The notes beneath the pieces were generated by a model, which saw nothing but the letters and a program-made list of their open reading frames with translations, ran no database searches and was not told the DNA's origin. A stretch of DNA of 64,000 bases from Natrialbaceae archaeon AArc-T1-2 (GTDB lineage Archaea > Halobacteriota > Halobacteria > Halobacteriales > Natrialbaceae), in the NCBI RefSeq assembly GCF_030273315.1, contig NZ_CP127174.1:1860001-1924000 (forward strand), read 5' to 3'. A program made the translations under genes and the position numbers. Each line of letters starts with the position of its first letter. Within the stretch, counting starts at the first letter, position 1. Shown here in pieces: positions 1 through 64,000 of this stretch.

Positions 1-1
1 A

Positions 2-835
2 GAAGCGAAGACTCCCCGCCGAGCCGTGGATCTCGATCGTGTGGTCGTTCTTGTGGCCCCTCGCGAACCGCGAGGCCTCGAGGGTGCCCATCGCCCCGGT
101 TGCGAACTCGAGCTGAGCGGAGTAGGCGTCGTCGACCGTCACCGGCCGCGTCTCGTCGTCGCCGGCAACGGGTCGCTCGTCGACGAACGTCTGCAGGTGA
201 CCGCTCACGCGTTCGATCTCGCCCGCGAGGTCGTCGTCGCCGACGAGAAACCGCAGGAGGTCCACGGTGTGCGAACCGAGATCTCCGAGCGCGCCCGACC
301 CGGCCAGTTCCTCGTCGGTTCGCCAGGACCAGGGTTCGTCGGGATCGACGAGCCAGTCCTGCAGGTAGCGACCGCGGACGTGGTGGATGTCGCCCAGTTC
401 GCCCGCCTCGAGCAGTTCTTTGGCGTGCTGGATCGCCGGCACGAACCGGTAGTTGAACGCCGCGCCCGCGGGAACGTCGGCCGCGACGGCCGCCGCTGCC
501 ATCCGTTCGGCCCCCTCGAGCGTCGGTGCGAGCGGCTTCTCACAGAGCACCGGCGTGTCGGCCTTCAGCGCGGCGATCGAGGGCTCGACGTGGACGTGAT
601 TCGGCCCGAGGTTGTAGAAGACGTCGACGTCGTCGACAACGTCGCGCCAGTCGGTAGCGACCTCGGTAAAGCCGAGCCGGTCGGCGGCGGACTCGAGTGC
701 ATCCTCGTCACGGCCCACGAGCACGCGCCGTTCGACGTCGGGCGCGTCGGGGAAAAACGTCGGGAGCCGTGCGAGCGCGTTCGCGTGTGCCTTTCCCATG
801 AACCGGTAGCCCAAGACGCCGACCTCGAGAGTCAT
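2..835 (-). CDS. Gfo/Idh/MocA-family oxidoreductase (3'-truncated by window edge)
   Basis: The reading frame starts with ATG at 835 and stays open to the left edge, so only about 278 N-terminal residues are present. The translation opens with a Rossmann segment (MTLEVGVLGYRFMGKAHANA), has the family CEKPLAP motif near residue 95 and later GDLGSHTVDLLRFLVGDD, typical of NAD(P)-dependent sugar or polyol dehydrogenases of this family. The start is chosen because the glycine-rich nucleotide-binding loop follows directly. The nearest neighbour, metE, ends 69 bp upstream on the same strand, so co-transcription is possible but not shown. The substrate cannot be read from sequence; a sugar, inositol-like compound or biliverdin-like substrate are all possible in this superfamily. 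Confidence 0.85.
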   Translation of the reverse strand, partial: MTLEVGVLGYRFMGKAHANALARLPTFFPDAPDVERRVLVGRDEDALESAADRLGFTEVATDWRDVVDDVDVFYNLGPNHVHVEPSIAALKADTPVLCEKPLAPTLEGAERMAAAAVAADVPAGAAFNYRFVPAIQHAKELLEAGELGDIHHVRGRYLQDWLVDPDEPWSWRTDEELAGSGALGDLGSHTVDLLRFLVGDDDLAGEIERVSGHLQTFVDERPVAGDDETRPVTVDDAYSAQLEFATGAMGTLEASRFARGHKNDHTIEIHGSAGSLRF

Positions 836-904
836 GAAACGGGCGTCATCGAGCAGGTAGTTAGCGTTTGGCCCGACGACGTCGCGACACGCCGAGAACG
901 GGGA

Positions 905-1969
905 TCAGTCGCCCGCGGGCGTCGGCGCGCCCCGGTCAATCTCGAGGCCCTCGTCGAGTTCTTCCTCGACGTTGCGGGCGGCCTCGACCATGTTCGCCAT
1001 CTTGCCGTAGGCGACCTCCCGGGGCAGCAGCTTCACGCCACAGTCCGGCGAGACGACGAGCTGTTCGGGCGGAACGACCTCGAGACCTTTCAAAATGTTC
1101 TCTTCGATCTGTTCGACCGATTCGACCTCGGCGACGTGGACGTCGGTGACGCCGAGTGCCAGATCGGCGGTGAACTCGGGGTCTTTGAAGACGTCGAGCT
1201 GTTCGTAGTCGCCGTTTGCGAGCTCTAAGTCGAACTCGTCGACGGGGAACTCGAGAATTTCGGGGTAGATGCGCGAGTAGTCGCCGTAACAGACGTGCAG
1301 CCCGATGCGCACGTCCTCGGGGATGTCGGCGACGATGCGCTCTAAACACTCGCCGACGATGGCGTGGTCGTCGGGCGTGGTCGCGAGTGCGGGCTCGTCG
1401 ATCTGGATGTAGCGAGCGCCGGCGTCGACGAGCTTTTCGATCTCCTCGTTGACGAGGTCGGCGAGCGCGTAAGCGAGTTCCGCGTCGTCCTCGTAGGCCT
1501 CGTTGAACGACCAGCTCGCCAGCGTGTACGGACCGGTGATCGGTACCTTCACGGGACGGTCGGTGGCGCTTGCGGTGAACTCGTACTCGTCGACGAGCCA
1601 GGAGTCGGTGTACTCGACGTCGCTGACGACGCTTGGCTTGTCGAAGTAGTTGTGTCCCCACACCTTCACGGGGCCGTTGAACTCGTAGCCCTCGATCCGG
1701 TGGGCGAAGAACTCGACCATCTCGTTTCGGCGCATCTCGCCGTCGACGACGGCGTCGAGTCCGGCACGCTCGTGTTCGGCGGTGATCAGGCGGGCGGCGT
1801 CGTCTTTGGCCTCCTGCCAGTCCTCGGCGTCGAAGTCGTGGTCGGGGTCCTCGTACAGCTCTTTCGCGCGGTTGAGCCACTTCGGCTTCGGGTACGAGCC
1901 GACGACGGTCGTCAGCAGGAAGTGGTCGTTGTCGTGATCGTCTGGTCGGAACTGGTCTTTGTCGGTCAT
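905..1969 (-). CDS. metE: Cobalamin-independent methionine synthase, catalytic MetE-type protein
   Basis: This 354-residue protein corresponds to the C-terminal catalytic half of bacterial MetE, the usual short archaeal form, and transfers a methyl group to homocysteine. The zinc ligands are visible: His225 and Cys227 (GLHVCYGDY), Glu249 (DLELAN) and Cys310 (SPDCG). Their spacing (2, 22 and 61 residues) matches bacterial MetE. The substrate-binding IDEPAL motif lies at 190-195. The ATG at 1969 overlaps the stop codon of the upstream paralogue by 4 bp, implying translational coupling; a longer upstream reading frame is rejected because it runs through that paralogue. In archaea the methyl donor may be a corrinoid protein or a pterin rather than polyglutamylated methyl-THF; the donor here is unknown. 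Confidence 0.9.
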   Translation of the reverse strand: MTDKDQFRPDDHDNDHFLLTTVVGSYPKPKWLNRAKELYEDPDHDFDAEDWQEAKDDAARLITAEHERAGLDAVVDGEMRRNEMVEFFAHRIEGYEFNGPVKVWGHNYFDKPSVVSDVEYTDSWLVDEYEFTASATDRPVKVPITGPYTLASWSFNEAYEDDAELAYALADLVNEEIEKLVDAGARYIQIDEPALATTPDDHAIVGECLERIVADIPEDVRIGLHVCYGDYSRIYPEILEFPVDEFDLELANGDYEQLDVFKDPEFTADLALGVTDVHVAEVESVEQIEENILKGLEVVPPEQLVVSPDCGVKLLPREVAYGKMANMVEAARNVEEELDEGLEIDRGAPTPAGD

Positions 1970-2964
1970 GCCGTGGTCACCTCCGCGAGGTCTGCGGCCT
2001 CTGCAAGAACGGCGAGTTTCTGCTGGAACTTGCTGTAGGGCAGGTAGAACGTCTCGGTGTTCGTCGTCAGGTAGGCCGTCTCGAACTCGGAAACGGGGAT
2101 CTGATCGAAGACCCACTCGGCGCGGTCACGGATCGCCTCGGGGTCCTCGACCAAGGTGTTCTGGCCGTCGGCGAGGCCGAGTGCGATGCTGTCGGCAGCG
2201 CCGTACTCCTGGATGTTGTAGCGGTTGTCGTCCTGCTCGGTCACGAAGTCGAAGCCGACGGCGTCGACGTCGGCGTCGAGTAAGTGGGCGTAGACCTTCT
2301 CCTCGAGGGCGTCCCAGTACGGCTGGACGACGACGTCGGCGTCCGTGGCGGCCGCGACGGCGTCGATCGCCTCGCTCGCCCGTTCGTCCTCACCGTCGCC
2401 GGGTGCGTCGGTGGCAAGCGAGGGCTCGAGCAAGAACAGCGTCTCGTGGGCGGGGAAGGCCTCGGCCTCGCCGGCGAGGAACTCGGCCACCGCGGCGAGA
2501 AAGTCGGCGTCGTCGCCGTAGTGCTCGTCGGTCGCGAGGTCGGCGAGCGAGTACGGCCCCGGCAGGACGGCTCCGAGCTCGTCGGTCAGTTCGCTCGCGG
2601 CCTCGAGCTCGCTTGCGACGTCGCCCGAGAACTCGAGGTCGCCGGTGACGACGGGGTCGCGATAGAAGTTGTTGTTGTCGTAGTAGCGGACGATGCCGCG
2701 GGTCTCGACGTTGTCGTGGACGGCGAGTGGGTGTGCGAGCATGTCGTCCCAGCGCAGCTGGCCCTCGACGACGAGGTCGAGGCCGGCCTCGGCCTGTACG
2801 CCGATCACTTCTTCGCGAGCGCGCTCGTACGCCGCGGTGATCTCCTCGCCCTCGTCACCGCTGATGAGGTCGCCTTTCTGGTGACCTTTCAGGTCCGAAA
2901 GGTCGTCTTTCGCCCAGTCCGGGAGCGGAAACAGCCCCGGTGTGGTCGAGACGTAGTCGGTCAT
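1966..2964 (-). CDS. MetE-like paralogue lacking the zinc ligands
   Basis: This 332-residue protein aligns along its length with the neighbouring MetE: an N-terminal TPGLFPLPDW opening where MetE has VGSYPKPKW, then GEGQLR-like, LPGPYSLADL and LEPSL motifs. At the MetE zinc sites it reads VVVQPYWDA (no His or Cys), GFDFVTE (no matching Glu) and TNTETFYLPY (no Cys). It is therefore probably not a zinc homocysteine methylase on its own. It is the first gene of a two-gene operon with metE (4-bp overlap), which suggests a partner subunit, a methyl-donor-binding role or a different substrate. An AT-rich TATA-like box lies about 30 bp upstream of the ATG. Confidence 0.85.
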   Translation of the reverse strand: MTDYVSTTPGLFPLPDWAKDDLSDLKGHQKGDLISGDEGEEITAAYERAREEVIGVQAEAGLDLVVEGQLRWDDMLAHPLAVHDNVETRGIVRYYDNNNFYRDPVVTGDLEFSGDVASELEAASELTDELGAVLPGPYSLADLATDEHYGDDADFLAAVAEFLAGEAEAFPAHETLFLLEPSLATDAPGDGEDERASEAIDAVAAATDADVVVQPYWDALEEKVYAHLLDADVDAVGFDFVTEQDDNRYNIQEYGAADSIALGLADGQNTLVEDPEAIRDRAEWVFDQIPVSEFETAYLTTNTETFYLPYSKFQQKLAVLAEAADLAEVTTA

Positions 2965-2992
2965 TCGTGAGAGCGGCTAGGCTATGCCGATG

Positions 2993-3003
2993 CTTAATAT
3001 TTA
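2993..3003 (-). promoter_or_regulatory. TATA box of the MetE-pair operon
   Basis: Reading the minus strand, TAAATATTAAG lies 29-39 nt before the ATG at 2964, in an otherwise GC-rich context. That is the spacing expected for an archaeal TATA box with a leaderless or very short-leader transcript. Confidence 0.55.
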
Positions 3004-3060
3004 CCATCTTCGCGAATACGTGTGAGTAATTATGGCTGACGGAACGGTGCCGGCAGCGAC

Positions 3061-3633
3061 TCACGGTACCAACAACAAGACGGTGAGCGTCTCGAACGGA
3101 AACGACTCGTCTTCGAGCGCGACGGCGCTAAAGCCCGCCTCGCTCGCCCGCTCGACGACCGTCTCGACGCCCGTGAGGCTACTGACGAGCAGGTAGACGA
3201 CGCCCTCGGGTGCGAGGACGCGACCGACAGTCTCGAGGAACGGGTCGATGATCTCTCGGCCCGACTCGCCACCGGAGAGGGCGACCTCCATCCAGTCGTC
3301 CCACTCCGTGTCGGGGTCGGTCGGGAGATACGGCGGGTTGAAGACGACCGCATCGAACGTGTCGTCGGCAAACGGCGAGACGAGGTCCGCACGGACGGCC
3401 TCGAGCCCCCGTTCGCGAGCCTGTCGACACGCGTGTGGATTGAGATCCGAGGCGACCACGCGAGCACCCGTCTCGGTCGCGATTCGCTCTGCGACGTAGC
3501 CCGAGCCGGTGCCGACCTCGAGGATGGACTGGTCTCCGTCGATTCGCTCGCAGGCGACGGTTGCGAGAAGTTCCGAATCCTCGGCGGGTTCGTACACGGC
3601 GGTTTCGAGACCCCGTCGCTCGGCGAGGTCCAC
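3061..3633 (-). CDS. HemK2/MTQ2-like class I SAM methyltransferase
   Basis: This 190-residue protein has the SAM-binding loop EVGTGSGYVAE (39-49), an acidic ASDLN motif II (61-65) and the catalytic NPPY tetrad at 99-102, which marks N-methylation of an amide or amine. It is single-domain, as in archaeal HemK2/Mtq2, whose eukaryotic and archaeal relatives act with Trm112 on the GGQ glutamine of release factor 1. That target is inferred from the family. The gene follows mscS by 2 bp at the end of the L21e-rpoF-DUF655-ksgA cluster, consistent with a translation-related role. Automated annotations of this family as a protein N5-glutamine methyltransferase would agree. Confidence 0.85.
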   Translation of the reverse strand: MDLAERRGLETAVYEPAEDSELLATVACERIDGDQSILEVGTGSGYVAERIATETGARVVASDLNPHACRQARERGLEAVRADLVSPFADDTFDAVVFNPPYLPTDPDTEWDDWMEVALSGGESGREIIDPFLETVGRVLAPEGVVYLLVSSLTGVETVVERASEAGFSAVALEDESFPFETLTVLLLVP

Positions 3634-3635
3634 TG

Positions 3636-4784
3636 TTACTCACCTCCCGGAGACGTCGTCGACGGCCCCGCGGATCGTTTTGCGTCGTCCGACGCTCGCC
3701 GTTCGCCGACGTCGACCTCCGTTCCGTCTCGATGCGAGAGTTCCCGCTGTGGATACGGAATCCCGATCCCCTCGTCGTCGAACCGGGTCTTGATCGCGTC
3801 GATCGCGGCCGTCCGGGCCCGCGAGCGTTTCGGCGCCGTCGGCTCGTCGATCCAGAACCGGACCCCGAGTACCACCGCCGAGTCGCCGAACTGCTTGGTG
3901 ACGACGCCGGGGTTTGGGTTCGACACCGCGTCGTCGACGTCTGCAAGTGCCTCGAGTGCGATCTCACGAGCGTACTCGACGTCAGCCTCGTAGTCGATCC
4001 CGACGTCGACCTCGAGTCTGAGCTGCCCGTTCGCCGACCGGTTCGTCACCATGCTCGAGCCGACCAGGTCGTTCGGTATCTCGACGTACTCGCCGTCGAA
4101 GGTTCGAATGCGTGTGTTGACGATCGAGATGTCGGTGACGATTCCCTCCCGCTCGTCGATCTCGACCCAGTCGCCGACCTCGAACGGACGGGCGAACATC
4201 AACACGAAGCCGGCGATCAACGCGCCGAGCGTCTGGCGGGCGGCCATACCGACGACGATGCCGAGGAAGCCGGCCCCGACGAGCAAGCCGCCGAGGTCGT
4301 CCGTCCAGACACTCAAGACGATTACTAGAGAAGCCCCCCACAGCACCACCTGACTGACCCGGTGAGTGACCTCGTGTTGATGCTGGCTCACGGCCGCCGA
4401 GGACTCGAGTAGTTCCCGTAGCACGCGCTTGAGAAAGCGGGCGACGATGTACGTCCCGACGAGAACGACGAACGAGACGATCAGCCTGGCGACGAAGTCC
4501 CCGCCCAGGTCGCGTTCTGCGTACATCTGCTGGACCTCGCCGGTCTGGCCCCAGACGCCGAGGGTCACCGACAGCCCCACGACGAACGTGCCAAGGAGCA
4601 CGACCGTCGTCACGATGTCGGCGTACAGCGGCCGGATCCGCTCGTTGAGCCACCGCTGGAGCGTCTGGGAGGCGAGCAATACGAACACCATCGCCCCGAC
4701 CGCCAGGGCGGTCACCGCGAGTCGCTGGTTCGTCGTCGCGAACTGCTCCGACAGCCAGTCGAGTGCGGAAAGCGGCTCGAGCAT
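3636..4784 (-). CDS. Mechanosensitive ion channel, MscS family
   Basis: This 382-residue membrane protein has hydrophobic helices at about 25-45, 60-80 and 100-120 followed by the MscS core. The pore-lining helix is glycine/alanine-rich (GAGFLGIVVGMAARQTLG), followed by the beta-domain signature FARPFEVGDWVEI and the IVTDISIVNTRI segment. The C-terminus is acidic and hydrophilic. MscS channels open under membrane tension to release osmolytes during hypo-osmotic shock, which suits a halophile. The gene sits between ksgA and the hemK2-like gene (2-bp gap downstream), so it is probably part of the same transcript despite the unrelated function. Confidence 0.9.
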   Translation of the reverse strand: MLEPLSALDWLSEQFATTNQRLAVTALAVGAMVFVLLASQTLQRWLNERIRPLYADIVTTVVLLGTFVVGLSVTLGVWGQTGEVQQMYAERDLGGDFVARLIVSFVVLVGTYIVARFLKRVLRELLESSAAVSQHQHEVTHRVSQVVLWGASLVIVLSVWTDDLGGLLVGAGFLGIVVGMAARQTLGALIAGFVLMFARPFEVGDWVEIDEREGIVTDISIVNTRIRTFDGEYVEIPNDLVGSSMVTNRSANGQLRLEVDVGIDYEADVEYAREIALEALADVDDAVSNPNPGVVTKQFGDSAVVLGVRFWIDEPTAPKRSRARTAAIDAIKTRFDDEGIGIPYPQRELSHRDGTEVDVGERRASDDAKRSAGPSTTSPGGE

Positions 4785-4844
4785 CGGATCACTCGCCCGG
4801 GAGGAGAGCGCCCACGGTTGTGTATCCGTCGATCGCCGGTTCGG

Positions 4845-5678
4845 TCACGCGTCCTCGGGACGGCCGACCTCGGCAGCGAGTGCGGCGAGTTCGGCGAACT
4901 CCGTCGGCGTCACCGCACCGGCACGCTTTGCGAGCAGCTCCTCGCCGGCCGCCTCGACGACGGCGTCGGGCTCGTCAAGTCCCGAGATGTGAGCCGTGTT
5001 CCGGATCGCGTTTCGCATCGTCTTTCGACGCTGGGTGAAACAGGCTTTGACGAACCGCAGGAAAAACGCCTCGTCGTCGACGTCGTACTCGGGGTCGCGC
5101 GGCGTCGTCCGGACGACGGCGCTCTCGACGGCCGGCGGCGGCGAGAACGCTTCCTTCGGCACCGGCTCGACGAGCTCGACGGCCGCGTAGTGCTGGGCCG
5201 ACACTGACAGCCGTCCGTACTCGTCCTCGCCCGGCTCGGCGACCATTCGCTCGGCGAACTCCTTCTGGAACATCAACACGAGCGGACACTTCGTGGGCAG
5301 CAGCCGGAAGGCGATCTCGCTCGAGACGCCGTAGGGCAGATTCGAGACTGACGCGGTAAAGTCGGGGAGCTCGACCTCGAGGGCGTCACCCTCGAGGACC
5401 GTCAGTTGTCCGGCGTCGATCTCGTCGGCGAACTCCTCGCGCAGAAACGCCACCAGATCGGGGTCGCGCTCGACGGCGGTCACCTCGTCAGCGATCGCGA
5501 GCAACCGGTCTGTCAGCGCACCCGTCCCCGGTCCGATCTCGAGGACGTGGTCCGGGTCGTCTCCCTCGAGGTAGGTCGGGAGTCGATCGAGCACCCGGTC
5601 GTCGACGAGAAAGTGCTGATCGCGGTCCGGATCGCCTCGGACGCCGGCACGGGCGAGCAGCCCGTCTGGATCTCTCAT
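4845..5678 (-). CDS. rsmA: 16S rRNA dimethyladenosine transferase (KsgA/RsmA/Dim1)
   Basis: This 277-residue SAM-dependent enzyme dimethylates the two adjacent adenines in the 3' terminal hairpin of 16S rRNA late in small-subunit assembly. Visible motifs are DQHFLVDDRVLDRL near the N-terminus, the SAM loop LEIGPGTGALT (about 45-55), EGDALE, and the catalytic SNLPYGVSSE (N-L-P-Y) at about 112-121. The C-terminal helical part carries FTQRRKTMRNAI, the conserved basic RNA-binding motif. Length is normal for archaeal KsgA. It is downstream of the DUF655 gene in the conserved archaeal L21e-rpoF-DUF655-ksgA order. Confidence 0.95.
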   Translation of the reverse strand: MRDPDGLLARAGVRGDPDRDQHFLVDDRVLDRLPTYLEGDDPDHVLEIGPGTGALTDRLLAIADEVTAVERDPDLVAFLREEFADEIDAGQLTVLEGDALEVELPDFTASVSNLPYGVSSEIAFRLLPTKCPLVLMFQKEFAERMVAEPGEDEYGRLSVSAQHYAAVELVEPVPKEAFSPPPAVESAVVRTTPRDPEYDVDDEAFFLRFVKACFTQRRKTMRNAIRNTAHISGLDEPDAVVEAAGEELLAKRAGAVTPTEFAELAALAAEVGRPEDA

Positions 5679-5736
5679 CGGGCGCGGCTACGGCGTCGAT
5701 CGGCGTAAACGCACCGTCTTTTCGTCGCCGGCCAGC

Positions 5737-6330
5737 TCACTCGCTGTCGTTTTCCTGGCGTCCGACGAACGTCTTGTACTTCAGATCCTCCTCGCGTAGC
5801 TCCTCTAAGATGCGTTCGACGAGCACGTCGGCGGGGTCGTGCAGTCCCGAGATGCGCTCTTCCATCTCTGCGAAGCCCTCGAACGGCTTTCGCTTTCGTT
5901 CTTCCAGAATGGCGTTTCGAAGCTTCTTGCCGATTCCCGGCAGAAGGTTCAGCTGGTGGAGTCGTAGCGTGATCGGCTGGGCGTCGTTGTAGAAGTCGAC
6001 GAACCGTTGTTCCTCTTCCTCGACTAAGTCTTTGACGACGTACTCGAGTTCCGACTGGGCACCCGAGGAGAGCTCCTCGTACTCGACGGGCTGGCAGTCC
6101 TCGACGACGTCGCGCTCGGATTCGGGCTCGACGACGACGTGGGTCCCGATCGTGAGCCGGGTGTCCTCGTCGAATGCGACCTCATAGAGCGTGAAGTCCT
6201 CGACGTCCATCGCGTATCCGGCGGGAGACTTCTCGTACTGGGGCCGGCTATCGTCCGACAGTCCATGTGGAAGGTAATCGAGTACGACTGCACGTCGACG
6301 GTCCGTCCCGTCGCTGTCCGAATCGGTCAT
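5737..6330 (-). CDS. DUF655 family RNA/DNA-binding protein
   Basis: The start is placed at the second ATG (6330), which opens MTDSDSDGTDRRRAVVLDYL; an in-frame upstream ATG at 6354 would add eight residues. The protein has about 197 residues. An S1/OB-like N-terminal part (VLDYLPHGL, YEVAFDE, GTHVVVEP) is followed by a helix-hairpin-helix-like segment (LNLLPGIGKKLRNAILEERK) and the family signature FEGFAEMEERISGL. DUF655 is archaeal and is almost always found between rpoF and ksgA, as here. The biochemical role is not established; nucleic-acid binding in ribosome or RNA metabolism is inferred from the fold and neighbours. Confidence 0.9.
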   Translation of the reverse strand: MTDSDSDGTDRRRAVVLDYLPHGLSDDSRPQYEKSPAGYAMDVEDFTLYEVAFDEDTRLTIGTHVVVEPESERDVVEDCQPVEYEELSSGAQSELEYVVKDLVEEEEQRFVDFYNDAQPITLRLHQLNLLPGIGKKLRNAILEERKRKPFEGFAEMEERISGLHDPADVLVERILEELREEDLKYKTFVGRQENDSE

Positions 6331-6375
6331 TGATGCTGGATACGGCGACGGCATACTTAAAGAGTCGGCCCCGTC

Positions 6376-6732
6376 TCAGACGTACTGGGCGACGACGTCG
6401 AGAATCTCGTCCAGTTCCTCGCCCGACAGGGAGTACCGCTCCTGGGCGTAGACCGCGCGCAGTTCGTCCCGATCCTGGGGGAGCAGGTTGGTTATCTTGT
6501 AGGCGGTCGGCTCGTCGACTTTCTCGAGTTCGAGCAGGTCGCCGACGAGCTGTTGGGCCTCCTCGGGATCGAGGACGGCAAAGCGATTGACGTGTTCGAT
6601 AGCCCGTGCGAGTTCGTAGCGAAGCTCGCGGTCTTCCTCGAGAGCACGCTCTGTTTCGATGTCGGCGAGCAGCTCTTTCGTCTCCGAGACCGTCAGGAAC
6701 TCCTCGTCGACGATCTCCTTGAAGATTGTCAT
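6376..6732 (-). CDS. rpoF: DNA-directed RNA polymerase subunit F (Rpb4 homologue)
   Basis: This 118-residue acidic helical protein matches archaeal RpoF, which pairs with RpoE to form the stalk of RNA polymerase that binds nascent RNA and helps open the promoter. The sequence opens with [22 protein letters not shown] and has the family pattern [17 protein letters not shown] followed by helical hairpin segments ending [13 protein letters not shown]. Its ATG overlaps the L21e stop codon by 4 bp (6729-6732), indicating translational coupling within the L21e operon. Confidence 0.93.
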
Positions 6733-7019
6733 TCCTGAGCGCGCAGGTGAGCCGCGGTGACGATCAGGGTCTTGTCCTTGCCGCCGTCGTTGATCTGCAC
6801 TTTAAACGCGTCACCCTGTCGACCGACGACTTCACCCGTCATCCCGTCGAATCGGGGGTGAAAGCGGCCGTCGGGGATGCTCGGGTCGATCGTGAGGTGG
6901 ACGTTCTGTCCCTCCTCGTACTCCTGGATCGCACGCTGTGGCGGGGACGTGCCACGCTCTCGAGGATCGTTCGCGAGTTTGTTCCGGGTTCCCTGACGAG
7001 GTCCATTAGACTTCGGCAT
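6729..7019 (-). CDS. rpl21e: 50S ribosomal protein L21e
   Basis: This 96-residue protein of the large subunit starts [20 protein letters not shown], the typical L21e N-terminus, and has the SH3-like core ([34 protein letters not shown]). The start at 7019 is chosen over an in-frame upstream extension because it lies about 30 nt after a TATA box and gives the canonical N-terminus. It is the first gene of the conserved L21e-rpoF-DUF655-ksgA operon and overlaps rpoF by 4 bp. Confidence 0.95.
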
Positions 7020-7048
7020 AGTCGTACGACCCTCTTGTCCGGTGATGG

Positions 7049-7056
7049 TTATAAAA
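7049..7056 (-). promoter_or_regulatory. TATA box of the L21e operon
   Basis: The minus strand reads TTTTATAA here, 30-37 nt upstream of the L21e ATG at 7019 and inside a short AT-rich patch between two GC-rich genes. It is the most likely promoter for the whole ribosomal-protein/RNA polymerase/rRNA methylase operon. Confidence 0.6.
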
Positions 7057-7073
7057 CGCACGTTCCACGGCGA

Positions 7074-7529
7074 TCACTCGGTAGCGGCCTCGCGGACCGT
7101 CTCCCAGCGTCCCTTCGACTCGAGGTGTGACTGGAGTTCGTCGGCGTACTCCTGCGTGAGCGTTTCGGCGGCCTCGCGTTCGGCCTCGTAGGCGTCCTCG
7201 TCGTCCTCGCCCATCCCCAGTGCGCCCTTTATCGTATCGACGACGCCACCGCCGCTCGAGCGATCCGGCCCCTCGGCCGTCCCTCCCATCGCGCCGGTCT
7301 GTTGTCGTACGTTCTCGAGTTCCGGCAGAATCTGTTCTACCTTCTCGGTGTTGGCGACGATGCGTGCCTGGTCGGGGTCGTCAGGGTGTTCGATCTCGAA
7401 CTCCGTCGCGGTCATGATGAGGCTCCACTCCTGATTCGAGAAGCGAGAGTTTCTGACCCGCGAGGAAAACTCCTGATCGACGGCCATCCGTTCGCCGACG
7501 ATCGTATCGGTCCAGGAGGTATCGCTCAT
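7074..7529 (-). CDS. Conserved haloarchaeal protein (DUF5799-like)
   Basis: This 151-residue acidic soluble protein begins MSDTSWTDTIVGERMAVDQEF at the ATG at 7529; a longer in-frame extension is arginine/serine-rich and looks non-coding. The N-terminal half (SRFSNQEWSLIMTATEFEIE, ARIVANTEKVEQILPELENV) is compact and probably globular. A glycine/serine linker near residue 90 leads to a charged helical tail. I associate this pattern from memory with haloarchaeal DUF5799 proteins of unknown function; a family search would be needed to confirm. It lies just upstream of the L21e promoter, so it is probably a separate transcript. Confidence 0.75.
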   Translation of the reverse strand: MSDTSWTDTIVGERMAVDQEFSSRVRNSRFSNQEWSLIMTATEFEIEHPDDPDQARIVANTEKVEQILPELENVRQQTGAMGGTAEGPDRSSGGGVVDTIKGALGMGEDDEDAYEAEREAAETLTQEYADELQSHLESKGRWETVREAATE

Positions 7530-7599
7530 GCGCGTGCGTTCGCCCGGTGGCAGTATCAGGGTTTCCCCGGTCCGGACCGTCACCGAGAGAGGGCCGAAT

Positions 7600-7923
7600 C
7601 TACGCGTTCTCGAGGCCGGGTTCGGGCAACAGCTCGAACCGACCGCAACACTGCAAGCAGAGTCCGAGTACCAGCGAGCCCAGAAACAGCGCCAGCAGCG
7701 TCGGCCGTCCCTCGAGTCCGACCGCGAGCACGACGGCGCCACCGACCCACGCGAGCCAGCCGAGCGCCTCCCAGAGGCGTCCGTCGTAGACGCGCCAGAC
7801 CGCACACGAGAGAACGAATCCGCCGAGCAACGCCGCGAGCACCGCCGGTTCGAGCGCGACTGACCACGCCGTCGCGGCGAACCCGACGAACCCGACCACG
7901 GCGACGGCGTCTAGCCGATCCAT
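7600..7923 (-). CDS. Small four-helix membrane protein, haloarchaeal hypothetical
   Basis: This 107-residue protein begins MDRLDAVAVVGFVGFAATAW and is nearly all hydrophobic, with about four membrane segments (roughly 7-25, 27-45, 53-68 and 72-90). A Cys pair lies in the last helix (LCLQCCGRFELLP). There is no recognisable catalytic motif. It is 70 bp upstream of the DUF5799-like gene on the same strand. G/C-ending codons and the clean helix pattern support coding. Confidence 0.65.
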   Translation of the reverse strand: MDRLDAVAVVGFVGFAATAWSVALEPAVLAALLGGFVLSCAVWRVYDGRLWEALGWLAWVGGAVVLAVGLEGRPTLLALFLGSLVLGLCLQCCGRFELLPEPGLENA

Positions 7924-8114
7924 CGTCTCGAACGATCGCGCTGCGACGAAAAACGCCTATCGGTTCGCGAGCGCCCCGGCTACCGCTCGCCCTGCGCGTC
8001 GCCGTCGCGTCTCGACTCGCTTGAGACGGATTGCGGTAACCGCTTACCGGGGAAACCGCAAGATGAGTCGCGGTTGCCCCGGAACGGACGTACAGCAGTC
8101 AGTACGAACCGTCA

Positions 8115-8333
8115 CTACCCCCTGTCACACGGGTTGATGCCGACGAGCTGGTAGATGGGACACAGCTGTATCGCCCCGGTTCCGACCAGGACGACGCCGG
8201 CGACCAGTGCCACTGCTCCGGCGGTGACGCCGAACTCGAGGACGCCGGCGACGGCGGCGACCCCGGCCGCTATCAGTACCACGCCGAGTGCGAGTCGGAC
8301 CGTACGGTCGATCGAACACACGTTCGTTTCCAT
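8115..8333 (-). CDS. YgaP-like/DUF2892 two-helix inner membrane protein
   Basis: This 72-residue protein has the DUF2892 pattern: a short N-terminus with NVCSIDRTVRLALG, two membrane helices (about 14-32 and 37-56), and a conserved tail CPIYQLVGINPC. Family members are small membrane proteins, sometimes fused to rhodanese domains (YgaP), and are linked with sulfur or redox metabolism. The two tail cysteines and the N-terminal one could bind metal or form disulfides. The gene is isolated. Confidence 0.8.
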   Translation of the reverse strand: METNVCSIDRTVRLALGVVLIAAGVAAVAGVLEFGVTAGAVALVAGVVLVGTGAIQLCPIYQLVGINPCDRG

Positions 8334-8427
8334 ACGCTATTCCCGTCCCGTGCACTCGGAATAACCGTTGTGGTACACGCGTCGAAAGCCCGTGGCTCAT
8401 ACTGCCGGACGTACGTCGTGAACGAGT

Positions 8428-8450
8428 CTCGCCGCCCTGGGGGTGGCGAG
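8428..8450 (-). terminator. Possible 3' hairpin after mfnA
   Basis: CTCGCC and GGCGAG form a 6-bp inverted repeat with an 11-nt spacer, 61 nt beyond the stop codon of mfnA (minus strand). No T-run follows, so it may be an RNA 3'-end structure rather than an intrinsic terminator. Confidence 0.25.
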
Positions 8451-8511
8451 GATCTTCACACAGTTACGTCCGATAGTATCAGCACCCTCGCGGCTCGACT
8501 GCGCGTCGGGA

Positions 8512-9597
8512 TCAGTCGTCGCCCGGAACCGAGGCTGGCAGTCGCGACTCGAGTCGATCGAAGTCGGCGAGAAACGTCTCGAGGATCTCTCGGGTGACGT
8601 GGGGCATACAGACGATTCGGAGTTCGTTCGCGCCGGTTCGGGAGATGCGCCAGCCGTCCATCCGAAGCGCCTCGAACAACGAGCCCGGAACGGATGCGGC
8701 CACGATCGGCAGCTCGGGCTCGACGACGGGGTAGCTCCGGTTTCGCAACTCCCTCGCGAGCCACTCGGCATTTTCCTGTGAGCGTTCGTACTGGGCGTGG
8801 TAGCCATCGGGCCACAGCTCGTCGATCGCCGCGACCGCACTCGCGACGCCCGCGCCCGATCGGGTGCCGGTGAGCGTCGCCTGCGAGGTCGACTCGAGGT
8901 AGGGTGTGTCGACGGCGAGTTCGTCGAGCAGGTCGTCGTCGCGGACGAGCAACCCGCCCGCGGGAACCGCAGCCTGGCCCATTTTGTGGGGATCGATCGT
9001 CAGCGTGTCGACGGCGGCGTGTGAGAAGTGCCACTCGTGGTCGGTAAACGGCAGGACGAACCCGCCCCAGGCGGCGTCGACGTGAAAGAGCGCGCCGACG
9101 TCTTCGGCGACTCCCCCGAGGGCGGGGATCGGATCGACGCGGCCGTACTCGGTCGAACCCGCGACGCCGACGACGAGTGCCGTCTCCTCGTCGACGGCCT
9201 CTTGGGCCGCTGCGAGATCGATCCGGCGGTCGTCGTCGACGGGGACGACGCGCAACTCGACGCCCAGCAGGTTCGCCGCCTTCCGGAAACTGAAATGACC
9301 CGATTCGGACATGACGACGTTCGGCGTCTCCGTCTCGGCGCGGTTGCGGGAGATCCGGACGGCCTGGATGTTCGCTTCCGTGCCGCCACTCGCGACGTAG
9401 CCGTGGGGATCGGCGAGGCCAGCGATCTCGCCGAGTCGGTCGATGACCTCATCCTCGAGGTCCGCGACGGTCGGATAGGAGCCGGGATCGCCAGGGTTCG
9501 TCGCGAGAAACCGTTCGGCCGCCTCGCGCGCCGCCGGGTGTGGGTCGGTACACATCGAAGAGAGCACCCGGTCGAACGCCTGCGGCTCGGCCTGCAT
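8512..9597 (-). CDS. mfnA: PLP-dependent L-tyrosine/L-aspartate decarboxylase MfnA
   Basis: This 361-residue group II decarboxylase has [10 protein letters not shown] (70-79, phosphate binding), the [10 protein letters not shown] motif (171-180) carrying the PLP-contacting Asp, and TIDPHKMGQ with Lys205 as the Schiff-base lysine. Methanogens use MfnA to make tyramine for methanofuran. Haloarchaea lack methanofuran, so the likely role here is aspartate decarboxylation to beta-alanine for coenzyme A; that assignment is inference. Length and start fit the family. Confidence 0.9.
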
Positions 9598-9707
9598 ACC
9601 ACGTCAAATGGGGGTCACCGGTTTATTCGTTGCGTTTGACGCATTCGAATCGCCGTCGAACCTGGCAGGACTCGAGTCGCTCGAGACGAGTTTCGGAGAC
9701 GCCGGAA

Positions 9708-12065
9708 CTACCGGACGGAGTCGAGCAACAGTTTCTGTTCGACGCGTTTGACCTCGTGTTGGACGTCACGAACCGCGTCGATGTTCGCGGAGATCGAGCT
9801 GACGCCCTCGTTGACGAGGAACCGGACCATCTCGGGTTTCGAGCCGGCCTGGCCACAGATGCTCGTGTCGACGTCGTGCTCGCGGCAGGTCTCGATGACG
9901 TCGCCGATCAGCGCGAGGACGGCAGGGTGGAGTTCGTCGAAACGGTCGGCGACGTTCTCGTTGTTGCGATCGACCGCCAGCGTGTACTGGGTGAGGTCGT
10001 TCGTCCCGAACGAGGCGAAGTCGATGCCTGCCTCGGCCATCTCCTCGACGCCGAGTGCCGCGGCAGGAGTCTCGATCATCACGCCCCAGCTGCGTTTTGC
10101 GGGATCGATGCCCGACTCTTTCAGTAGTTCCTTTGCGCGGTAGACGTCCTCGGCGTCGTTGACCAGCGGGAACATGATCTCGACGTTGTCATAGCCCATC
10201 TCGTAGAGCCGGCCGAACGCTTCGAGTTCGTGGGCGAAGACGTCGGGTTTGTCGAGGCTGCGCCGAATGCCACGGTAGCCGAGCATCGGGTTGTGTTCGT
10301 CGGGTTCGTCTTCGCCACCCTCGAGCTGGCGGAACTCGTCGGTGGGGGCATCGAGCGTGCGCACGCGGACCGGTCGTGGGTAGAACTCGTCTGCGACCTC
10401 GCGGACGCCGTCGACGAGTTCGCTCACGTAGGCGTCTACGCCCTCGGTCTCGATGATCCGCTCGGGCGTTTTGTCCTGCGAGAGGATCATGTGCTCCGTC
10501 CGCAGGAGGCCAACGCCGTCGGCTCCCGTCGCTGCCGCCCGCTGGGCGGCCTCGGGGATCGAGACGTTGACTTTGACCTCGGTCGCGGTCATCGGCTTGA
10601 CCGGCGACTCGGGCCGGACCTCCTCGACCGGATCGTGGCCGGTGTCGCTCACGTCGGCTCCCTCGCGGATTGCGCCTTTGTCGCCGTCGAGGGTGACGAT
10701 CTGGCCGTCGGTGAGGACCTCCGTCGCGGTTCCCGCGCCGACGACGGCCGGCACACCGAGTTCCCGGGAGACGATCGCGGCGTGGCTCGTCATCCCGCCT
10801 TCGTCGGTGACAATGCCGGCGGCTCGTTTCATCGCAGGCACCATATCCGGCGTCGTCATCTCGGTGACGATGATGTCGCCCTCGCCGACCTTGTCGAGCT
10901 CGTCGAGCTTGCCGACGATCCGTGCCGGTCCCGTTACCGCTCCCGGGCTCGAGCCCAGACCGTTGACGATGACGTTGCCCGTGCCGTCCCCACCCGACTC
11001 GGCGGTCGCCGTGCCGGCCCCGTCGGTGAGGCCCTCGGCGGCGTCGACCGCCCCTGCGTCGGCTGCGGCTTCGTCCTGGTCGCTGATCGTCGTGATCGGG
11101 CGAGATTGGAGCATGTAGACGTCGCCGTCGCCGAATTGCAGCCGGCTGCCGGATGAGCTTCGCTCGTCGCTGTCGGCGATCGCCCACTCGACGTCCTGGG
11201 GTTCGTCGTAGTGGTCCTCGACGAGTTCGCCGAGTTCGACGAGGGCTTCGATCTCGTCGTCGCTGAGCACGCGCTCGTCGCGTCTCTCCTCGGGAACCTC
11301 GCGTTCGACGGTCGCACCGGTTTCCTCGTCTTTGACGTGCATCACCTTCTTGTCGGCGACGGTGACGTCGACGCTCCCGTCCTCGCGGGAGACGACGTAG
11401 TTGTCCGGCGAGACGGCACCGGAGACGACCGCCTCACCGAGTCCCCACGCGGCTTCGAGGATCATCGTCGGCTCGCCCGTCGAGGGGTGGCTGGTGAACA
11501 TTACGCCGGATTTCTCGGCCTCGACCATCTGCTGGACGACGACCGCGATGTTGACGGCGTCGTGGTCGAAACCCTGCTCGTTGCGGTAGTAGATCGCCCG
11601 CTGGGTAAACAGCGACGCCCAACACTGCCGGACCCGATCGAGCAGATCGTCCTCGGTGACGTTGAGAAACGTCTCCTGCTGGCCGGCGAAGGAGGCGTCC
11701 GGCAGGTCCTCGGCGGTCGCCGACGAGCGCACGGCGACGAACGCCTCGCCGTCGCCGACCTCGCGGTACGCCTCGAGGATCTCCTCGCGTAACGCCTCGG
11801 GAAAGGGTGTCTCCTCGATGAGCTGCTGGGCGCGATCGGCCGCCGCCGACAGCGCCTTCGAGTCGTCGACGTCGACGTCGACGGCCGCGAACAGCTCCTC
11901 GTCGATCTCGGCTTCTTCGATGAACGTGCGATAGGTCCCGGCCGTGACCACGAACCCGGGCGGGACGGGCAATCCCGCCCCCGTAAGCTCGCCCAGGGAT
12001 GCGCCTTTGCCGCCGACCGTCTCGAGGTCGTCGGCCCCGATCTCGTCCAGCCAGAGTACAGCCAT
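9708..12065 (-). CDS. ppsA: Phosphoenolpyruvate synthase (pyruvate, water dikinase)
   Basis: This 785-residue enzyme converts pyruvate, ATP and water to PEP, AMP and phosphate for gluconeogenesis. It begins MAVLWLDEIGADDLETVGGK, then has the ATP-grasp part (VRSSATAEDLPDASFAGQQ, 112-130), a swivelling phosphohistidine domain with GGMTSHAAIVS (His428), and a C-terminal TIM-barrel PEP-binding domain ending in CGQAGSKPEM with the catalytic Cys. A low-complexity Ala/Gly/Asp/Thr linker of about 30 residues (330-362) separates the first two domains. The ATG at 12065 is chosen over an upstream extension because it lies 26-35 nt after a TATA-like box. Confidence 0.95.
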   Translation of the reverse strand: MAVLWLDEIGADDLETVGGKGASLGELTGAGLPVPPGFVVTAGTYRTFIEEAEIDEELFAAVDVDVDDSKALSAAADRAQQLIEETPFPEALREEILEAYREVGDGEAFVAVRSSATAEDLPDASFAGQQETFLNVTEDDLLDRVRQCWASLFTQRAIYYRNEQGFDHDAVNIAVVVQQMVEAEKSGVMFTSHPSTGEPTMILEAAWGLGEAVVSGAVSPDNYVVSREDGSVDVTVADKKVMHVKDEETGATVEREVPEERRDERVLSDDEIEALVELGELVEDHYDEPQDVEWAIADSDERSSSGSRLQFGDGDVYMLQSRPITTISDQDEAAADAGAVDAAEGLTDGAGTATAESGGDGTGNVIVNGLGSSPGAVTGPARIVGKLDELDKVGEGDIIVTEMTTPDMVPAMKRAAGIVTDEGGMTSHAAIVSRELGVPAVVGAGTATEVLTDGQIVTLDGDKGAIREGADVSDTGHDPVEEVRPESPVKPMTATEVKVNVSIPEAAQRAAATGADGVGLLRTEHMILSQDKTPERIIETEGVDAYVSELVDGVREVADEFYPRPVRVRTLDAPTDEFRQLEGGEDEPDEHNPMLGYRGIRRSLDKPDVFAHELEAFGRLYEMGYDNVEIMFPLVNDAEDVYRAKELLKESGIDPAKRSWGVMIETPAAALGVEEMAEAGIDFASFGTNDLTQYTLAVDRNNENVADRFDELHPAVLALIGDVIETCREHDVDTSICGQAGSKPEMVRFLVNEGVSSISANIDAVRDVQHEVKRVEQKLLLDSVR

Positions 12066-12090
12066 CTGTATGTGGATGGAGTGCAATCCG

Positions 12091-12100
12091 GATAAAGAAC
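12091..12100 (-). promoter_or_regulatory. TATA-like box of ppsA
   Basis: The minus strand reads GTTCTTTATC, 26-35 nt before the ppsA ATG at 12065. The spacing supports the shorter protein start. Confidence 0.45.
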
Positions 12101-12182
12101 CTTGCGACCGCCGCTCAATATTTCTCACTCGAATACGGGTTAATTCCTGAAATCCCGTGCGTTCGTGTGTTATCAGATCGTT

Positions 12183-13112
12183 TCACGCTTCGAGAATGGC
12201 TTCGTCTTCGGCGGCCGGCACGATCAGTCGTCCGTCGAGGACGATAACGCCGCGGCCGCCGACGCTGACCTCGCCGCCGACTCGCACTCGGACGGTTCCC
12301 GGCCGGTCGAGGTAGTGACCCTGCTCGAGTCGCAGTTCGGTGGCCGACTCGTTCGCGTCGGCACCGTCCTGACCCTCGCCCTCGAGTGCGCCATAACGGG
12401 TCAGATACGCGCCGACGGCACCGCTTGCCGTCCCCGTGACCGGATCTTCTGGCACACCCACACCGGGCGCGAACATCCGCCCGTGAAGGGTCGAGTCGGC
12501 CTCGAGCGTGTCGAACGTAAAGAGATAGAGCCCGGTCGCGTCGACGGTTTCAGAGAGGGTTTCGATCGCGGCCGGATCCGGCTCGGCGTTGCCGACGTCG
12601 GCGAGGTACGTGACGGGAACCATCAGAAACGGGAGGCCGGTCGAGGATACTGCAAGCGGCAGATCCGCGCTGGCTCCCTCGAGTGCCGCCTGCTCGACGC
12701 CGACGGCCTCGGCGACCCGGTCGTAGCCGACGTCGACCTCGCGGATCGTCGGCCGATTCTGCGTCATCCAGACCGTGCCGTCGTCTTCGATCTCGATCTC
12801 TACGATTCCCACGTTCGTCTCGAGCGTCGTGGTGCCGGCCTCGAGATCGCCTTCCGCGTGGAGGTGGGCGAGCGCGCCGATCGTCGCGTGTCCACAGCGG
12901 TCGATCTCCTGGTTCGGCGTAAAGTACCGAACCCGGCGGTCTGCCGCGTCGCTCGAGCGCAGGAAGGCGGTCTCGCTGACGGCCAGTTCGCGGGCGATCG
13001 CGCCCATCTGGTCGTCGGTGAGGTCGTCGGCGTCGGGCACTACGCCGGCGGGGTTGCCCGAGAGCGGCTCGTCGGTGAAGGCGTCGACCTGCAGGACCCG
13101 GATCGTCTCCAT
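12183..13112 (-). CDS. PhzF-family isomerase/epimerase-like protein
   Basis: This 309-residue protein begins METIRVLQVDAFTDEPLSGN, the PhzF signature (QVDAF near the N-terminus, SGNPAGVV with the conserved Asn). It has the ETAF segment (VSETAFLRSSD) and RYFTPNQEIDRCGHATIGAL, the conserved second motif, then a repeat of the fold ending with PEDPVTGTASGAVGAYL. PhzF proteins are diaminopimelate-epimerase-fold dimers; few have known substrates. An ATG 27 nt further upstream (13139) is a possible alternative start. It is the last gene of a minus-strand run; no pathway partner is evident. Confidence 0.85.
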   Translation of the reverse strand: METIRVLQVDAFTDEPLSGNPAGVVPDADDLTDDQMGAIARELAVSETAFLRSSDAADRRVRYFTPNQEIDRCGHATIGALAHLHAEGDLEAGTTTLETNVGIVEIEIEDDGTVWMTQNRPTIREVDVGYDRVAEAVGVEQAALEGASADLPLAVSSTGLPFLMVPVTYLADVGNAEPDPAAIETLSETVDATGLYLFTFDTLEADSTLHGRMFAPGVGVPEDPVTGTASGAVGAYLTRYGALEGEGQDGADANESATELRLEQGHYLDRPGTVRVRVGGEVSVGGRGVIVLDGRLIVPAAEDEAILEA

Positions 13113-13173
13113 ACGACCCGCGTCGTCCGGGGAGGCCATCAATCCACCGCCGTCGAACGATCTTCGGACTCCG

Positions 13174-13830
13174 TTACGTTCTCTCTCGGGACAGGTCGGG
13201 ATACGACTGGGCTCCGCCACTCGAGTTGCGCGCGACCAGCGTCATCACGGCGGCGGTGCCGTCGTTGACCGCACAACGGCGCTCCTCGTAGGTGAGGATC
13301 GTCAGATCCAGACACGCCCGTAGCAGGTCGTTCGAGCGATACCGATGTCGGTCGCTCGAGGGGCCGATCTCGACCGGCTCGCTCGAGCGGAGGTGGTGTT
13401 CGTAGACCAACACGCCACCCGGCGCGAGCGCCTCCTTGAGGTCCGGCAAGAGATCGAGCGCGGCGAAGAAGCTCACGGTGATCAGGTCGTAGGCGTCGGC
13501 CTCGAGGTCGAACCCGGAGTCGGGGTCGGTGAGGTCGGCCCGAATCCACTCGACGTCGGCGTCGCGCTCGTCGGCCCAGCGCCGGGCCCGCTCGAGGGCC
13601 TCGTCGGAGACGTCGACGGCCTCGACGTCGTACCCCTGTGTAGCGAGGCAGATCGCGTTGCGCCCGGTGCCGGTCGCGACGTCTAAGGCGCGACCGTCGG
13701 GAAGCGTGTCGATCCGACGCTCGAGTTCGGGAATCGGATCCTCGGGGAGCTCGAACTGGTCGTCGCTGCTGTACTTCTCGTTCCAGCGTTCGCGGTCGTC
13801 GGTCACGGTCGAACCGTGGTGGGGAACCAT
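13174..13830 (-). CDS. Class I SAM-dependent methyltransferase
   Basis: This protein of about 218 residues begins at the ATG at 13830 (MVPHHGSTVTDDRERWNEKY). It has motif I LDVATGTGRNAICLA, motif II EAVDVSDEAL, and motif IV DAYDLITVSFFAALDLLPDL, like the TehB/SAM_MT cluster of small-molecule methylases. A longer frame to 13896 would begin inside the 88-bp repeat and is rejected. The repeat copy ends only 8 bp before the ATG, so it occupies the position expected for the promoter or leader, and its insertion may have altered expression. The substrate is unknown. Confidence 0.85.
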   Translation of the reverse strand: MVPHHGSTVTDDRERWNEKYSSDDQFELPEDPIPELERRIDTLPDGRALDVATGTGRNAICLATQGYDVEAVDVSDEALERARRWADERDADVEWIRADLTDPDSGFDLEADAYDLITVSFFAALDLLPDLKEALAPGGVLVYEHHLRSSEPVEIGPSSDRHRYRSNDLLRACLDLTILTYEERRCAVNDGTAAVMTLVARNSSGGAQSYPDLSRERT

Positions 13831-13837
13831 CTTGGAA

Positions 13838-13925
13838 CTAGTGGCGTTCAAAGCCTGAACTGATGGGTGAAACCGAGTGCGGTTGACCGGTTTCACTCAT
13901 CAGTCGACGCTTGGAACGGTACTAG
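13838..13925 (-). mobile_element. 88-bp palindromic repeat, copy A (inverted orientation)
   Basis: This is the exact reverse complement of copies B (42866-42953) and C (50523-50610). It begins and ends with CTAG. The 80-bp core has terminal inverted repeats of 34 bp that match at 27 positions, around a 12-nt centre. It lies between the DoxX-like gene stop (13950) and the methyltransferase start (13830). With no coding capacity and identical copies it looks like a MITE-like non-autonomous element. No transposase is present in the window. Confidence 0.85.
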
Positions 13926-13949
13926 CGACCCCGGATTCTCGACCGATGA

Positions 13950-15338
13950 TTAGTCGTCGAGGGAGGACGCTGGCCCCGAATCCTCGAGTTCGCGGAGTCC
14001 AACGGCGAGCGTGATGACTGCAAACCCGACCATGACCAGGCTGATCGGTCCGGTCGTCGCGCCGTATCCGCTCGGCTCGACGCCGAGGACGAGTCCGCTC
14101 GCGACGAGCACGACCGCCACGAGTCCGAGTGCGTGCCACGTCGGGACCGAGCCTGCCATCTGTTGGGAAAGCGTGACCGACGCGGGAGCCTGTGACCGTC
14201 CGCTGACCGCATCGAGGCTCGCGTGGCGGCCGCCGAGGGCAGCCGCAGCGACCGCACTCATCAGTAACAGCGGAGCCAACCGCACGAGTCCGAGCGCGAT
14301 CAACACGGTCAGGTAGCCGACCGCGACCGATCCGAACAGACGCGTCCGGTAGCCGACGAACAGCGCGATACCGGCCGCCGTCTGGACGGCCGCGAAGACG
14401 CCCACCCAGACGGGCAGGGCCGGGAGAACGACGGTCTCGATAACCGCCGCGACGGGCGTGACGTGGGCGGCTGCGATATCGGTGAACACCGCCTCCTGAA
14501 GCTCGAGGGGGGCCCAGCCGGGCAGCGTATTGACGCCGGGCTCGACGCGGACGAACACCTCGTGAAGCAGCCGGTAGCCGATAAAGACCCGCAGCCCGTC
14601 CGCGGCGATCGCCGTCGGGTCGCCCCCGCGGTACGCGAGCACGAAGCCACCGGCGACGATCGCACTCAGCAGCGCCAGTTCGACGCCGACGAGTGCCAGC
14701 CCGTCGGCAAACGTATAGCCCCGCTCGGGAATCGTCAGCAGATAGTAGAGCCCGACGAGAGACGCAATGGCAGCGATCGGTGGGTACCACGACCGGGGGA
14801 TCGAGCCGACCGAGGCGATTCGATCGGACCGTCGCGCCCACGCGCCCGACTGTCGGCTAATCCAGCCGTCGAGCCCGTAGTGATAGCCCGCGTTGGCGAC
14901 GAGCAGGAAGGCAATCGCCACCCCGAAGGTGGGCGAGGTCCGGATCGTCCCCATGTTGAATACCGGCAGGAAGTACAACAGACCGACGATCGCTGCCGGA
15001 CGCGTCCAGAATCCAACCAAGAGTGCGACCCCGAACGACAGCTGGAGCAACAGCGCCAGATTGCTCCAGAACCAGGCGTGTGGAATCACGACCGCCTCGA
15101 GAACGGCCGCGTACCAGACGTAGGTCCCATCGGAGACCGCACGCGCTGCCCGGTCGGCAAGCGGTCCGCCTGCGCTGAATCCGATCCAGTCACTGTTTAA
15201 CTTCCACCAGCCGCCGAACGCCAACTCATAGAGCAACAGGAGTCCGACGAGGACTCGCGTCGCCGCGATCCACGAGCTCGCGCTTGTTTCGAAATTTGAC
15301 ACCTCGTGCTGTGCTATCGTCGATTTCGGTCCCGACAT
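13950..15338 (-). CDS. Duplicated DoxX-like multi-helix membrane protein
   Basis: This 462-residue protein, from the ATG at 15338 (MSGPKSTIAQHEVSNF), has about ten membrane segments. Two similar halves are visible: residues 25-175 start TRVLVGLLLLYELAFGGWWKL and contain GVALLVGFWTRPAAIVGLL; residues about 235-385 start GLRVFIGYRLLHEVFVRVEPG and contain GIALFVGYRTRLFGSVAVG. Each resembles one DoxX/DoxD unit, a family tied to thiosulfate:quinone oxidoreductase and redox-linked membrane proteins. The C-terminal 80 residues add two more helices and a short acidic tail. Upstream is an AT-rich promoter with a palindrome abutting the start codon. Function is unknown. Confidence 0.8.
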   Translation of the reverse strand: MSGPKSTIAQHEVSNFETSASSWIAATRVLVGLLLLYELAFGGWWKLNSDWIGFSAGGPLADRAARAVSDGTYVWYAAVLEAVVIPHAWFWSNLALLLQLSFGVALLVGFWTRPAAIVGLLYFLPVFNMGTIRTSPTFGVAIAFLLVANAGYHYGLDGWISRQSGAWARRSDRIASVGSIPRSWYPPIAAIASLVGLYYLLTIPERGYTFADGLALVGVELALLSAIVAGGFVLAYRGGDPTAIAADGLRVFIGYRLLHEVFVRVEPGVNTLPGWAPLELQEAVFTDIAAAHVTPVAAVIETVVLPALPVWVGVFAAVQTAAGIALFVGYRTRLFGSVAVGYLTVLIALGLVRLAPLLLMSAVAAAALGGRHASLDAVSGRSQAPASVTLSQQMAGSVPTWHALGLVAVVLVASGLVLGVEPSGYGATTGPISLVMVGFAVITLAVGLRELEDSGPASSLDD

Positions 15339-15354
15339 TAGCAACTCTGCTAAT
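15339..15354 (-). promoter_or_regulatory. Palindrome (TTAGCA-N4-TGCTAA) abutting the DoxX-like start
   Basis: A perfect 6-bp inverted repeat with 4-bp spacer covers the 16 nt directly before the ATG at 15338, over the expected transcription start. That position suits an operator where a repressor would block initiation. Confidence 0.4.
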
Positions 15355-15365
15355 TAATTTAGTCC

Positions 15366-15377
15366 TATTTAATATTT
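15366..15377 (-). promoter_or_regulatory. TATA-like AT tract of the DoxX-like gene
   Basis: The minus strand reads AAATATTAAATA, 28-39 nt before the ATG at 15338. The wider interval 15345-15657 (313 bp without a confident gene) is strikingly AT-rich; besides this promoter it holds a possible 36-codon TTG-started membrane peptide at 15436-15546. Confidence 0.5.
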
Positions 15378-15435
15378 TTGAGTCTATCTTTAATATACGA
15401 TACATTATTATTCTCGGGTGAAACGGTAAGGCCAA

Positions 15436-15546
15436 TTGCGCCGAGCGCCGATACGACCATTCGTTCTCCTATTGGGCGTGTTGCTGGTATTTGTATCCAT
15501 TTGGACTATAAAAACTAAACGAACTAGGAGATATTGTTTAAAATAG
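15436..15546 (+). CDS. Possible 36-residue single-helix membrane peptide
   Basis: A plus-strand frame opens at TTG 15436, preceded two codons earlier by an in-frame TAA, and ends at TAG 15544-15546. It would encode LRRAPIRP, one hydrophobic helix (FVLLLGVLLVFVSIWTI) and a basic tail (KTKRTRRYCLK). The positive-hydrophobic-positive layout is membrane-like and unlike random AT-rich DNA. A TATA-like tract lies about 45 nt upstream. There is no clear ribosome-binding site and the start codon is weak, so this could be chance. Confidence 0.2.
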   Translation: MRRAPIRPFVLLLGVLLVFVSIWTIKTKRTRRYCLK

Positions 15547-15657
15547 GATAAAATTTATCGTCGAGGGCGTTCGGGTCACTGTCCTCGTAAGGCTGATTCA
15601 CCGAACGTTCGACGAACCGGCTGAAAAACGTCTATTGTCACTCGATCTCGTGGTAGT

Positions 15658-16425
15658 TTACTCGAACTCCGGCTCCCGATCCTCGACGAAGGCGGCCATT
15701 CCCTCACGCTGGTCGTGAGTGCCGAAGAGACCGCTCCAGAGACGACGCTCGAACGCGAGGCCCGCCTCCTGGGACGTCTCGTGGGCCTGGTTCAGCGCCT
15801 CCTTGGCTGCCGTCATGGCGGCGGTGGGTTTGGCCGCAACCTCGGCTGCCATCTCGGCGACGACCTCGTCGAGTTCGTCCTGGGAAACGACGTCGTCGAC
15901 GACCCCCTCCTCGAGGGCCTCTTCGGCGCCGAGTCGTTCACCCAGGAACACCATCCGCCGGGCCGTCGAGTCGCTGGCGATCCGGGGGAGTCGCTGTGTG
16001 CCACCCCAGCCGGGAACGATGCCCAGATCGATCTCGGTCTGGCCGAGGACGGCGTTCTCGCTTGCGATGCGGAGATCGCTCGCGAGCGCGAGTTCACAGC
16101 CGCCGCCGAAGGCGTAGCCGTTGACGGCGGCGATCACCGGCGCGTCGTGGGTCGTGATCGCGTCGAACACCCGATGGCCGAGTTCGGCGTACTCCTGGGC
16201 CTCGGGGGTCGAGAGATCCTGCATGTAGCCGATGTCTGCGCCCGCGACGAAGGCGTCGTCGCCGGCACCGGTGACGACGACTGCCCGTGCCTCATCTGTC
16301 TCTTCGAGTACGTCCTCGAGATCCGAAAGCGTCTCGCGATTCAACGCGTTCAACCGGTCCGGCCGGTCGATCGTAACGGTTGCGACGTCGTCTGTCCACT
16401 CGAGGTCGACGGTCTCTCGTGTCAT
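15658..16425 (-). CDS. Enoyl-CoA hydratase/isomerase family protein
   Basis: This 255-residue crotonase-fold protein probably hydrates enoyl-CoA in beta-oxidation or polyhydroxyalkanoate metabolism. Visible features are TIDRPDRLNALN (substrate binding), the oxyanion-hole segment GDDAFVAGADIGYM, NGYAFGGGCELALASDLRIA, and QTEIDLGIVPGWGGTQRLPR with the catalytic-type Glu. The C-terminus carries the usual helical domain with FEDREP-like VEDREPEFE. It lies alone between AT-rich DNA and topA, so its pathway partner is elsewhere. Confidence 0.88.
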   Translation of the reverse strand: MTRETVDLEWTDDVATVTIDRPDRLNALNRETLSDLEDVLEETDEARAVVVTGAGDDAFVAGADIGYMQDLSTPEAQEYAELGHRVFDAITTHDAPVIAAVNGYAFGGGCELALASDLRIASENAVLGQTEIDLGIVPGWGGTQRLPRIASDSTARRMVFLGERLGAEEALEEGVVDDVVSQDELDEVVAEMAAEVAAKPTAAMTAAKEALNQAHETSQEAGLAFERRLWSGLFGTHDQREGMAAFVEDREPEFE

Positions 16426-16490
16426 ACGGGCACAATCGTCGAGGCTTCATATAAGATCACCGACAGCGGCGACAGATGCGACGGCGCGTC

Positions 16491-19025
16491 TCACGCCTTC
16501 GCCTGCCAGTTTCGAACCCGGTCCGCACTGATCCCGTCGACGTCCTCGGCGACGCTTTCGGGGTCGGCGTCGGTCAGGTCGTCGATGTTCTCGATGCCGG
16601 CCGCCTCGAGCTTTTCGGCCGTCTTCGCGCCGATACCGTCGAGGCTCTCGAGATCGGTGCCGGACTCGTTCTCGCGGGCCTGAAACTCCCGATAGTTACA
16701 GATCGGACAGCCCAGTTCCCAGGGGTCGTCGCCGTTGTGGACGACGAGTTCGGGTAGCTCGTGTTCCTCACAGTGCTCGTCGGTGACCTCGATCTCGCCG
16801 CGACGGGGAAGCGGCAGCGAGTACTCGCAGTCGGGGTAGCGCGTACAGCCGACGAGTCGGGAGCCGCTCTGGAGTGTCTTGATAGCGAGCTCTCCGCCTG
16901 CTCCGACGGTTTCACCGTCTTCGCCTCGCGACGTCTCCGACGTCGCGCCCTCTTCTGAACCGCATTCGGGACAGTCCCCGAGAACCGGCCCCTCGCCGGC
17001 TTCCTCGGCCTTACAGAGCGGACAGCCGTGGACGAACGTCTGTCGGCCGGCGAGCATCTTGACGTGATGGAGGTCGTGCTCGTCGCATTGCTCCTCGAGA
17101 ATCAGCGGCTTGCCCGTCGAGGGCAGCGGGAGGGTAAACTCGCAGTCGGGATAGCCGTCACAGCCGACGAAGTACGAGCCGTGGCGGCTGCGCCGGACGA
17201 GCAGGTCCTCGCTACACTCCGGACAGGGACCCAGCCGCTTGTCGGCCTTGAGCGACTTCCGGAGCAGGTCGCCGATCTCCTCGCGGGAATCGACGAGGTC
17301 GGCGAAGATCTCCTCGAGCATCGCCCGGGAGTCGTCGGTGACGTCCTCGAGACTCGCCTCGCCGGAGGCGATGGCGTCCATGTCGGCCTCGAGCTGGGCG
17401 GTCATCTCCTCGCTGACGACCCGGTCGGCGTACTCCTCGGCGGCCTCGACGACGGCCATCGCGAGTTTGGTTGGTCGTGGTGGATCGTCTTCGATATAGC
17501 CACGATCGTACAGTTTTTGCAACGTATTGTGTCTAGTCGACTTTGTTCCCAGCCCAATATCCTCCATAGTTTCAATAAGTCGTGACTGGCCGTACCGGCG
17601 GGGCGGCTGGGTCTGTTTGTCCTCGAGGTCGACGTCCTCGATCGCGACGGCCTCGCCGTCCTTGAGGTCGGGCACGTAGTTCTCGGTCGTGCTGAAGTAG
17701 GGGTAGACGTCGTGGTAGCCGGGCTCGACGAGGCGTTTGCCGTTTGCCTTGAGCCGGCAGTCCTCGACCTCGGCGACGACCTTGAGGTGGTGCCACGTCG
17801 CGGGGTCGGCGACGGTCGCGAAGAAGCGCCGGACGACGAGTTCGTAGATCTGCCACTCGTCGTCGTCGACGTCGGTGCCACGGACCGGGATCTCGCCCGT
17901 GGGGTGGATCGGCGGGTGGTCGGTCGTCTCCTCGTCGCCCTCGGTGGGGGTGATCTCCTCGGCTGCGAGCAGGGACTCGGCGTCGTCGTCGAAGGTGCGG
18001 TGGGCAGTAAACGCCGCGAGCAGTTCCTCGGGATCGAGGTCGTCGGGGTAGACGGTGTTGTCGGTGCGGGGGTAGGTGATGTAGCCGGCGGTGTACAGCT
18101 CCTCGGCGATGGACATCGCCCGCTGGGCCGAGAAGCCGATCGCGCCGGCCGCGCGGATGAACTGGGTGGTGTTAAACGGCGTCGGCGGCCGGTCGGTGCG
18201 GGTCCGGCGGGTGACGTCGACGACGGTGGCCTCGGCGGCCGACGAAAGCGTCTCGTAGACGTCCTCGGCGGTCGCCTCCGCCCAGACGCGTTCGGCCTCG
18301 TTGTCGTCCTCGTCGCGGTAGAAGTACTGGGCGTCGAACCGGTCGTCGTCTTTCGCGAGTCCGGCGTACAGCTCCCAGTAGTCCTCGGGATCGAACGCCT
18401 CGATCTCGCGTTCCCGGTCGACGATCAGTTTCAGCGTCGGCGACTGGACCCGGCCGACCGAGATGAAGTCCTCGCCGAGCTGGCCCGCAGACAGCGAGAG
18501 AAAACGGGTGAGCGCGGCCCCCCAGATCAGGTCGATGATCTGGCGTGCCTCGCCGGCTTCCGCGAGGTCGAAGTCGAGGTCGTCGGGTTCGTCGAACGCG
18601 CTCGTGACCTCGTTTTCGGTGATCGAGGAGAACCGGACTCGTCGGATGGGGACGTCCTCGTTGACGTCCCGGACGATCTCGTATGCTTCCTTGCCGATGA
18701 GTTCGCCCTCGCGGTCGTAGTCGGTCGCGATCGTCACGGTCTCGGCTCTCCGGGCGAGGATCCGCAGCGTCGCGACGATCTCCTCTTTGGTGGGCGTCTT
18801 CTCGATCTCGGCGTCGACGAGTTCGACCGGCTCGACGTCGCGCCAGTCTTCGTACTCCGGCGGGAAGTCGACGCCGACGACGTGACCCGACAGCCCGACA
18901 CAGCGCTTGCCGCCCCACTCGTAGACGTTGACGCCGTTCTCGCGACTCGAGTCGTACGTGTCGCCACTCAAGATGTCGGCGATCCGGCGTGCAGCGTTGT
19001 CCTTCTCGGTGATAATTAGCTCCAC
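16491..19025 (-). CDS. topA: DNA topoisomerase I (type IA)
   Basis: This 844-residue type IA enzyme relaxes negative supercoils. The TOPRIM domain begins MELIITEKDNAARRIADIL and has TDYDREGE at 101-108. The active-site tyrosine is Tyr318 in GYITYPRTDNT. The GTKSTRHNT motif is near residue 490. The C-terminus has four Cys-containing zinc-ribbon-like segments (for example CPECSEDLLVRRSRHGSYFVGC) and ends with a helix-hairpin-helix part (LDGIGAKTAEKLEAAGI), as in other haloarchaeal TopA. Bases 17471-17580, encoding the GTKSTRHNT region, are about 44% GC, far below the flanking gene. Confidence 0.95.
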   Translation of the reverse strand: MELIITEKDNAARRIADILSGDTYDSSRENGVNVYEWGGKRCVGLSGHVVGVDFPPEYEDWRDVEPVELVDAEIEKTPTKEEIVATLRILARRAETVTIATDYDREGELIGKEAYEIVRDVNEDVPIRRVRFSSITENEVTSAFDEPDDLDFDLAEAGEARQIIDLIWGAALTRFLSLSAGQLGEDFISVGRVQSPTLKLIVDREREIEAFDPEDYWELYAGLAKDDDRFDAQYFYRDEDDNEAERVWAEATAEDVYETLSSAAEATVVDVTRRTRTDRPPTPFNTTQFIRAAGAIGFSAQRAMSIAEELYTAGYITYPRTDNTVYPDDLDPEELLAAFTAHRTFDDDAESLLAAEEITPTEGDEETTDHPPIHPTGEIPVRGTDVDDDEWQIYELVVRRFFATVADPATWHHLKVVAEVEDCRLKANGKRLVEPGYHDVYPYFSTTENYVPDLKDGEAVAIEDVDLEDKQTQPPRRYGQSRLIETMEDIGLGTKSTRHNTLQKLYDRGYIEDDPPRPTKLAMAVVEAAEEYADRVVSEEMTAQLEADMDAIASGEASLEDVTDDSRAMLEEIFADLVDSREEIGDLLRKSLKADKRLGPCPECSEDLLVRRSRHGSYFVGCDGYPDCEFTLPLPSTGKPLILEEQCDEHDLHHVKMLAGRQTFVHGCPLCKAEEAGEGPVLGDCPECGSEEGATSETSRGEDGETVGAGGELAIKTLQSGSRLVGCTRYPDCEYSLPLPRRGEIEVTDEHCEEHELPELVVHNGDDPWELGCPICNYREFQARENESGTDLESLDGIGAKTAEKLEAAGIENIDDLTDADPESVAEDVDGISADRVRNWQAKA

Positions 19026-19269
19026 GACGGGTCACCCCCCGCTACGCGAGTCCCGGTCATCGTCGCCGGCTACGCCGGTCGACCGGATAATCCTTTCGGG
19101 GAAATCGACCGACAGCGCGGGTGTGCGCGCGGTACGCGGGACGAACGCGTCGCCGGCCGCGACTCCGGTCGATCCACACCGACGTCCGGAACGGCAGCGA
19201 TCCCCGGCAACCGACGTGCGGAACGGGAGTCCTTTTCCCCCGGCCGGCACGACCAACGCATACGCATCC

Positions 19270-20754
19270 GTGGCCGACACCGAGCGCAAACGCGTCGACA
19301 TGACGACGGGCGCGATCCCGCCGAAGCTGCTCGAGCTAGCCTGGCCGCTGGTGCTTGGCAACCTGCTCCAGACGTTTTACAACCTCGCGGATATGTTCTG
19401 GGTCGGCCGGGTGAGCGCCGAGGCCGTCGCCGCGGTGTCGCTGATGTTCCCGCTGTCGTGGATGTTCGTCTCGACGGCGATGGGGATCACGGCCGCGACG
19501 ATCGCGCTCGTCTCCCAGCACGTCGGCGCGGGGAACGATCGGGCGGCCGACACCGTCGTCGCCCAGACGATCCTGCTGACACTGGCAGTCTCGAGTGTCC
19601 TCGCTGCGATCGGCCTCTACTTTCGCCGGCCACTGCTTACCCTCATCGGCGCTCGCGGTGACGTCTACGTCGAGGCGATGGCCTACATCGAGATCATCTT
19701 CCTCGCGCTTCCCTTCACGTTCCTCTTCTTTGCATTCCGGGCGTCCCTGCAGGGAGCCGGCGACACGAAGACCGCGATGTGGCTGATGGTCCTCTCGGCC
19801 GGACTGAACGTCGTCATCGATCCGTTCTTCATCCTCGGCTGGGGACCGTTCCCCGAGCTGGGAACCCAGGGGGCGGCCGTCGCGACCTTCATCTCGCGTG
19901 GGGTCGCGGTCGCGGCCGGCATCTACGTCCTGCTCCGTGGCGGCTTCGGCGTCCGCCTGCGGATCGCCGACTTACAGCCCGACCTCGGGATCCAGCGACA
20001 GCTGCTCTCGATCGGTTATCCGGCGACGGTAGACGGCTGGGCGCGCAGCTTCGCGTCCGTCGCGATGGCCGGCTTCGTCGCCCGCTTCGGCGCGGCCCCG
20101 ACCGCCGCCTACGGCATCGGCGTCCGGCTGATGTCGGTCACCTGGACCGTCGCCGCGGCCGTCGGCCAGGCGACCGCGACCGGCGTCGGTCAGAACCTCG
20201 GCGCAGAGATTCCCGACCGGGCCGAATCCGTCGCTCGCGTCGCGACCGCGGGCACGATGGCGACGATCCTCCTCGCGGCGGCGGTCGTCTTCGCGTTCCC
20301 CGCCCAGTCGATCGCGATCTTTTCGGGCGATCCCGCGGTGATCGCCGAGGGCGTCCTCTTCTTGCGGATCACCGCGCCCGTCTGGGCGCTGTTTGCGGGG
20401 ATCATGGTCCTCCAGGGAGCCTTCCGCGGGGCCGGCAACACCCGGGAGGCGATGGTCCTCTCTTTCCTCTCGCGGTGGATCTTCCGGATCCCCGTCGCGC
20501 TCGTGCTCGCCTTTACCGCCGTGACGGTTCCCGTCGTCGGCGTCACGATCCCCACCGTCGCCGCGATCGACCTCGGCGTCGCCGGCATCTGGTGGGCGTT
20601 CGTGATCGGCGCGACGCTCACGTTCACCCTCGCCGTCGCGTGGTTCCGGCTGGGTACCTGGCGAGAGGACGTGATCGAGGACGAGCCGTCCGGCCCGGAG
20701 CCGCCCACATCGGCCGAGACGGGCGAAAGCGAGAGCGTCGACGTCGACGACTAA
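19270..20754 (+). CDS. MATE family multidrug/cation exporter
   Basis: This protein of about 494 residues has twelve membrane helices in two MatE halves. The first begins LLELAWPLVLGNLLQTFYNLADMFWVG, with the conserved Asp in the first helix region. FRASLQGAGDTKTAMW and FRGAGNTREAMVLSFLSR are the paired loop motifs. MATE proteins export drugs or metabolites using a sodium or proton gradient; haloarchaeal ones are usually assumed sodium-coupled. The start is uncertain: GTG 19270 (VADTERKRVD) gives a normal leader, ATG 19300 is an alternative; the frame upstream is arginine-rich and looks non-coding. It diverges from topA and converges on gatB with an 8-bp gap. Confidence 0.9.
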   Translation: MADTERKRVDMTTGAIPPKLLELAWPLVLGNLLQTFYNLADMFWVGRVSAEAVAAVSLMFPLSWMFVSTAMGITAATIALVSQHVGAGNDRAADTVVAQTILLTLAVSSVLAAIGLYFRRPLLTLIGARGDVYVEAMAYIEIIFLALPFTFLFFAFRASLQGAGDTKTAMWLMVLSAGLNVVIDPFFILGWGPFPELGTQGAAVATFISRGVAVAAGIYVLLRGGFGVRLRIADLQPDLGIQRQLLSIGYPATVDGWARSFASVAMAGFVARFGAAPTAAYGIGVRLMSVTWTVAAAVGQATATGVGQNLGAEIPDRAESVARVATAGTMATILLAAAVVFAFPAQSIAIFSGDPAVIAEGVLFLRITAPVWALFAGIMVLQGAFRGAGNTREAMVLSFLSRWIFRIPVALVLAFTAVTVPVVGVTIPTVAAIDLGVAGIWWAFVIGATLTFTLAVAWFRLGTWREDVIEDEPSGPEPPTSAETGESESVDVDD

Positions 20755-20761
20755 CCGCTGG

Positions 20762-22246
20762 TCAGGACTCGAGTTCCTCTCGAAGCAGTCCGTTCACGTC
20801 GCCCGGATCGGCGCTGCCGCCGGTCTTTTGCATGACCTGGCCCACGAGGAAGTTGATCGCACCGTCCTCGCCGGCCTCGTAGTCGGAGACAGCGTCGGGG
20901 TTCTCCGCGATGGCCGCCTCGACGGCCTGTTGTACCTCGTCCGCGCCGGTCTTGCCGAGGTCTTCGCGCTCGACGACCGTATCGGGATCGTCGCCGTCGT
21001 CGAGCATTCCTCTGAGAACGGTCTCGCGGGCGTTTTTCGTCGTAATCTCCTCGCTCGCGACGAGTTCGACCAGCCGCTCGATCTCCGCGAGGCGGTCCTC
21101 GACGTCCGTGATCTCCATGTCCCGGTAGTTGAGTTCGCCGAGCAGTTCGTCTGCGACCCACGTCGCCGCGAGGTCGGGGTCGAACTCGCTGGCGAGGTCC
21201 TCGTAGAAGTCCGCGACCTGTTTCGTCGTGGTGAGCTTCGAGGCCGCCTCCTCGCTCAGGTCGTACTCCTCGCCGAAGCGTTCGCGACGGGCCGAGGGAA
21301 GCTCGGGAATGGCGATCTCTTCTTTCCAGTCGGCGACTTGCAACGGCGGGAGGTCGGCCTCCTCGAAGTAGCGGTAATCCTTCTCCGCTTCTTTCGAACG
21401 CATCGAGACCGTGATCCCCCGGGACTCGTCCCAGTGGCGGGTCTCCTGTTCGACCGCCCGACCGCGCTGGATGGCGTTTTTCTGGCGGGTCTCCTCGTAG
21501 GCCAGGGCCTTCTCGGCCCCCTTGTGACTCGAGATGTTCTTGACCTCGGTGCGGTTTGCGTCCGCGAGCACGTCGTCGGCGATCTCGCCGCCGTCGCCGA
21601 CCTCCTCGCCCGGAACGATCGAGAGGTTGGCGTCGACCCGCAGGCTGCCGTCCCGTTCCGCGTCGAAGACGCCCAGGTACTCGAGCACTTCCTCGAGTTC
21701 GGCGAGAAACGCCCGCACCTCGGCGGGACTACGGAAGTCGGGTGCGGTGACGATCTCCATCAGCGGCGTTCCCGCGCGGTTGTAGTTGACGAGGGTGTAG
21801 TCGGCGGTGTCGATCCCGCCGCCGACGTGCTGGAGGCTCCCGGGGTCTTCCTCCAGGTGAGCGCGTTCGATCGTCACGGTCCGGCGCTCGCCCTCGACGC
21901 TGATCTCGAGGTCGCCGTCGGCACAGATCGGCTCGTCGTACTGGGTAATCTGGAAGTTCTTCGGCAGATCGGGATAGTAGTAGTTCTTGCGGTGAAAGCG
22001 GGTCTCTTCGGGGATGTCGGCGTCGATCGCCTTGCCAATCTTGACCGCGGCTTCGACGGCGGCCTCGTTGAGCACGGGGAGGGCTCCGGGCAGGCCGAGA
22101 CAGACCGGACAGACGTTCTCGTTCGGTTCGTCGGTCGGCGCCGTCGAGCAGCCACAGAAGATCTTCGTCTCCGTCTCCAGCTGGACGTGGACTTCGAGAC
22201 CGATGACGGTCACGGGCTCGCCCTCCTGGACGGTCTGAGCAGTCAT
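20762..22246 (-). CDS. gatB: Glu-tRNA(Gln)/Asp-tRNA(Asn) amidotransferase subunit B
   Basis: This 494-residue protein begins MTAQTVQEGEPVTVIGLEVHVQL, the GatB signature (GLEVHVQL). A zinc site is formed by CGCST near the N-terminus and CPVCLGLPGALP further on. HRKNYYYPDLPKNFQITQYD is the conserved tRNA- and ATP-binding segment, followed by HLEEDPGS and NRAGTPLMEIV. The C-terminal YqeY-like helical domain binds tRNA. Together with GatA and GatC it converts Glu-tRNA(Gln) to Gln-tRNA(Gln); partners are outside this window. The ATG at 22246 is preferred because the upstream frame is not GatB-like. Confidence 0.95.
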   Translation of the reverse strand: MTAQTVQEGEPVTVIGLEVHVQLETETKIFCGCSTAPTDEPNENVCPVCLGLPGALPVLNEAAVEAAVKIGKAIDADIPEETRFHRKNYYYPDLPKNFQITQYDEPICADGDLEISVEGERRTVTIERAHLEEDPGSLQHVGGGIDTADYTLVNYNRAGTPLMEIVTAPDFRSPAEVRAFLAELEEVLEYLGVFDAERDGSLRVDANLSIVPGEEVGDGGEIADDVLADANRTEVKNISSHKGAEKALAYEETRQKNAIQRGRAVEQETRHWDESRGITVSMRSKEAEKDYRYFEEADLPPLQVADWKEEIAIPELPSARRERFGEEYDLSEEAASKLTTTKQVADFYEDLASEFDPDLAATWVADELLGELNYRDMEITDVEDRLAEIERLVELVASEEITTKNARETVLRGMLDDGDDPDTVVEREDLGKTGADEVQQAVEAAIAENPDAVSDYEAGEDGAINFLVGQVMQKTGGSADPGDVNGLLREELES

Positions 22247-22374
22247 TGGGCCTCGATTCGGGCCGGCGGGGGTAAAACGTAACGGGATGTGATAGCGCCA
22301 CTGGGATCCCACATCGTTTCGACCGCCCTGGGCCCTCCATGACGTACCAGAACGGTTATTCATGTCTGACGTAC

Positions 22375-22382
22375 GTTTATGT
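22375..22382 (+). promoter_or_regulatory. TATA box of the coiled-coil/SMC/ScpA gene set
   Basis: GTTTATGT lies 24-31 nt before the ATG at 22406. It also shows that an in-frame ATG at 22379 falls inside the promoter and should not be used as the start. Confidence 0.5.
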
Positions 22383-22405
22383 GTCAGCGAAAACGTCTAG
22401 AACCT

Positions 22406-22741
22406 ATGTCGAAAAACCGCGTCGAAGAGCTCGAGACGGCGGTATCGGAACTCGAGTCGACGGTAACGGGACTCACGGAAGAACTCGTCGAGGCCAAAGA
22501 ACGGATCCGCGTTCTCGAGGCCGAACTCGACACCGAGTCGCCGACGCGCGTTCCCGACAGACGCTCGAACGAAGCCCAGACACGGGAAGCGGAGCCGGAC
22601 GACGTCGCGGAGGCGACGGCCGAGGCGACGAACGACGCCGAGACGGACGACGACGCCGAGACGGACGACGACGCCGAGACGGACGACGACGCCGGCGACG
22701 AAACGGAAGACTCAGGTAGCGACGACATTATCGTCGCGTAA
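22406..22741 (+). CDS. Small coiled-coil acidic protein upstream of smc (DUF7518-like)
   Basis: This 111-residue protein begins MSKNRVEELETAVSELESTV. The first 50 residues are a continuous heptad coiled coil; the rest is acidic and disordered. An 18-bp tandem repeat (22634-22687, three perfect copies) encodes three DAETDD units. The protein resembles small coiled-coil proteins found next to smc in haloarchaea; the DUF number is recalled, not searched. It precedes smc by 76 bp on the same strand and probably shares its promoter, suggesting a condensin-associated role. Confidence 0.8.
   Translation: MSKNRVEELETAVSELESTVTGLTEELVEAKERIRVLEAELDTESPTRVPDRRSNEAQTREAEPDDVAEATAEATNDAETDDDAETDDDAETDDDAGDETEDSGSDDIIVA
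22634..22687 (+). repeat. Three tandem 18-bp repeats inside the coiled-coil gene
   Basis: The unit GACGCCGAGACGGACGAC is repeated three times without mismatch and in frame, adding Asp/Glu-rich hexapeptides. A partial fourth unit follows. Such perfect repeats often vary in number between strains by slippage. Confidence 0.85.
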
Positions 22742-22817
22742 CGCGGTCGCGGCTCTCTCCGGCCCGCCCGGGAGGCGTCGCGTCGAACGAGCCACGACCG
22801 AACGAGTGGAAAACGCC

Positions 22818-25800
22818 ATGCACATCACGGAAGTCGTTCTGGACAACTTCAAGAGCTTCGGCCGGAAGACGAAGATTCCGTTCTACGAGGATTTCACCGT
22901 CGTCACCGGACCGAACGGCTCGGGGAAGTCGAACATCATCGACGCCGTGTTGTTCGCGCTCGGGCTGGCACGAACCCGTGGCATTCGTGCGGAGAAGCTG
23001 ACGGATCTCATCTACAACCCTGGACACGAAGACGGCGACCGATCCGGTGGCCCTCGCGAGGCCATCGTCGAGGTCGCACTGGACAACACCGACCGCACGC
23101 TCGAGCGCTCGCAGGTGGTAAACGCCGCGGGCAGCGAGGACGTCGGCGGCGTCGACGAGATTCGTATCCGCCGGCGGGTCAAAGAGACCGACGACAACTA
23201 CTACTCGTATTATTACCTGAACGACCGCTCGGTCAACCTCTCGGACATCCAGGACCTGCTCGCGCAAGCGGGCGTCACCCCGGAGGGATACAACGTCGTC
23301 ATGCAGGGCGACGTCACCGAGATCATCAACATGACGCCACACGCCCGCCGGGAGATCGTCGACGAGATCGCCGGCGTCGCGGAGTTCGACGCCAAGAAGG
23401 AAGACGCGTTCGAGGAACTCGACGTCGTCGAAGAGCGCATCGAAGAGGCGAACTTGCGCATCGAGGAGAAACGCACCCGGCTCGACCAGCTCGCAGACGA
23501 ACGCCGCGAGGCACTTCGGTACCGGCGGTTCCGTCGCGAAAAGGAAGAGTACGAGGGCTACCTGAAAGCGAGCGAACTCGAGGAGAAACGCGAAGAACGC
23601 GACCGCATCGAGGGGCGAGTCGAGGACCTCGAGGACGACCTCGCCGAGTTACAGCGCGAACTCGACGAGCGCCAGGGGACGGTCGTTCGCCTGCAAGAAG
23701 ACCTCGAGGATCTCCGAGCCGAGATCGAACGCAAAGGCGAGGACGAACAGCTCCGGATCAAAGGCGAGATCGAGGAGGTCAAAGGCGAGATCTCCCGGCT
23801 CGAGGACCGCATCGAGGCCGCCGAGGAACGCATCGAGGAAGCGGACGCCGAACGCCGGGAGGCGTTCGTCCAGATCGACCGCAAACAGGAGACGATCGAC
23901 GACCTCGAGACGGAGATGCGCGAGCGAAAACTCGAGAAAGCCTCGGTCAAACGCGAGATGCAAGGTCGGGAAGCCGACCTCGAGGAGCTCCAGGCCGAAC
24001 TCGCAGCGATCGACACCGAGTACGACGAGCTGAAAGCCGATCTCGCCGATCGGAAAGCCGACCTCGAGGCGGCCAAGACCGAGAAAAACGACCTCCAGCG
24101 CGAACAGGACCGGCTACTCGACGAGGCACGCCGGCGGTCGAACGAGATCGAGGAGACGGAGGCCTCGATCGAGGAGAAATGCGACCGGCTCCCCGAACTC
24201 GACGAGCAGCGACGCGACCTCGAGCGCGAACGCGAAAAGGCCGAGACGAACAGAGAGAACATCGCGGGCGTGGTCGAGGACCTGACCGCGAAGAAACGAC
24301 GCCTGCAAGACGACGTCGACGAGCTCGACGAGGAGATCCGGGCGAAACAGGCCGAGTACGCCGAACTCGAGGCCAAAGCCGAAGAGAGCGGGGACTCCTC
24401 GTTCGGTCGGGCGGTGACGACGATCCTGAACGCGGGCATCGACGGCGTTCACGGTGCGGTCGCCCAGCTCGGCTCGGTCCCGGGCGAGTACGCCGTCGCC
24501 TGCGAGACCGCCGCGGGCGGCCGACTCGCGAACGTCGTCGTCGCAGACGACGTCGTCGGCCAGCAGTGTCTCGATCACCTCAAGTCCCGCAACGCCGGTC
24601 GGGCGACCGTGCTCCCGATGACCGAGATGCACGAGCGGGGCCTGCCCTCGGCACCCGCGGATCCGGGGGTCGTCGACTTCGCGTACAATCTCGTGGCGTT
24701 CGACGACGAGTACGCCGGCATCTTCTCGTACGTCCTCGGGGACACCCTCGTCGTCGAGGACCTCGAGACGGCTCGCTCGTACATGGGCGATTACCGCATG
24801 GTCACGCTCGACGGCGATCTGGTCGAGAAAAGCGGCGCGATGACCGGCGGCTCGCGGAAAGGGTCGCGGTACTCGTTTACGAAAAGCGGTCGGGGCCAAC
24901 TCGAGCGCGTCGCCGAGCAGATCACCGACCTCCAGGAAGAGCGCGAGTCGCTGGCCGACGAGCTTCGAGACCTCGAGGGCCGTCTCGAGGACGCCCGCGA
25001 CCGGAAGACGGATGCGGCCGATTCGGTCCGCTCGATCGAGACGGAGATCGACGGCGTCGCCGACGAACGCGAGCGCGTCGAAGCCGAGATCGACGACCTC
25101 GAGACGGAACTCGAGGAACTCCGGGACGAACGCGAGTCCGTCGACGAACGGATGACCGATCTCTCGGAGACGATCGAGGAGAAGACGGCGACGATCGAGG
25201 AGATCGAAGCGGCTATCGACGAGCTCGAGGCCGAACTCGAGAGCTCACGGATTCCCGAACTCACGGCCGAGATCGAGGAGATCGAAGCGGAGATCGACGA
25301 GTTCGGGGATCGACTCGACGAACTCGACGGCGAACTCAACGAACTCGAACTCGAGAAGCGATACGCCGAGGAGGCCGTCGCAGAGCTCAACGAGACGATC
25401 GAGACCGCCCAGAACCGCAAGGCCGAACAGCAAGAGCAGATCGAGACCTACGAGGCCGAGATCGACGCCCACGAGGCGACACTCGCCGAGAAACGCGAGG
25501 CCGTCGCAGAGCTCGAAGACGAGTTGGTGGAACTCAAAGACGAACGAGCCGCGCTCACGGACGAACTCGAAGACACAAGAGCCGCCCGCGACCGGCAACG
25601 AGAGCGCGTCGAGAAGACCGAAAGCGAACTCGAGTCGGCCCGCGAGCGAGCCGAGACTCTCGCCTGGGAGATCGACGAGCTCGAGTCCGAGGTCGGCGAC
25701 TACGACCCCGAGTCGATTCCGGACCACGAGACGGTTCGTGAGACCGTCGAACTGCTCGAAGAAGACATGGATGCGATGGAACCAGTGAACATGCTCGCGA

Positions 25801-26390
25801 TCGACGAGTACGACGAGGTCGAGGCGGAACTCGAAGAGCTCGAGAACGGGAAGGAGACGCTCGTCGAGGAGGCCGAGGGGATCCGCGACCGGATCGACCG
25901 CTACGAGGCCACGAAAAAAGAGACGTTCATGGACGCCTACGAGGCGATCGACGCCCACTTCCGGGAGATCTTCGAACAGCTCTCCGAGGGGACCGGCCGG
26001 CTCCACCTAGAAGACGAGGACGACCCGTTCGAGGGTGGACTGACGATGAAAGCCCAGCCGGGCGACAAGCCCATCCAGCGTCTGGACGCGATGTCCGGCG
26101 GCGAGAAGTCCCTGACCGCACTCGCGTTTATCTTCGCCATCCAGCGACACAACCCGGCTCCGTTCTACGCCTTGGACGAGGTCGACGCCTTCCTCGACGC
26201 GGTCAACGCCGAACGCGTCGGCGAGATGGTCGACGACCTCGCGGGGAAAGCCCAGTTCGTCGTGGTCTCGCATCGGTCGGCGATGCTCGATCGCTCAGAG
26301 CGGGCGATCGGCGTCACGATGCAGGGGGACAACGTCTCGGCCGTGACGGGAATCGACCTGAGCGAGGAGGGGGTGCCCGCGGATGACTGA
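22818..26390 (+). CDS. smc: Chromosome segregation protein SMC
   Basis: This 1190-residue SMC ATPase begins MHITEVVLDNFKSFGRKTKI and has Walker A GPNGSGKS at 31-38. Two long coiled coils flank the hinge (about 520-680), which ends in the conserved glycine-rich MTGGSRKGSRYSF. The C-terminal head has the ABC signature LDAMSGGEKSLTALAF and Walker B FYALDEVDAFLD. A GTG 12 nt upstream is an alternative start, but the ATG gives the canonical N-terminus. SMC with ScpA forms the condensin-like complex organising the chromosome. It overlaps scpA by 8 bp. Confidence 0.96.
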   Translation: MHITEVVLDNFKSFGRKTKIPFYEDFTVVTGPNGSGKSNIIDAVLFALGLARTRGIRAEKLTDLIYNPGHEDGDRSGGPREAIVEVALDNTDRTLERSQVVNAAGSEDVGGVDEIRIRRRVKETDDNYYSYYYLNDRSVNLSDIQDLLAQAGVTPEGYNVVMQGDVTEIINMTPHARREIVDEIAGVAEFDAKKEDAFEELDVVEERIEEANLRIEEKRTRLDQLADERREALRYRRFRREKEEYEGYLKASELEEKREERDRIEGRVEDLEDDLAELQRELDERQGTVVRLQEDLEDLRAEIERKGEDEQLRIKGEIEEVKGEISRLEDRIEAAEERIEEADAERREAFVQIDRKQETIDDLETEMRERKLEKASVKREMQGREADLEELQAELAAIDTEYDELKADLADRKADLEAAKTEKNDLQREQDRLLDEARRRSNEIEETEASIEEKCDRLPELDEQRRDLEREREKAETNRENIAGVVEDLTAKKRRLQDDVDELDEEIRAKQAEYAELEAKAEESGDSSFGRAVTTILNAGIDGVHGAVAQLGSVPGEYAVACETAAGGRLANVVVADDVVGQQCLDHLKSRNAGRATVLPMTEMHERGLPSAPADPGVVDFAYNLVAFDDEYAGIFSYVLGDTLVVEDLETARSYMGDYRMVTLDGDLVEKSGAMTGGSRKGSRYSFTKSGRGQLERVAEQITDLQEERESLADELRDLEGRLEDARDRKTDAADSVRSIETEIDGVADERERVEAEIDDLETELEELRDERESVDERMTDLSETIEEKTATIEEIEAAIDELEAELESSRIPELTAEIEEIEAEIDEFGDRLDELDGELNELELEKRYAEEAVAELNETIETAQNRKAEQQEQIETYEAEIDAHEATLAEKREAVAELEDELVELKDERAALTDELEDTRAARDRQRERVEKTESELESARERAETLAWEIDELESEVGDYDPESIPDHETVRETVELLEEDMDAMEPVNMLAIDEYDEVEAELEELENGKETLVEEAEGIRDRIDRYEATKKETFMDAYEAIDAHFREIFEQLSEGTGRLHLEDEDDPFEGGLTMKAQPGDKPIQRLDAMSGGEKSLTALAFIFAIQRHNPAPFYALDEVDAFLDAVNAERVGEMVDDLAGKAQFVVVSHRSAMLDRSERAIGVTMQGDNVSAVTGIDLSEEGVPADD

Positions 26391-27324
26391 CGAGGACGTC
26401 CCACTCGAGATCGTCGGCCACGAGGACAGGGAGCCGCCGGGAGCGGACGGGACGACCCTCGAGTTTGCCGACGGCGGCGCGGACGGCGACTCGGCGGGAG
26501 ACGACCGCGAGGGCGTCGAAACCGAGGTCGAACCCGTCGAACTGCTCGTCCAGCTCGCCGAAGACGGCGAAATCGACCCCTGGGACATCGACGTCGTCCG
26601 TGTCACGGACAAGTTCCTCGAGGCGCTCGAGGACGCAGACCTCCGGACGTCGGGGCGGGCGCTGTTCTACGCGAGCGTCCTCCTGCGGATGAAAGGCGAC
26701 GCGCTGTTTGCGAGCGACGAGGACGAGACGGACGACGAACTTCCGCCCTGGGAGGCTCCGTTCGTCGAGGACGCCGACGCCGGAACCGGAACCGGAGCCG
26801 AGCCGGCGTTCGACCCCGTCGAGCGCCTCGAGGCGGAGATGGACCGTCGTCTCGAGCGCAAGCGAGCGCGCGGAAAGCCCGAGACGCTCGACGAGCTCGT
26901 CCGCGAACTCCGCGAGGCCGAACGCGACTCTCACTGGAAGCGTTCACGCAGCTACGACACGCGGGACTCGCCGAGTGGCTTCGATCGAGGCGTCCAGGAA
27001 CTCGACTACCGTGCCGGCGACGACCGTCGGATCGACGACGAGCCGACTGCCGACGACGTCACCCACACCGCTCACGACGAAGAGATCGAAGACGTCATCG
27101 AAGACGTCGAACGCGCGCTTTCGTCTCACTACGAACGGGGCCGTGAGGAGGTGTTGTACGCCGAAGTCGACGACGCTGGCGGTTCGCGCGTGATGACTTA
27201 CCTCGCCTTGCTCTTTCTCTCTCACCGTGGACGCGTGCAACTCGAGCAGGACGAACTGTTCGGCGATCTCTGGGTCCAGCGAGCGACGCTCGAGACCGAA
27301 CCCGACGAAGCCGTCGCGGACTGA
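26383..27324 (+). CDS. scpA: Segregation and condensation protein A (kleisin)
   Basis: This 313-residue kleisin bridges the SMC heads. The N-terminal region contains VEPVELLVQLAEDGEIDPWDIDVVRVTDKF, the ScpA signature, followed by ALFYASVLLRMKGDALF. The middle is acidic and low-complexity. The C-terminal winged helix reads SRVMTYLALLFLSHRGRVQLEQDELFGDLWV. It overlaps the smc end by 8 bp, indicating translational coupling. No ScpB gene follows, as is usual in haloarchaea as far as I know. Confidence 0.93.
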   Translation: MTDEDVPLEIVGHEDREPPGADGTTLEFADGGADGDSAGDDREGVETEVEPVELLVQLAEDGEIDPWDIDVVRVTDKFLEALEDADLRTSGRALFYASVLLRMKGDALFASDEDETDDELPPWEAPFVEDADAGTGTGAEPAFDPVERLEAEMDRRLERKRARGKPETLDELVRELREAERDSHWKRSRSYDTRDSPSGFDRGVQELDYRAGDDRRIDDEPTADDVTHTAHDEEIEDVIEDVERALSSHYERGREEVLYAEVDDAGGSRVMTYLALLFLSHRGRVQLEQDELFGDLWVQRATLETEPDEAVAD

Positions 27325-27384
27325 TACGGCCCGTTGTACGTCAGTGCCAGCGAACTCACGACCCGTCTGACGTGTCCTCTCGGA

Positions 27385-27846
27385 TCAGTCGTCTTCGGGC
27401 GAGGCCGGTTCCTCGCCATCGGCCTCACCCGACTCGGGCGGATACGGCTCCGGTGGCGGCGTGCTGTACAGCACGGAGAGCTGTGATCGATCCGGCACCG
27501 TCGACGTCCCCTCCTGTGCTCTGGCCTGCTCGAGAAACGGCCGGAGCTTCTCGAACGTCGGCGTCGTCACGGCGTCGCCGTTTCGATCGTCGTACTCTAA
27601 GACGTCGTGATCGGCGAGTCTCGGCATGTGATTGTGGATCAGCGATACCGCTACCCCCCGCCGGTCGTCCTCGTCGACCTCTCTGACCGACGAGTCGGCC
27701 TCCCAGGCGGCGATCCGGGCGGAGAGGTTCTCGACGTTGCCGACGTCGTTCTCGAGGAAGTGATACAGGAGATAGCGACGCCGCGATTCGGACAGGAGCG
27801 CGAATACGGTATCTAGCTCTAGCGTCGACGATTCGGTCTCGGGCAT
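27385..27846 (-). CDS. Winged-helix transcriptional regulator, DUF7344-like
   Basis: This 153-residue protein begins MPETESSTLELDTVFALLSESRRRYLLYHF, the typical opening of the large haloarchaeal family of predicted wHTH regulators (LLSxxRRRxLLxxL). A second conserved stretch is VAVSLIHNHMPRLADHDVLEYD, the recognition-helix and wing region. The C-terminus is Pro/Glu-rich and disordered. The ATG at 27846 is chosen over a GTG at 27855. A perfect palindrome lies about 37-52 nt upstream, a possible autoregulatory site. Target genes are unknown. Confidence 0.85.
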   Translation of the reverse strand: MPETESSTLELDTVFALLSESRRRYLLYHFLENDVGNVENLSARIAAWEADSSVREVDEDDRRGVAVSLIHNHMPRLADHDVLEYDDRNGDAVTTPTFEKLRPFLEQARAQEGTSTVPDRSQLSVLYSTPPPEPYPPESGEADGEEPASPEDD

Positions 27847-27882
27847 TGGCGTCACTTACTCGCCGTCGGGTACAACCTTCTC

Positions 27883-27898
27883 GCCTAAACGCTTAGGC
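27883..27898 (-). promoter_or_regulatory. Palindrome GCCTAA-N4-TTAGGC upstream of the wHTH regulator
   Basis: A perfect 6-bp inverted repeat with 4-bp spacer lies 37-52 nt upstream of the regulator ATG at 27846, at the position of a TATA/BRE element. It could be the regulator's own operator. Confidence 0.4.
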
Positions 27899-28081
27899 TA
27901 TTTCGTGGTCGTGACGGTCGTTACGGTCGATATTTGGTGAATTCCGACACGTCTCGGATCGGTTGTGCCTTGCAATCTCGCACCGCTCGTGTGCCTTCGA
28001 GTCGGGTCCTTTCGGTACGAATCGTCTTGCGGTCTCACCGGCACCTGGTCCATGCTGAACAGTCACGTTCTCGAGGTCAGG

Positions 28082-28106
28082 TTTATAATCTAGTAGTATA
28101 ACCTAG
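28082..28106 (+). promoter_or_regulatory. thiC promoter with CTAG-flanked palindrome
   Basis: TTTATAAT is followed by CTAGTAGTATAACCTAG, ending a few bases before the ATG at 28113. The TATA-to-start distance implies a leaderless mRNA, which leaves no room for a TPP riboswitch. The CTAG pair could be a repressor site. Confidence 0.45.
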
Positions 28107-28112
28107 TTATCA

Positions 28113-29540
28113 ATGGCGAACACGCAGCTTCAGGCCGCCCGTGAGGGCACGATCACCGCGGAGATGGAACGCGTCGCACAACGAGAGAATCGAGACCCCG
28201 AGTTCGTCCGCGAGCAGGTCGCAGCGGGCCAGGCCGTGATTCCGGCGAACCACGGCCACGAGTCGCTCGACCCGATGATCATCGGTCGGGAGTTCGCGAC
28301 GAAGGTCAACGCGAACATCGGCAACAGCGAGACGACGAGCGACCTCGAGACCGAACTCGAGAAGCTTCACACCGCGGTCCACTACGGCGCAGACACGGTG
28401 ATGGATCTCGGTACCGGCAGCGACCTCGATCGGATCAGAGAGACACACGTCGAGCACTCGCCGGTGCCGATCGGGACGGTGCCGCTTTACGAGGCCGTCA
28501 AGCGGGCGGGGAGTCCCGAGGAGCTGACGATCGACTTGCTGCTCGAGGTGATCGAGAAACAGGCCGAACAGGGCGTCGACTACATGACGATCCACGCCGG
28601 CATCCTGCTCGAGCACCTGCCGTTGACCGAAGACAGGAAGACGGGGATCGTCTCCCGTGGCGGCTCGATCGTGGCGAAGTGGATGGGTGCCCACGGCGAG
28701 CAGAACCCGCTGTTCCAGGCCTTCGAGGAGATCTGTGCGCTCTTCGCGGTCCACGACGTCACGGTCAGCCTCGGCGACAGCTTGCGACCGGGCTGTCTCG
28801 CTGACGCCTGTGACGAGGCCCAGTACGCCGAACTCGAGACCCTCGGGCAACTCACGCGGACCGCGTGGGACCACGGCGTCCAGGTGATGGTCGAAGGGCC
28901 GGGCCACGTCCCGATGGATCGGATCGGAGAGAACGTCGAGCGCCAGCAGGAGGTCTGTGACGGCGCACCCTTCTACGTGCTCGGCCCGCTCGTGACCGAC
29001 GTCGCGCCGGGCTATGACCACATCACGAGTTCGATCGGCGCGGCCATCGCGGCACAGGAAGGAGCCGCGATGTTGTGTTATGTCACCCCCAAAGAACACC
29101 TCGGGCTGCCAGACGAGGCGGACGTCCGGGACGGGCTCGCCGCCTACCGGATCGCCGCCCACGCCGGCGACGTGGCGACCGATCGGCCGGGCGCGCGAGA
29201 CTGGGACGACGCGCTTTCGGAGGCGCGGTACCACTTCGAGTGGGCCGAGCAGTTCCGGCTCGCGCTCGACCCCGACCGCGCCCGATCGTTCCACGACGAG
29301 ACGCTTCCGGAGGTCAACGACGAGGACGCCCGCTTCTGTTCGATGTGTGGCGCGCAGTTTTGTTCGATGCGAATCGACCAGGACACGCGAGCCGACAGCG
29401 AGCTGGGGACGCTCGAGGGAAGAACCGACCTCGAGGCGTCGTCCGCCGCCGAGGTGAACCTGCCGCCGGTGGGGACAGACGAGGGTGGGAGACGGAGTGA
29501 CGACGGACACGGTCGAGAACGGTCGGAGGCGGACGACTGA
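28113..29540 (+). CDS. thiC: Phosphomethylpyrimidine synthase
   Basis: This 475-residue radical-SAM enzyme converts aminoimidazole ribotide to the HMP-P pyrimidine of thiamine. It begins [21 protein letters not shown], has [16 protein letters not shown], the [12 protein letters not shown] and [12 protein letters not shown] segments, and the C-terminal cluster-binding [11 protein letters not shown] (C-x2-C-x4-C), diagnostic of ThiC. The C-terminal 40 residues are a disordered extension. It stands alone after a regulator; other thi genes are not in the window. Confidence 0.96.
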
Positions 29541-29848
29541 CCGCTGTGGCGGAACTGGTCGACTCATACGTCCGACACGTGACCGGGCCCGTGGTCGGGG
29601 ACTCGCCGTGGCACTCGAGACGCGACTGCTGACGACCTTCTCGAGGACGGACTGGCCGAGTTTCACACGGACGGCCGCTCAGGTGCTCGAGACGTGGCGT
29701 GAGGAGACCGGTATCCAGTACGTCCATCTTCACAAGAGTCTGACCGGCGACGTCGGGCCGTCCGACTCGTCGATTACCTCGAGCGGCGCCGTACGTTCGT
29801 CTCGTCCGGTAGCGATCGACGAGCCAACGGTGACCGCCACACTTCGCC
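29541..29848. other. Intergenic interval between thiC and the Tat lipoprotein gene
   Basis: This 308-bp interval separates two convergent genes. Open frames here have arginine/serine-rich translations and no family motif, so no gene is supported. No strong hairpin or repeat was seen. Confidence 0.4.
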
Positions 29849-31150
29849 TCAAAACGGCGGCGACGTCGCGATCTCGGTGTCGTACTCGCCGATCGGCCGG
29901 ACGCCGAGGCCGTGGAAGTCCGGCGTCGGCGTGTCCTCGTCCTCGATCTCTTCGTCGGTGTACTCCTCGATCGGGTCGGGCTCGAGGACGGTCTCTATCT
30001 CGCGGCTCTCGACATCGAGCACGGAGACGCCGGGGGTGACGCCGGTGGCGGCGTGTGGGTCACCCGACAGCGGGCTGGGACCACGGAGCGTGACGAACAT
30101 GTACTCGCCGTCGGGCGAGCTCCAGAGAATGTCTGGCGCGTCGCTCTCGGCGGGGTCGTCGTCCTGGGCCGGGCCGTAGGCGTCTATTTCCTCGACGATC
30201 TCGTCGGTCCCGGGATCGACGACGATGCCGTCGTTGGTCTCGCGGTTCAGCACCCACAGCTCCTCGCCGTCAGGCGTGTACCAGTAGCCGTGGGCGTCGA
30301 TCCCGCGGGTGCTCTTGTGCTCGATGACCTCGTCCTCGGCGGTGTCGTAGACGTAGAGGTCGCCGACGCCTTCGACGCCTTCCTCGGGGTCAGAGGGGAG
30401 TCCGGCGGTGAGGTAGAACTTCGAGTCGGTCGGGTGGGGCATCGTCCCACAGTTCGTCGGCACCTCTTCACCCGGGTGTGCCACGTCGACGGTGAACTCC
30501 TCGTGGTCGACGATCACGAGGCCGGCGTCGTGGTAACTCGGTCCCAGCGTGTGCACCGAGCGCCCGCGGTCGTCGAACATGTGACAGATCGGTGCGGCAG
30601 AGTCGATCCCGGCTTCCTGGACGGTCTCGTCATTCGGGAGATAGAGTTCGTCGTCGATTTCGAGCTCTTCGTTCTCGAGGTCGGCCTCGACGCGGACGAT
30701 CGTCTCCTCGTCGATCACGTCGACGTGGACGTACTCGTCGTCTGGGGAGAACGCGGCCATGTGCGAGCCCGCGCCCGTCTCGAGGTTGCCAACGAGTTCC
30801 TTGTCCTCGGTCCGGAAGACGAGCGTGCGCGCGCCGGCCGTACAGGCGACCGCCGCGTACTCGTAGTCCGAACTGAACGCGATCATGTGTGGGACGACCC
30901 CTTCGTCGGGGACGCCCTCGAGGTCGTTCACGTCGAGCGTGTCGGTGTGTTCGAAGTCGTCGCCGTCCGGTTCGTAGAAGTGGATGTTGTCTCGACCCTG
31001 ATCGAGCGCCCAGAGTTCGTATCCGCCATCGGCTGGTTCGTCGCCGGGTTCGTCGTCGGACCCCTCTCCACCGAAACAGCCGGCGACGGTTACTGCGCCT
31101 GCGGTTGCCGTCCCTGCCAGGAACCGTCGCCGAGTTGCGTCGCGATCCAT
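29849..31150 (-). CDS. Tat-exported beta-propeller lipoprotein (YVTN/YncE-like)
   Basis: This 433-residue protein begins MDRDATRRRFLAGTATAGAV: a twin-arginine signal followed by lipobox AVTVAGC, so it is likely exported folded and lipid-anchored at the cell surface. The mature part begins with an acidic linker. Propeller-like blades recur (GYELWALDQGRDNIHFYEPD, FSSDYEYAAVACTAG, FSPDDEYVHVDVID, WYTPDGEELWVLNRETNDG, WSSPDGEYMFVTLRG). Several His and Cys residues (ICHMFDD, NCGTMPHP, DAHGYW) might bind metal. The start at 31150 is fixed by the signal peptide. Its ligand is unknown. Confidence 0.88.
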   Translation of the reverse strand: MDRDATRRRFLAGTATAGAVTVAGCFGGEGSDDEPGDEPADGGYELWALDQGRDNIHFYEPDGDDFEHTDTLDVNDLEGVPDEGVVPHMIAFSSDYEYAAVACTAGARTLVFRTEDKELVGNLETGAGSHMAAFSPDDEYVHVDVIDEETIVRVEADLENEELEIDDELYLPNDETVQEAGIDSAAPICHMFDDRGRSVHTLGPSYHDAGLVIVDHEEFTVDVAHPGEEVPTNCGTMPHPTDSKFYLTAGLPSDPEEGVEGVGDLYVYDTAEDEVIEHKSTRGIDAHGYWYTPDGEELWVLNRETNDGIVVDPGTDEIVEEIDAYGPAQDDDPAESDAPDILWSSPDGEYMFVTLRGPSPLSGDPHAATGVTPGVSVLDVESREIETVLEPDPIEEYTDEEIEDEDTPTPDFHGLGVRPIGEYDTEIATSPPF

Positions 31151-31361
31151 GGTCGAAGCTACCGACCCGATGGACAAAAGTTTGCGGGTCTCAGGTCCTC
31201 TAACCGGAAAATCTCGGATATTAGCGCAGACAGAGGTAACACTTGACGGGGGCTGTGACACCCTCGATCGATAGCGGCCGATTGCGACGATTCGCCCGCG
31301 ATAGGGACGTCTGAAGCGGCAATAACGCCCTCGTTCTGTGTCGACGAGTGGCGCTTCGGCG

Positions 31362-32162
31362 CTACCTGCGGATCCGTCCGACAGTGACGTAGAAGGGAAC
31401 GACTTCGCGTCGGCGGTACTCGCCGGCTTGCATCTGCTCGATTACGTCCCGGCCCATCTCGCGCCAGGCGCTCCGGAGGTCGTCGTAGCTCTCGGCCGAG
31501 AGACTCCCCTCGAGCATTGTCTCCCGGTCGTCGGCCAGTCCCGCCCCCGTCGCCTTCCGCTTTGCGACTGCCAGCGCGTGGTCGTCGTACGGTGGTTCGA
31601 TCGTCTGGTCGTGGTCGTATCGGCGGGTCTCGAGTACCTCGATACCGGCAGCCTCAAACGCCTCGCGGGCGTCGGAACCGATCGTGACGTCGGTCTCGAC
31701 GCCCTCGAGGTAGGCCCGGCGGGCCCGCCGCTCGAGGCGTTCCTCGGCGGGGACGCTCGAGTCGATCCGGACCGCACCGTTGTCGGGTTCGACGGCCGCG
31801 ACCAACTCCGTCGAGACCCGGGCGAACTCCTCGAGGGCGTCGACGGGATCCGGGAGGTTGATCAAAAGCGCCTGGCAGACGACGAGGTCGACGGCGTCGT
31901 CGGCGACCGGCAGCCGAGTCGCGTCGCCTTCGAGGACCGGGACGTGCTCGCGGGCGATCTCAAGTAACTCCCGGTCGGCGTCACAGCCGACCACCTCGGC
32001 CGGCGACGCCGCCTCGAGGACGCGACTCAGCTCCCCGGTCCCACAGCCGACGTCGAGAATTCGTTCGCGGTCGGCGAGCTCGAGGGGGGCGAGTGCTGCC
32101 TGAGAGTCGTCCCACATCCCTTCGCGGGTCCGTCGCAGGTAGTCTTCGGAGAACTCGCGCAC
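31362..32162 (-). CDS. Class I SAM-dependent methyltransferase
   Basis: This 266-residue protein has motif I ILDVGCGTGELSRVLE (about 35-50), motif II VVGCDADRELL, VLEGDATRLPVADDAVDLVVC and motif IV QALLINLPDPVDALEEFAR, typical of Methyltransf_11/25 enzymes for small molecules, quinones or lipids. The C-terminal third is more divergent (GVETDVTIGSDAREAFEAAG) and may select the substrate. It is not near an obvious biosynthetic cluster. Confidence 0.85.
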   Translation of the reverse strand: MREFSEDYLRRTREGMWDDSQAALAPLELADRERILDVGCGTGELSRVLEAASPAEVVGCDADRELLEIAREHVPVLEGDATRLPVADDAVDLVVCQALLINLPDPVDALEEFARVSTELVAAVEPDNGAVRIDSSVPAEERLERRARRAYLEGVETDVTIGSDAREAFEAAGIEVLETRRYDHDQTIEPPYDDHALAVAKRKATGAGLADDRETMLEGSLSAESYDDLRSAWREMGRDVIEQMQAGEYRRREVVPFYVTVGRIRR

Positions 32163-32247
32163 GCGGCGCAGTTAGGGTGTGGCGAGTAAAAACGGGTCGA
32201 TCTCCGTCGATGTGGGGCCACACGGTGAACCGATGCTGACGGTGATC

Positions 32248-32255
32248 GCTTAAGT
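32248..32255 (+). promoter_or_regulatory. TATA-like element of the 92-residue gene
   Basis: GCTTAAGT lies 28-35 nt before the ATG at 32283, consistent with a leaderless promoter. Confidence 0.4.
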
Positions 32256-32282
32256 GAACGGTGATCGACGGTATCCGTATCC

Positions 32283-32561
32283 ATGACACGAACTGTCGAC
32301 GATCTCCGGAACGAAATTCGCCTGGCTGTCGGAAGATACGAACGCGTCGAGTCGACTGCCTTCACGAAAGAGGCCCTCGCCGCGATCTGTGACGCCGTCG
32401 ACTACGACATCGACACGACCGACCGTCCATCCAAACCCCAGATGCGTGCGGGTATTCTGTGGAAAATCGGCGTTCTGGACGAGGACGATCCGGACAGTGT
32501 CGACCGTCCCTTCCGGAAGGCAGAACTCGAGTCTATCGCCGCCGCGCTTGGAACCGAGTAG
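32283..32561 (+). CDS. Conserved haloarchaeal hypothetical, 92 residues
   Basis: This small acidic protein begins MTRTVDDLRNEIRLAVGRYE and looks globular: two or three helices in the first half (FTKEALAAICDAVDYDI), a PSKPQMRAGILWKIGVLDEDD middle and a C-terminal helix. It has no membrane segment and no Cys cluster. Codon bias and the promoter element support coding. I do not recognise its family; similar helix-rich small proteins in haloarchaea can be nucleic-acid-associated, but nothing here proves that. Confidence 0.7.
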   Translation: MTRTVDDLRNEIRLAVGRYERVESTAFTKEALAAICDAVDYDIDTTDRPSKPQMRAGILWKIGVLDEDDPDSVDRPFRKAELESIAAALGTE

Positions 32562-32621
32562 CGAACGGCGAGCGAACGACGATCGCGTCGCGGACGAGGG
32601 AGACGCCAAGCACCGGCCACA

Positions 32622-33488
32622 CTAGTCGGTGGCGAGGTATCGCTCGAGGTAGCGGGCGACGCCTTCCCGGACGCCCTCGCTGAGCGTGGTCGTGTACTCC
32701 CACCGATTCACGCCGTCGTAGCCGTCGTGTCGGTAGAACGAATCGTGGTCGTAACAGCCGGTGCCGTGGAACTGGGTGCCGCCGCCGATTCGGTCGGGCC
32801 CGGCGTAGGCGGTGGCGATCGGCGAGATTCGAAGCGTCTCGCCGACCCGGGTCGCGCTGCCGAGGTCGTGGTCACATCGGCTATCGATCACGTCGTCGAC
32901 GACGTCGGGAGCGAGAAACGTGTGTAACGTCTCGTGGATCGCCATGTTTCGGGTGACGGCCCGCGAGTCCCAGGCCTCCGTTGCCCCGACGTTTGCGACG
33001 GTCTGTGAACCCTCGTCGGCGTCTTTGCCGACGTGGCTGTTCGGCCACCGGACGCCGCCGTAACCCAGGTCGTAGTTGAGCGGGTCCCACCACAGAAGCA
33101 GGTGACAGCACTCGCCCGTGATCGCGTTTCGTTCCCGGAGTCGCTCGCGAAACGCGTCGAGGATGGTTTCCTGTGCGTCCCGGCCGACCTCGAGGGAGAC
33201 GGGGGAAGCCGGCTCGAGGCGGACGTCGACGCCCTCGAGTGCCGTCCGCCGCTCGGCCTCCCGCGCGAGCGTATCGAGTGCACGGGAGACGGCGATGGCG
33301 GACTCGAGGTGGGCCCACGACCAGCCGCGGACCGTCCGGACGTTCTCGGGGGTTGGACCGGGATAGATCCGGACGTGGAGAGTCGCCGTCTGCCTCGCGC
33401 CGGCGGCGAGGCCGGAGACCGTCGCGACCGAGGCGACGCTGCCGACTCCGGCGAGTAGTTGCCGACGGGAGAGACGGGGATCGTCCAT
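32622..33488 (-). CDS. Tat-exported protein with HExxH zinc-protease motif
   Basis: This 288-residue protein begins MDDPRLSRRQLLAGVGSVAS, a twin-arginine signal without a lipobox cysteine, so it is probably secreted. The mature domain contains NMAIHETLHTFLAPDVVDD with the zincin HExxH motif (HETLH), plus three or more cysteines (ECCHLLL, SRCDHDL, GTGCYDHDSFY) that could form disulfides. The fold beyond the zincin helix is not recognisable. ATG 33488 is chosen because it opens the signal peptide. A peptidase role is inferred from the motif alone. Confidence 0.78.
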   Translation of the reverse strand: MDDPRLSRRQLLAGVGSVASVATVSGLAAGARQTATLHVRIYPGPTPENVRTVRGWSWAHLESAIAVSRALDTLAREAERRTALEGVDVRLEPASPVSLEVGRDAQETILDAFRERLRERNAITGECCHLLLWWDPLNYDLGYGGVRWPNSHVGKDADEGSQTVANVGATEAWDSRAVTRNMAIHETLHTFLAPDVVDDVIDSRCDHDLGSATRVGETLRISPIATAYAGPDRIGGGTQFHGTGCYDHDSFYRHDGYDGVNRWEYTTTLSEGVREGVARYLERYLATD

Positions 33489-33579
33489 TACCTCGACGTT
33501 CGAGCGTCGCGAGAAAACGGCTGCGGTCGTCCGATCGTTCACACTCGAGATCTACGGCCGGAGCGTTCGGTCGTTCCGG

Positions 33580-34458
33580 TCAGTCTTGGCCTTCCTCGCG
33601 GAGCTCTTTCGCTTTCTGTATGTTCCAGGCGAACCCGCGCCCATCCTCGGTCGGCGTCTCGAGGGCGAAGGGCAGGTCCCGGAGGTCGGGGTGGTTGATG
33701 ATCGCGGCCATCCCGTCCTCGCCGATGTAGCCTTCGCCGAGGTGGGCGTGTTCGTCCTTGTGCGTGCCGACGTCGTGTTTCGAGTCGTTGAGGTGGATGT
33801 ACTCGAGATGCTCGAGGCCGACGATGTCGTCGAAGCGGGAAACGGTCTCGTCGACCGCTTCCGGGGTCGTCAGGTCGTTGCCCGCGACCAGCGTGTGGGC
33901 GGTGTCGATACAGACCCCGATCTCGGTATCCGTGCGGTCGATGATCTCGGCGAGGTGGGCGAACTCGCCGCCGAGTTTCGTCCCGCTGCCCGCGTCGGAC
34001 TCGATCAGGATCGTCACGCTCTCGGGCACGTCCAGCTCGTCGACCGCACTCGCGGCGTTGTCCAGCCCGCCCTCGACGCCTGCCCCGGTGTGCGCGCCGA
34101 GGTGGGTATTGACGTAGGGGATCCCGAGTTTCTCGGCGGCGTCGAGTTCGGCCTGCAGCGAGGACAGCGACTTCGCCCGGAGGTCGTCTTTAGGCGTACA
34201 GAGGTTCACGAGGTACGAGGAGTGGATCACCCACGGCCCCTCGAGTTTCACCGCCGTCTCCTCGCGAAAGCCCAGGGCGGCCTCCTCGGAGATCTCGGGC
34301 TGAGCCCAGACCTGCGGCGAGGTGGTGAATATCTGTCCGCAGTTGCCGCCGAAGGCGACCTGGCGACAGACGGCGTTTCGGATGTCGTCGTACGGCGGCG
34401 TCTCCGTATCGGAGGAGACTCTCGAGCCAGAGATCGAAACGTGTGCGCCGACGTTCAT
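33580..34458 (-). CDS. nfo: Endonuclease IV (AP endonuclease)
   Basis: This 292-residue TIM-barrel DNA-repair enzyme cleaves 5' to abasic sites using a trinuclear zinc centre. Metal and family motifs are visible: [81 protein letters not shown] and ALETPTEDG. Length is normal. It diverges from the YkgJ-like gene downstream of its start and is not in an obvious repair operon. Confidence 0.93.
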
Positions 34459-34546
34459 GCCACGACGTCAGTACCGGGCGATGAAAGGTACTTCGGACTG
34501 TCGCCGGGGAGAAAGGCACTTGCCCGCGGGTCCGCTCCCCTCGAGT

Positions 34547-35065
34547 GTGAGCGCAGACACCGCCCGCCGCGTCGAGGTCTATCCCGGCCGCGAGGTCGTC
34601 GTCGAGTTCGACCCCGAGCTCACCTTCGAGTGTATCGACGACTGCACGTGGTGTTGCCAGCACGGCGTCTTGCTGTACGACCGTGACTTGCTCGAACTCG
34701 CCGCGCGGGCGAACCTCGCCGAGACGACGACCGAGTTTCGCGGCGAGAAGTTCGTCAGACGGGAGTCGAAAGACCGTGACGAGCACGTCGCCGAGGACGG
34801 TAAGGCCTGTGCGTTTTTGCGCGAGGACGGACTCTGTCGGCTTCACCTCGAGGGCGAGGACGACTGGAAGCCCACCCGGTGTTCGGTCTTCCCGCTGGGG
34901 GTGTGGCTTGAGGACGGTGACCTCCACGTCGACGTTCGAGACTCCGCACACGACCACTGCGAGGGGTTGGGTGTGAGCGACCGGCGCGTGATCGACGAAC
35001 TCGAGGCGTTCCTGCCGGAACTGCTGTGGGACCTCGAGAACCCGGACTCGGACCGGGAGCTGTGA
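34547..35065 (+). CDS. YkgJ-family cysteine-cluster protein
   Basis: This 172-residue protein, from GTG 34547 (VSADTARRVEVYPGREVVVE), has the family cysteine pattern: FECIDDCTWCCQHGV near residue 32, then KACAFLREDGLCRLH and TRCSVFPLG. This C-x-C-C ... C ... C-x5-C arrangement typically binds zinc or an iron-sulfur cluster. The function of the family is not defined. The start is chosen because the frame upstream runs over the endonuclease IV gene. It is the last ordinary gene before a low-GC pocket. Confidence 0.85.
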   Translation: MSADTARRVEVYPGREVVVEFDPELTFECIDDCTWCCQHGVLLYDRDLLELAARANLAETTTEFRGEKFVRRESKDRDEHVAEDGKACAFLREDGLCRLHLEGEDDWKPTRCSVFPLGVWLEDGDLHVDVRDSAHDHCEGLGVSDRRVIDELEAFLPELLWDLENPDSDREL

Positions 35066-35465
35066 GCGGTCGGTCCGTTTGCCGTCCTGTCTCCTACCCT
35101 ATGACAGCGGGAGAGTCTCGCCCTTGCCGTGAGGTCGTTCGAAAACGCGTGGCGCGACCGAGTGGGTGGCGATCGGAACCGTGGCGACAGCATTATCTGG
35201 CAGCGACCGAAGTCAGCTCGTCGTTTCTGGAGACGACGTCGTTGACGAGTCCGAACCAAGCGAGGGGAGCAAACTGTAACACCATTTAAAAAATCTCTGT
35301 TTTCGGCCCGGAGACAGCCCTATACCACGCATTCTCACGATAGCTAAGACTTATCTATGTTGAGCAACTGTACGTTATTGTGAACGTAAGGGACAGCCTA
35401 ACTAGCCGTAAGCTGTCTCTATCAAAATGAACGGAGGTCGACGGGCACATACGCCCGAGGTGTGA
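35066..35465. other. Low-GC intergenic interval with two inverted repeats
   Basis: This 400-bp interval has no convincing ORF. It contains TACGTT-N6-AACGTA (35371-35388) and GACAGC-N14-GCTGTC (35392-35417), just upstream of a 47-codon gene. GC content falls clearly below the flanking genes from about 35280 onwards. These are possible promoter, operator or RNA-hairpin elements. Confidence 0.4.
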
Positions 35466-35609
35466 ATGACGTTGAAAAAGAAACCGGATGGGCTCGCTGA
35501 ACGACTGGCGGACGAAACTGGCCGTTCGACAGAGGAGTTTGAGCCGGATTTCGACGAATATCCGATGCCGGATCTAGACGATCTCGAGTGGGAGGTTATC
35601 GACGAGTAG
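35466..35609 (+). CDS. Small acidic protein of a low-GC pocket (47 residues)
   Basis: ATG 35466 opens MTLKKKPDGLAERLADETGR and the frame ends at TAG 35609. It has a basic start and a strongly acidic tail (FEPDFDEYPMPDLDDLEW). The shape resembles small antitoxins or DNA mimics, but no family is recognised. The gene overlaps the convergent 134-residue gene by 14 bp. The pair, the low GC and the absence from conserved neighbourhoods suggest acquired DNA. Confidence 0.55.
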   Translation: MTLKKKPDGLAERLADETGRSTEEFEPDFDEYPMPDLDDLEWEVIDE

Positions 35610-36000
35610 GACGGTTCCACTTTGGAATACCGGCGAGCTTCGCGTAGCGGGCCGTGATCCGGTGGTGATTCTGCTTGAAGTATTCTTCACACCAGCGTGG
35701 AGCTTGATTTACCGGAACGTCTGGAAAACCGGTTGCTCGGCGCTCGGTCCCATCCGGGTCTCGAATATCCATATGTAACCCTTCTTTTCGAATGTCATGA
35801 CCGTTCACGCTGTGTGGGTTGTGGTCGAACCGAGCGACTTCTTCCCACTGTTCCATTAAGGCCGTATTTTCAGACATATTGTACTCGAGCTTAACCAGAA
35901 AAGATCGTACTTGTCCTCGATGTTTCGAGAAATAAACTCGGATACGGGTATAGGGATATGCAATCTTGTTTGTATACTCTCGCTCCCTCACACCGGCCAC
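35596..36000 (-). CDS. Accessory haloarchaeal protein, DUF7718-like
   Basis: This 134-residue protein begins at GTG 36000 (VAGVREREYTNKIAYPYTRI); ATG 35877 (MSENTALMEQWEEVARFDHN) is a shorter alternative. The core reads ARFDHNPHSVNGHDIRKEGL and HMDIRDPDGTERR, resembling a family of haloarchaeal accessory proteins often near mobile genes; the DUF number is from memory. The AT-rich codon use departs from neighbours. It could be a toxin-like partner of the convergent 47-residue protein, but that is inference from arrangement only. Confidence 0.6.
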   Translation of the reverse strand: MAGVREREYTNKIAYPYTRIRVYFSKHRGQVRSFLVKLEYNMSENTALMEQWEEVARFDHNPHSVNGHDIRKEGLHMDIRDPDGTERRATGFPDVPVNQAPRWCEEYFKQNHHRITARYAKLAGIPKWNRPTRR

Positions 36001-36044
36001 CTATCATCATTCGTGATGAACCGTCATTATAAAAAACCACTCGT

Positions 36045-36749
36045 CTATCGCGTCGCCGTTTTCCACGCCCGTAAGCCGACGATCTCCCCGTCGAGGTCGG
36101 CCGCGCTCGCGTCGGTCGCTGCCCAGACGAACAGCCCCGCGACCGACTCCGGATCGCGACCCGTCCCGCCGGTCAGTTCGGTCGCGACCTGGCCGGGCTC
36201 GAGACAGCCCACGACGTGGTCGGTGTCGGCGGCAAAGGCGCGAGCGACGGCCTCCGCGCCGGCTTTCGAGACGGCGTAGGAGCCGTACCCCGATTTTCCA
36301 TCGCGGGCGACCGTACCCGTCGGCACGAGTACCCGTGCGTCGTCGGTGAGGTGGGGCAGCGCCTCGCGAATCGTCGTGAAGACGCCGCGGGCGTTCGTCC
36401 GCCAGCTGTCGTCGAACGCCGAGTACGCCTCTTCGTCGATCGGTGTCGCGCCTGCCTCGCCGTGGTAGACGCCCGCGGCCGCGACGACGACGTCGATTCC
36501 GCCGGCAGGGCCGAACCGCGAGGCCGTCTCCATCAGTCGCTCGAGGTCGAACTCGTCGCGGACGTCCGCCCGGAGCCCAGTGGCGACATCGCTCTCTGTG
36601 CGCTCCTCAAGGTCGGCCACGACCGACTCGACCGCCTCGGCGTCTCGCGCGCCGATCGCGACGGTCGCGCCCGCGTCGACGAACGCGTCGGCGACCGCTC
36701 GCCCGATGCCGCCAGTGCCGCCGGTCACGACGGCTGTTGTCCCATCCAT
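36045..36749 (-). CDS. Short-chain dehydrogenase/reductase
   Basis: This 234-residue SDR has the nucleotide-binding TGGTGGIGRAVADAF at the N-terminus, a VVAAAGVYHGEAG motif, the catalytic Ser region LVPTGTVARDGKSG, and YGSYAVSKAG with the Tyr-x3-Lys pair. GIGARDAEAVESV favours NAD(P)(H) use but does not settle the cofactor. Length is normal for a classical SDR. It lies between the low-GC pocket and the carotenoid cluster, divergent from crtD; a role in carotenoid or lipid chemistry is possible but not shown. Confidence 0.87.
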   Translation of the reverse strand: MDGTTAVVTGGTGGIGRAVADAFVDAGATVAIGARDAEAVESVVADLEERTESDVATGLRADVRDEFDLERLMETASRFGPAGGIDVVVAAAGVYHGEAGATPIDEEAYSAFDDSWRTNARGVFTTIREALPHLTDDARVLVPTGTVARDGKSGYGSYAVSKAGAEAVARAFAADTDHVVGCLEPGQVATELTGGTGRDPESVAGLFVWAATDASAADLDGEIVGLRAWKTATR

Positions 36750-36853
36750 ACTCTCCGTACGGGCCCGGGCTACAGGAACCTACTGCCAACCGATTCCGGC
36801 GCTGGTCTCGAGCGCTCGTTTCGCCCCGAGAACCTACGTAGTAAAGACGTACG

Positions 36854-36860
36854 CTTATCA
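36854..36860 (+). promoter_or_regulatory. TATA-like box of the carotenoid operon
   Basis: CTTATCA lies 24-30 nt before the crtD ATG at 36884, giving a probable leaderless start for the three-gene carotenoid operon. Confidence 0.45.
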
Positions 36861-36883
36861 CCGAGCCGAAACTCCTCTCGCAC

Positions 36884-38368
36884 ATGAAATCGCTTGCCGG
36901 GACGTCGCTTCTCGTGATCGGCGGCGGCATTGGCGGCCTCTCGACGGCCTGCTACCTCGCTGACAGCGGCGCGGACGTCCACGTCATCGAGAAAAACGAG
37001 CAACTCGGCGGGCGAGCCTCGAGACTCGAGGTCGACGGCTTCCGGTTCGACATGGGGCCGTCGTGGTATCTCATGCCCGACGTTTTCGAACGGTTTTTCG
37101 GCCAGTTCGACCGGACGCCGACGGACTACTACGGGCTGACCCACCTCGATCCACACTACCGGATTTTCTTTAAAGATGGCGACGAGGTCGATATCACGCC
37201 CGACCTCGAGCGCACGAAACGGGTCTTCGAGTCCTACGAGCCGGGTGCCGGCGAGGCCCTGGAACGCTATCTCGAGACCTCGCGTGAGAACTACGAGGTC
37301 GGGATGGAACACTTCGTCTACGAGGACCGCGAGCGGCTGCGGGACTTCCTCGACCTCGACGTCGCCCGCCAGGCGCGGGGACTCTCACTCTTGGGCTCGA
37401 TGCAGGGCCACGTCGAGAACTACTTCGAGCACCCGAAGCTCCAGCAGATCATGCAGTACACGCTGGTCTTTCTGGGTGGGTCGCCGACGAACACGCCGGC
37501 GCTGTACAACCTGATGAGCCACGTCGACTTCAACCTCGGCGTCTGGTACCCCGAGGGCGGACTCGGCGGCGTGATCGACGGCATCGTCGAGCTCGGTCGG
37601 GAACTCGGCGTCAGTTACGAGACCGATCGGCCGGCGACAGCGATCACGGGCCGTGCGGGCGGGTTCAAAGTCGAAACGCCCGACGGCCCGATCACCGCGG
37701 ATCTGGTCGTCAGCAACGCCGACTACGCCCATACCGAACAGGAGCTGCTCCCGCCGGAGAAACGGGGCTACGACGCCGACTACTGGGAGTCACGCACCTA
37801 CGCTCCCTCCGCGTTCCTGCTGTATCTCGGCGTCGAGGGCGACCTCGAGGAACTGGCTCATCACACCCTCGTGCTCCCGACCGACTGGCAGCCCCACTTC
37901 GATCGGATCTTCGAGGAGTCGGCCTGGCCCGAGGATCCCGCCTACTACCTGTGTGTCCCCTCGAAGACCGACGAGACGGTCGCCCCCGACGGTCACAGCA
38001 ACCTGTTCGTCCTCGTCCCCATCGCGCCCGGCCTCGAGGACGACCCCGAGCGCCGCGAGGCGTTCCGGGACCGGATCCTCGAGGACGTCGCCAGGAACAC
38101 GGGGGTCGACCTCCGGGACCGGATCGTCCTCGAGGAACGGTTTTGCGTCGAGGAGTTCGCCAGCCGCTACAACAGTTTCAAGGGATCTGCCCTGGGAATG
38201 GCACACACGCTCCGACAGACCGCCCCGTTCCGTCCCTCACACCGTTCGACGGAAGTCGACGGGTTGTACTTCGTCGGCTCCTACACCACCCCCGGCATCG
38301 GCGTCCCGATGTGTCTCATAAGTGGCGAACACACGGCCGAAAAGGTACTCGCAGATCACGGCTCATGA
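36884..38368 (+). CDS. crtD: Carotenoid desaturase (phytoene desaturase family; probable CrtD)
   Basis: This 494-residue FAD enzyme begins with the dinucleotide-binding LLVIGGGIGGLSTACYLADS and GGRAS motif, and ends with the family signature YFVGSYTTPGIGVPMCLISG. Its place at the head of an operon with lycopene elongase and CruF matches the haloarchaeal crtD-lyeJ-cruF cluster, where CrtD performs 3,4-desaturation on the way to bacterioruberin. Sequence alone does not exclude a CrtI-type role in phytoene desaturation. Its stop overlaps the lyeJ ATG by 4 bp. Confidence 0.88.
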   Translation: MKSLAGTSLLVIGGGIGGLSTACYLADSGADVHVIEKNEQLGGRASRLEVDGFRFDMGPSWYLMPDVFERFFGQFDRTPTDYYGLTHLDPHYRIFFKDGDEVDITPDLERTKRVFESYEPGAGEALERYLETSRENYEVGMEHFVYEDRERLRDFLDLDVARQARGLSLLGSMQGHVENYFEHPKLQQIMQYTLVFLGGSPTNTPALYNLMSHVDFNLGVWYPEGGLGGVIDGIVELGRELGVSYETDRPATAITGRAGGFKVETPDGPITADLVVSNADYAHTEQELLPPEKRGYDADYWESRTYAPSAFLLYLGVEGDLEELAHHTLVLPTDWQPHFDRIFEESAWPEDPAYYLCVPSKTDETVAPDGHSNLFVLVPIAPGLEDDPERREAFRDRILEDVARNTGVDLRDRIVLEERFCVEEFASRYNSFKGSALGMAHTLRQTAPFRPSHRSTEVDGLYFVGSYTTPGIGVPMCLISGEHTAEKVLADHGS

Positions 38369-39231
38369 CGGCACCCACGACCGCGACAGCGAGCGTGCGC
38401 GAGGAGCTGTCGTACCTGCTCACGCTCTCGCGACCCCGGTTCTGGCTCTACCTCGCCGGCCCGGTGCTCGTGGGCGTCGCCTACGCCGCCGGCTCGCCCG
38501 CCGACCTCCTCGAGCCGGCTGCCGTCGCGCTCTTTGTGTACTTCCTCCTCCCGGCGAACGTCTTCCTCTACGGCGTCAACGACGTCTACGACCGCGAGAT
38601 CGACGCAGAGAACCCGAAGAAAGAAGACAGGGAGGCCCGCTACGAGGGCCAGCGGTACGTCCCGGTCGTCGTGACGCTGTGTGCCCTGCTCGGGGTCGCC
38701 CTCGTCGCGGTCGTCCCGCCGGCGGCCTGGCCCTGGCTCGCCGTCTTCCTGCTCCTCGGGGCGGCCTACAGCGTGCCGCCCGCACGGTTCAAGACGACGC
38801 CGCTTCTGGATTCGGTCTCGAACGGGCTCTACGTCGCCCCCGGCGTGGCCGCCTACGCCGCCGTCGCGGGGAGCCAGCCGCCCGTCCTTGCGGTCGTCGG
38901 CGGCTGGCTGTGGGCGATGGCGATGCACACCTTCTCGGCGATCCCCGACGTTGACCCGGACCGACGGGCGGGAATCCGGACCACCGCGACGGTCCTCGGG
39001 GAGCGGCGGGCCTACGCTTACTGTGCCCTCGCCTGGCTCGCCGCCGCGGGGGCATTCGCCGCGCTCGATCCGCGGCTCGGAGCGCTCCTGCTGTTTTACC
39101 CCGCAATCGCCGTCGCCATCGCGACCGCGAGTGTCCCCGTCGACCGGGCGTACTGGTGGTTCCCCGCGATCAACGTCGTCGTCGGCGCGCTGTTGACGAT
39201 GGGCGGGCTCTGGAGGGTGTTCTATGGATAA
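38365..39231 (+). CDS. lyeJ: Lycopene elongase/1,2-hydratase (UbiA prenyltransferase)
   Basis: This 288-residue membrane prenyltransferase adds C5 isoprene units to lycopene ends in bacterioruberin synthesis. The first Asp-rich motif is NDVYDREIDAENP and the second is DVDPDRRAGIRTTATVLG, both typical of UbiA enzymes. About eight hydrophobic helices alternate with these loops. The ATG at 38365 overlaps the crtD stop (ATGA), and the gene overlaps cruF by 8 bp, showing tight coupling. Confidence 0.9.
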   Translation: MTAPTTATASVREELSYLLTLSRPRFWLYLAGPVLVGVAYAAGSPADLLEPAAVALFVYFLLPANVFLYGVNDVYDREIDAENPKKEDREARYEGQRYVPVVVTLCALLGVALVAVVPPAAWPWLAVFLLLGAAYSVPPARFKTTPLLDSVSNGLYVAPGVAAYAAVAGSQPPVLAVVGGWLWAMAMHTFSAIPDVDPDRRAGIRTTATVLGERRAYAYCALAWLAAAGAFAALDPRLGALLLFYPAIAVAIATASVPVDRAYWWFPAINVVVGALLTMGGLWRVFYG

Positions 39232-40090
39232 CCCGACCCGAACCGCGGACGAGCCGACGCGGGCGCGACTCCAGCGACGTCTCGAGGAGACGATCCGGAA
39301 CAATCGCTTCACCATTGCTGTTATCTTCCCCGTCGTGGGCGCGGTGACGCTGGTCGCGAGCGCCGAGGGACTGCTGCCGTCACCGCTCGCGTACAACCCG
39401 CTTTTGATCCTGTTCGGGACGCTGGTGATGCGCTCGCCACTTCTCGTGGGGCTGTTGCCCCGGATCGGTCCGTGGGCGCTCGGCTGCCTCGGCGTGTTGG
39501 CCGCCTACACCTACGCGATCGAGGTCGTCGGCGTTCGGACCGACTGGCCCTACGGTGCGTTCGAGTACACGATCCAGCTGGGACCGATGCTGTTCGGCGA
39601 GGTACCGCTCGCGTTGCCGTTGTTTTTCGTTCCGCTGGTGCTGAACGCCTACCTGCTCACCCTGCTAGTGCTCGGCGACTGGAGCGAGCGCCTGTTCCTG
39701 CGAGTGCCGGTCGCGATTGCGGCCGTCGTCGCCATCGACGTCGTGCTCGATCCCGCGGCCGTCGCCGTCGGGTTCTGGACGTTCGAATCGGGCGGCTTCT
39801 ACGGCGTCCCCCTCTCGAACTACGCCGGCTGGGTGCTCTCGGGGACCGTGGCCGTTCTCCTCGTCGACCTCGCGTTCGATCGACCGGGGCTGCTCGAGCG
39901 CGTCCGCTCGTGTGAGTTCGTGCTCGACGACCTGGTGAGTTTCGTCCTGTTGTGGGGGTCGATCAACGTCCTTTACGGCAACTGGATCGCCGCGGCGGTC
40001 GCGAGCGCGCTCTGTCTCGGGCTGTTCTCGACGGATCGGTACGACGTCGACGTGCTCCTGTCGGCGCTGCCGGGGCGGATCGAGCGGTGA
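39224..40090 (+). CDS. cruF: Bisanhydrobacterioruberin hydratase CruF
   Basis: This 288-residue polytopic membrane protein belongs to the DUF422/CruF carotenoid hydratase family, which adds water to the terminal double bonds of bisanhydrobacterioruberin. Visible segments are PYGAFEYTIQLGPMLFGEVPLALP and VLDPAAVAVGFWTFESGGFYGVP, conserved in the family, within six or seven hydrophobic helices. It completes the crtD-lyeJ-cruF operon and converges with crtB, leaving 13 bp. Confidence 0.9.
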   Translation: MDNPTRTADEPTRARLQRRLEETIRNNRFTIAVIFPVVGAVTLVASAEGLLPSPLAYNPLLILFGTLVMRSPLLVGLLPRIGPWALGCLGVLAAYTYAIEVVGVRTDWPYGAFEYTIQLGPMLFGEVPLALPLFFVPLVLNAYLLTLLVLGDWSERLFLRVPVAIAAVVAIDVVLDPAAVAVGFWTFESGGFYGVPLSNYAGWVLSGTVAVLLVDLAFDRPGLLERVRSCEFVLDDLVSFVLLWGSINVLYGNWIAAAVASALCLGLFSTDRYDVDVLLSALPGRIER

Positions 40091-40103
40091 CCGCCGCAGT
40101 CGC

Positions 40104-41051
40104 CTACCGGGTCGGAACCCCCTCGCCGTGGCCCGATCCGGACCGGTCGGCCTCGAGGGTCGGAATCGCCGAGACGCGCCGAAACACCGCCTCGGGGTCG
40201 CGGTTCCAGTGCCAGTGCCAGCGGGTCTTCGCGAGACACCACAGTTTCCGGGGCGTCGACAGCGACGGCTCCTCGGTGAGGACGTCGTACCCCTGCGCTC
40301 GAATGAGGCGGTGGTGTTCGGCGTAGAGGACGGCCGCCAGCAGCACTGGTAGCTGGCAGTCCTCGGGCAGGTACCGGATGCCGGCGACGCCCTCGCGGTA
40401 GAGCTCTTCGGTCCGTTTCAGCTCCTCGGCGATGGCTCGTCTGAAGCCCGCGCTCGTCTCGAGGCGTTCTACCTGTTCGGGCGAGACGCCGTGGGCCTGC
40501 AGCGTCTCCTGTGGAATGTAGATCCGATCGCGCTCGACGACGTCCTCGCGGACGTCCCGCAGAAAGTTCGTCAGCTGGAAGGCCTCACCGAGTGCGATCG
40601 CGTGGGGCAGGGCGGTCTCGACGTCGTCGGGCTCCATGATCGCGGTCACCATCACGCCGACGGCGGCCGCCGAGCCCCGCATGTATTCCTCGAGGTCGAC
40701 GTAGCTCTCGTAGCGGCTCGTGTGGATGTCGGTCTTCATCGCGTCGACGAAGGCGTCGACCTCCTCGGCGATGTCGTACCGCTTCGCGAGTTCCTGAACG
40801 GCGACGAGGACCGGATCGGTGGGCTCGACCTCGCCGAGTGCTTCGGCGCGGAGGCGCTCGAGGCGGGCGGCCTGTTCCGCGGGCGGGACGCCGGCGGCGT
40901 CGTCGACGACCTCGTCGGCGATGCGAAAGAAGCCGTAGAGAACGTGTGTCGCGTGTCGGACGCGTCGGGGGAGAAACCGGGTCGCGAGGTAGAACGTCTT
41001 CCCGGTTCGTTTCTGGATCTCCTTGCCGGCGGCGATGTGTTCCTGTTGCAT
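40104..41051 (-). CDS. crtB: Phytoene synthase
   Basis: This 315-residue enzyme condenses two geranylgeranyl diphosphates to phytoene. Metal-binding Asp motifs are FFRIADEVVDDAAG and FLRDVREDVVERDRIYIP, typical of squalene/phytoene synthases. The ATG at 41051 (MQQEHIAAGKEIQKRTGKTF) gives the normal N-terminus; the upstream in-frame extension is hydrophobic and unlike the family. It is convergent to the bacterioruberin operon and supplies its precursor. A TATA box lies about 60 nt upstream, implying a leader of roughly 30 nt. Confidence 0.94.
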   Translation of the reverse strand: MQQEHIAAGKEIQKRTGKTFYLATRFLPRRVRHATHVLYGFFRIADEVVDDAAGVPPAEQAARLERLRAEALGEVEPTDPVLVAVQELAKRYDIAEEVDAFVDAMKTDIHTSRYESYVDLEEYMRGSAAAVGVMVTAIMEPDDVETALPHAIALGEAFQLTNFLRDVREDVVERDRIYIPQETLQAHGVSPEQVERLETSAGFRRAIAEELKRTEELYREGVAGIRYLPEDCQLPVLLAAVLYAEHHRLIRAQGYDVLTEEPSLSTPRKLWCLAKTRWHWHWNRDPEAVFRRVSAIPTLEADRSGSGHGEGVPTR

Positions 41052-41108
41052 TCTCACGGGGTGATGTCGGTCTGCTGTCGAGACGGTGAGTAGTGTTAGA
41101 CAGATAAG

Positions 41109-41115
41109 TATAAAA
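41109..41115 (-). promoter_or_regulatory. TATA box of crtB
   Basis: TATAAAA on the plus strand (TTTTATA on the minus) lies 58-64 nt upstream of the crtB ATG. It is within the 330-bp interval between divergent crtB and proS; the remainder of that interval holds the proS promoter and no supported ORF. Confidence 0.45.
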
Positions 41116-41350
41116 CGGCTAGCCCTCACTAGGCAGGCACGACTGTCACGGTATCGAATATGTACTGCTTAGTTCCTGCTCTCGGAGCCGACTGCAAATC
41201 GATACGTCTACTGGAAGGACGGCGGACAGGTTCGAAACCACTACTGTCACGGTCACGGATCGATTCGACTGCGATTCGAGCACTATCGAACTCGTCCACG
41301 ACGCACGCGTCACTGCGGTCGACCGCACGATCCGGACGGTCGTTCGCATC

Positions 41351-41357
41351 GTTTAAG
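41351..41357 (+). promoter_or_regulatory. TATA-like box of proS
   Basis: GTTTAAG lies 25-31 nt before the ATG at 41382. It falls inside the longer open frame and shows that the upstream extension is not translated. Confidence 0.5.
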
Positions 41358-41381
41358 ACCGCGCTGGCTGTTGCTCGAGGT

Positions 41382-42869
41382 ATGAGCGACGAGAGTCAGG
41401 AACTCGGCATCACCGAGTCGAAGTCACATCGACCCGGCGAGTGGTACGCCGAAGTCGTCCAGAAGGCCGGACTTGCGGATTACGCCCCGATGGGTGGCTT
41501 CATCGTCACGAAACCCCGTGGGTACGCGCTGTGGGAGGCGATTCAGGACGCCTTAGACGGCTGGTTCAAGCAGACGGGCGTCCAGAACGCCTACTTCCCG
41601 ATGTTCATCCCCGAGTCGTTCCTCGAGCGGGAGAAAGACATCGTCGAGGGCTTCGACCCCGAGGTCGCGTGGGTGACCCAGGGCGGTCACGACGAACTCG
41701 AGGAACGTCTCGCGGTGCGGCCGACGAGCGAGTCGATCATCGCCCCGTTCATGGCCGACTGGACCCGCAGCCACCGTGACCTGCCCCTGCGGCTCAACCA
41801 GTGGTGTTCGGTCGTTCGGTGGGAAGCGACGGAGACGAAACCGTTCTTCCGGACGAAGGAGTTCATGTGGCAGGAAGGCCACACCGCCCACGCGACCGAC
41901 GAGGGTGCCTGGGAGGAGGTCTGGACCCGGCTGGACCAGTACGAACGCGTCTACGAGGACGTGCTCGCGATCCCGGTGCTGCGCGGGAAGAAACCCGAAC
42001 ACGACAAGTTCCCCGGCGCGAACACGACGACGACCGTCGAGGCGTTGATGCCCGACGGCAAGTCCGTCCAGGGCGCAACCAGCCACCACCTCGGTCAGAG
42101 CTTCGCCGAGGCGTTCGAGATCACCTACGTCGACGAGGACGAGAACGAACAGACGGCCTACACGACCTCGTGGGGGCTGTCCTGGCGGGCACTCGGCGCA
42201 CTCATCATGACTCACGCCGACGATCAGGGACTCGTGCTTCCCCCGACAGTCGCACCGACCCAGGTCGTCGTCGTTCCCATCTGGCAGGCAGACACGAAAG
42301 ACGAGGTCCTCGAGTACGCCGAGGGGATCGAAGCGGATCTCACAGACGCCGGCGTCCGGGTCGAACTCGACGACCGCGACGAGCGCAATCCTGGGTTCAA
42401 GTTCAACGAACACGAGTTGAACGGCGTTCCCCTCCGGATCGAGGTCGGCCCCAACGAGGTCACGGACGAGGAGGTCACGCTCGTCCACCGCCCCGACAAC
42501 GAAAACGTCGTCGCCGATCGGACGGGACTGGCCGAGACGGTCGACGAACAGCTCGAGACCGTCTACGAGAAACTCTACGAGGCGGCCGAACAGACCCTCG
42601 AAGAGAACGTCCGGACGGCAGACAGCGCCGAGGAGATCATGGGTACGATCGGGCGATACGGCGGCTACGTCGAGGTGCCGTGGTGTGGCGATCAGGCCTG
42701 TGAGGAAGCGATCAAAGAGAAAGTCGCCGCCGAGATCGTCATGCAACCGCTCGCAGACGACGGCGGGGCGTCTGAAGGAACGCCGAAAACGCCCGAAGAC
42801 GACGATGCGACGTGTACCGTCTGTGACGAGCCGGCGGACGAAATCGCGTACTTCGCCAAGACCTACTAG
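41382..42869 (+). CDS. proS: Prolyl-tRNA synthetase, archaeal type
   Basis: This 495-residue class II synthetase begins MSDESQELGITESKSHRPGE and has motif 1 (GFIVTKPRGYALWEAIQDAL), motif 2 (RWEATETKPFFRTKEFMWQEGH) and motif 3 (SWGLSWRALGAL). The anticodon-binding domain follows (VVVPIWQADTKDE). A C-terminal zinc-binding-like part has WCGDQACEEA and CTVCDEPADE and ends IAYFAKTY, as in archaeal/eukaryotic ProRS. The stop codon TAG (42867-42869) is part of the CTAG that begins copy B of the 88-bp repeat, so the repeat directly forms the 3' untranslated region. Confidence 0.95.
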   Translation: MSDESQELGITESKSHRPGEWYAEVVQKAGLADYAPMGGFIVTKPRGYALWEAIQDALDGWFKQTGVQNAYFPMFIPESFLEREKDIVEGFDPEVAWVTQGGHDELEERLAVRPTSESIIAPFMADWTRSHRDLPLRLNQWCSVVRWEATETKPFFRTKEFMWQEGHTAHATDEGAWEEVWTRLDQYERVYEDVLAIPVLRGKKPEHDKFPGANTTTTVEALMPDGKSVQGATSHHLGQSFAEAFEITYVDEDENEQTAYTTSWGLSWRALGALIMTHADDQGLVLPPTVAPTQVVVVPIWQADTKDEVLEYAEGIEADLTDAGVRVELDDRDERNPGFKFNEHELNGVPLRIEVGPNEVTDEEVTLVHRPDNENVVADRTGLAETVDEQLETVYEKLYEAAEQTLEENVRTADSAEEIMGTIGRYGGYVEVPWCGDQACEEAIKEKVAAEIVMQPLADDGGASEGTPKTPEDDDATCTVCDEPADEIAYFAKTY

Positions 42870-42953
42870 TACCGTTCCAAGCGTCGACTGATGAGTGAAA
42901 CCGGTCAACCGCACTCGGTTTCACCCATCAGTTCAGGCTTTGAACGCCACTAG
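42866..42953 (+). mobile_element. 88-bp palindromic repeat, copy B
   Basis: This copy is identical to copies A and C. It starts in the proS stop codon and its hairpin directly follows the coding region, so it will be transcribed as a long stem-loop (central stem 16 of 17 pairs, 12-nt loop). It may now act as a proS terminator or RNA stabiliser. Confidence 0.85.
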
Positions 42954-43039
42954 ACCGGTCGTCGGCCTCGGCTTCGGCGCGTCCGTGAACCTAACTGTTT
43001 AGCCCCTCATTCCTTATCGATCGGTCACCATCACCTGAG

Positions 43040-43083
43040 TGTAGCGCCCTGCTGTCGGCACCGTCCGACGCGGTGACGCTACA
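43040..43083. promoter_or_regulatory. Nested inverted repeat upstream of the R2-like gene
   Basis: TGTAGCG (43040-43046) and CGCTACA (43077-43083) enclose a second inverted pair GTCGG/CCGAC with a 6-nt loop. The resulting two-stem hairpin lies 101-144 bp before the R2-like gene, and could be an operator or RNA structure. Confidence 0.4.
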
Positions 43084-43183
43084 GTGCCTCTGACTTTCCG
43101 TCATTCGTTCGATAGCTCCGACGCCGTCTACTCGTCAACCGTCATTCGGAGGTTCTTTGACGAGCGTCCGCGACGAACCGTCT

Positions 43184-44029
43184 ATGACCGACGACGCCAC
43201 TGACGCCCTCGACCGAGCCGGCGAGAGCGCAACGCGGTACACCCGGGTGGCGATCGACCGACGCTGGAACCCGGCGACGATCGACCTCGAGCGAGACGCC
43301 GAAGCCGTCGCCGAACTGGACCGAATCGAGTTTACGCGCCTGCGCGGGTTGCTCGCGCAGTTCGGCGCGGGTGAACAGGCGGTCACCGAGGACCTGGCAC
43401 CGCTTGCGGTCGTCGTAGAAGAGCCAGCCGACCAGCGGTTCGTCGCGACCCAGCTGTACGACGAGGCGGTCCACGCCGAGTTCTTCGACCGCTACTGGGA
43501 GCGTGTGATCCGGCCCGCAGAACGCACTCGCGGACTCGGCGAGAGCGATCCGACCGACGACCGCTGGCACGCCCCAGCCTACCGGGAGCTGTTCGACCGG
43601 ACCGAACGGGCGATGACACGCCTGCTCGAGCGCGACGGGCCCGAAACCCGTGCCCGAGCGTACTGTCACTACCACCTCACGGTCGAGGGCACGCTCGCGC
43701 TGACGGCCTACGACTGGATCAGGGAGCGATACGGCGGCGAGACGGCCGGCGTTCCCGCACTGTCGGGACTGCTCGAGGGCGTTGAAAACGTCCGTCGGGA
43801 CGAGGGCCGTCACGTCGGCTTCGGCTGTCTGTGCGTCCGCGACCTGCTCGAGTCGGGTGCCGTCGAGCCCGGGCTGGTCCGTCAGGCGCTCGCCGACCTG
43901 CTCGAACCCGTCGAGGCGACGATCGCCGAGATGGCCACCGACGACGCTCGCCCGGCGCTGCTCGAACGCGTCGAAGACGCCCACGAGGCACGGCTCGCAC
44001 AGGTCGGACTCGATCCACAGGCGAGGTGA
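43184..44029 (+). CDS. R2-like diiron (or Mn/Fe) protein of the ribonucleotide reductase family
   Basis: This 281-residue ferritin-like protein keeps a dimetal ligand pattern: a Glu near 64-69 (AGEQAVTEDLAPL), Glu94/His97 (DEAVHAEFF), Glu168 (TVEGTLALTAYD) and Glu207/His210 (RRDEGRHVGFG). The spacing resembles R2-like ligand-binding oxidases and RNR R2 subunits; a radical-forming Tyr is not obvious. No class I large subunit is nearby, which argues against a normal RNR. It is 6 bp before a quinone-oxidoreductase-like gene, suggesting a two-gene redox operon. ATG 43184 is chosen over a TTG start at 43157. Confidence 0.8.
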   Translation: MTDDATDALDRAGESATRYTRVAIDRRWNPATIDLERDAEAVAELDRIEFTRLRGLLAQFGAGEQAVTEDLAPLAVVVEEPADQRFVATQLYDEAVHAEFFDRYWERVIRPAERTRGLGESDPTDDRWHAPAYRELFDRTERAMTRLLERDGPETRARAYCHYHLTVEGTLALTAYDWIRERYGGETAGVPALSGLLEGVENVRRDEGRHVGFGCLCVRDLLESGAVEPGLVRQALADLLEPVEATIAEMATDDARPALLERVEDAHEARLAQVGLDPQAR

Positions 44030-44035
44030 GTTCGG

Positions 44036-45016
44036 ATGGACGCCATTCGTGTCTCCGAGTACGGCGGCCCCGAGGTGCTCGAGGCCGTCGACGTCCCAGT
44101 TCCCGACCCCGATCCCGACGAGGTCCGGATCGACGTCCGCGCTGTCGGCGTCAACTTCGCCGACGTCGAGAAACGCCGCGGGAACTATCCGGACGGTCCC
44201 GAGCCGCCGTACCGGCCCGGCCTCGAGGTCGCCGGCGTCGTCACCGAATCGGGGTCGGACGCCGATCCGGCGATCGGCGATCGGGTCGCCGCACTGGTGT
44301 CGGGTGGCGGCTACGCCGAGACGACGGTCGCTCCCACAGACGCGGTCGTTCCGGTTCCCGACGCCCTGTCGTTTCCCGAGGCCGCCGCCCTCCCGGTGCA
44401 GTATCTCACGGCTCACAACGCGCTGTTCGGCTGGGGCGGCCTCGAGAACTGCGACGGCGAGGGTGGCGAGTCCGAACGCGTACTCGTCACCGCCGCAGCC
44501 GGCGGCGTCGGCACGGCCGCCGTCCAACTCGCCGCCCGGGCCGGTGTGACCGTCGTCGGCGTCGCGAGCACCGACGAGAAACGCGCCCTCGTCCGCGAGC
44601 TGGGTGCCGACCACGCCGTCGGCTACGACGACCTCCCCGATGCGGTCGCCGAACGCGTCGACGGCGTCGACCTAGCGCTCGAGGGAGTCGGCGGCCGGGT
44701 CTTCACCGACGTCATCGAGGTGCTTTCCCCCGGCGGCCGCGTCGTCACCTACGGGATGGCGAGCGGGCGCGTCCCCACCGTCGCGACGCCGCGGCTGTTC
44801 TTCGAAAACAAGTCGGTGATCGGCTACCACCTCGAGGAGGCCCGCTCTCGGACGCCCGAGCGGGTGTTTTCGGCCGTGCCGTCGCTGCTTGCAGCCCTCG
44901 AGGCCGGCGACGTCGAGATCGTCGTCGACGAGACGATTCCGCTTGCCGACGCCGGCCTGGCCCACGACCGACTCGAGGGCCGAGAGAGTACGGGAAAAGT
45001 CGTACTCGTGCCCTGA
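44036..45016 (+). CDS. NADPH:quinone oxidoreductase-like MDR protein
   Basis: This 326-residue zinc-independent MDR protein begins MDAIRVSEYGGPEVLEAVDV, has the GroES-like domain with PYRPGLEVAGVVTESG, and a Rossmann domain with VLVTAAAGGVGTAAVQLAA (nucleotide binding). No zinc ligands are seen, as expected for QOR-type enzymes. It follows the R2-like diiron gene by 6 bp and is probably co-transcribed, so it might supply reducing equivalents to it or act on the same substrate. The substrate is unknown. Confidence 0.88.
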   Translation: MDAIRVSEYGGPEVLEAVDVPVPDPDPDEVRIDVRAVGVNFADVEKRRGNYPDGPEPPYRPGLEVAGVVTESGSDADPAIGDRVAALVSGGGYAETTVAPTDAVVPVPDALSFPEAAALPVQYLTAHNALFGWGGLENCDGEGGESERVLVTAAAGGVGTAAVQLAARAGVTVVGVASTDEKRALVRELGADHAVGYDDLPDAVAERVDGVDLALEGVGGRVFTDVIEVLSPGGRVVTYGMASGRVPTVATPRLFFENKSVIGYHLEEARSRTPERVFSAVPSLLAALEAGDVEIVVDETIPLADAGLAHDRLEGRESTGKVVLVP

Positions 45017-45081
45017 AGACGGGCACATCCCGGAACTGTCGGTACGATCGCCCGAGTGTCACCGTGAGAACGGGTCGAGGG

Positions 45082-45453
45082 TCACTCGAGCAAGACCGCG
45101 TTGACCTGGCCGGTCTGGCCGGGTCGGGAGGTGACGCGAGCACGTCCCTCGTCGGTGTCGATGACGGCACCTTTCGTGACGATGTTCCGGCGAACGTAGT
45201 TGGGGTTGGCGTCGTTCTCGACGACGTCGTTGATCGTCGTCGTCACGGTCTCGCCGCCGTCGTTGACGTTCGCGACGTCCGTGGCGAGTGCACGAACCTT
45301 CTGTTCGTTCCCGCGGACGTCGACGGCCCGGAAGCGGGGTTCGCCGACCTGTGTCTCCGTCGGGAGCCGGCCGAGTTCGTGTTTCTTGCGGTTGCGCTGG
45401 TGCTTGAGTCGACCGCCCGTTCGCTTGCGCGTGGAGCGTCCCTGGTCTTGCAT
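45082..45453 (-). CDS. rps8e: 30S ribosomal protein S8e
   Basis: This 123-residue protein begins MQDQGRSTRKRTGGRLKHQR, a basic N-terminal tail typical of S8e, followed by the beta-barrel core (GEPRFRAVDVRGNEQKVRAL, NPNYVRRNIVTKGAVIDTD). It occurs in archaea and eukaryotes only. It converges with the quinone-oxidoreductase gene and follows the malic enzyme region without close linkage. Confidence 0.95.
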   Translation of the reverse strand: MQDQGRSTRKRTGGRLKHQRNRKKHELGRLPTETQVGEPRFRAVDVRGNEQKVRALATDVANVNDGGETVTTTINDVVENDANPNYVRRNIVTKGAVIDTDEGRARVTSRPGQTGQVNAVLLE

Positions 45454-45538
45454 ACCCGTAGGCAGTCCCGGCGCATACTTGAATGCAACCTTTCGCGTCG
45501 CGAACGCGGGCGTTCGGCCCGATCCTGCTGCCGGCCGC

Positions 45539-47794
45539 TTACTCGTCCTGAGCGTCGACGACGGCCACGCCCGCGAGGTTCACGATGTCTTTGACCTCGT
45601 CGCCGCGCTGGATGACGTGGACGGGTTTGTCCATGCCGACGAGCATCGGACCGATCGCCTCCGCGCCGCCGAGTCGCTGGAGCAGCTTGTAGGCGATGTT
45701 GCCTGCCTCGAGGTTGGGGAAGACGAGCACGTTCGCCGGCTCGTCGAGTTCGGAGAAGTCGTAGGTGTCCTCGAGAATGTCCTCGACGACGGCGGTGTCC
45801 GCTTGCATCTCGCCGTCGACGGGGAAATCGACGTCCGAATCCTCCTGGAGCAACCGCACCGCGTTCCTGGGTTTGCGGGTCCCCTCGTTGTCGACGCTGC
45901 CGAAGTTCGAGTACGACAACAGGGCAGCCCGTGGCTCGATGTTGAACCGCCGGGCGAGTCCCGCCGTCTGTTTCGTGACCTCGGCCAGTACGTCTTCGTC
46001 GGGAGACTGATTGACCGTTGCGTCGGCCACGAAGATCACGCGGTTTTTGAACGTGAGCATGTAGACGCCCGCGGCGTAGTTGGTTTCGGGCTCGGTGCCG
46101 ATCACCTGCAGCGGCGGGCGCAGCGCCGACGGGTAGTGGTGGCTTAACCCGGTGAGCAAGGCGTCGGCGTCGCCCTGTTCGACCATCACGCTGCCGAAGT
46201 AGTTGGTGTCGCGTTCGATCAGCTCTTTGGCCTCGGTGCGGGTGATCCCCTTGCGCTTTCGTAGCTGGTAGAGCCGTTCGGCGTAGGCCTCGTAGTCGCC
46301 GGCCGACGGATCGGCCACCGCCGGCGAGAACTCGAGTCCGAGATTCGCCGCCGTCCGTTTGATCTCGTCGGTCTTGCCGATCAGGATCGGCTGGGCGATC
46401 CCTTGCTCTTGCATCTGGTAGGCTGCCCGGATCATCTTCTCGTCGTCACCCTCCGCGAGCGCGACGCGTTTGGGCTCGCTTTTCGCTTTGTTGAGCACGA
46501 CCCGCATCATCTCGCGGGACTTGCCAAGGCGGGCCTCGAGTTCCTCCTCGTAGTCCTCGAGGTCGATCTCTGTCCGGGCGGCACCGCTTTCTATCGCCGC
46601 GCGGGCGACCGCGGGCGCGACCCGGAACAGCACCCGCGGATCGACGGGCTTTGGAATGATGTAGTCGGGACCGAACTGGATCGGCTGGTCGCCGTAGGCT
46701 TTGACGACGGCGTCGGGGACGTCCTGTCTCGCGAGGTCGGCAAGCGCCTCCGCGGCGGCGACTTTCATCGCCTCGTTGATCTCCGTCGCCCGAACGTCGA
46801 GCGCTCCCCGGAAGATAAACGGGAACCCGAGGACGTTGTTGACCTGATTCGGGTAGTCCGATCGGCCCGTCGCCATGATGACCGTGTCCTCGCGGGCTTC
46901 TTTCGCCTCGTCGTAGTCGATCTCGGGGTCCGGATTCGCCATCGCGAAGACGATCGGATTCTCGGCCATCGATCGGATCATCTCCTGGGAGACGATGCCG
47001 CCGATCGAGAGCCCGACGAAGACGTCTGCACCCGCCATCGCGTCGGCGAGGTCGCCGTCGGGCACGTCGCGGGCGAACTCCCGTTTGTACTCGTTGACGT
47101 CGCCCGCCCGGGCACGAGCGGTCGTGATGATCCCCGAGGAGTCACACATCGTGATGTTCTCCGCTTTCGCTCCCAGCGAGACGTAAAACCGGGCCGTCGC
47201 GAGTGCGCTCGCGCCAGCGCCGGAGAAGACGATCTCGAGTTCTTCGAGGTCTTTGTCCGCAATCTCGGCAGCGTTTAAAAGCGAAGCGCCGGAGATAATG
47301 GCGGTGCCGTGCTGGTCGTCGTGAAAGACTGGAATGTCGATCTCCTCGCGCAGGCGTTCCTCGACGGTGAAACACTCGGGCGCTTTGATGTCTTCTAAGT
47401 TGACCCCGCCGAAGGTCGGCTCCATCATCTTCACCGCCTCGACGAGTTTGTCGGGGTCGGCCTCGTCGAGTTCTACGTCGAAGACGTCGATGTCGGCGAA
47501 GCGTTTGAACAGCACGCCCTTGCCCTCCATCACGGGTTTGGATGCTTGGGCACCGATATCTCCGAGCCCGAGTACCGCAGAGCCGTTCGAAACGACACCC
47601 ACGAGGTTCCCTTTCGCGGTGTAGGTGTAGGCTTCCGTGTCGTCGTCGTCGATTTCCATACACGGCGCGGCGACGCCCGGTGAGTACGCAAGCGAGAGGT
47701 CGCGTTGCGTATTCGTCGGTTTCGTCGTCGAAATCTCGATTTTTCCGGGTGGATCAATGCGGTGGTACTCCAATGCATCCTCGTCTAATCCCAT
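45539..47794 (-). CDS. maeB: NADP-dependent malic enzyme with phosphotransacetylase-like domain
   Basis: This 751-residue MaeB-type protein decarboxylates malate to pyruvate. The malic-enzyme half begins [20 protein letters not shown] and includes [44 protein letters not shown] and [15 protein letters not shown] (NADP). From about residue 425 a phosphate acetyltransferase-like domain follows ([20 protein letters not shown], ending [20 protein letters not shown]), which in bacterial MaeB is regulatory. ATG 47794 is chosen over an in-frame extension that is arginine-rich. Confidence 0.94.
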
Positions 47795-47934
47795 ACCAGT
47801 CGTCACTGTCGGGGAGTACAAAAAACGATGCGAAAGGGGAATACGACGATCGTCGAACTCAAAGAGGACGACGCGGGCGGACCGATGCGCTGGCACGGAC
47901 GAGGCAAGCCGTACACGCCTTCCTGTTTCGACCA

Positions 47935-47943
47935 TTTTATACG
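47935..47943 (+). promoter_or_regulatory. TATA box of coaD
   Basis: TTTTATACG lies 22-30 nt before ATG 47965, which favours that ATG over the one at 47959 as a leaderless start. Confidence 0.5.
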
Positions 47944-47964
47944 CACCGCGGCAGTGGGATGGGT

Positions 47965-48477
47965 ATGGACGTCGCGCTTGGTGGGACGTTCGACCCCGTT
48001 CACGACGGCCATCGGCGGCTGTTCGAGCGGGCGTTTGAACTCGGAGACGTAACCGTCGGTCTGACGAGCGACGAACTCGCGCCGAAGACGCGCCACGTCG
48101 ATCGCTACGTCAGACCGTACGAGCAACGAAAGCGCGACCTCGAGCGCGAGCTCGGAGCTCTCGCCGACGAACGCGATCGCGAGTTCGAGGTCCGGACGCT
48201 GACGGAACCGACCGGTATCGCGACCGAACCGGAGTTCGACTACCTGATCGTCTCGCCGGAGACGGCAGACGGCGGCAAACGAATCAACGAGATCCGCCGC
48301 GAGCGGGGCCACGATCCGCTCGAGATCGTCGTCGTCCCCCACGTCCGCGCCGAAGACGGTGACGTCATCTCGAGTACCCGCATCGTTCAGGGCGAGATCG
48401 ACGAACACGGGAATCTCACGCCCGATTGCGACGGACGTGCGGCGACGCGACCGGACTCGTCCGGCACCGAGGAGTAG
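47965..48477 (+). CDS. coaD: Phosphopantetheine adenylyltransferase, archaeal type
   Basis: This 170-residue nucleotidyltransferase makes dephospho-CoA from 4'-phosphopantetheine and ATP. MDVALGGTFDPVHDGHRRLF carries the HxGH motif (HDGH), and ISSTRIVQGEID contains the second nucleotidyltransferase motif (ISSTRI). The last 20 residues are a disordered extension. With MfnA elsewhere in the window (possible beta-alanine supply), it belongs to CoA biosynthesis. The adjacent TFB-like gene converges with a 7-bp gap. Confidence 0.92.
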   Translation: MDVALGGTFDPVHDGHRRLFERAFELGDVTVGLTSDELAPKTRHVDRYVRPYEQRKRDLERELGALADERDREFEVRTLTEPTGIATEPEFDYLIVSPETADGGKRINEIRRERGHDPLEIVVVPHVRAEDGDVISSTRIVQGEIDEHGNLTPDCDGRAATRPDSSGTEE

Positions 48478-48484
48478 TCCGTAC

Positions 48485-48793
48485 TTACCAGCCCGGCGGC
48501 TCCAGACCCGCGTTCTCGAGTCGATCCTTCCAGCGTTGCTGGACCGACAGCCGCGAGACGTCGACGGCGTCGGCGATAGCCGTCTGGGTGCGTCCGTCGC
48601 CAGCGACGAGCGACCCGGCGTAGAGACTGGCCGCGAGGGCGGCCCGTTTCGACCGATCTGCCTCGGGAACGTCTGCCAGGAACAGCTCGGCCGCGTACGA
48701 TCGTGCGTCCGTCGAGAGGGTGAGCCTGTCGGCTGCCCGCTCGAGCTCCTCGAGCCAGTCGGCGTACTCGACGTGCTCGCGCGCGCTGTACAT
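48485..48793 (-). CDS. Single-repeat TFB/cyclin-like transcription factor
   Basis: This 102-residue protein begins MYSAREHVEYADWLEELERA. It resembles one cyclin repeat of archaeal TFB/TFIIB: RSKRAALAASLYAGSLVAGD followed by helix-turn-helix-like TQTAIADAVDVSRLSVQQRW. The zinc ribbon and one cyclin repeat of a full TFB are missing. A TATA-like box (48818-48825) 25-32 nt upstream supports the ATG at 48793 rather than 48817. It might compete with or modulate TFB at promoters; that is inference from the fold. Confidence 0.78.
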   Translation of the reverse strand: MYSAREHVEYADWLEELERAADRLTLSTDARSYAAELFLADVPEADRSKRAALAASLYAGSLVAGDGRTQTAIADAVDVSRLSVQQRWKDRLENAGLEPPGW

Positions 48794-48817
48794 GCCATTC
48801 ACGTACTGGCTTCTCAT

Positions 48818-48825
48818 CCTTAAAT
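48818..48825 (-). promoter_or_regulatory. TATA-like box of the TFB-like gene
   Basis: The minus strand reads ATTTAAGG, 25-32 nt before the ATG at 48793. Confidence 0.45.
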
Positions 48826-49021
48826 GCGATCGATCTGCCGAGTCGGTCGTCTGCGAGCCAGTGGTTGGCCAACGTTTGACTACCAGAGACAACATGGCAC
48901 TACGAACGGTTACAGACCCTCTCGCGACCCTGCCGACGGGATACGAGACGATTACTAATACCCCATGTTCCCGAAGCAGTGGGTATCCGATCACCCGATC
49001 GTCGGACCGTCCAAGACCCTA

Positions 49022-49195
49022 ATGAGTGAGCCCACCTGTAAACTCGTCTGTACGGGCTGTGGCCTCGAGATGCCGTACCGAGATCGTGGCCTGGCCGAAC
49101 AGGCGGCCGAACTCCACCAGCTGCGTGGCGACGAACACGTAACGTTCATCGTCTCGCTCGACTGGTCGCCCGAGGAACCCGTGACCCACAGGTAA
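49022..49195 (+). CDS. Small CxxC zinc-finger-like protein (57 residues)
   Basis: ATG 49022 opens MSEPTCKLVCTGCGLEMPYR; Cys6, Cys10 and Cys13 (CKLVCTGC) form a likely half zinc site. The middle (DRGLAEQAAELHQLRGDEHV) is helical with His residues that could complete it. The protein ends TFIVSLDWSPEEPVTHR. Small haloarchaeal zinc-finger proteins of this size often regulate growth or adhesion, but this one is not assigned. It lies just upstream of tRNA-Leu. Confidence 0.72.
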   Translation: MSEPTCKLVCTGCGLEMPYRDRGLAEQAAELHQLRGDEHVTFIVSLDWSPEEPVTHR

Positions 49196-49242
49196 CCGAT
49201 ACCGACAGGTTCTTACTCGCGTCGGCGGCTACTCGAGACTGC

Positions 49243-49326
49243 GCGCGGGTAGCCAAGCTAGGAAACGGCGCAGCGCTTAGGACGCTGTCCCGTAGGGGTC
49301 CGCCGGTTCGAATCCGGTCCCGCGCA
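49243..49326 (+). tRNA. tRNA-Leu (anticodon UAG)
   Basis: A complete type II tRNA: acceptor GCGCGGG pairs with CCCGCGC, anticodon stem CAGCG/CGCTG encloses loop CTTAGGA with anticodon TAG, a long variable arm follows, and the T arm is CCGG TTCGAAT CCGG. Discriminator A; CCA is not encoded. Its last 22 bases recur at 49436-49457. Confidence 0.95.
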
Positions 49327-49361
49327 TTGCTGTCGCGAGCAATCCCGCGAGCGACAGCAAT
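49326..49361 (+). terminator. Perfect hairpin directly after tRNA-Leu
   Basis: ATTGCTGTCGC and GCGACAGCAAT pair over 11 bp without mismatch with a 14-nt loop (49337-49350), starting at the last base of the tRNA. It could mark transcript end or tRNA 3' processing. Confidence 0.45.
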
Positions 49362-49435
49362 CGTCGGCGGGTTCGAACCAGACGAGTCGCAGCCCGGGAA
49401 GCGACCGACGGGAGCGACCCGGACCGTCTCGGCGA

Positions 49436-49457
49436 GGTTCGAATCCGGTCCCGCGCA
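49436..49457 (+). repeat. Direct repeat of the tRNA-Leu 3' end (att-like)
   Basis: The 22 bases GGTTCGAATCCGGTCCCGCGCA-equivalent at 49305-49326 recur exactly here, 131 bp downstream, outside any complete tRNA. Duplicated tRNA 3' ends are the usual footprint of tyrosine-recombinase integration; no integrase lies between them. Confidence 0.75.
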
Positions 49458-49592
49458 CTACCGCATTCTTGCACTTTTCTTTCAGTCCAACAGCGAAGGA
49501 GCTCTGGATGAACGGCGCGGATGAGGTGGCTGTATGGGCGGTCCTCTGTCCCCATCTACCCACACTCAAGATCGAGGATTCGTCTCCAAAGG

Positions 49593-49731
49593 TGGGTACA
49601 CTGGGACTCGAACCCAGGGCCTCTCGGATGACCGGATCGCTGACCAAAGGCCCCGGGACGTGCCGCGCGGACTCACACCCCCGGCGATCCGATCTCGTTC
49701 CGAGCGTTCTACCGGACTGAACTACGTGCCC
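49593..49731 (-). tRNA. tRNA-like gene with about 70-nt insertion in the anticodon region (identity unresolved)
   Basis: On the minus strand the acceptor GGGCACG/TGTACCC (one C-A mismatch, one G-T), D arm GTTC-loop-GAAC, anticodon stem CTCGG/CCGAG and T arm CTGGG-TTCGAGT-CCCAG are all present, followed by discriminator A. Between the anticodon-stem halves are about 70 nt with an internal 8-bp helix (CGGATCGC/GCGATCCG), as in archaeal tRNA introns. I could not place a U33-anticodon or a standard bulge-helix-bulge motif, so this may be an intron-containing tRNA I misread or a disrupted pseudo-tRNA. Confidence 0.5.
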
Positions 49732-49875
49732 GGATCAGAGCTTTCTGCTCCTCAGGCGAATGTGTTGCGCTGACTCTCAGCGAACCGGAGGGCTGTGAAC
49801 TACCCCGACCTACCACGCTCGGGCCTACCGGCCCTCGCTTGTTGAGGTCGAGACTTCCTGTCCCCTCAATTATAG

Positions 49876-50346
49876 CTAATTGACAGCGAGTATCTCGACA
49901 TCGAACTCAATAGTCTCGCCCGCGAGCGGGCTGTTGAAGTCTACTCGAACAATGTCGTCGCCAACGTCCGTGATTTCGCCTCTGACACCGTCTTGCGTTT
50001 CAAGGTATGAACCTTCTTCTGGGAGTTCGCCACCGAGCATTTGACGAAGTTCCTCGGTTTCGAACTCTTGAACCTGTTCTTCGGACCACTCGCCATAGCC
50101 CTCTTCGGGAGGGATTGTGACGGTAGGGGTGGCTCCTTGTTCCAAGCCGACCAACGCATCTTCCAGTCCTTTGATCACTCGCCCCTCGCCGATTTCGACC
50201 GTCAGCGGATCGTACTCCCGATCTGGTTGTGAATCCGCCAACCCTGTTTCCCTGGCAACTGATTCACGGGTCGTATCGAAGACGGCTCCCTCTTCGGTTC
50301 GGCCCGTATACTCGATCGTGACAGAGTCGCCGGTAGCGATTGTCAT
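49876..50346 (-). CDS. FKBP-type peptidyl-prolyl isomerase (SlyD-like)
   Basis: This 156-residue protein begins MTIATGDSVTIEYTGRTEEG, an FKBP core (VFDTTRESVARETG, IKGLEDALVGLEQGATPTVTI) with an inserted flap domain (EEGYGEWSEEQVQEFETEEL), the SlyD layout of a cytosolic isomerase/chaperone. It lacks a His-rich tail. GC content and codon use are visibly lower than neighbours, and it lies between the tRNA cluster and repeat copy C. ATG 50346 is chosen; a longer frame upstream is not FKBP-like. Confidence 0.9.
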   Translation of the reverse strand: MTIATGDSVTIEYTGRTEEGAVFDTTRESVARETGLADSQPDREYDPLTVEIGEGRVIKGLEDALVGLEQGATPTVTIPPEEGYGEWSEEQVQEFETEELRQMLGGELPEEGSYLETQDGVRGEITDVGDDIVRVDFNSPLAGETIEFDVEILAVN

Positions 50347-50522
50347 ACGAACGAGAAGGGAGACGGGCCGAAAAAGCCTTGCATCGATAGATTTCAATCA
50401 GGAATTGAGTCGTAGCGGCCGCCAGGCCCATCACCAAACACTTCTGTCGACAGCATCCGGTTCCAGAATCGATGCTCAGAACTCCTACTCTGCGCTTGTA
50501 CCACGAGTCGGAGTGGCTGTCT

Positions 50523-50610
50523 CTAGTACCGTTCCAAGCGTCGACTGATGAGTGAAACCGGTCAACCGCACTCGGTTTCACCCATCAGTTCAGGCTTTGA
50601 ACGCCACTAG
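50523..50610 (+). mobile_element. 88-bp palindromic repeat, copy C
   Basis: This copy is identical to copy B and to the reverse complement of copy A, with CTAG at both ends. It sits in the intergenic space between the divergent low-GC FKBP gene and a haloarchaeal hypothetical gene. Confidence 0.85.
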
Positions 50611-50709
50611 GCCAGCCGTAAAGGGGTGCTGTCACGGTATCGGAACGAACACAGCACAGACGTGGGTCTGTGCCGCACGTTTTTGACCGACGCGCGAGAA
50701 GGGAGTGGT

Positions 50710-51684
50710 ATGCCGTTTACCACGAGCTGGCACACCCTCCTCGAGTCCGCCGAGGAGCTCCCGGCCGATGCGACCCTTCTTACACCGCTGTCGCGACGGG
50801 AGTTTCGGGTGACCGACGTCCAGGAACATCGCATCCTCGTCTCATATCTGGACGACGACGGCACGACGCCGCTCCAGCGAGAGCAGTTCGAGACGCTGTT
50901 CGGGCGGGTTCGGGACGCCCGCGACGGCTTCGACCTCGACCGGTTGCCGCCCGACGCCGAGCCCTATGCGACGGTGCTGAGCCTGCACCCGCGCTTCGAG
51001 ATCGACGACCGCGAGGGAACGCTTTCTGCGACCGAGACGCCGACCGGCTCCCCGCTGGTGGACGCCTCCCTCGAGGCCGACCGCGAGGAGCCGGACGTTC
51101 CGGTCTACGGCGACGCTCTCCTGTTGATCGACGCCCTGGAACGATACGACCCGACTGACCTCGAGGGGATGGAGACAGACTCGCTCGTGAATCTCTATAC
51201 GCTCTTATCGGACGTCCAGCGCGGTGCTGACGACCTCAGGGGGGCAGTCAGTGACGTGTTGCTCGAGCGGCTCCATCACGACCAGCCGGTCAGCGGACAG
51301 TACGGCTCGGTCCAGCGGACTGCTCGCCGGAGCCGATCGCTCACGGACGAAACGGAGGTCCTCGATACCCTGGAAGCCGCCGGGATCGACCGCGAGCGCG
51401 TAACCAGCGTCGATCCGGACAAGGTCGACGAGGCGCTCGAGGTGGTCGAACTCGCCGAATCCGACGTCTACGAGATCGATAAAAGCGAGTACGTCCGCAA
51501 GGCCGAGGTCGACGAGGACGTGAAAGAATCGCGGCTCCAGGGACTGAAAGACCGACTGGCGGCGACGGAAGCGGAAACCGACGATCTCCAGCGGGAGATC
51601 GAGGCGTTAGAGGCCAGAATCGACGACTTGACGAGTTTCGACTCGGGAACGTCGTTCTACGGCCGATCCGGCGGTGAAACGTAG
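50710..51684 (+). CDS. Conserved haloarchaeal protein with C-terminal coiled coil
   Basis: This 324-residue acidic protein begins MPFTTSWHTLLESAEELPAD. The first part looks globular and beta-rich (TLLTPLSRREFRVTDVQEHR, RILVSYLDDDGTTPLQREQF), the middle is helical, and residues about 285-310 form a coiled coil (RLAATEAETDDLQREIEAL). The tail has FDSGTSFYGRSGGET. No catalytic motif is recognised. Codon bias supports coding; the ATG at 50710 follows 99 bp after repeat copy C. Confidence 0.75.
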   Translation: MPFTTSWHTLLESAEELPADATLLTPLSRREFRVTDVQEHRILVSYLDDDGTTPLQREQFETLFGRVRDARDGFDLDRLPPDAEPYATVLSLHPRFEIDDREGTLSATETPTGSPLVDASLEADREEPDVPVYGDALLLIDALERYDPTDLEGMETDSLVNLYTLLSDVQRGADDLRGAVSDVLLERLHHDQPVSGQYGSVQRTARRSRSLTDETEVLDTLEAAGIDRERVTSVDPDKVDEALEVVELAESDVYEIDKSEYVRKAEVDEDVKESRLQGLKDRLAATEAETDDLQREIEALEARIDDLTSFDSGTSFYGRSGGET

Positions 51685-51800
51685 CCGGGCGACGACCGAC
51701 CATCGACGACTGACGATTGTGGTGATCGATCGTGAAAAATTATGCTGTATTATTTCCCTAGTATGTGTATAGAAAACACTTAGCCATTATGGGTTAGCCT

Positions 51801-51807
51801 CTTATGG
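51801..51807 (+). promoter_or_regulatory. gltB promoter region with TTAGCC repeats
   Basis: CTTATGG lies 22-28 nt before the gltB ATG. Just upstream are two TTAGCC direct repeats and GTGT-N7-ACAC in an AT-rich stretch, plausible binding sites for a nitrogen-responsive regulator. Confidence 0.4.
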
Positions 51808-51828
51808 ACGTTCGCTCCACTGACTACC

Positions 51829-54800
51829 ATGTCACAGCCACACGGAGCGCGACCTACCGATCGCTCGGGGGGACTCGCCGATCCGGCGGACGAGCGATCG
51901 AACTGCGGTGTCGGCGTCGTAATGGATCTCGAGAACGGACAGAGCCACGATGTCGTCGCCGACGGTCTCGCATTACTCTGCAACCTCGAACACCGTGGGA
52001 CCACCGGCGCGGAGAAAAACACCGGCGACGGCGCCGGAATCATGCTCCAGCGGCCCGACGCCTTCTTCGACGCCGTGCTCGATATCTCCCTGCCCGACGT
52101 CTATGCGGTCGGGTCGATCTTCTTCCCACAGGACGACGACGCTCGGGCGGCGCTGGTCGACGCGATCGAGACGACGCTTGCGACCTACGACCTCGAGGTA
52201 CGCACCTGGCGGTCGGTACCGACGACCAACGACGGCCTCGGCGAGACTGCCCTCGAGTCCGAACCCGACGTCTGGCAGGCGTTCGTCGTCCCCGCCGAGG
52301 ACGACCTCGAGCGGGAAGCGTTCGACCGACGGCTGTACGTCGCCCGGCGGGCCGTCGAAAACGAGATCGACGAGGGTGCCTACGCCGGTGCCGACCGGTT
52401 CTACGTCTGCTCGCTCGACTCGAAGACCGTCGTCTACAAGGGGCTGCTCAAAGGCGAGCAGGTCCCGACCTACTATCCCGACCTCACCGACGAGCGCGTC
52501 GAGTCGACGTTCGTGATGGTCCACGAGCGGTTCTCGACGAACACGCTGGGCGCGTGGCACCTCGCCCATCCGTTCCGCAACGTCATCCACAACGGCGAGT
52601 TCAACACCATCCAGGGAAACGTCAACTGGATGCGCGCCCGCGAGACCGACCTCGAGAGCGAGGTCTTGTCTGACCTCGAGGCCGTCAAACCGGTCATCAA
52701 CGATCCCGACCAGTCCGACACGGCAAGCGTCGACAACGCGCTGGAACTCCTGATGCAAGACGGGAGAGACCTCGCTCACGCCCTGCGGATGCTCGTCCCC
52801 GAGGCCTGGCGTGGCGACGACGCGATGGACGACGATCGGCGGGACTTCTATGACTTTCACGCCTCGCTGGTCGAACCCTGGGACGGCCCCGCACTCGTCG
52901 CCGCGACCGACGGCGACCGCGTCGGTGCCGTGCTGGACCGCAACGGCCTGCGTCCCTGCCGGTACGACGTCACGACCGACGGCCGCCTCGTGATGGCGAG
53001 CGAGGCCGGCGCGCTCGCACACGACCCCGAGGAGATCGAAGAACGGGGCCGCCTCCAGCCCGGCCAGCTCTTTCTGGCGGACCCGGAGGAGGGTCGGGTC
53101 ATCCCCGACGAGGAGGTCTTCGAGGACCTCGTCGACGACCGCTACGGCGAGTGGGTCGAGCGCGAACAGGTCGGCCTCGAGGAGATCGTGACGACGGGCG
53201 ATCGCACGCCACGAGAGTCGGTCGACGGGCTCCGGAACCACCAGGCCGCCTTCGGCTACACCCACGACGAACTCGAGAACATGCTCGAGCCGATGCTCAC
53301 CAAGGGGAAAGACCCCGTCGGCTCGATGGGCGACGACACGCCGCTTTCGGTACTCACCGAGTACGACCGCCCGCTGTTCTCGTATTTCAAACAGCTGTTC
53401 GCCCAGGTCACCAACCCGCCGCTTGATTACATCCGCGAGGAACTGGTGACGAGTATGGAGACCCGGCTTGGCTTCCAGCGAAACCTGCTCGCCGAGTCGC
53501 CCGATCACGCCCGCCAGCTCGTCTGTGACTCGCCCGTGCTCACCGACGCCGAACTCGTGGCGATCCGGGACTGTGAGGCAAACGGGATCACCGCGGCGAC
53601 GGTCGACGTCACCTACGAGCCCGACGGCGAGCCCGGGGAGCGCCTCGAGGCCGCACTCGAGCGCGTCCGGAACGATGCCGTGTCCGCGATCGAGGCCGGC
53701 CACGACGTCGTGGTCCTCTCGGACCGCGAGGTGGGTCCCGACCGGGTCGCGATCCCGAGCCTGCTCGCGACCGGTGCGGTCCATCACTGTCTCGTTCGCA
53801 ACGGGCTTCGCAACCACGCGGGACTGATCGTCGAGTCCGCCGATCCCCGCACCGTCCACCACGTCGCGACGCTCGTCGGCTACGGTGCGGGTGCGGTCAA
53901 CCCCTACCTCGCCTACCAGACGATCGCCGACCTCACGGCCGGCGAGGACGGTATGGACACCGGGGATGCGATCGACGCCTACGTCGCCGCGTTAGAGGAC
54001 GGCCTGCTGAAGACGATGGCGAAGATGGGGATCTCGACGGTCGAGAGCTACCAGGGGGCCCAGATCTTCGAGGCCGTCGGCTTGGATTCGGACGTCGTCA
54101 CGGAGTACTTCGAGGGGACCGAGAACCGCACCGAGGGTATCGGTCTCGCCGAGATCGAAGCGGACGTCCGCGAGCGTCACGCGGTCGCGTTCGACACCGA
54201 CCAGACCGATCTCGACCGCTCCGGGGAGTTCTCCCACCGGAAAGGCGGCATCCACCACCAGTGGAACCCCGAGACGGTCGGCTCGCTCCAGCAGGCGGTT
54301 CGCGATGGCGACTACGAGGAGTACAAGGACTTCGCCGCGATGATCAACGAACAGAGCGAGACACTCCAGACGCTCCGGGGCCTGCTCGAGTTCGACTCCG
54401 AGCGCGAGTCGATCCCGGTAGCGGAGGTCGAACCCGTCGAGGAGATCGTGTCCCGCTTCTCGACGGCTGCGATGAGTCTGGGCAGCCTCTCGCCGGAGGC
54501 CCACGAGACGAACTCGATCGCGATGAATCGGATCGGCGGCAAGTCCAACTCGGGCGAGGGTGGCGAGCCGCCGGAGCGGTTCGACACCGAACGGGAGTGC
54601 AACGTCAAGCAGGTCGCCTCGGGTCGCTTCGGCGTCACCTCGACGTACCTCTCGAACGCCGAGGAGATCCAGATCAAGATGGCCCAGGGATCGAAGCCCG
54701 GCGAGGGCGGTCACCTCCCCGGATCGAAGGTCAACGAGATGATCGCTCACGTCCGCAAGGCCACCCCCGGCGTCGGGCTCATCTCGCCACCGCCGCTGCA

Positions 54801-56379
54801 CGACATCTACTCGATCGAAGACCTCAAACAGCTCATCCACGACCTGAAGGCGGCGAACGAGGACGCCGACATCAACGTCAAGCTCGTCTCGGAGGCGGGT
54901 ATCGGCACCATCGCGGCCGGCGTCGCGAAGGCAAACGCCGACGTGGTCCACATCTCGGGTCACTCCGGCGGCACCGGTGCCTCTCCCAGGACGTCGATCA
55001 AAAACGCCGGTCTCCCGTGGGAACTGGGCCTGGCGGAGGCGAACCAGATGCTCCGTGCGACGGGGCTTCGCGACCGCATCCGCGTCTCCGCCGACGGCGG
55101 GATGAAGACGGGACGGGACGTCGCCGTCGCCGCGTTGCTGGGTGCCGAGGAGTACGTCTTCGGCACCGCCTCGCTCGTGACCAGCGGCTGCGTGATGGCC
55201 CGGAAGTGCCACGAGAACACCTGCCCCGTCGGCGTCGCCACCCAGCGCGAAGACCTCCGGAAGCGGTTCCCCGGCGAACCCGACCACGTCGTCAACTACA
55301 TGACGTTCCTCGCCCAGGAGCTCCGGGAGATCATGGCCGAACTCGGTTTCCGAACCGTCGAGGAGATGGTCGGCCGCGTCGAGGTCCTCTCCCAGCGCGA
55401 GGACGTTTCCCATCCCAAGGCACGAACCGTCGACCTCTCGGCGGTGCTTGCAGAGCTCGACGGTGACGTTCGCACCAAGATCCGCGAGCAGGACCACGAA
55501 CTCGACGACCAGCTCGACCGCGAGCTGATCGACGCCGCCGAAGATGCGATCGAGAGCCAACAGCCCGTCTCACTCGCGACCGACGTCTCGAACGTCGACC
55601 GGGCGGTCGGCGCGATGCTCTCGAACCGCGTCACGAGCCGCTACGGCGAGTCCGGACTTCCCGAGGATACGATTACCGTCGACCTCGAGGGTACTGCCGG
55701 CCAGAGTTTTGGCGCGTTTCTCGCAAGCGGCGTCTCGATGCACCTGACCGGCAGCGCGAACGACTACGTCGGCAAGGGTCTCTCTGGGGGAAAACTCGTT
55801 CTCCAGACGCCCGAGACGGCGGCCTACGAGCCGACCGAGAACGTCGCCATCGGCAACGTCGCTCTCTACGGCGCGACCGACGGCGAGTGTTACGTAAACG
55901 GCGTCGCTGGCGAACGCTTTGCCGTGCGAAACTCCGGTGCGAAAGCCGTCGTCGAGGGCGTCGGCGACCACGGCTGTGAGTACATGACCGGCGGCGTCGT
56001 CGCCGTCCTGGGAGAAACTGGGACGAACTTCGCTGCCGGGATGTCCGGCGGCGTCGCCTACGTCTACGACGAAGACGGCGACTTCACCGATCGAGCCAAT
56101 ACGGGGATGGCGACCCTCTACGACGACCTCGACGACCGCGACGAGACCATGCTCCGTCGACTCGTCGAGAACCACGTCGCCTACACCGGAAGCGTTCGCG
56201 GCCGGGAGCTGCTCGCAAACTGGGAGCGTTCGCTCGAGTCGTTCGTGAAGGTGATGCCCGACGCCTACCACGAGGCGATCACCGAGGACGGCCGCGACGA
56301 CGTCCGCGAGACACTTCCCGAGACGCCCGAGCCGGAGGCCGAGGCCGAGGTCGCGGGGTACGCCACTGGCGACGACTGA
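51829..56379 (+). CDS. gltB: Glutamate synthase, large (alpha) subunit
   Basis: This 1516-residue enzyme makes glutamate from glutamine and 2-oxoglutarate. A propeptide precedes the N-terminal nucleophile Cys26 in RSNCGVGVVMDL (type II amidotransferase). The central domain is followed by the FMN-binding barrel with NSGEGGEPPERFDTERECNV and SGHSGGTGASPRTSIKNAGL. An iron-sulfur cluster motif is CVMARKCHENTCPVGV. The C-terminal beta-helix begins around residue 1250 (GQSFGAFLASGVSMHLTG). No small subunit is adjacent; ferredoxin may be the electron donor. Confidence 0.95.
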   Translation: MSQPHGARPTDRSGGLADPADERSNCGVGVVMDLENGQSHDVVADGLALLCNLEHRGTTGAEKNTGDGAGIMLQRPDAFFDAVLDISLPDVYAVGSIFFPQDDDARAALVDAIETTLATYDLEVRTWRSVPTTNDGLGETALESEPDVWQAFVVPAEDDLEREAFDRRLYVARRAVENEIDEGAYAGADRFYVCSLDSKTVVYKGLLKGEQVPTYYPDLTDERVESTFVMVHERFSTNTLGAWHLAHPFRNVIHNGEFNTIQGNVNWMRARETDLESEVLSDLEAVKPVINDPDQSDTASVDNALELLMQDGRDLAHALRMLVPEAWRGDDAMDDDRRDFYDFHASLVEPWDGPALVAATDGDRVGAVLDRNGLRPCRYDVTTDGRLVMASEAGALAHDPEEIEERGRLQPGQLFLADPEEGRVIPDEEVFEDLVDDRYGEWVEREQVGLEEIVTTGDRTPRESVDGLRNHQAAFGYTHDELENMLEPMLTKGKDPVGSMGDDTPLSVLTEYDRPLFSYFKQLFAQVTNPPLDYIREELVTSMETRLGFQRNLLAESPDHARQLVCDSPVLTDAELVAIRDCEANGITAATVDVTYEPDGEPGERLEAALERVRNDAVSAIEAGHDVVVLSDREVGPDRVAIPSLLATGAVHHCLVRNGLRNHAGLIVESADPRTVHHVATLVGYGAGAVNPYLAYQTIADLTAGEDGMDTGDAIDAYVAALEDGLLKTMAKMGISTVESYQGAQIFEAVGLDSDVVTEYFEGTENRTEGIGLAEIEADVRERHAVAFDTDQTDLDRSGEFSHRKGGIHHQWNPETVGSLQQAVRDGDYEEYKDFAAMINEQSETLQTLRGLLEFDSERESIPVAEVEPVEEIVSRFSTAAMSLGSLSPEAHETNSIAMNRIGGKSNSGEGGEPPERFDTERECNVKQVASGRFGVTSTYLSNAEEIQIKMAQGSKPGEGGHLPGSKVNEMIAHVRKATPGVGLISPPPLHDIYSIEDLKQLIHDLKAANEDADINVKLVSEAGIGTIAAGVAKANADVVHISGHSGGTGASPRTSIKNAGLPWELGLAEANQMLRATGLRDRIRVSADGGMKTGRDVAVAALLGAEEYVFGTASLVTSGCVMARKCHENTCPVGVATQREDLRKRFPGEPDHVVNYMTFLAQELREIMAELGFRTVEEMVGRVEVLSQREDVSHPKARTVDLSAVLAELDGDVRTKIREQDHELDDQLDRELIDAAEDAIESQQPVSLATDVSNVDRAVGAMLSNRVTSRYGESGLPEDTITVDLEGTAGQSFGAFLASGVSMHLTGSANDYVGKGLSGGKLVLQTPETAAYEPTENVAIGNVALYGATDGECYVNGVAGERFAVRNSGAKAVVEGVGDHGCEYMTGGVVAVLGETGTNFAAGMSGGVAYVYDEDGDFTDRANTGMATLYDDLDDRDETMLRRLVENHVAYTGSVRGRELLANWERSLESFVKVMPDAYHEAITEDGRDDVRETLPETPEPEAEAEVAGYATGDD

Positions 56380-56796
56380 TCACTCCCGGCAGACGCCGCC
56401 CGCCGCTTTCGCCGCCGTTCGCAGGTCTGACGCGTCGGACACCGCGAGCAGATGGGCCTGACAGTCACAGTCCGACGCCCCGAACGTGGAGACGGGATCG
56501 CCCGGCAGCGATGTCGCCAGTTCGCACTCCCGATCCTCGCCGGAAAAGGTGACGACCGCCTCGAGGCTCGTCTCGGGGTGGGCCAGCAGATAGTCGACGT
56601 GCCAGTGACGGGCGTTTCGCTTCCCGCACGCGAGTTCACGGTGCCGATCGACGCGAGCGAACCCACCCGGACCGAACGCCGACCCGACGTAGGCGTACGT
56701 GCCCGCCGCAAACTCGAGTTCGCCGAGTGCGCCGACGTCGATGGCCGTCGCGTTCGAAACGTCGATCGCGAGAACGTAAGTGCCGCCGTCTGTCAT
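56380..56796 (-). CDS. DUF123/GIY-YIG nuclease-like protein
   Basis: This 138-residue protein begins MTDGGTYVLAIDVSNATAID and has the DUF123 pattern: FAAGTYAYVGSAFGPGGFA (the GIY-YIG-like segment), ARHWHVDYLLAHPETSL and a C-terminal GASDCDCQAHLL cysteine motif. The family is small and archaeal/bacterial; nuclease activity has not been established for it as far as I know. It abuts gltB tail to tail (adjacent stop codons at 56377-56382). ATG 56796 is preferred over upstream in-frame residues. Confidence 0.85.
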   Translation of the reverse strand: MTDGGTYVLAIDVSNATAIDVGALGELEFAAGTYAYVGSAFGPGGFARVDRHRELACGKRNARHWHVDYLLAHPETSLEAVVTFSGEDRECELATSLPGDPVSTFGASDCDCQAHLLAVSDASDLRTAAKAAGGVCRE

Positions 56797-56863
56797 GTCG
56801 CGAACTGGTCGAAGAACACTCACAACGGTTTCGGGTTCGACCGACCATGGCGTCGTTCGATCC

Positions 56864-57364
56864 ATGTCCCCGACGGTGTCCGTACCGCAGTTGAGCCGGC
56901 CGCTTCGACTCTCCGTCGCGATCGGATCGTTGGGATCGCTACTCCCGGTCGTTGACGTCGGTCTCGTCCTGATCGTGGACGTGGCGGCGGTGGCTTACAT
57001 CCTCGTCTCGTTCCCGGCTGGCCTGTGGACGCTCGCCGTCTCGCTGGCCGCGCTGGTCGGGCCGCCCTCGCTCCTCGCGGTAGTGGCGCCGCTTCGTCCC
57101 CGCTTGCCGACCGCGCTGTCGGCTGGACTGCTGTTGCTGTCCCCCCTGTTGACCGCGTCGTCCCTGTCGAGTGTACGCGCCCCGACCGTCGTACTGTTCT
57201 TGGCTCTGCTCACCGTACCGTTCGTGCTGGCCTCGCTGGTAGTCGTCGTCACGCCGTTGACCCTGCTCCCGCTGACCGCGCTCCTGTCGTCGACTCGAGC
57301 CACCGTATCGAAGACTGTCCTGTCCTTCCCGGTACGTTTCCCGCTGGTCACCTCGCTGGCCTGA
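56864..57364 (+). CDS. Candidate multi-helix membrane protein (competes with the antisense ORF)
   Basis: The frame from ATG 56864 (MSPTVSVPQLSRPLRLSVAI) encodes 166 residues with about five hydrophobic helices (for example VVDVGLVLIVDVAAVAYILV and LASLVVVVTPLTLLPLTALL). Codons are mostly G/C-ending and typical of haloarchaea. It is read in exact codon register against an open minus-strand frame (56939-57838), so each could be the shadow of the other. No clear promoter is seen. Hydrophobic composition continues beyond the stop, which weakens the case. Confidence 0.4.
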   Translation: MSPTVSVPQLSRPLRLSVAIGSLGSLLPVVDVGLVLIVDVAAVAYILVSFPAGLWTLAVSLAALVGPPSLLAVVAPLRPRLPTALSAGLLLLSPLLTASSLSSVRAPTVVLFLALLTVPFVLASLVVVVTPLTLLPLTALLSSTRATVSKTVLSFPVRFPLVTSLA

Positions 57365-57838
57365 TTCCCGTCGCTTTCGTCCTCGCTGTTCCCGTCGCTG
57401 TTCGGACTGTTCGCGATGGCGATGTCGTTCGTGATCGGACCGGCGTCCGCCTGACTGTCCCTGTTGTCGTTGGTGTTGCCTGCCTCCCTCGGTCGATCGA
57501 CCGCCACGTCCCTGTCGCCCGCGTCGTTCGCGCCGACCGTACTGACCCTGCTTTCCGTACTGCTCCTGACTCTGACTATTGGGCTGTCCGCGATCGTACT
57601 GTTCACGCTGGCTCTCTCGCGGTTGACCTCGCCGTTTTGGTTCGCCGCGTTCTCGACCTCGAGGCTCCTCGCGTCGAGTCTCGCCTCGTTCGCTTTCGAA
57701 CCGATCTCTTCTTCCCCGCTCGTGTCTGGTGAACAAGCCGTGCATCCAGCCGCGTCCGGTCCTGTGGCCCCGGTTTCGGCTGCGGTCGCCACCTCGGTCC
57801 CGTTCCTCGCCGTAGTCGCTGTCGTGGTGCCCGTTCAT
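56939..57838 (-). CDS. Candidate 299-residue Arg/Gly/Gln-rich disordered protein (uncertain)
   Basis: An uninterrupted frame from ATG 57838 (MNGHHDSDYGEERDRGGDRS) encodes a low-complexity basic protein with RGG- and QYG-like words (EQYGKQGQYGRRERRGRQGR). A ribosome-binding-like AGGTGA precedes the ATG. Against it: such basic low-complexity proteins are rare in haloarchaea, and its composition is what results from the reverse complement of Leu/Val/Ser/Pro codons. A third frame, 56995-57792 on the minus strand, is also open and hydrophilic. Confidence 0.4.
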   Translation of the reverse strand: MNGHHDSDYGEERDRGGDRSRNRGHRTGRGWMHGLFTRHERGRRDRFESERGETRREEPRGRERGEPKRRGQPRESQREQYDRGQPNSQSQEQYGKQGQYGRRERRGRQGRGGRSTEGGRQHQRQQGQSGGRRSDHERHRHREQSEQRREQRGRKRRESGQRGDQRETYREGQDSLRYGGSSRRQERGQREQGQRRDDDYQRGQHERYGEQSQEQYDGRGAYTRQGRRGQQGGQQQQSSRQRGRQAGTKRRHYREERGRPDQRGQRDGERPQASRERDEDVSHRRHVHDQDETDVNDRE

Positions 57839-57850
57839 CGTATCACCTGA

Positions 57851-58167
57851 CTCGACACGGTAGCGGCACTGAGCCGCCCGCCGCCCGCGACGCCGGTACG
57901 CCGAACACGTAGGTAAAACCCCGCCGCGGTTCCACGCTCGTCGCAGTTGAATTCGTCATTACGCTCCCTCGTCGTCTTCGGTGCTGTCGCCGCTGGCCGT
58001 CGAAACCGGATCGCTGGAACGACGGAAACGAGCCATTACTGAGTTCCCATATGTAACCTGAATCACTATTGCTGGCTGTGCCACAGACCGATCCGGTGTC
58101 GGTACTGACGGCGCCAAACTGCAACGGTAGGCCAAGGCTTATTAGACCTACCTATCATCGTGAATAT
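57851..58167. other. Intergenic interval before the beta-helix lipoprotein
   Basis: This 317-bp interval holds the TATA-like GCTTATTA (58137-58144) 24-31 nt before the lipoprotein ATG. A 38-codon minus-strand frame (57843-57959) is open but not convincing. No other structure was seen. Confidence 0.4.
58137..58144 (+). promoter_or_regulatory. TATA-like box of the beta-helix lipoprotein gene
   Basis: GCTTATTA lies 24-31 nt before the ATG at 58168, giving a leaderless start directly at the signal peptide. Confidence 0.5.
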
Positions 58168-59538
58168 ATGGATACGGATCGGTTACTGGTGGGTCGTCGA
58201 TCGAACCGGCGGACGTTTTTGCTCGCCTCGAGCGTTGCCGTCTCCGCGTTCGCTGGCTGTCTCGGTAACGGCGAAGGCGAGGAGGGTGCACCAGACGGTG
58301 GGGATGCCGACAACGGAGACGAGAACGAAGACGACGAGAACGGAGAGGAGGATACCGATGACGGCGGATCTGTCCGATCGGAACCCTCACCTCCCACGCC
58401 GGACTTCACCGTCGCGAAGGACGGTCCGTCAGATTACGATACGTTACAGGAAGCTTATGAGTCGCTCGATTCGGGAGACGTAATCGGTGTTGGCCCCGGG
58501 ACGTACACACTGCAACCGGACGTGGAATATCTTAGCGACGTCGACGGGGAGATGTTAACGAAGACGTTCAGCTACGTCGGGGAATCGGCGGACGAAACGA
58601 CGATCGAACTGATATTCCCAGAGGCCAGTTCATTCACCGTCCGGGCGCCACACCGGTTTCCCGAGGAGTGCGCACCCGCTTTCTGGCAGGCCACACTCGA
58701 GGTTCCTGCCGAGATGTCGTACTCACGGTCCGAACACGATCAGTTCGAGGCAATAACGGCCAACTACTGTACGATCGACGGATCGTTTGGCGGCCCGACG
58801 GACGCGTACGATACGGATTTCACCGACTCGATCTCACACGAGGTCGATGCGGTCAGGTGCCGGTTCCACGAGGATGTCGGCGGCCCCGGGATCTTCGCCG
58901 ACGTGTGTCAGTTCAACGGAACCGTCGACAGCGACGGCGGGATCATCAGAGACAGCACGATCGAAGGCGTCTTCGATCTAAACTCCGTGAACGCCCGCCA
59001 ATGTGAACTCGAGCAGGGCGTCCGAATTACCGGGAACGGTACGCTCGAGGAGTGTGTCGTCGATCCGCTTCCCGGAAGCGAGGTCGCAATCGATATCCGG
59101 AGTCGCTACGAACGTGCGATCGTGACCGGCTGTGAGATTCACGGCTCCGTGCGGTCGGACCGTGATCGCTGGTACATCGGCCGCTTCGAGTTGAACACGT
59201 TCGACGTTCCGAGCAGCGTTCGGTACATCATCGATGGCGCTCCCGCGACCGACATCTATCCGAATGCCTTTCTCAACGGCGACGTCCGGATCTCGACGGG
59301 TGGGGGTGGCCCATCGGGGTTCCCGGTCGAGGAACTCGACCTCTACGGTCACGACCCGGCCGACGACGAGCCGCGCTGGGACCGCAATCTCGGGAACTAT
59401 TACTCCGAGTGGGACGGCGCGGACGGCGACCCTGGTGACGTCGCCGACGGCACCCGGACGCTTCCTGGCCCGGACGGAGTGATGGACCGATACCCGCTGG
59501 CTACCCCTGACCTCGAGGCGTACCTCGAGGACGACTAG
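58168..59538 (+). CDS. Tat lipoprotein with right-handed beta-helix-like domain
   Basis: This 456-residue protein begins MDTDRLLVGRRSNRRTFLLA: a twin-arginine signal with lipobox SAFAGC, so it is probably anchored outside the cell membrane. A long acidic Glu/Asp/Asn linker follows. The mature domain starts DFTVAKDGPSDYDTLQEAYE and has pectate-lyase-like turns (VIGVGPGTYTL, NYCTIDGSFGG, VCQFNGTVDSDGGII, DSTIEGVFDL, TLEECVVDPLPGS), consistent with a parallel beta-helix. No catalytic residues are identified. It may bind or cut polysaccharide. Confidence 0.82.
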   Translation: MDTDRLLVGRRSNRRTFLLASSVAVSAFAGCLGNGEGEEGAPDGGDADNGDENEDDENGEEDTDDGGSVRSEPSPPTPDFTVAKDGPSDYDTLQEAYESLDSGDVIGVGPGTYTLQPDVEYLSDVDGEMLTKTFSYVGESADETTIELIFPEASSFTVRAPHRFPEECAPAFWQATLEVPAEMSYSRSEHDQFEAITANYCTIDGSFGGPTDAYDTDFTDSISHEVDAVRCRFHEDVGGPGIFADVCQFNGTVDSDGGIIRDSTIEGVFDLNSVNARQCELEQGVRITGNGTLEECVVDPLPGSEVAIDIRSRYERAIVTGCEIHGSVRSDRDRWYIGRFELNTFDVPSSVRYIIDGAPATDIYPNAFLNGDVRISTGGGGPSGFPVEELDLYGHDPADDEPRWDRNLGNYYSEWDGADGDPGDVADGTRTLPGPDGVMDRYPLATPDLEAYLEDD

Positions 59539-59554
59539 TCGCTCGAGTCCGACC

Positions 59555-59562
59555 GGTTAATA
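59555..59562 (+). promoter_or_regulatory. TATA-like box of the CARF-like regulator gene
   Basis: GGTTAATA lies 25-32 nt before ATG 59587, supporting that start over ATG 59578. Confidence 0.45.
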
Positions 59563-59586
59563 GCCATCCTCCGCCAAATGGTGGGT

Positions 59587-60507
59587 ATGCAAACCCACAT
59601 GGTTCCGGTCGGGTTCGACTACGACCGGCTGATCGCGCCGCTTGTGCGCGATCAGATCGACGTCGATCGCGTCATCTTACTCGAGGGCGCGGTCGGCAGC
59701 GAGGCAAACGTCGAGTACTCTCGTCATCTCTCCCAGAAACTCGAGACCGACTTCCAGAATCTGCTGGGGGCGACGACCGAGCGGTTCGTCCTCGGAGACG
59801 TCTACGACTACGACGACGCGTTCGAGCAGGCCTACGACCTGATCAACGCCGAACTCGACCGGGGCAACGAGGTCTGGGTCAACGTCGCTGCGATGCCCCG
59901 GACTGTCAGTTTCGCGTTCGCGAACGCGGCCCACTCGCTGATGGTCGAACGTCAGGACGATCGCGAGAAGATCCACACCTACTACACGGCTCCCGAGAAG
60001 TACCTCGAGACGGAGCTGGCCGAAGAACTTAGAGAGGAGGCGTCGTTGCTCGAGGACCTGCTCGAAAACGCCGCGGATGGGGCGGTCGCAGGCGTCGACG
60101 TAGAGCGGGTCGAGCGACGACTCGAGAGCGCCCGCGAACTGCTTGCGGAGTTCGACGAGCGCGGAACGACCATCGGCGCGAAAGAGATCGATGGTGATCA
60201 CATCGTCGAGTTGCCCGTGGCGTCGTTCTCGAACGTCAAACCGTTCGAGGAGCTCATCCTCTACAAGCTGGGCGAAGACGGTGAGTTCGACTCCGTCTCA
60301 GAGCTCGCGGAAGCGCTCGCAAACGAGCTCAACGAGGAGTACACCGACAGCTTCCGCTCGAAGGTCATCTACAACGTCGACCGACTGGGGCCGGGCGGGA
60401 AAGGCTACATCGAACGCGAAGAACACGGCAAGTCCTACCGGACGCGGCTCTCCCGGATCGGCGAACTGTGGGTGCGAGCACACTCCGATACTGCTCTCGA
60501 GGAGTGA
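59587..60507 (+). CDS. CARF-like domain plus winged-helix regulator (HFX_2341/DUF6293-like)
   Basis: This 306-residue protein begins MQTHMVPVGFDYDRLIAPLV. The N-terminal Rossmann-like domain has IDVDRVILLEGAVGSEANVE and GNEVWVNVAAMPRTVSFAFA, matching CARF-type ligand-binding folds such as Csa3 by pattern. A helical linker follows (residues about 140-200). The C-terminus is a winged helix (FEELILYKLGEDGEFDSVSE, RTRLSRIGELWVRA). I recall similar haloarchaeal proteins labelled HFX_2341. No CRISPR array or cas gene is in the window, so its ligand and targets are unknown. Confidence 0.8.
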   Translation: MQTHMVPVGFDYDRLIAPLVRDQIDVDRVILLEGAVGSEANVEYSRHLSQKLETDFQNLLGATTERFVLGDVYDYDDAFEQAYDLINAELDRGNEVWVNVAAMPRTVSFAFANAAHSLMVERQDDREKIHTYYTAPEKYLETELAEELREEASLLEDLLENAADGAVAGVDVERVERRLESARELLAEFDERGTTIGAKEIDGDHIVELPVASFSNVKPFEELILYKLGEDGEFDSVSELAEALANELNEEYTDSFRSKVIYNVDRLGPGGKGYIEREEHGKSYRTRLSRIGELWVRAHSDTALEE

Positions 60508-60527
60508 GTCAGCTGTTTGCGACCCGA

Positions 60528-61532
60528 TCAGGCTTCACGACCCAGCTCGGCGAGCAGATGCGAGACGTGGAGGCGGTCGCTGGTCCCCCCCTGGAGGTCG
60601 AACTCGATATCGGCGGCGAGACGCTGCACCTGGGCCAGTTTCTCTCCCTGGTAACGAGAGCGTGCAACCGCGAGAATCTCTTCGAGTACCTCCTCGCCGT
60701 CGAGCCCTTCCTCGACCAGCAGATCGTCGAGCGTCTTTCGGGCGTCGGTGAAGTCGCCGGTCTCGGCGGCCTCGAGCATCGATTCGATCTCCTCGTCGAA
60801 TCCGACCGCGCCGAGGGTCTCGTAGGCCGCGCTCATGGTGATTTCGCCTTCCTCGACGGCGGTCGTCTGGGCGGCGAGGACTGCCTCGCGGACGTTACCG
60901 TCGGCATAGCCCGCGACGAACTCGAGGCCGTCGGCGTCGTAGGCGACGTCCTCGGCCTCTGCGATTCGCTCGAGGACGCCCACGAGTTCCCCGCTCGTCG
61001 GTGCTCGCATCGGGACGGGGAAACACCGCGATCGGATCGGCGGGATGAGTTTGGTGGGCTGGCGCGTGGCGACGACGAACTGTGTCGTTCGATGGTGTTT
61101 CTCCATGATTCGGCGCAGGGCCTGCTGGAAGTCTTCGCGGACGTCTTCGGCGTTGTCGAGCAGGATCGTCTTGTACTCGCCGGAGACGGGGGCGTAGCTC
61201 GCCGACTCCGTGAGGACGTGGTTTATCATGTCCCGCTTCGAGAGGTCGGATTTGCCGACGAGAAAGTGTGCGAACCGGGGATCGTTTTTGATCTCGGTTT
61301 TGCTCCGGCCGAAGAAGTCCGCGACGTTGATCTCGATCAGATCGTTGTCCGGATCGTCGTGTGCCTCGCGAGCCAGCGCACGCGCTGCTGCCGTTTTGCC
61401 GCTTCCCGGCGGTCCCTGCAGGACGAGGTTGATCGGCTCGTCGACCGCCCGCTCGAGGTAGCTGCGGGCGTCGTCCTGGGGGAGCTCCTCGAGGGCGGGT
61501 GCGTGCGTCTCGGTCCACAGCGGCGCGTCCAT
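60528..61532 (-). CDS. Replication factor C subunit (clamp-loader AAA+ protein)
   Basis: This 334-residue AAA+ protein begins MDAPLWTETHAPALEELPQD. Walker A GPPGSGKT is intact (about 40-47). Walker B reads ILLDNAEDV, where the usual acidic DEAD-like catalytic Glu is Asn. The arginine-finger SRC motif (IRSRCFPV) is present, and the C-terminal collar domain follows. It matches archaeal RFC small subunits, which load PCNA with an RFC large subunit. Haloarchaea carry several RFC paralogues; this one may be ATPase-impaired. The gene converges with the CARF-like gene. Confidence 0.88.
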   Translation of the reverse strand: MDAPLWTETHAPALEELPQDDARSYLERAVDEPINLVLQGPPGSGKTAAARALAREAHDDPDNDLIEINVADFFGRSKTEIKNDPRFAHFLVGKSDLSKRDMINHVLTESASYAPVSGEYKTILLDNAEDVREDFQQALRRIMEKHHRTTQFVVATRQPTKLIPPIRSRCFPVPMRAPTSGELVGVLERIAEAEDVAYDADGLEFVAGYADGNVREAVLAAQTTAVEEGEITMSAAYETLGAVGFDEEIESMLEAAETGDFTDARKTLDDLLVEEGLDGEEVLEEILAVARSRYQGEKLAQVQRLAADIEFDLQGGTSDRLHVSHLLAELGREA

Positions 61533-61680
61533 CGGTCGTCGGTAGGGCAGACGGCGGTAAGAATCGGTCGGTTACGCCTCGAGTCGATCTCCGACTCGTC
61601 GTGACGCTGTCGTGTTCTGGCGTCGGATCACAACGATCTTGGTAAGGCGGTGGTGAGTGGCGTCCAGCTCTCGATACAGG

Positions 61681-62955
61681 ATGGCACTTTCCGACAACGA
61701 CAGATCGATCGCCGCGTTCACGGTGGTCGCTCACGCCCTCGTTCACTGGTTCGAACTGGCAGTTCCGATCCTGCTCGTCGTCTGGCTCGCCGAGTTCGAG
61801 GTGTCGATGACACTCGTTGGTGTCGTCGTCGCACTCGGGTACGCCCCGTTCGGGCTCGGCGCCGTACCTGCCGGCCTCCTCGTCGATCGGTACCGGACGA
61901 AACGGCTCGTCGTGTTCTGCTTGGCCGCTATGAGCCTCGCGTTCGCCAGCCTTGCGGTTGCACCATCGATCTATACGATCGCGGCCAGTCTGTTGATCTG
62001 GGGAGTGGCCGCGAGCATCTACCATCCGGCGGGGCTGGCGCTCATCAGCACCGGCGTCGAGGACCGCGGCACGGTCTTCGCCTGGCACGGCATCGCCGGC
62101 AACGCCGGAATCGCACTGGGTCCGTTCGTCACCGCGACCCTGCTACTGTTTTTCGAGTGGCGGCTCGTCATCGTTTTGCTCGCGCTACCCGGCGTCGTCG
62201 CGACCGTCTACGGCCTCCGTGCCCGGTTTGACCCGACCGCAGCCCTCGAGGACACCGTCGCCGCCGACGCTGCTAGAACGAACTCTCCCACTGCGGTCGT
62301 CGCAAACTCCCGGTCGCTGTTCGCCAGTTCGTTCCTGCTCGTGTTTCTCGTCGTCACGCTCGTCGGACTCTTCTATCGCGGCACGCTCACGTACTTGCCC
62401 GAAATTCTCCACGGGCTCTCGACGATGGCGGACGTCTCCTCGCCGATCGACCTCGAGGAACTCTCGCTCGGGGACTACGTCTACGTCTGGGTGCTCGTCG
62501 CGGGGATGGCGGGTCAGTACGCCGGCGGGAAGTTGACCGATCACGTTCCCGTCCCGCGGGGACTCGTCGTCATCTTCGTCGTACTGGCCGCCCTCGCGCT
62601 CGTGTTCGTTCCGGTGGCCGGACTGGGGATCGTCGCGATCGTGCTGTTTTGTGGCGTGCTCGGGTTCGCGCTGTTTGCGATCGAGCCGTTCTATCAGGAG
62701 GCCGTCGCCGTCTACACGCCGGCTGACACTCGCGGACTCTCGTACGGCTACACCTACCTGGGCATGTTCGGACTCGGGGCCGCGAGTATCTCCGCGGGCG
62801 GCGTTCTGCTCGAGGCGTTCACGCTCGGGGTCTTTTTCGCGTCGCTGTCCGCGGTCGCCGTCGTCGGTGCCGCCGTTGCGTCGTTGCTGGTACTCAACGT
62901 CGGGTCTCACTCGAGTGTGTCCTCGTCTTCGCCAGTCAGCTCTGACGACGACTGA
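61681..62955 (+). CDS. Major facilitator superfamily transporter
   Basis: This 424-residue protein has about twelve hydrophobic helices and the MFS loop motif GLLVDRYRTKRLVVF between helices 2 and 3. It begins MALSDNDRSIAAFTVVAHAL; ATG 61681 is chosen over an in-frame ATG 24 nt upstream. The central loop (ALEDTVAADAARTNSPTAVV) and an acidic C-terminus are hydrophilic. The substrate cannot be inferred. Confidence 0.87.
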   Translation: MALSDNDRSIAAFTVVAHALVHWFELAVPILLVVWLAEFEVSMTLVGVVVALGYAPFGLGAVPAGLLVDRYRTKRLVVFCLAAMSLAFASLAVAPSIYTIAASLLIWGVAASIYHPAGLALISTGVEDRGTVFAWHGIAGNAGIALGPFVTATLLLFFEWRLVIVLLALPGVVATVYGLRARFDPTAALEDTVAADAARTNSPTAVVANSRSLFASSFLLVFLVVTLVGLFYRGTLTYLPEILHGLSTMADVSSPIDLEELSLGDYVYVWVLVAGMAGQYAGGKLTDHVPVPRGLVVIFVVLAALALVFVPVAGLGIVAIVLFCGVLGFALFAIEPFYQEAVAVYTPADTRGLSYGYTYLGMFGLGAASISAGGVLLEAFTLGVFFASLSAVAVVGAAVASLLVLNVGSHSSVSSSSPVSSDDD

Positions 62956-63044
62956 TAATGGTGGCTGTGACTATGGTCCGGTGCAACCGCAAGACGGGTC
63001 TCGGCTGCATCGGTACCGATTCACAGCCGACGTTATGAGACTGA

Positions 63045-64000
63045 TCAACGCAGGACGACGATTACGACTCCGACGAGTGCGCTCGTCCCGAGTACGCCCA
63101 TCACGAGCCGTCCCATCTCCGCGGAGCCGCCGATCCGGGCGATTCCCATCTTGACGATCGAGTTGATCACGACTGCGAGGACGACGCCGGTCTCGGCGAC
63201 CGATCGGGAGATCTCATCCTCGAGTGCGAGCCGCCCCAGCGACAGCGTGATCGCGTTGACGTCGGCGAGCCCGGAGACGATCGCCGTCCCGTAGACGCCG
63301 GCCTCGCCGAAGATCGGATTCAGCGTCTCGAGCAACACCAGGATAACGGCGAAGAAGGCGCCGAACGCGAGTGCCGGTCCGAGCCGGAACGGGTTCTCGA
63401 GGTCGACGGTCGGCGTCCCGTCGGCCCGGAGTCGCCGGATCACGAACGCGGCAAGCACCACACCGACGGCCGTCATCGCGAGCAACGGGACGGCAAGCGA
63501 GAGCGCGAGCGACGGGTTGACGACGGCGACGAGGATCAGCGCTCGTGGGAACATGGTAATGGAGGCGATCGCGGCGGCGACGGAAGCGACCGGGGTCAGT
63601 TCGGGGTTGTGCCGTGCCTGTTCGGCCATCGCCATCACGGTCGCCGTCGAGGAGACGAACCCGCCGAACAGTCCCGTCAGGCCGATTCCCTTCTCCGGAC
63701 CGAGAACCTTCGTCAGCACGTAGCCGAGAAAGCTCAGCCCGGAGACGAACACGACCATCAGCCAGACGAACCGCGGGTTGAGTCCGAGCAAGACGTCGAG
63801 TTCCTCGTCGGGGAGCAACGGCAACACGACGAGCGCGAGGATGAGAAAGGTCAGTGCGTCCCGGAGGTCGTCCCGGCCGATACGGTCTGCGAACGCGTGG
63901 GCGGGTTCTTTGATCGCGAGCAGGGCCGCGGTCACCGTCCCGAAGACGACCGAGAGGACGAGCCCGTCACCGGAGTGAGTCGCCATCGCTCCGTAGACGA
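63045..64000 (-). CDS. DUF4010 membrane protein, MgtC/SapB-type (5'-truncated by window edge)
   Basis: The frame is open from the right edge; an internal ATG at 63986 is probably not the start, because DUF4010 proteins usually carry an N-terminal MgtC domain that would lie beyond the window. The visible 317 residues hold many hydrophobic helices, with KEPAHAFADRIGRDDLRDAL, PEKGIGLTGLFGGFVSSTAT and SGLADVNAITLSLGRLALED, typical of DUF4010. MgtC-like proteins are linked to magnesium and membrane stress; the function of DUF4010 is unknown. Confidence 0.8.
   Translation of the reverse strand, partial: VYGAMATHSGDGLVLSVVFGTVTAALLAIKEPAHAFADRIGRDDLRDALTFLILALVVLPLLPDEELDVLLGLNPRFVWLMVVFVSGLSFLGYVLTKVLGPEKGIGLTGLFGGFVSSTATVMAMAEQARHNPELTPVASVAAAIASITMFPRALILVAVVNPSLALSLAVPLLAMTAVGVVLAAFVIRRLRADGTPTVDLENPFRLGPALAFGAFFAVILVLLETLNPIFGEAGVYGTAIVSGLADVNAITLSLGRLALEDEISRSVAETGVVLAVVINSIVKMGIARIGGSAEMGRLVMGVLGTSALVGVVIVVLR

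Follow-up and report, generated by a model that had tools for sequence, protein, structure and literature searches.

The closest described case to the element analysed here is RUP, a 107-bp repeat unit of pneumococcus that is paired with IS630-Spn1 (PMC3049150). RUP, like the present element, is a palindromic MITE of small size and high copy number whose ends resemble those of an IS630-family IS; its movement in trans is presumed, and it has been reported in or near IS elements (PMC3049150). It differs in its bacterial host; the present element, for its part, targets CTAG or CTNAG and lacks a partner IS in its genome. A preference of IS630 for TA within CTAG is given in the title of Tenzen and Ohtsubo (1991), as cited in PMC2170065. 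IS630 of Shigella and ISY100 also insert into TA and duplicate it (PMC2170065), but both are autonomous IS elements. The present element has no coding capacity, and besides CTAG it uses CTNAG, where the duplication is 3 bp.

Among haloarchaea, the MITEs, PATEs, and SMRs of Haloquadratum walsbyi are likewise transposase-free repeats, and some of these MITEs move without an intact partner transposase, an earlier instance of a haloarchaeal MITE outlasting its enzyme (PMC3119063). In a comparison by description only, SMRs differ in having no target duplication and no relation to an IS, and PATEs in having no terminal inverted repeats (PMC3119063). MITEPsy1 of Pseudomonas syringae resembles the present element as a 100-bp MITE that targets CTAG or YTAA, but it is attributed to the IS5-type ISPsy2, makes a 4-bp duplication, and has different ends (PMC3189936).

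The element described below is very probably a non-autonomous IS630/Tc1-mariner-type MITE. The family itself is new; the kind of element, an IS630-type MITE like pneumococcal RUP, is already known. The initial annotation of this DNA knew of no named element with this sequence, and we also found none in Rfam or in the literature, as far as these are searchable. We know of no sequence link between RUP and the element.

Copies in the window and the genome

In the window, the whole 64,000-nucleotide stretch of DNA that was analysed, three base-for-base identical 88-mers with unrelated flanks had been noticed, the first of them inverted, and all three are present. Each contains an 82-bp element with G..C termini, set in a CTAG target of which TA is duplicated: copy 1 at 13841–13922 (minus strand; CTAG at 13838–13841 and 13922–13925), copy 2 at 42869–42950 (plus strand; CTAG at 42866–42869 and 42950–42953), and copy 3 at 50526–50607 (plus strand; CTAG at 50523–50526 and 50607–50610). 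The TAG stop of a mechanically called ORF of 569 amino acids (41160–42869, plus strand) lies in the CTAG target of copy 2, and because this target is duplicated, the stop codon is preserved. In three relatives the aligned gene stops at this same position, and the element that fills the site here (42866–42953) is absent. The window also holds a tRNA match at 49593–49731 (minus strand) spanning 139 bases, a length that suggests an intron-containing tRNA gene.

The genome (3.36 Mb, three contigs) contains ∼16 copies of the element, all on the main chromosome. Seven identical 88-mers and 12 identical 80-bp cores are found; among the remaining copies, one has a single substitution, one a replaced left end, and one an inverted center, and one, which adjoins another copy, is old and diverged. 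About half of the copies in this genome adjoin gene ends; compared with the overall placement of CTAG sites, this is not significant (p = 0.08).

Insertion and empty sites

A 1.45-kb IS with six or more copies in the same genome provides a direct comparison of filled and empty sites. At least four copies are empty (L388–L391 were examined), and two (L010 and L012, each at 404–1934) carry the element inside. The four empty copies read ..GCGTGGCG CTTAG AGCAACAG.. and the filled ones ..GCGTGGCG CTTAG-80 bp-CTTAG AGCAACAG.., a difference of exactly 85 bp with the target duplicated; filled and empty copies are otherwise 99.7–100% identical. The DNA outside the IS differs between L010 and L012, so the loaded IS itself moved afterwards. 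Another site (L005) is empty in the related genomes G014, over 176 ungapped columns across the rejoined target, and G026.

The element is thus found in many copies at unrelated sites, with target duplications and with empty sites. The recent movement proposed in the initial annotation is supported by the 12 identical cores in unrelated flanks, the target duplications, and the precise empty sites that this genome itself contains. Neither outcome that the initial annotation named as a refutation was observed: relatives are without the element at every site with an alignable junction, and sequence variation of the ordinary intergenic kind is not seen among the copies. These data demonstrate that the element inserts cleanly into CTAG or CTNAG and that it has recently spread to ∼16 sites.

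Target choice and duplication

The CTAG reported at both ends of the repeat is present in the three window copies, but it is not a constant component of the element. Because some copies carry CTTAG, CTGAG, TTAG/CTAA, or other borders, CTAG is mainly the duplicated target. We examined the borders of 128 physical copies in this and related genomes, a sample that was gathered by likeness to the whole 88-mer, which may bias it slightly toward CTAG, and in which a few places may be counted twice. CTAG stands on both sides of 66 copies, 17 have the borders NTA[G..C]TAN, and 8, from seven places of which one is a tandem pair, have TNA[G..C]TNA; 3 have another 4-nt repeat, and the other 34 fit none of these, many being one change from CTAG. 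A TA target with a duplicated TA was found in 83 of the 128 copies, mostly within CTAG. The same variant target is also seen on both sides of a copy, as CTCAG/CTCAG and CTTAG/CTTAG.

The simplest reading, and the one we prefer, is an 82-bp element with G..C termini that duplicates TA and favors CTAG, with a minority of insertions at CTNAG in which three bases are duplicated. An 80-bp element with a 4–5-bp duplication was also considered; it better explains the CTAC/CTAC and GTAG/GTAG copies, which are best fitted by a 4-bp duplication, but not CTAG/CTAT, ATAG/CTAG, or TTAG/CTAA. For the IS630 family, a 3-bp target duplication is unusual, and it counts against the assignment. It is possible, though less likely than not, that the haloarchaeal IS630 clade behind the element has a relaxed target geometry, in which CT(N)AG is joined with a 2- or 3-bp stagger, and that the whole stem, including its fixed mismatches, is kept as a functional structure and not as two simple binding sites.

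Outside the elements, CTAG occurs 23 times in the 64 kb of the window, compared with 207 expected from base composition (∼nine times rarer), and target choice therefore directs insertions to few places. Head-to-tail or inverted pairs of elements with one common CTAG (or CTCAG) were observed at L108, L147, L255, and G006:C1:2258297, indicating that the element re-targets its own border.

Distribution in Natrialbaceae

The element pattern was found in 40 of 125 Natrialbaceae genomes and in 20 of 29 genera, with the highest load in G014 (192 places, ∼190 copies). When a stricter pattern was run against 84,980 species genomes, it yielded 88 stretches, all in Natrialbaceae genera or MAGs as judged by the names of these genera and MAGs. 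The exact 80-bp core had no match in the scan of named genomes, from which its own genome was possibly left out, and a search of viral contigs gave four matches, all of them one coding-like stretch without the element.

A 202-bp stretch (L048, 1331–1532) that was considered as a longer relative is better read as a copy of the element interrupted by another repeat. This repeat, which starts CGATAGTAACAACTG, seems to be inserted into element copies in two genomes (L048 1331–1532 and L137). G014 contains a second CTAG-flanked repeat of ∼102 bp, TACCRTCCCAAGCGTGGACCGACTAG..GACTTGGGACGGTA, at ∼30 places (L202, L108, L109); this is apparently a further MITE whose ends resemble those of the L189 IS630, and G014 has no cognate transposase.

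Candidate autonomous partners

Partners were sought in related genomes as element-like ends without the element behind them. This search yielded a 1.2-kb IS, which in L189 has the ends CTAG-TACCGTCCCAACCGTGGACAG.. and ..CTCGACGCTTGGGAAGCTA-CTAG and a pair of ORFs that overlap around CTAAAAAAACG and are read in different frames. Proteins of this type consist of a helix-turn-helix (HTH) part and a DDE_3 part and belong to the IS630 family (Pfam DDE_3, 1.7e-27; NCBIfam IS630, 3.5e-43); the two transposase frames (orfA and orfB) would be joined by frameshifting. A second type of IS in related genomes starts TGCACTTGCAAGCGTCGACTG, and in one copy of the element in the own genome (L014) the usual end is replaced by exactly this TGCACTTGCAAGCGTCGACTG. 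A third type starts TGCGGCTTCAGCCCTGAACTG, which is closer to the right end of the element.

The left end of the element is identical at 17–18 of 21 positions to the right ends of the IS in L189 and L200, both of which lie outside the selection by the search pattern, and identity of at least 17 of 21 to the left end was reached by 0 of 127,955 21-mers of the window. The left ends of the IS were retrieved with a pattern that came from the element, so part of their likeness is by construction. The right end of the element is less similar, the best IS end matching at 14 of 21 positions. The IS630 copies in L189, L187, and G137, the last being another 1.2-kb IS of the same clade, sit between CTAG and CTAG. 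As judged by sequence comparison, then, the 1.2-kb IS (IS630 family, orfA/orfB) of related haloarchaea lie at CTAG, and their ends resemble the element's outermost 21 bp, strongly for the left end and more weakly for the right. The initial annotation had suggested comparison with terminal repeats of IS elements in the same genome; IS630-family ends do match, but the matching IS are in related genomes and not in this one.

The genome itself yielded no cognate transposase and no longer elements with the same ends, and no cognate transposase was found in G014 with its ∼190 copies. Across the family, the cognate transposase is present in 29 of 125 genomes, and the element occurs in 18 of these 29 compared with 22 of the 96 without it (p = 0.0002, with kinship not controlled), a co-occurrence that is significant yet far from complete. 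Cognate transposases are present on many haloarchaeal plasmids, which therefore are a plausible source that can be lost; the phage records searched contained one distant transposase only.

With 12 identical copies in a genome that has no cognate IS630, and 22 genomes that carry the element without the cognate, one may ask whether the MITE was moved by a different transposase that is now resident and whose own IS has unlike ends. The genome does contain eight other IS630-family matches, two kinds of which are in near-identical copies, and DDE_1 transposases also occur. However, the ends of the resident IS630s (CTATAGTAGGCG.., ATACTGTCGG..) are unrelated to the element, as far as ends were examined; for three of the eight, on contig 2, the check covered the vicinity and gave no element-like ends. 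In addition, G006, G020, G036, and G057 bear the element yet have no DDE_3 matches. We consider a resident transposase unlikely.

The absence of a cognate IS630 from the genome today suggests instead that the transposase behind the burst was probably encoded on a plasmid, or on another replicon, since lost. In the mechanism that we propose for the MITE, an IS630 transposase supplied in trans by such a replicon would bind the two outer blocks of the element, which would then be excised and joined to the TA of CTAG; the conserved mismatches of the stem, described below, may distinguish the left from the right end for the enzyme.

Hairpin structure and its conservation

The MITE has a size of 80–82 bp, is noncoding, and has terminal inverted repeats with arms of 34 nt. 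The inverted-repeat layout that had been recognized is borne out: counting CTAG, two arms of 38 nt (82% complementary) enclose a 12-nt center. In copy 2, the left arm (42870–42903, plus strand) contains the IS630-end-like block TACCGTTCCAAGCGTCGACTG, and the right arm (42916–42949, minus strand), which reads TGGCGTTCAAAGCCTGAACTG inward, is asymmetric to the left at stem positions 14, 16, and 17. The single-strand fold of the element has −23.4 kcal/mol, compared with −8.2 ± 2.2 for dinucleotide shuffles (z = −6.9).

In 111 distinct cores, the two sides of the stem vary together: G-C (57 cores) or C-G (40) at position 28, A-T (58) or G-C (42) at position 29, and C-G (55) or T-A (33) at position 32. 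Compensatory changes preserve the stem of the element. The inner stem is 80% paired in 52 dereplicated cores, compared with at most 69% in 500 shuffles, in which kinship among cores was not controlled, and 29% when slid by one base. Mismatches also persist in the 111 cores: position 14 is G against G in 107, position 16 is C against C in 103, and position 17 remains mismatched as G against T or G. Because these mismatches are conserved, the element is not explained simply by drift toward perfect palindromes. In several genomes (L015, G112:C6:56370, and some G111 copies), the center of the hairpin has the opposite orientation to the asymmetric outer arms.

Conserved mismatches in a palindromic hairpin, with a tetranucleotide at the base, would also suit a REP-type hairpin moved single-stranded by an IS200/IS605-like (RAYT) tyrosine transposase. 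Transposition of IS200/IS605 makes no target duplication, and the duplications of the present element, with the same variant on both sides (CTCAG/CTCAG, CTTAG/CTTAG), largely refute such an origin; the exact empty site and the ends like those of DDE IS also argue against it, and we regard it as very improbable. Equally improbable is a conserved hairpin with a regulatory or RNA role whose copies arose by recombination and not by transposition. The compensatory changes in the stem and the position of about half of the copies beside gene ends would suit it, but Rfam gave no match, the gene-end placement is not significant, as noted above, the insertions with target duplication are exact both in an IS and at unrelated sites, and the empty sites argue against such an origin. 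Inserted copies may nevertheless have a secondary function. Least probable of all is a Haloquadratum-type small mobile repeat, which has comparable size (80–110 bp), inverted repeats, and insertion into other mobile elements (PMC3119063), since the target duplications and the ends related to a known IS family both contradict its definition by terminal repeats unrelated to transposons and no target duplication.

Significance

Reading the element as an IS630-type MITE accounts for an abundant, apparently unnamed repeat of one haloarchaeal family and links it to a transposase, with clean empty sites available within one genome. Its unusual features are a constant 80-bp core, a compensated stem, fixed internal mismatches, and duplications of 2 or 3 bp, and it offers a natural test for the strictness of the TA rule of IS630/Tc1-mariner elements. 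In this archaeon, a burst of MITE insertions seems to have outlived its enzyme.
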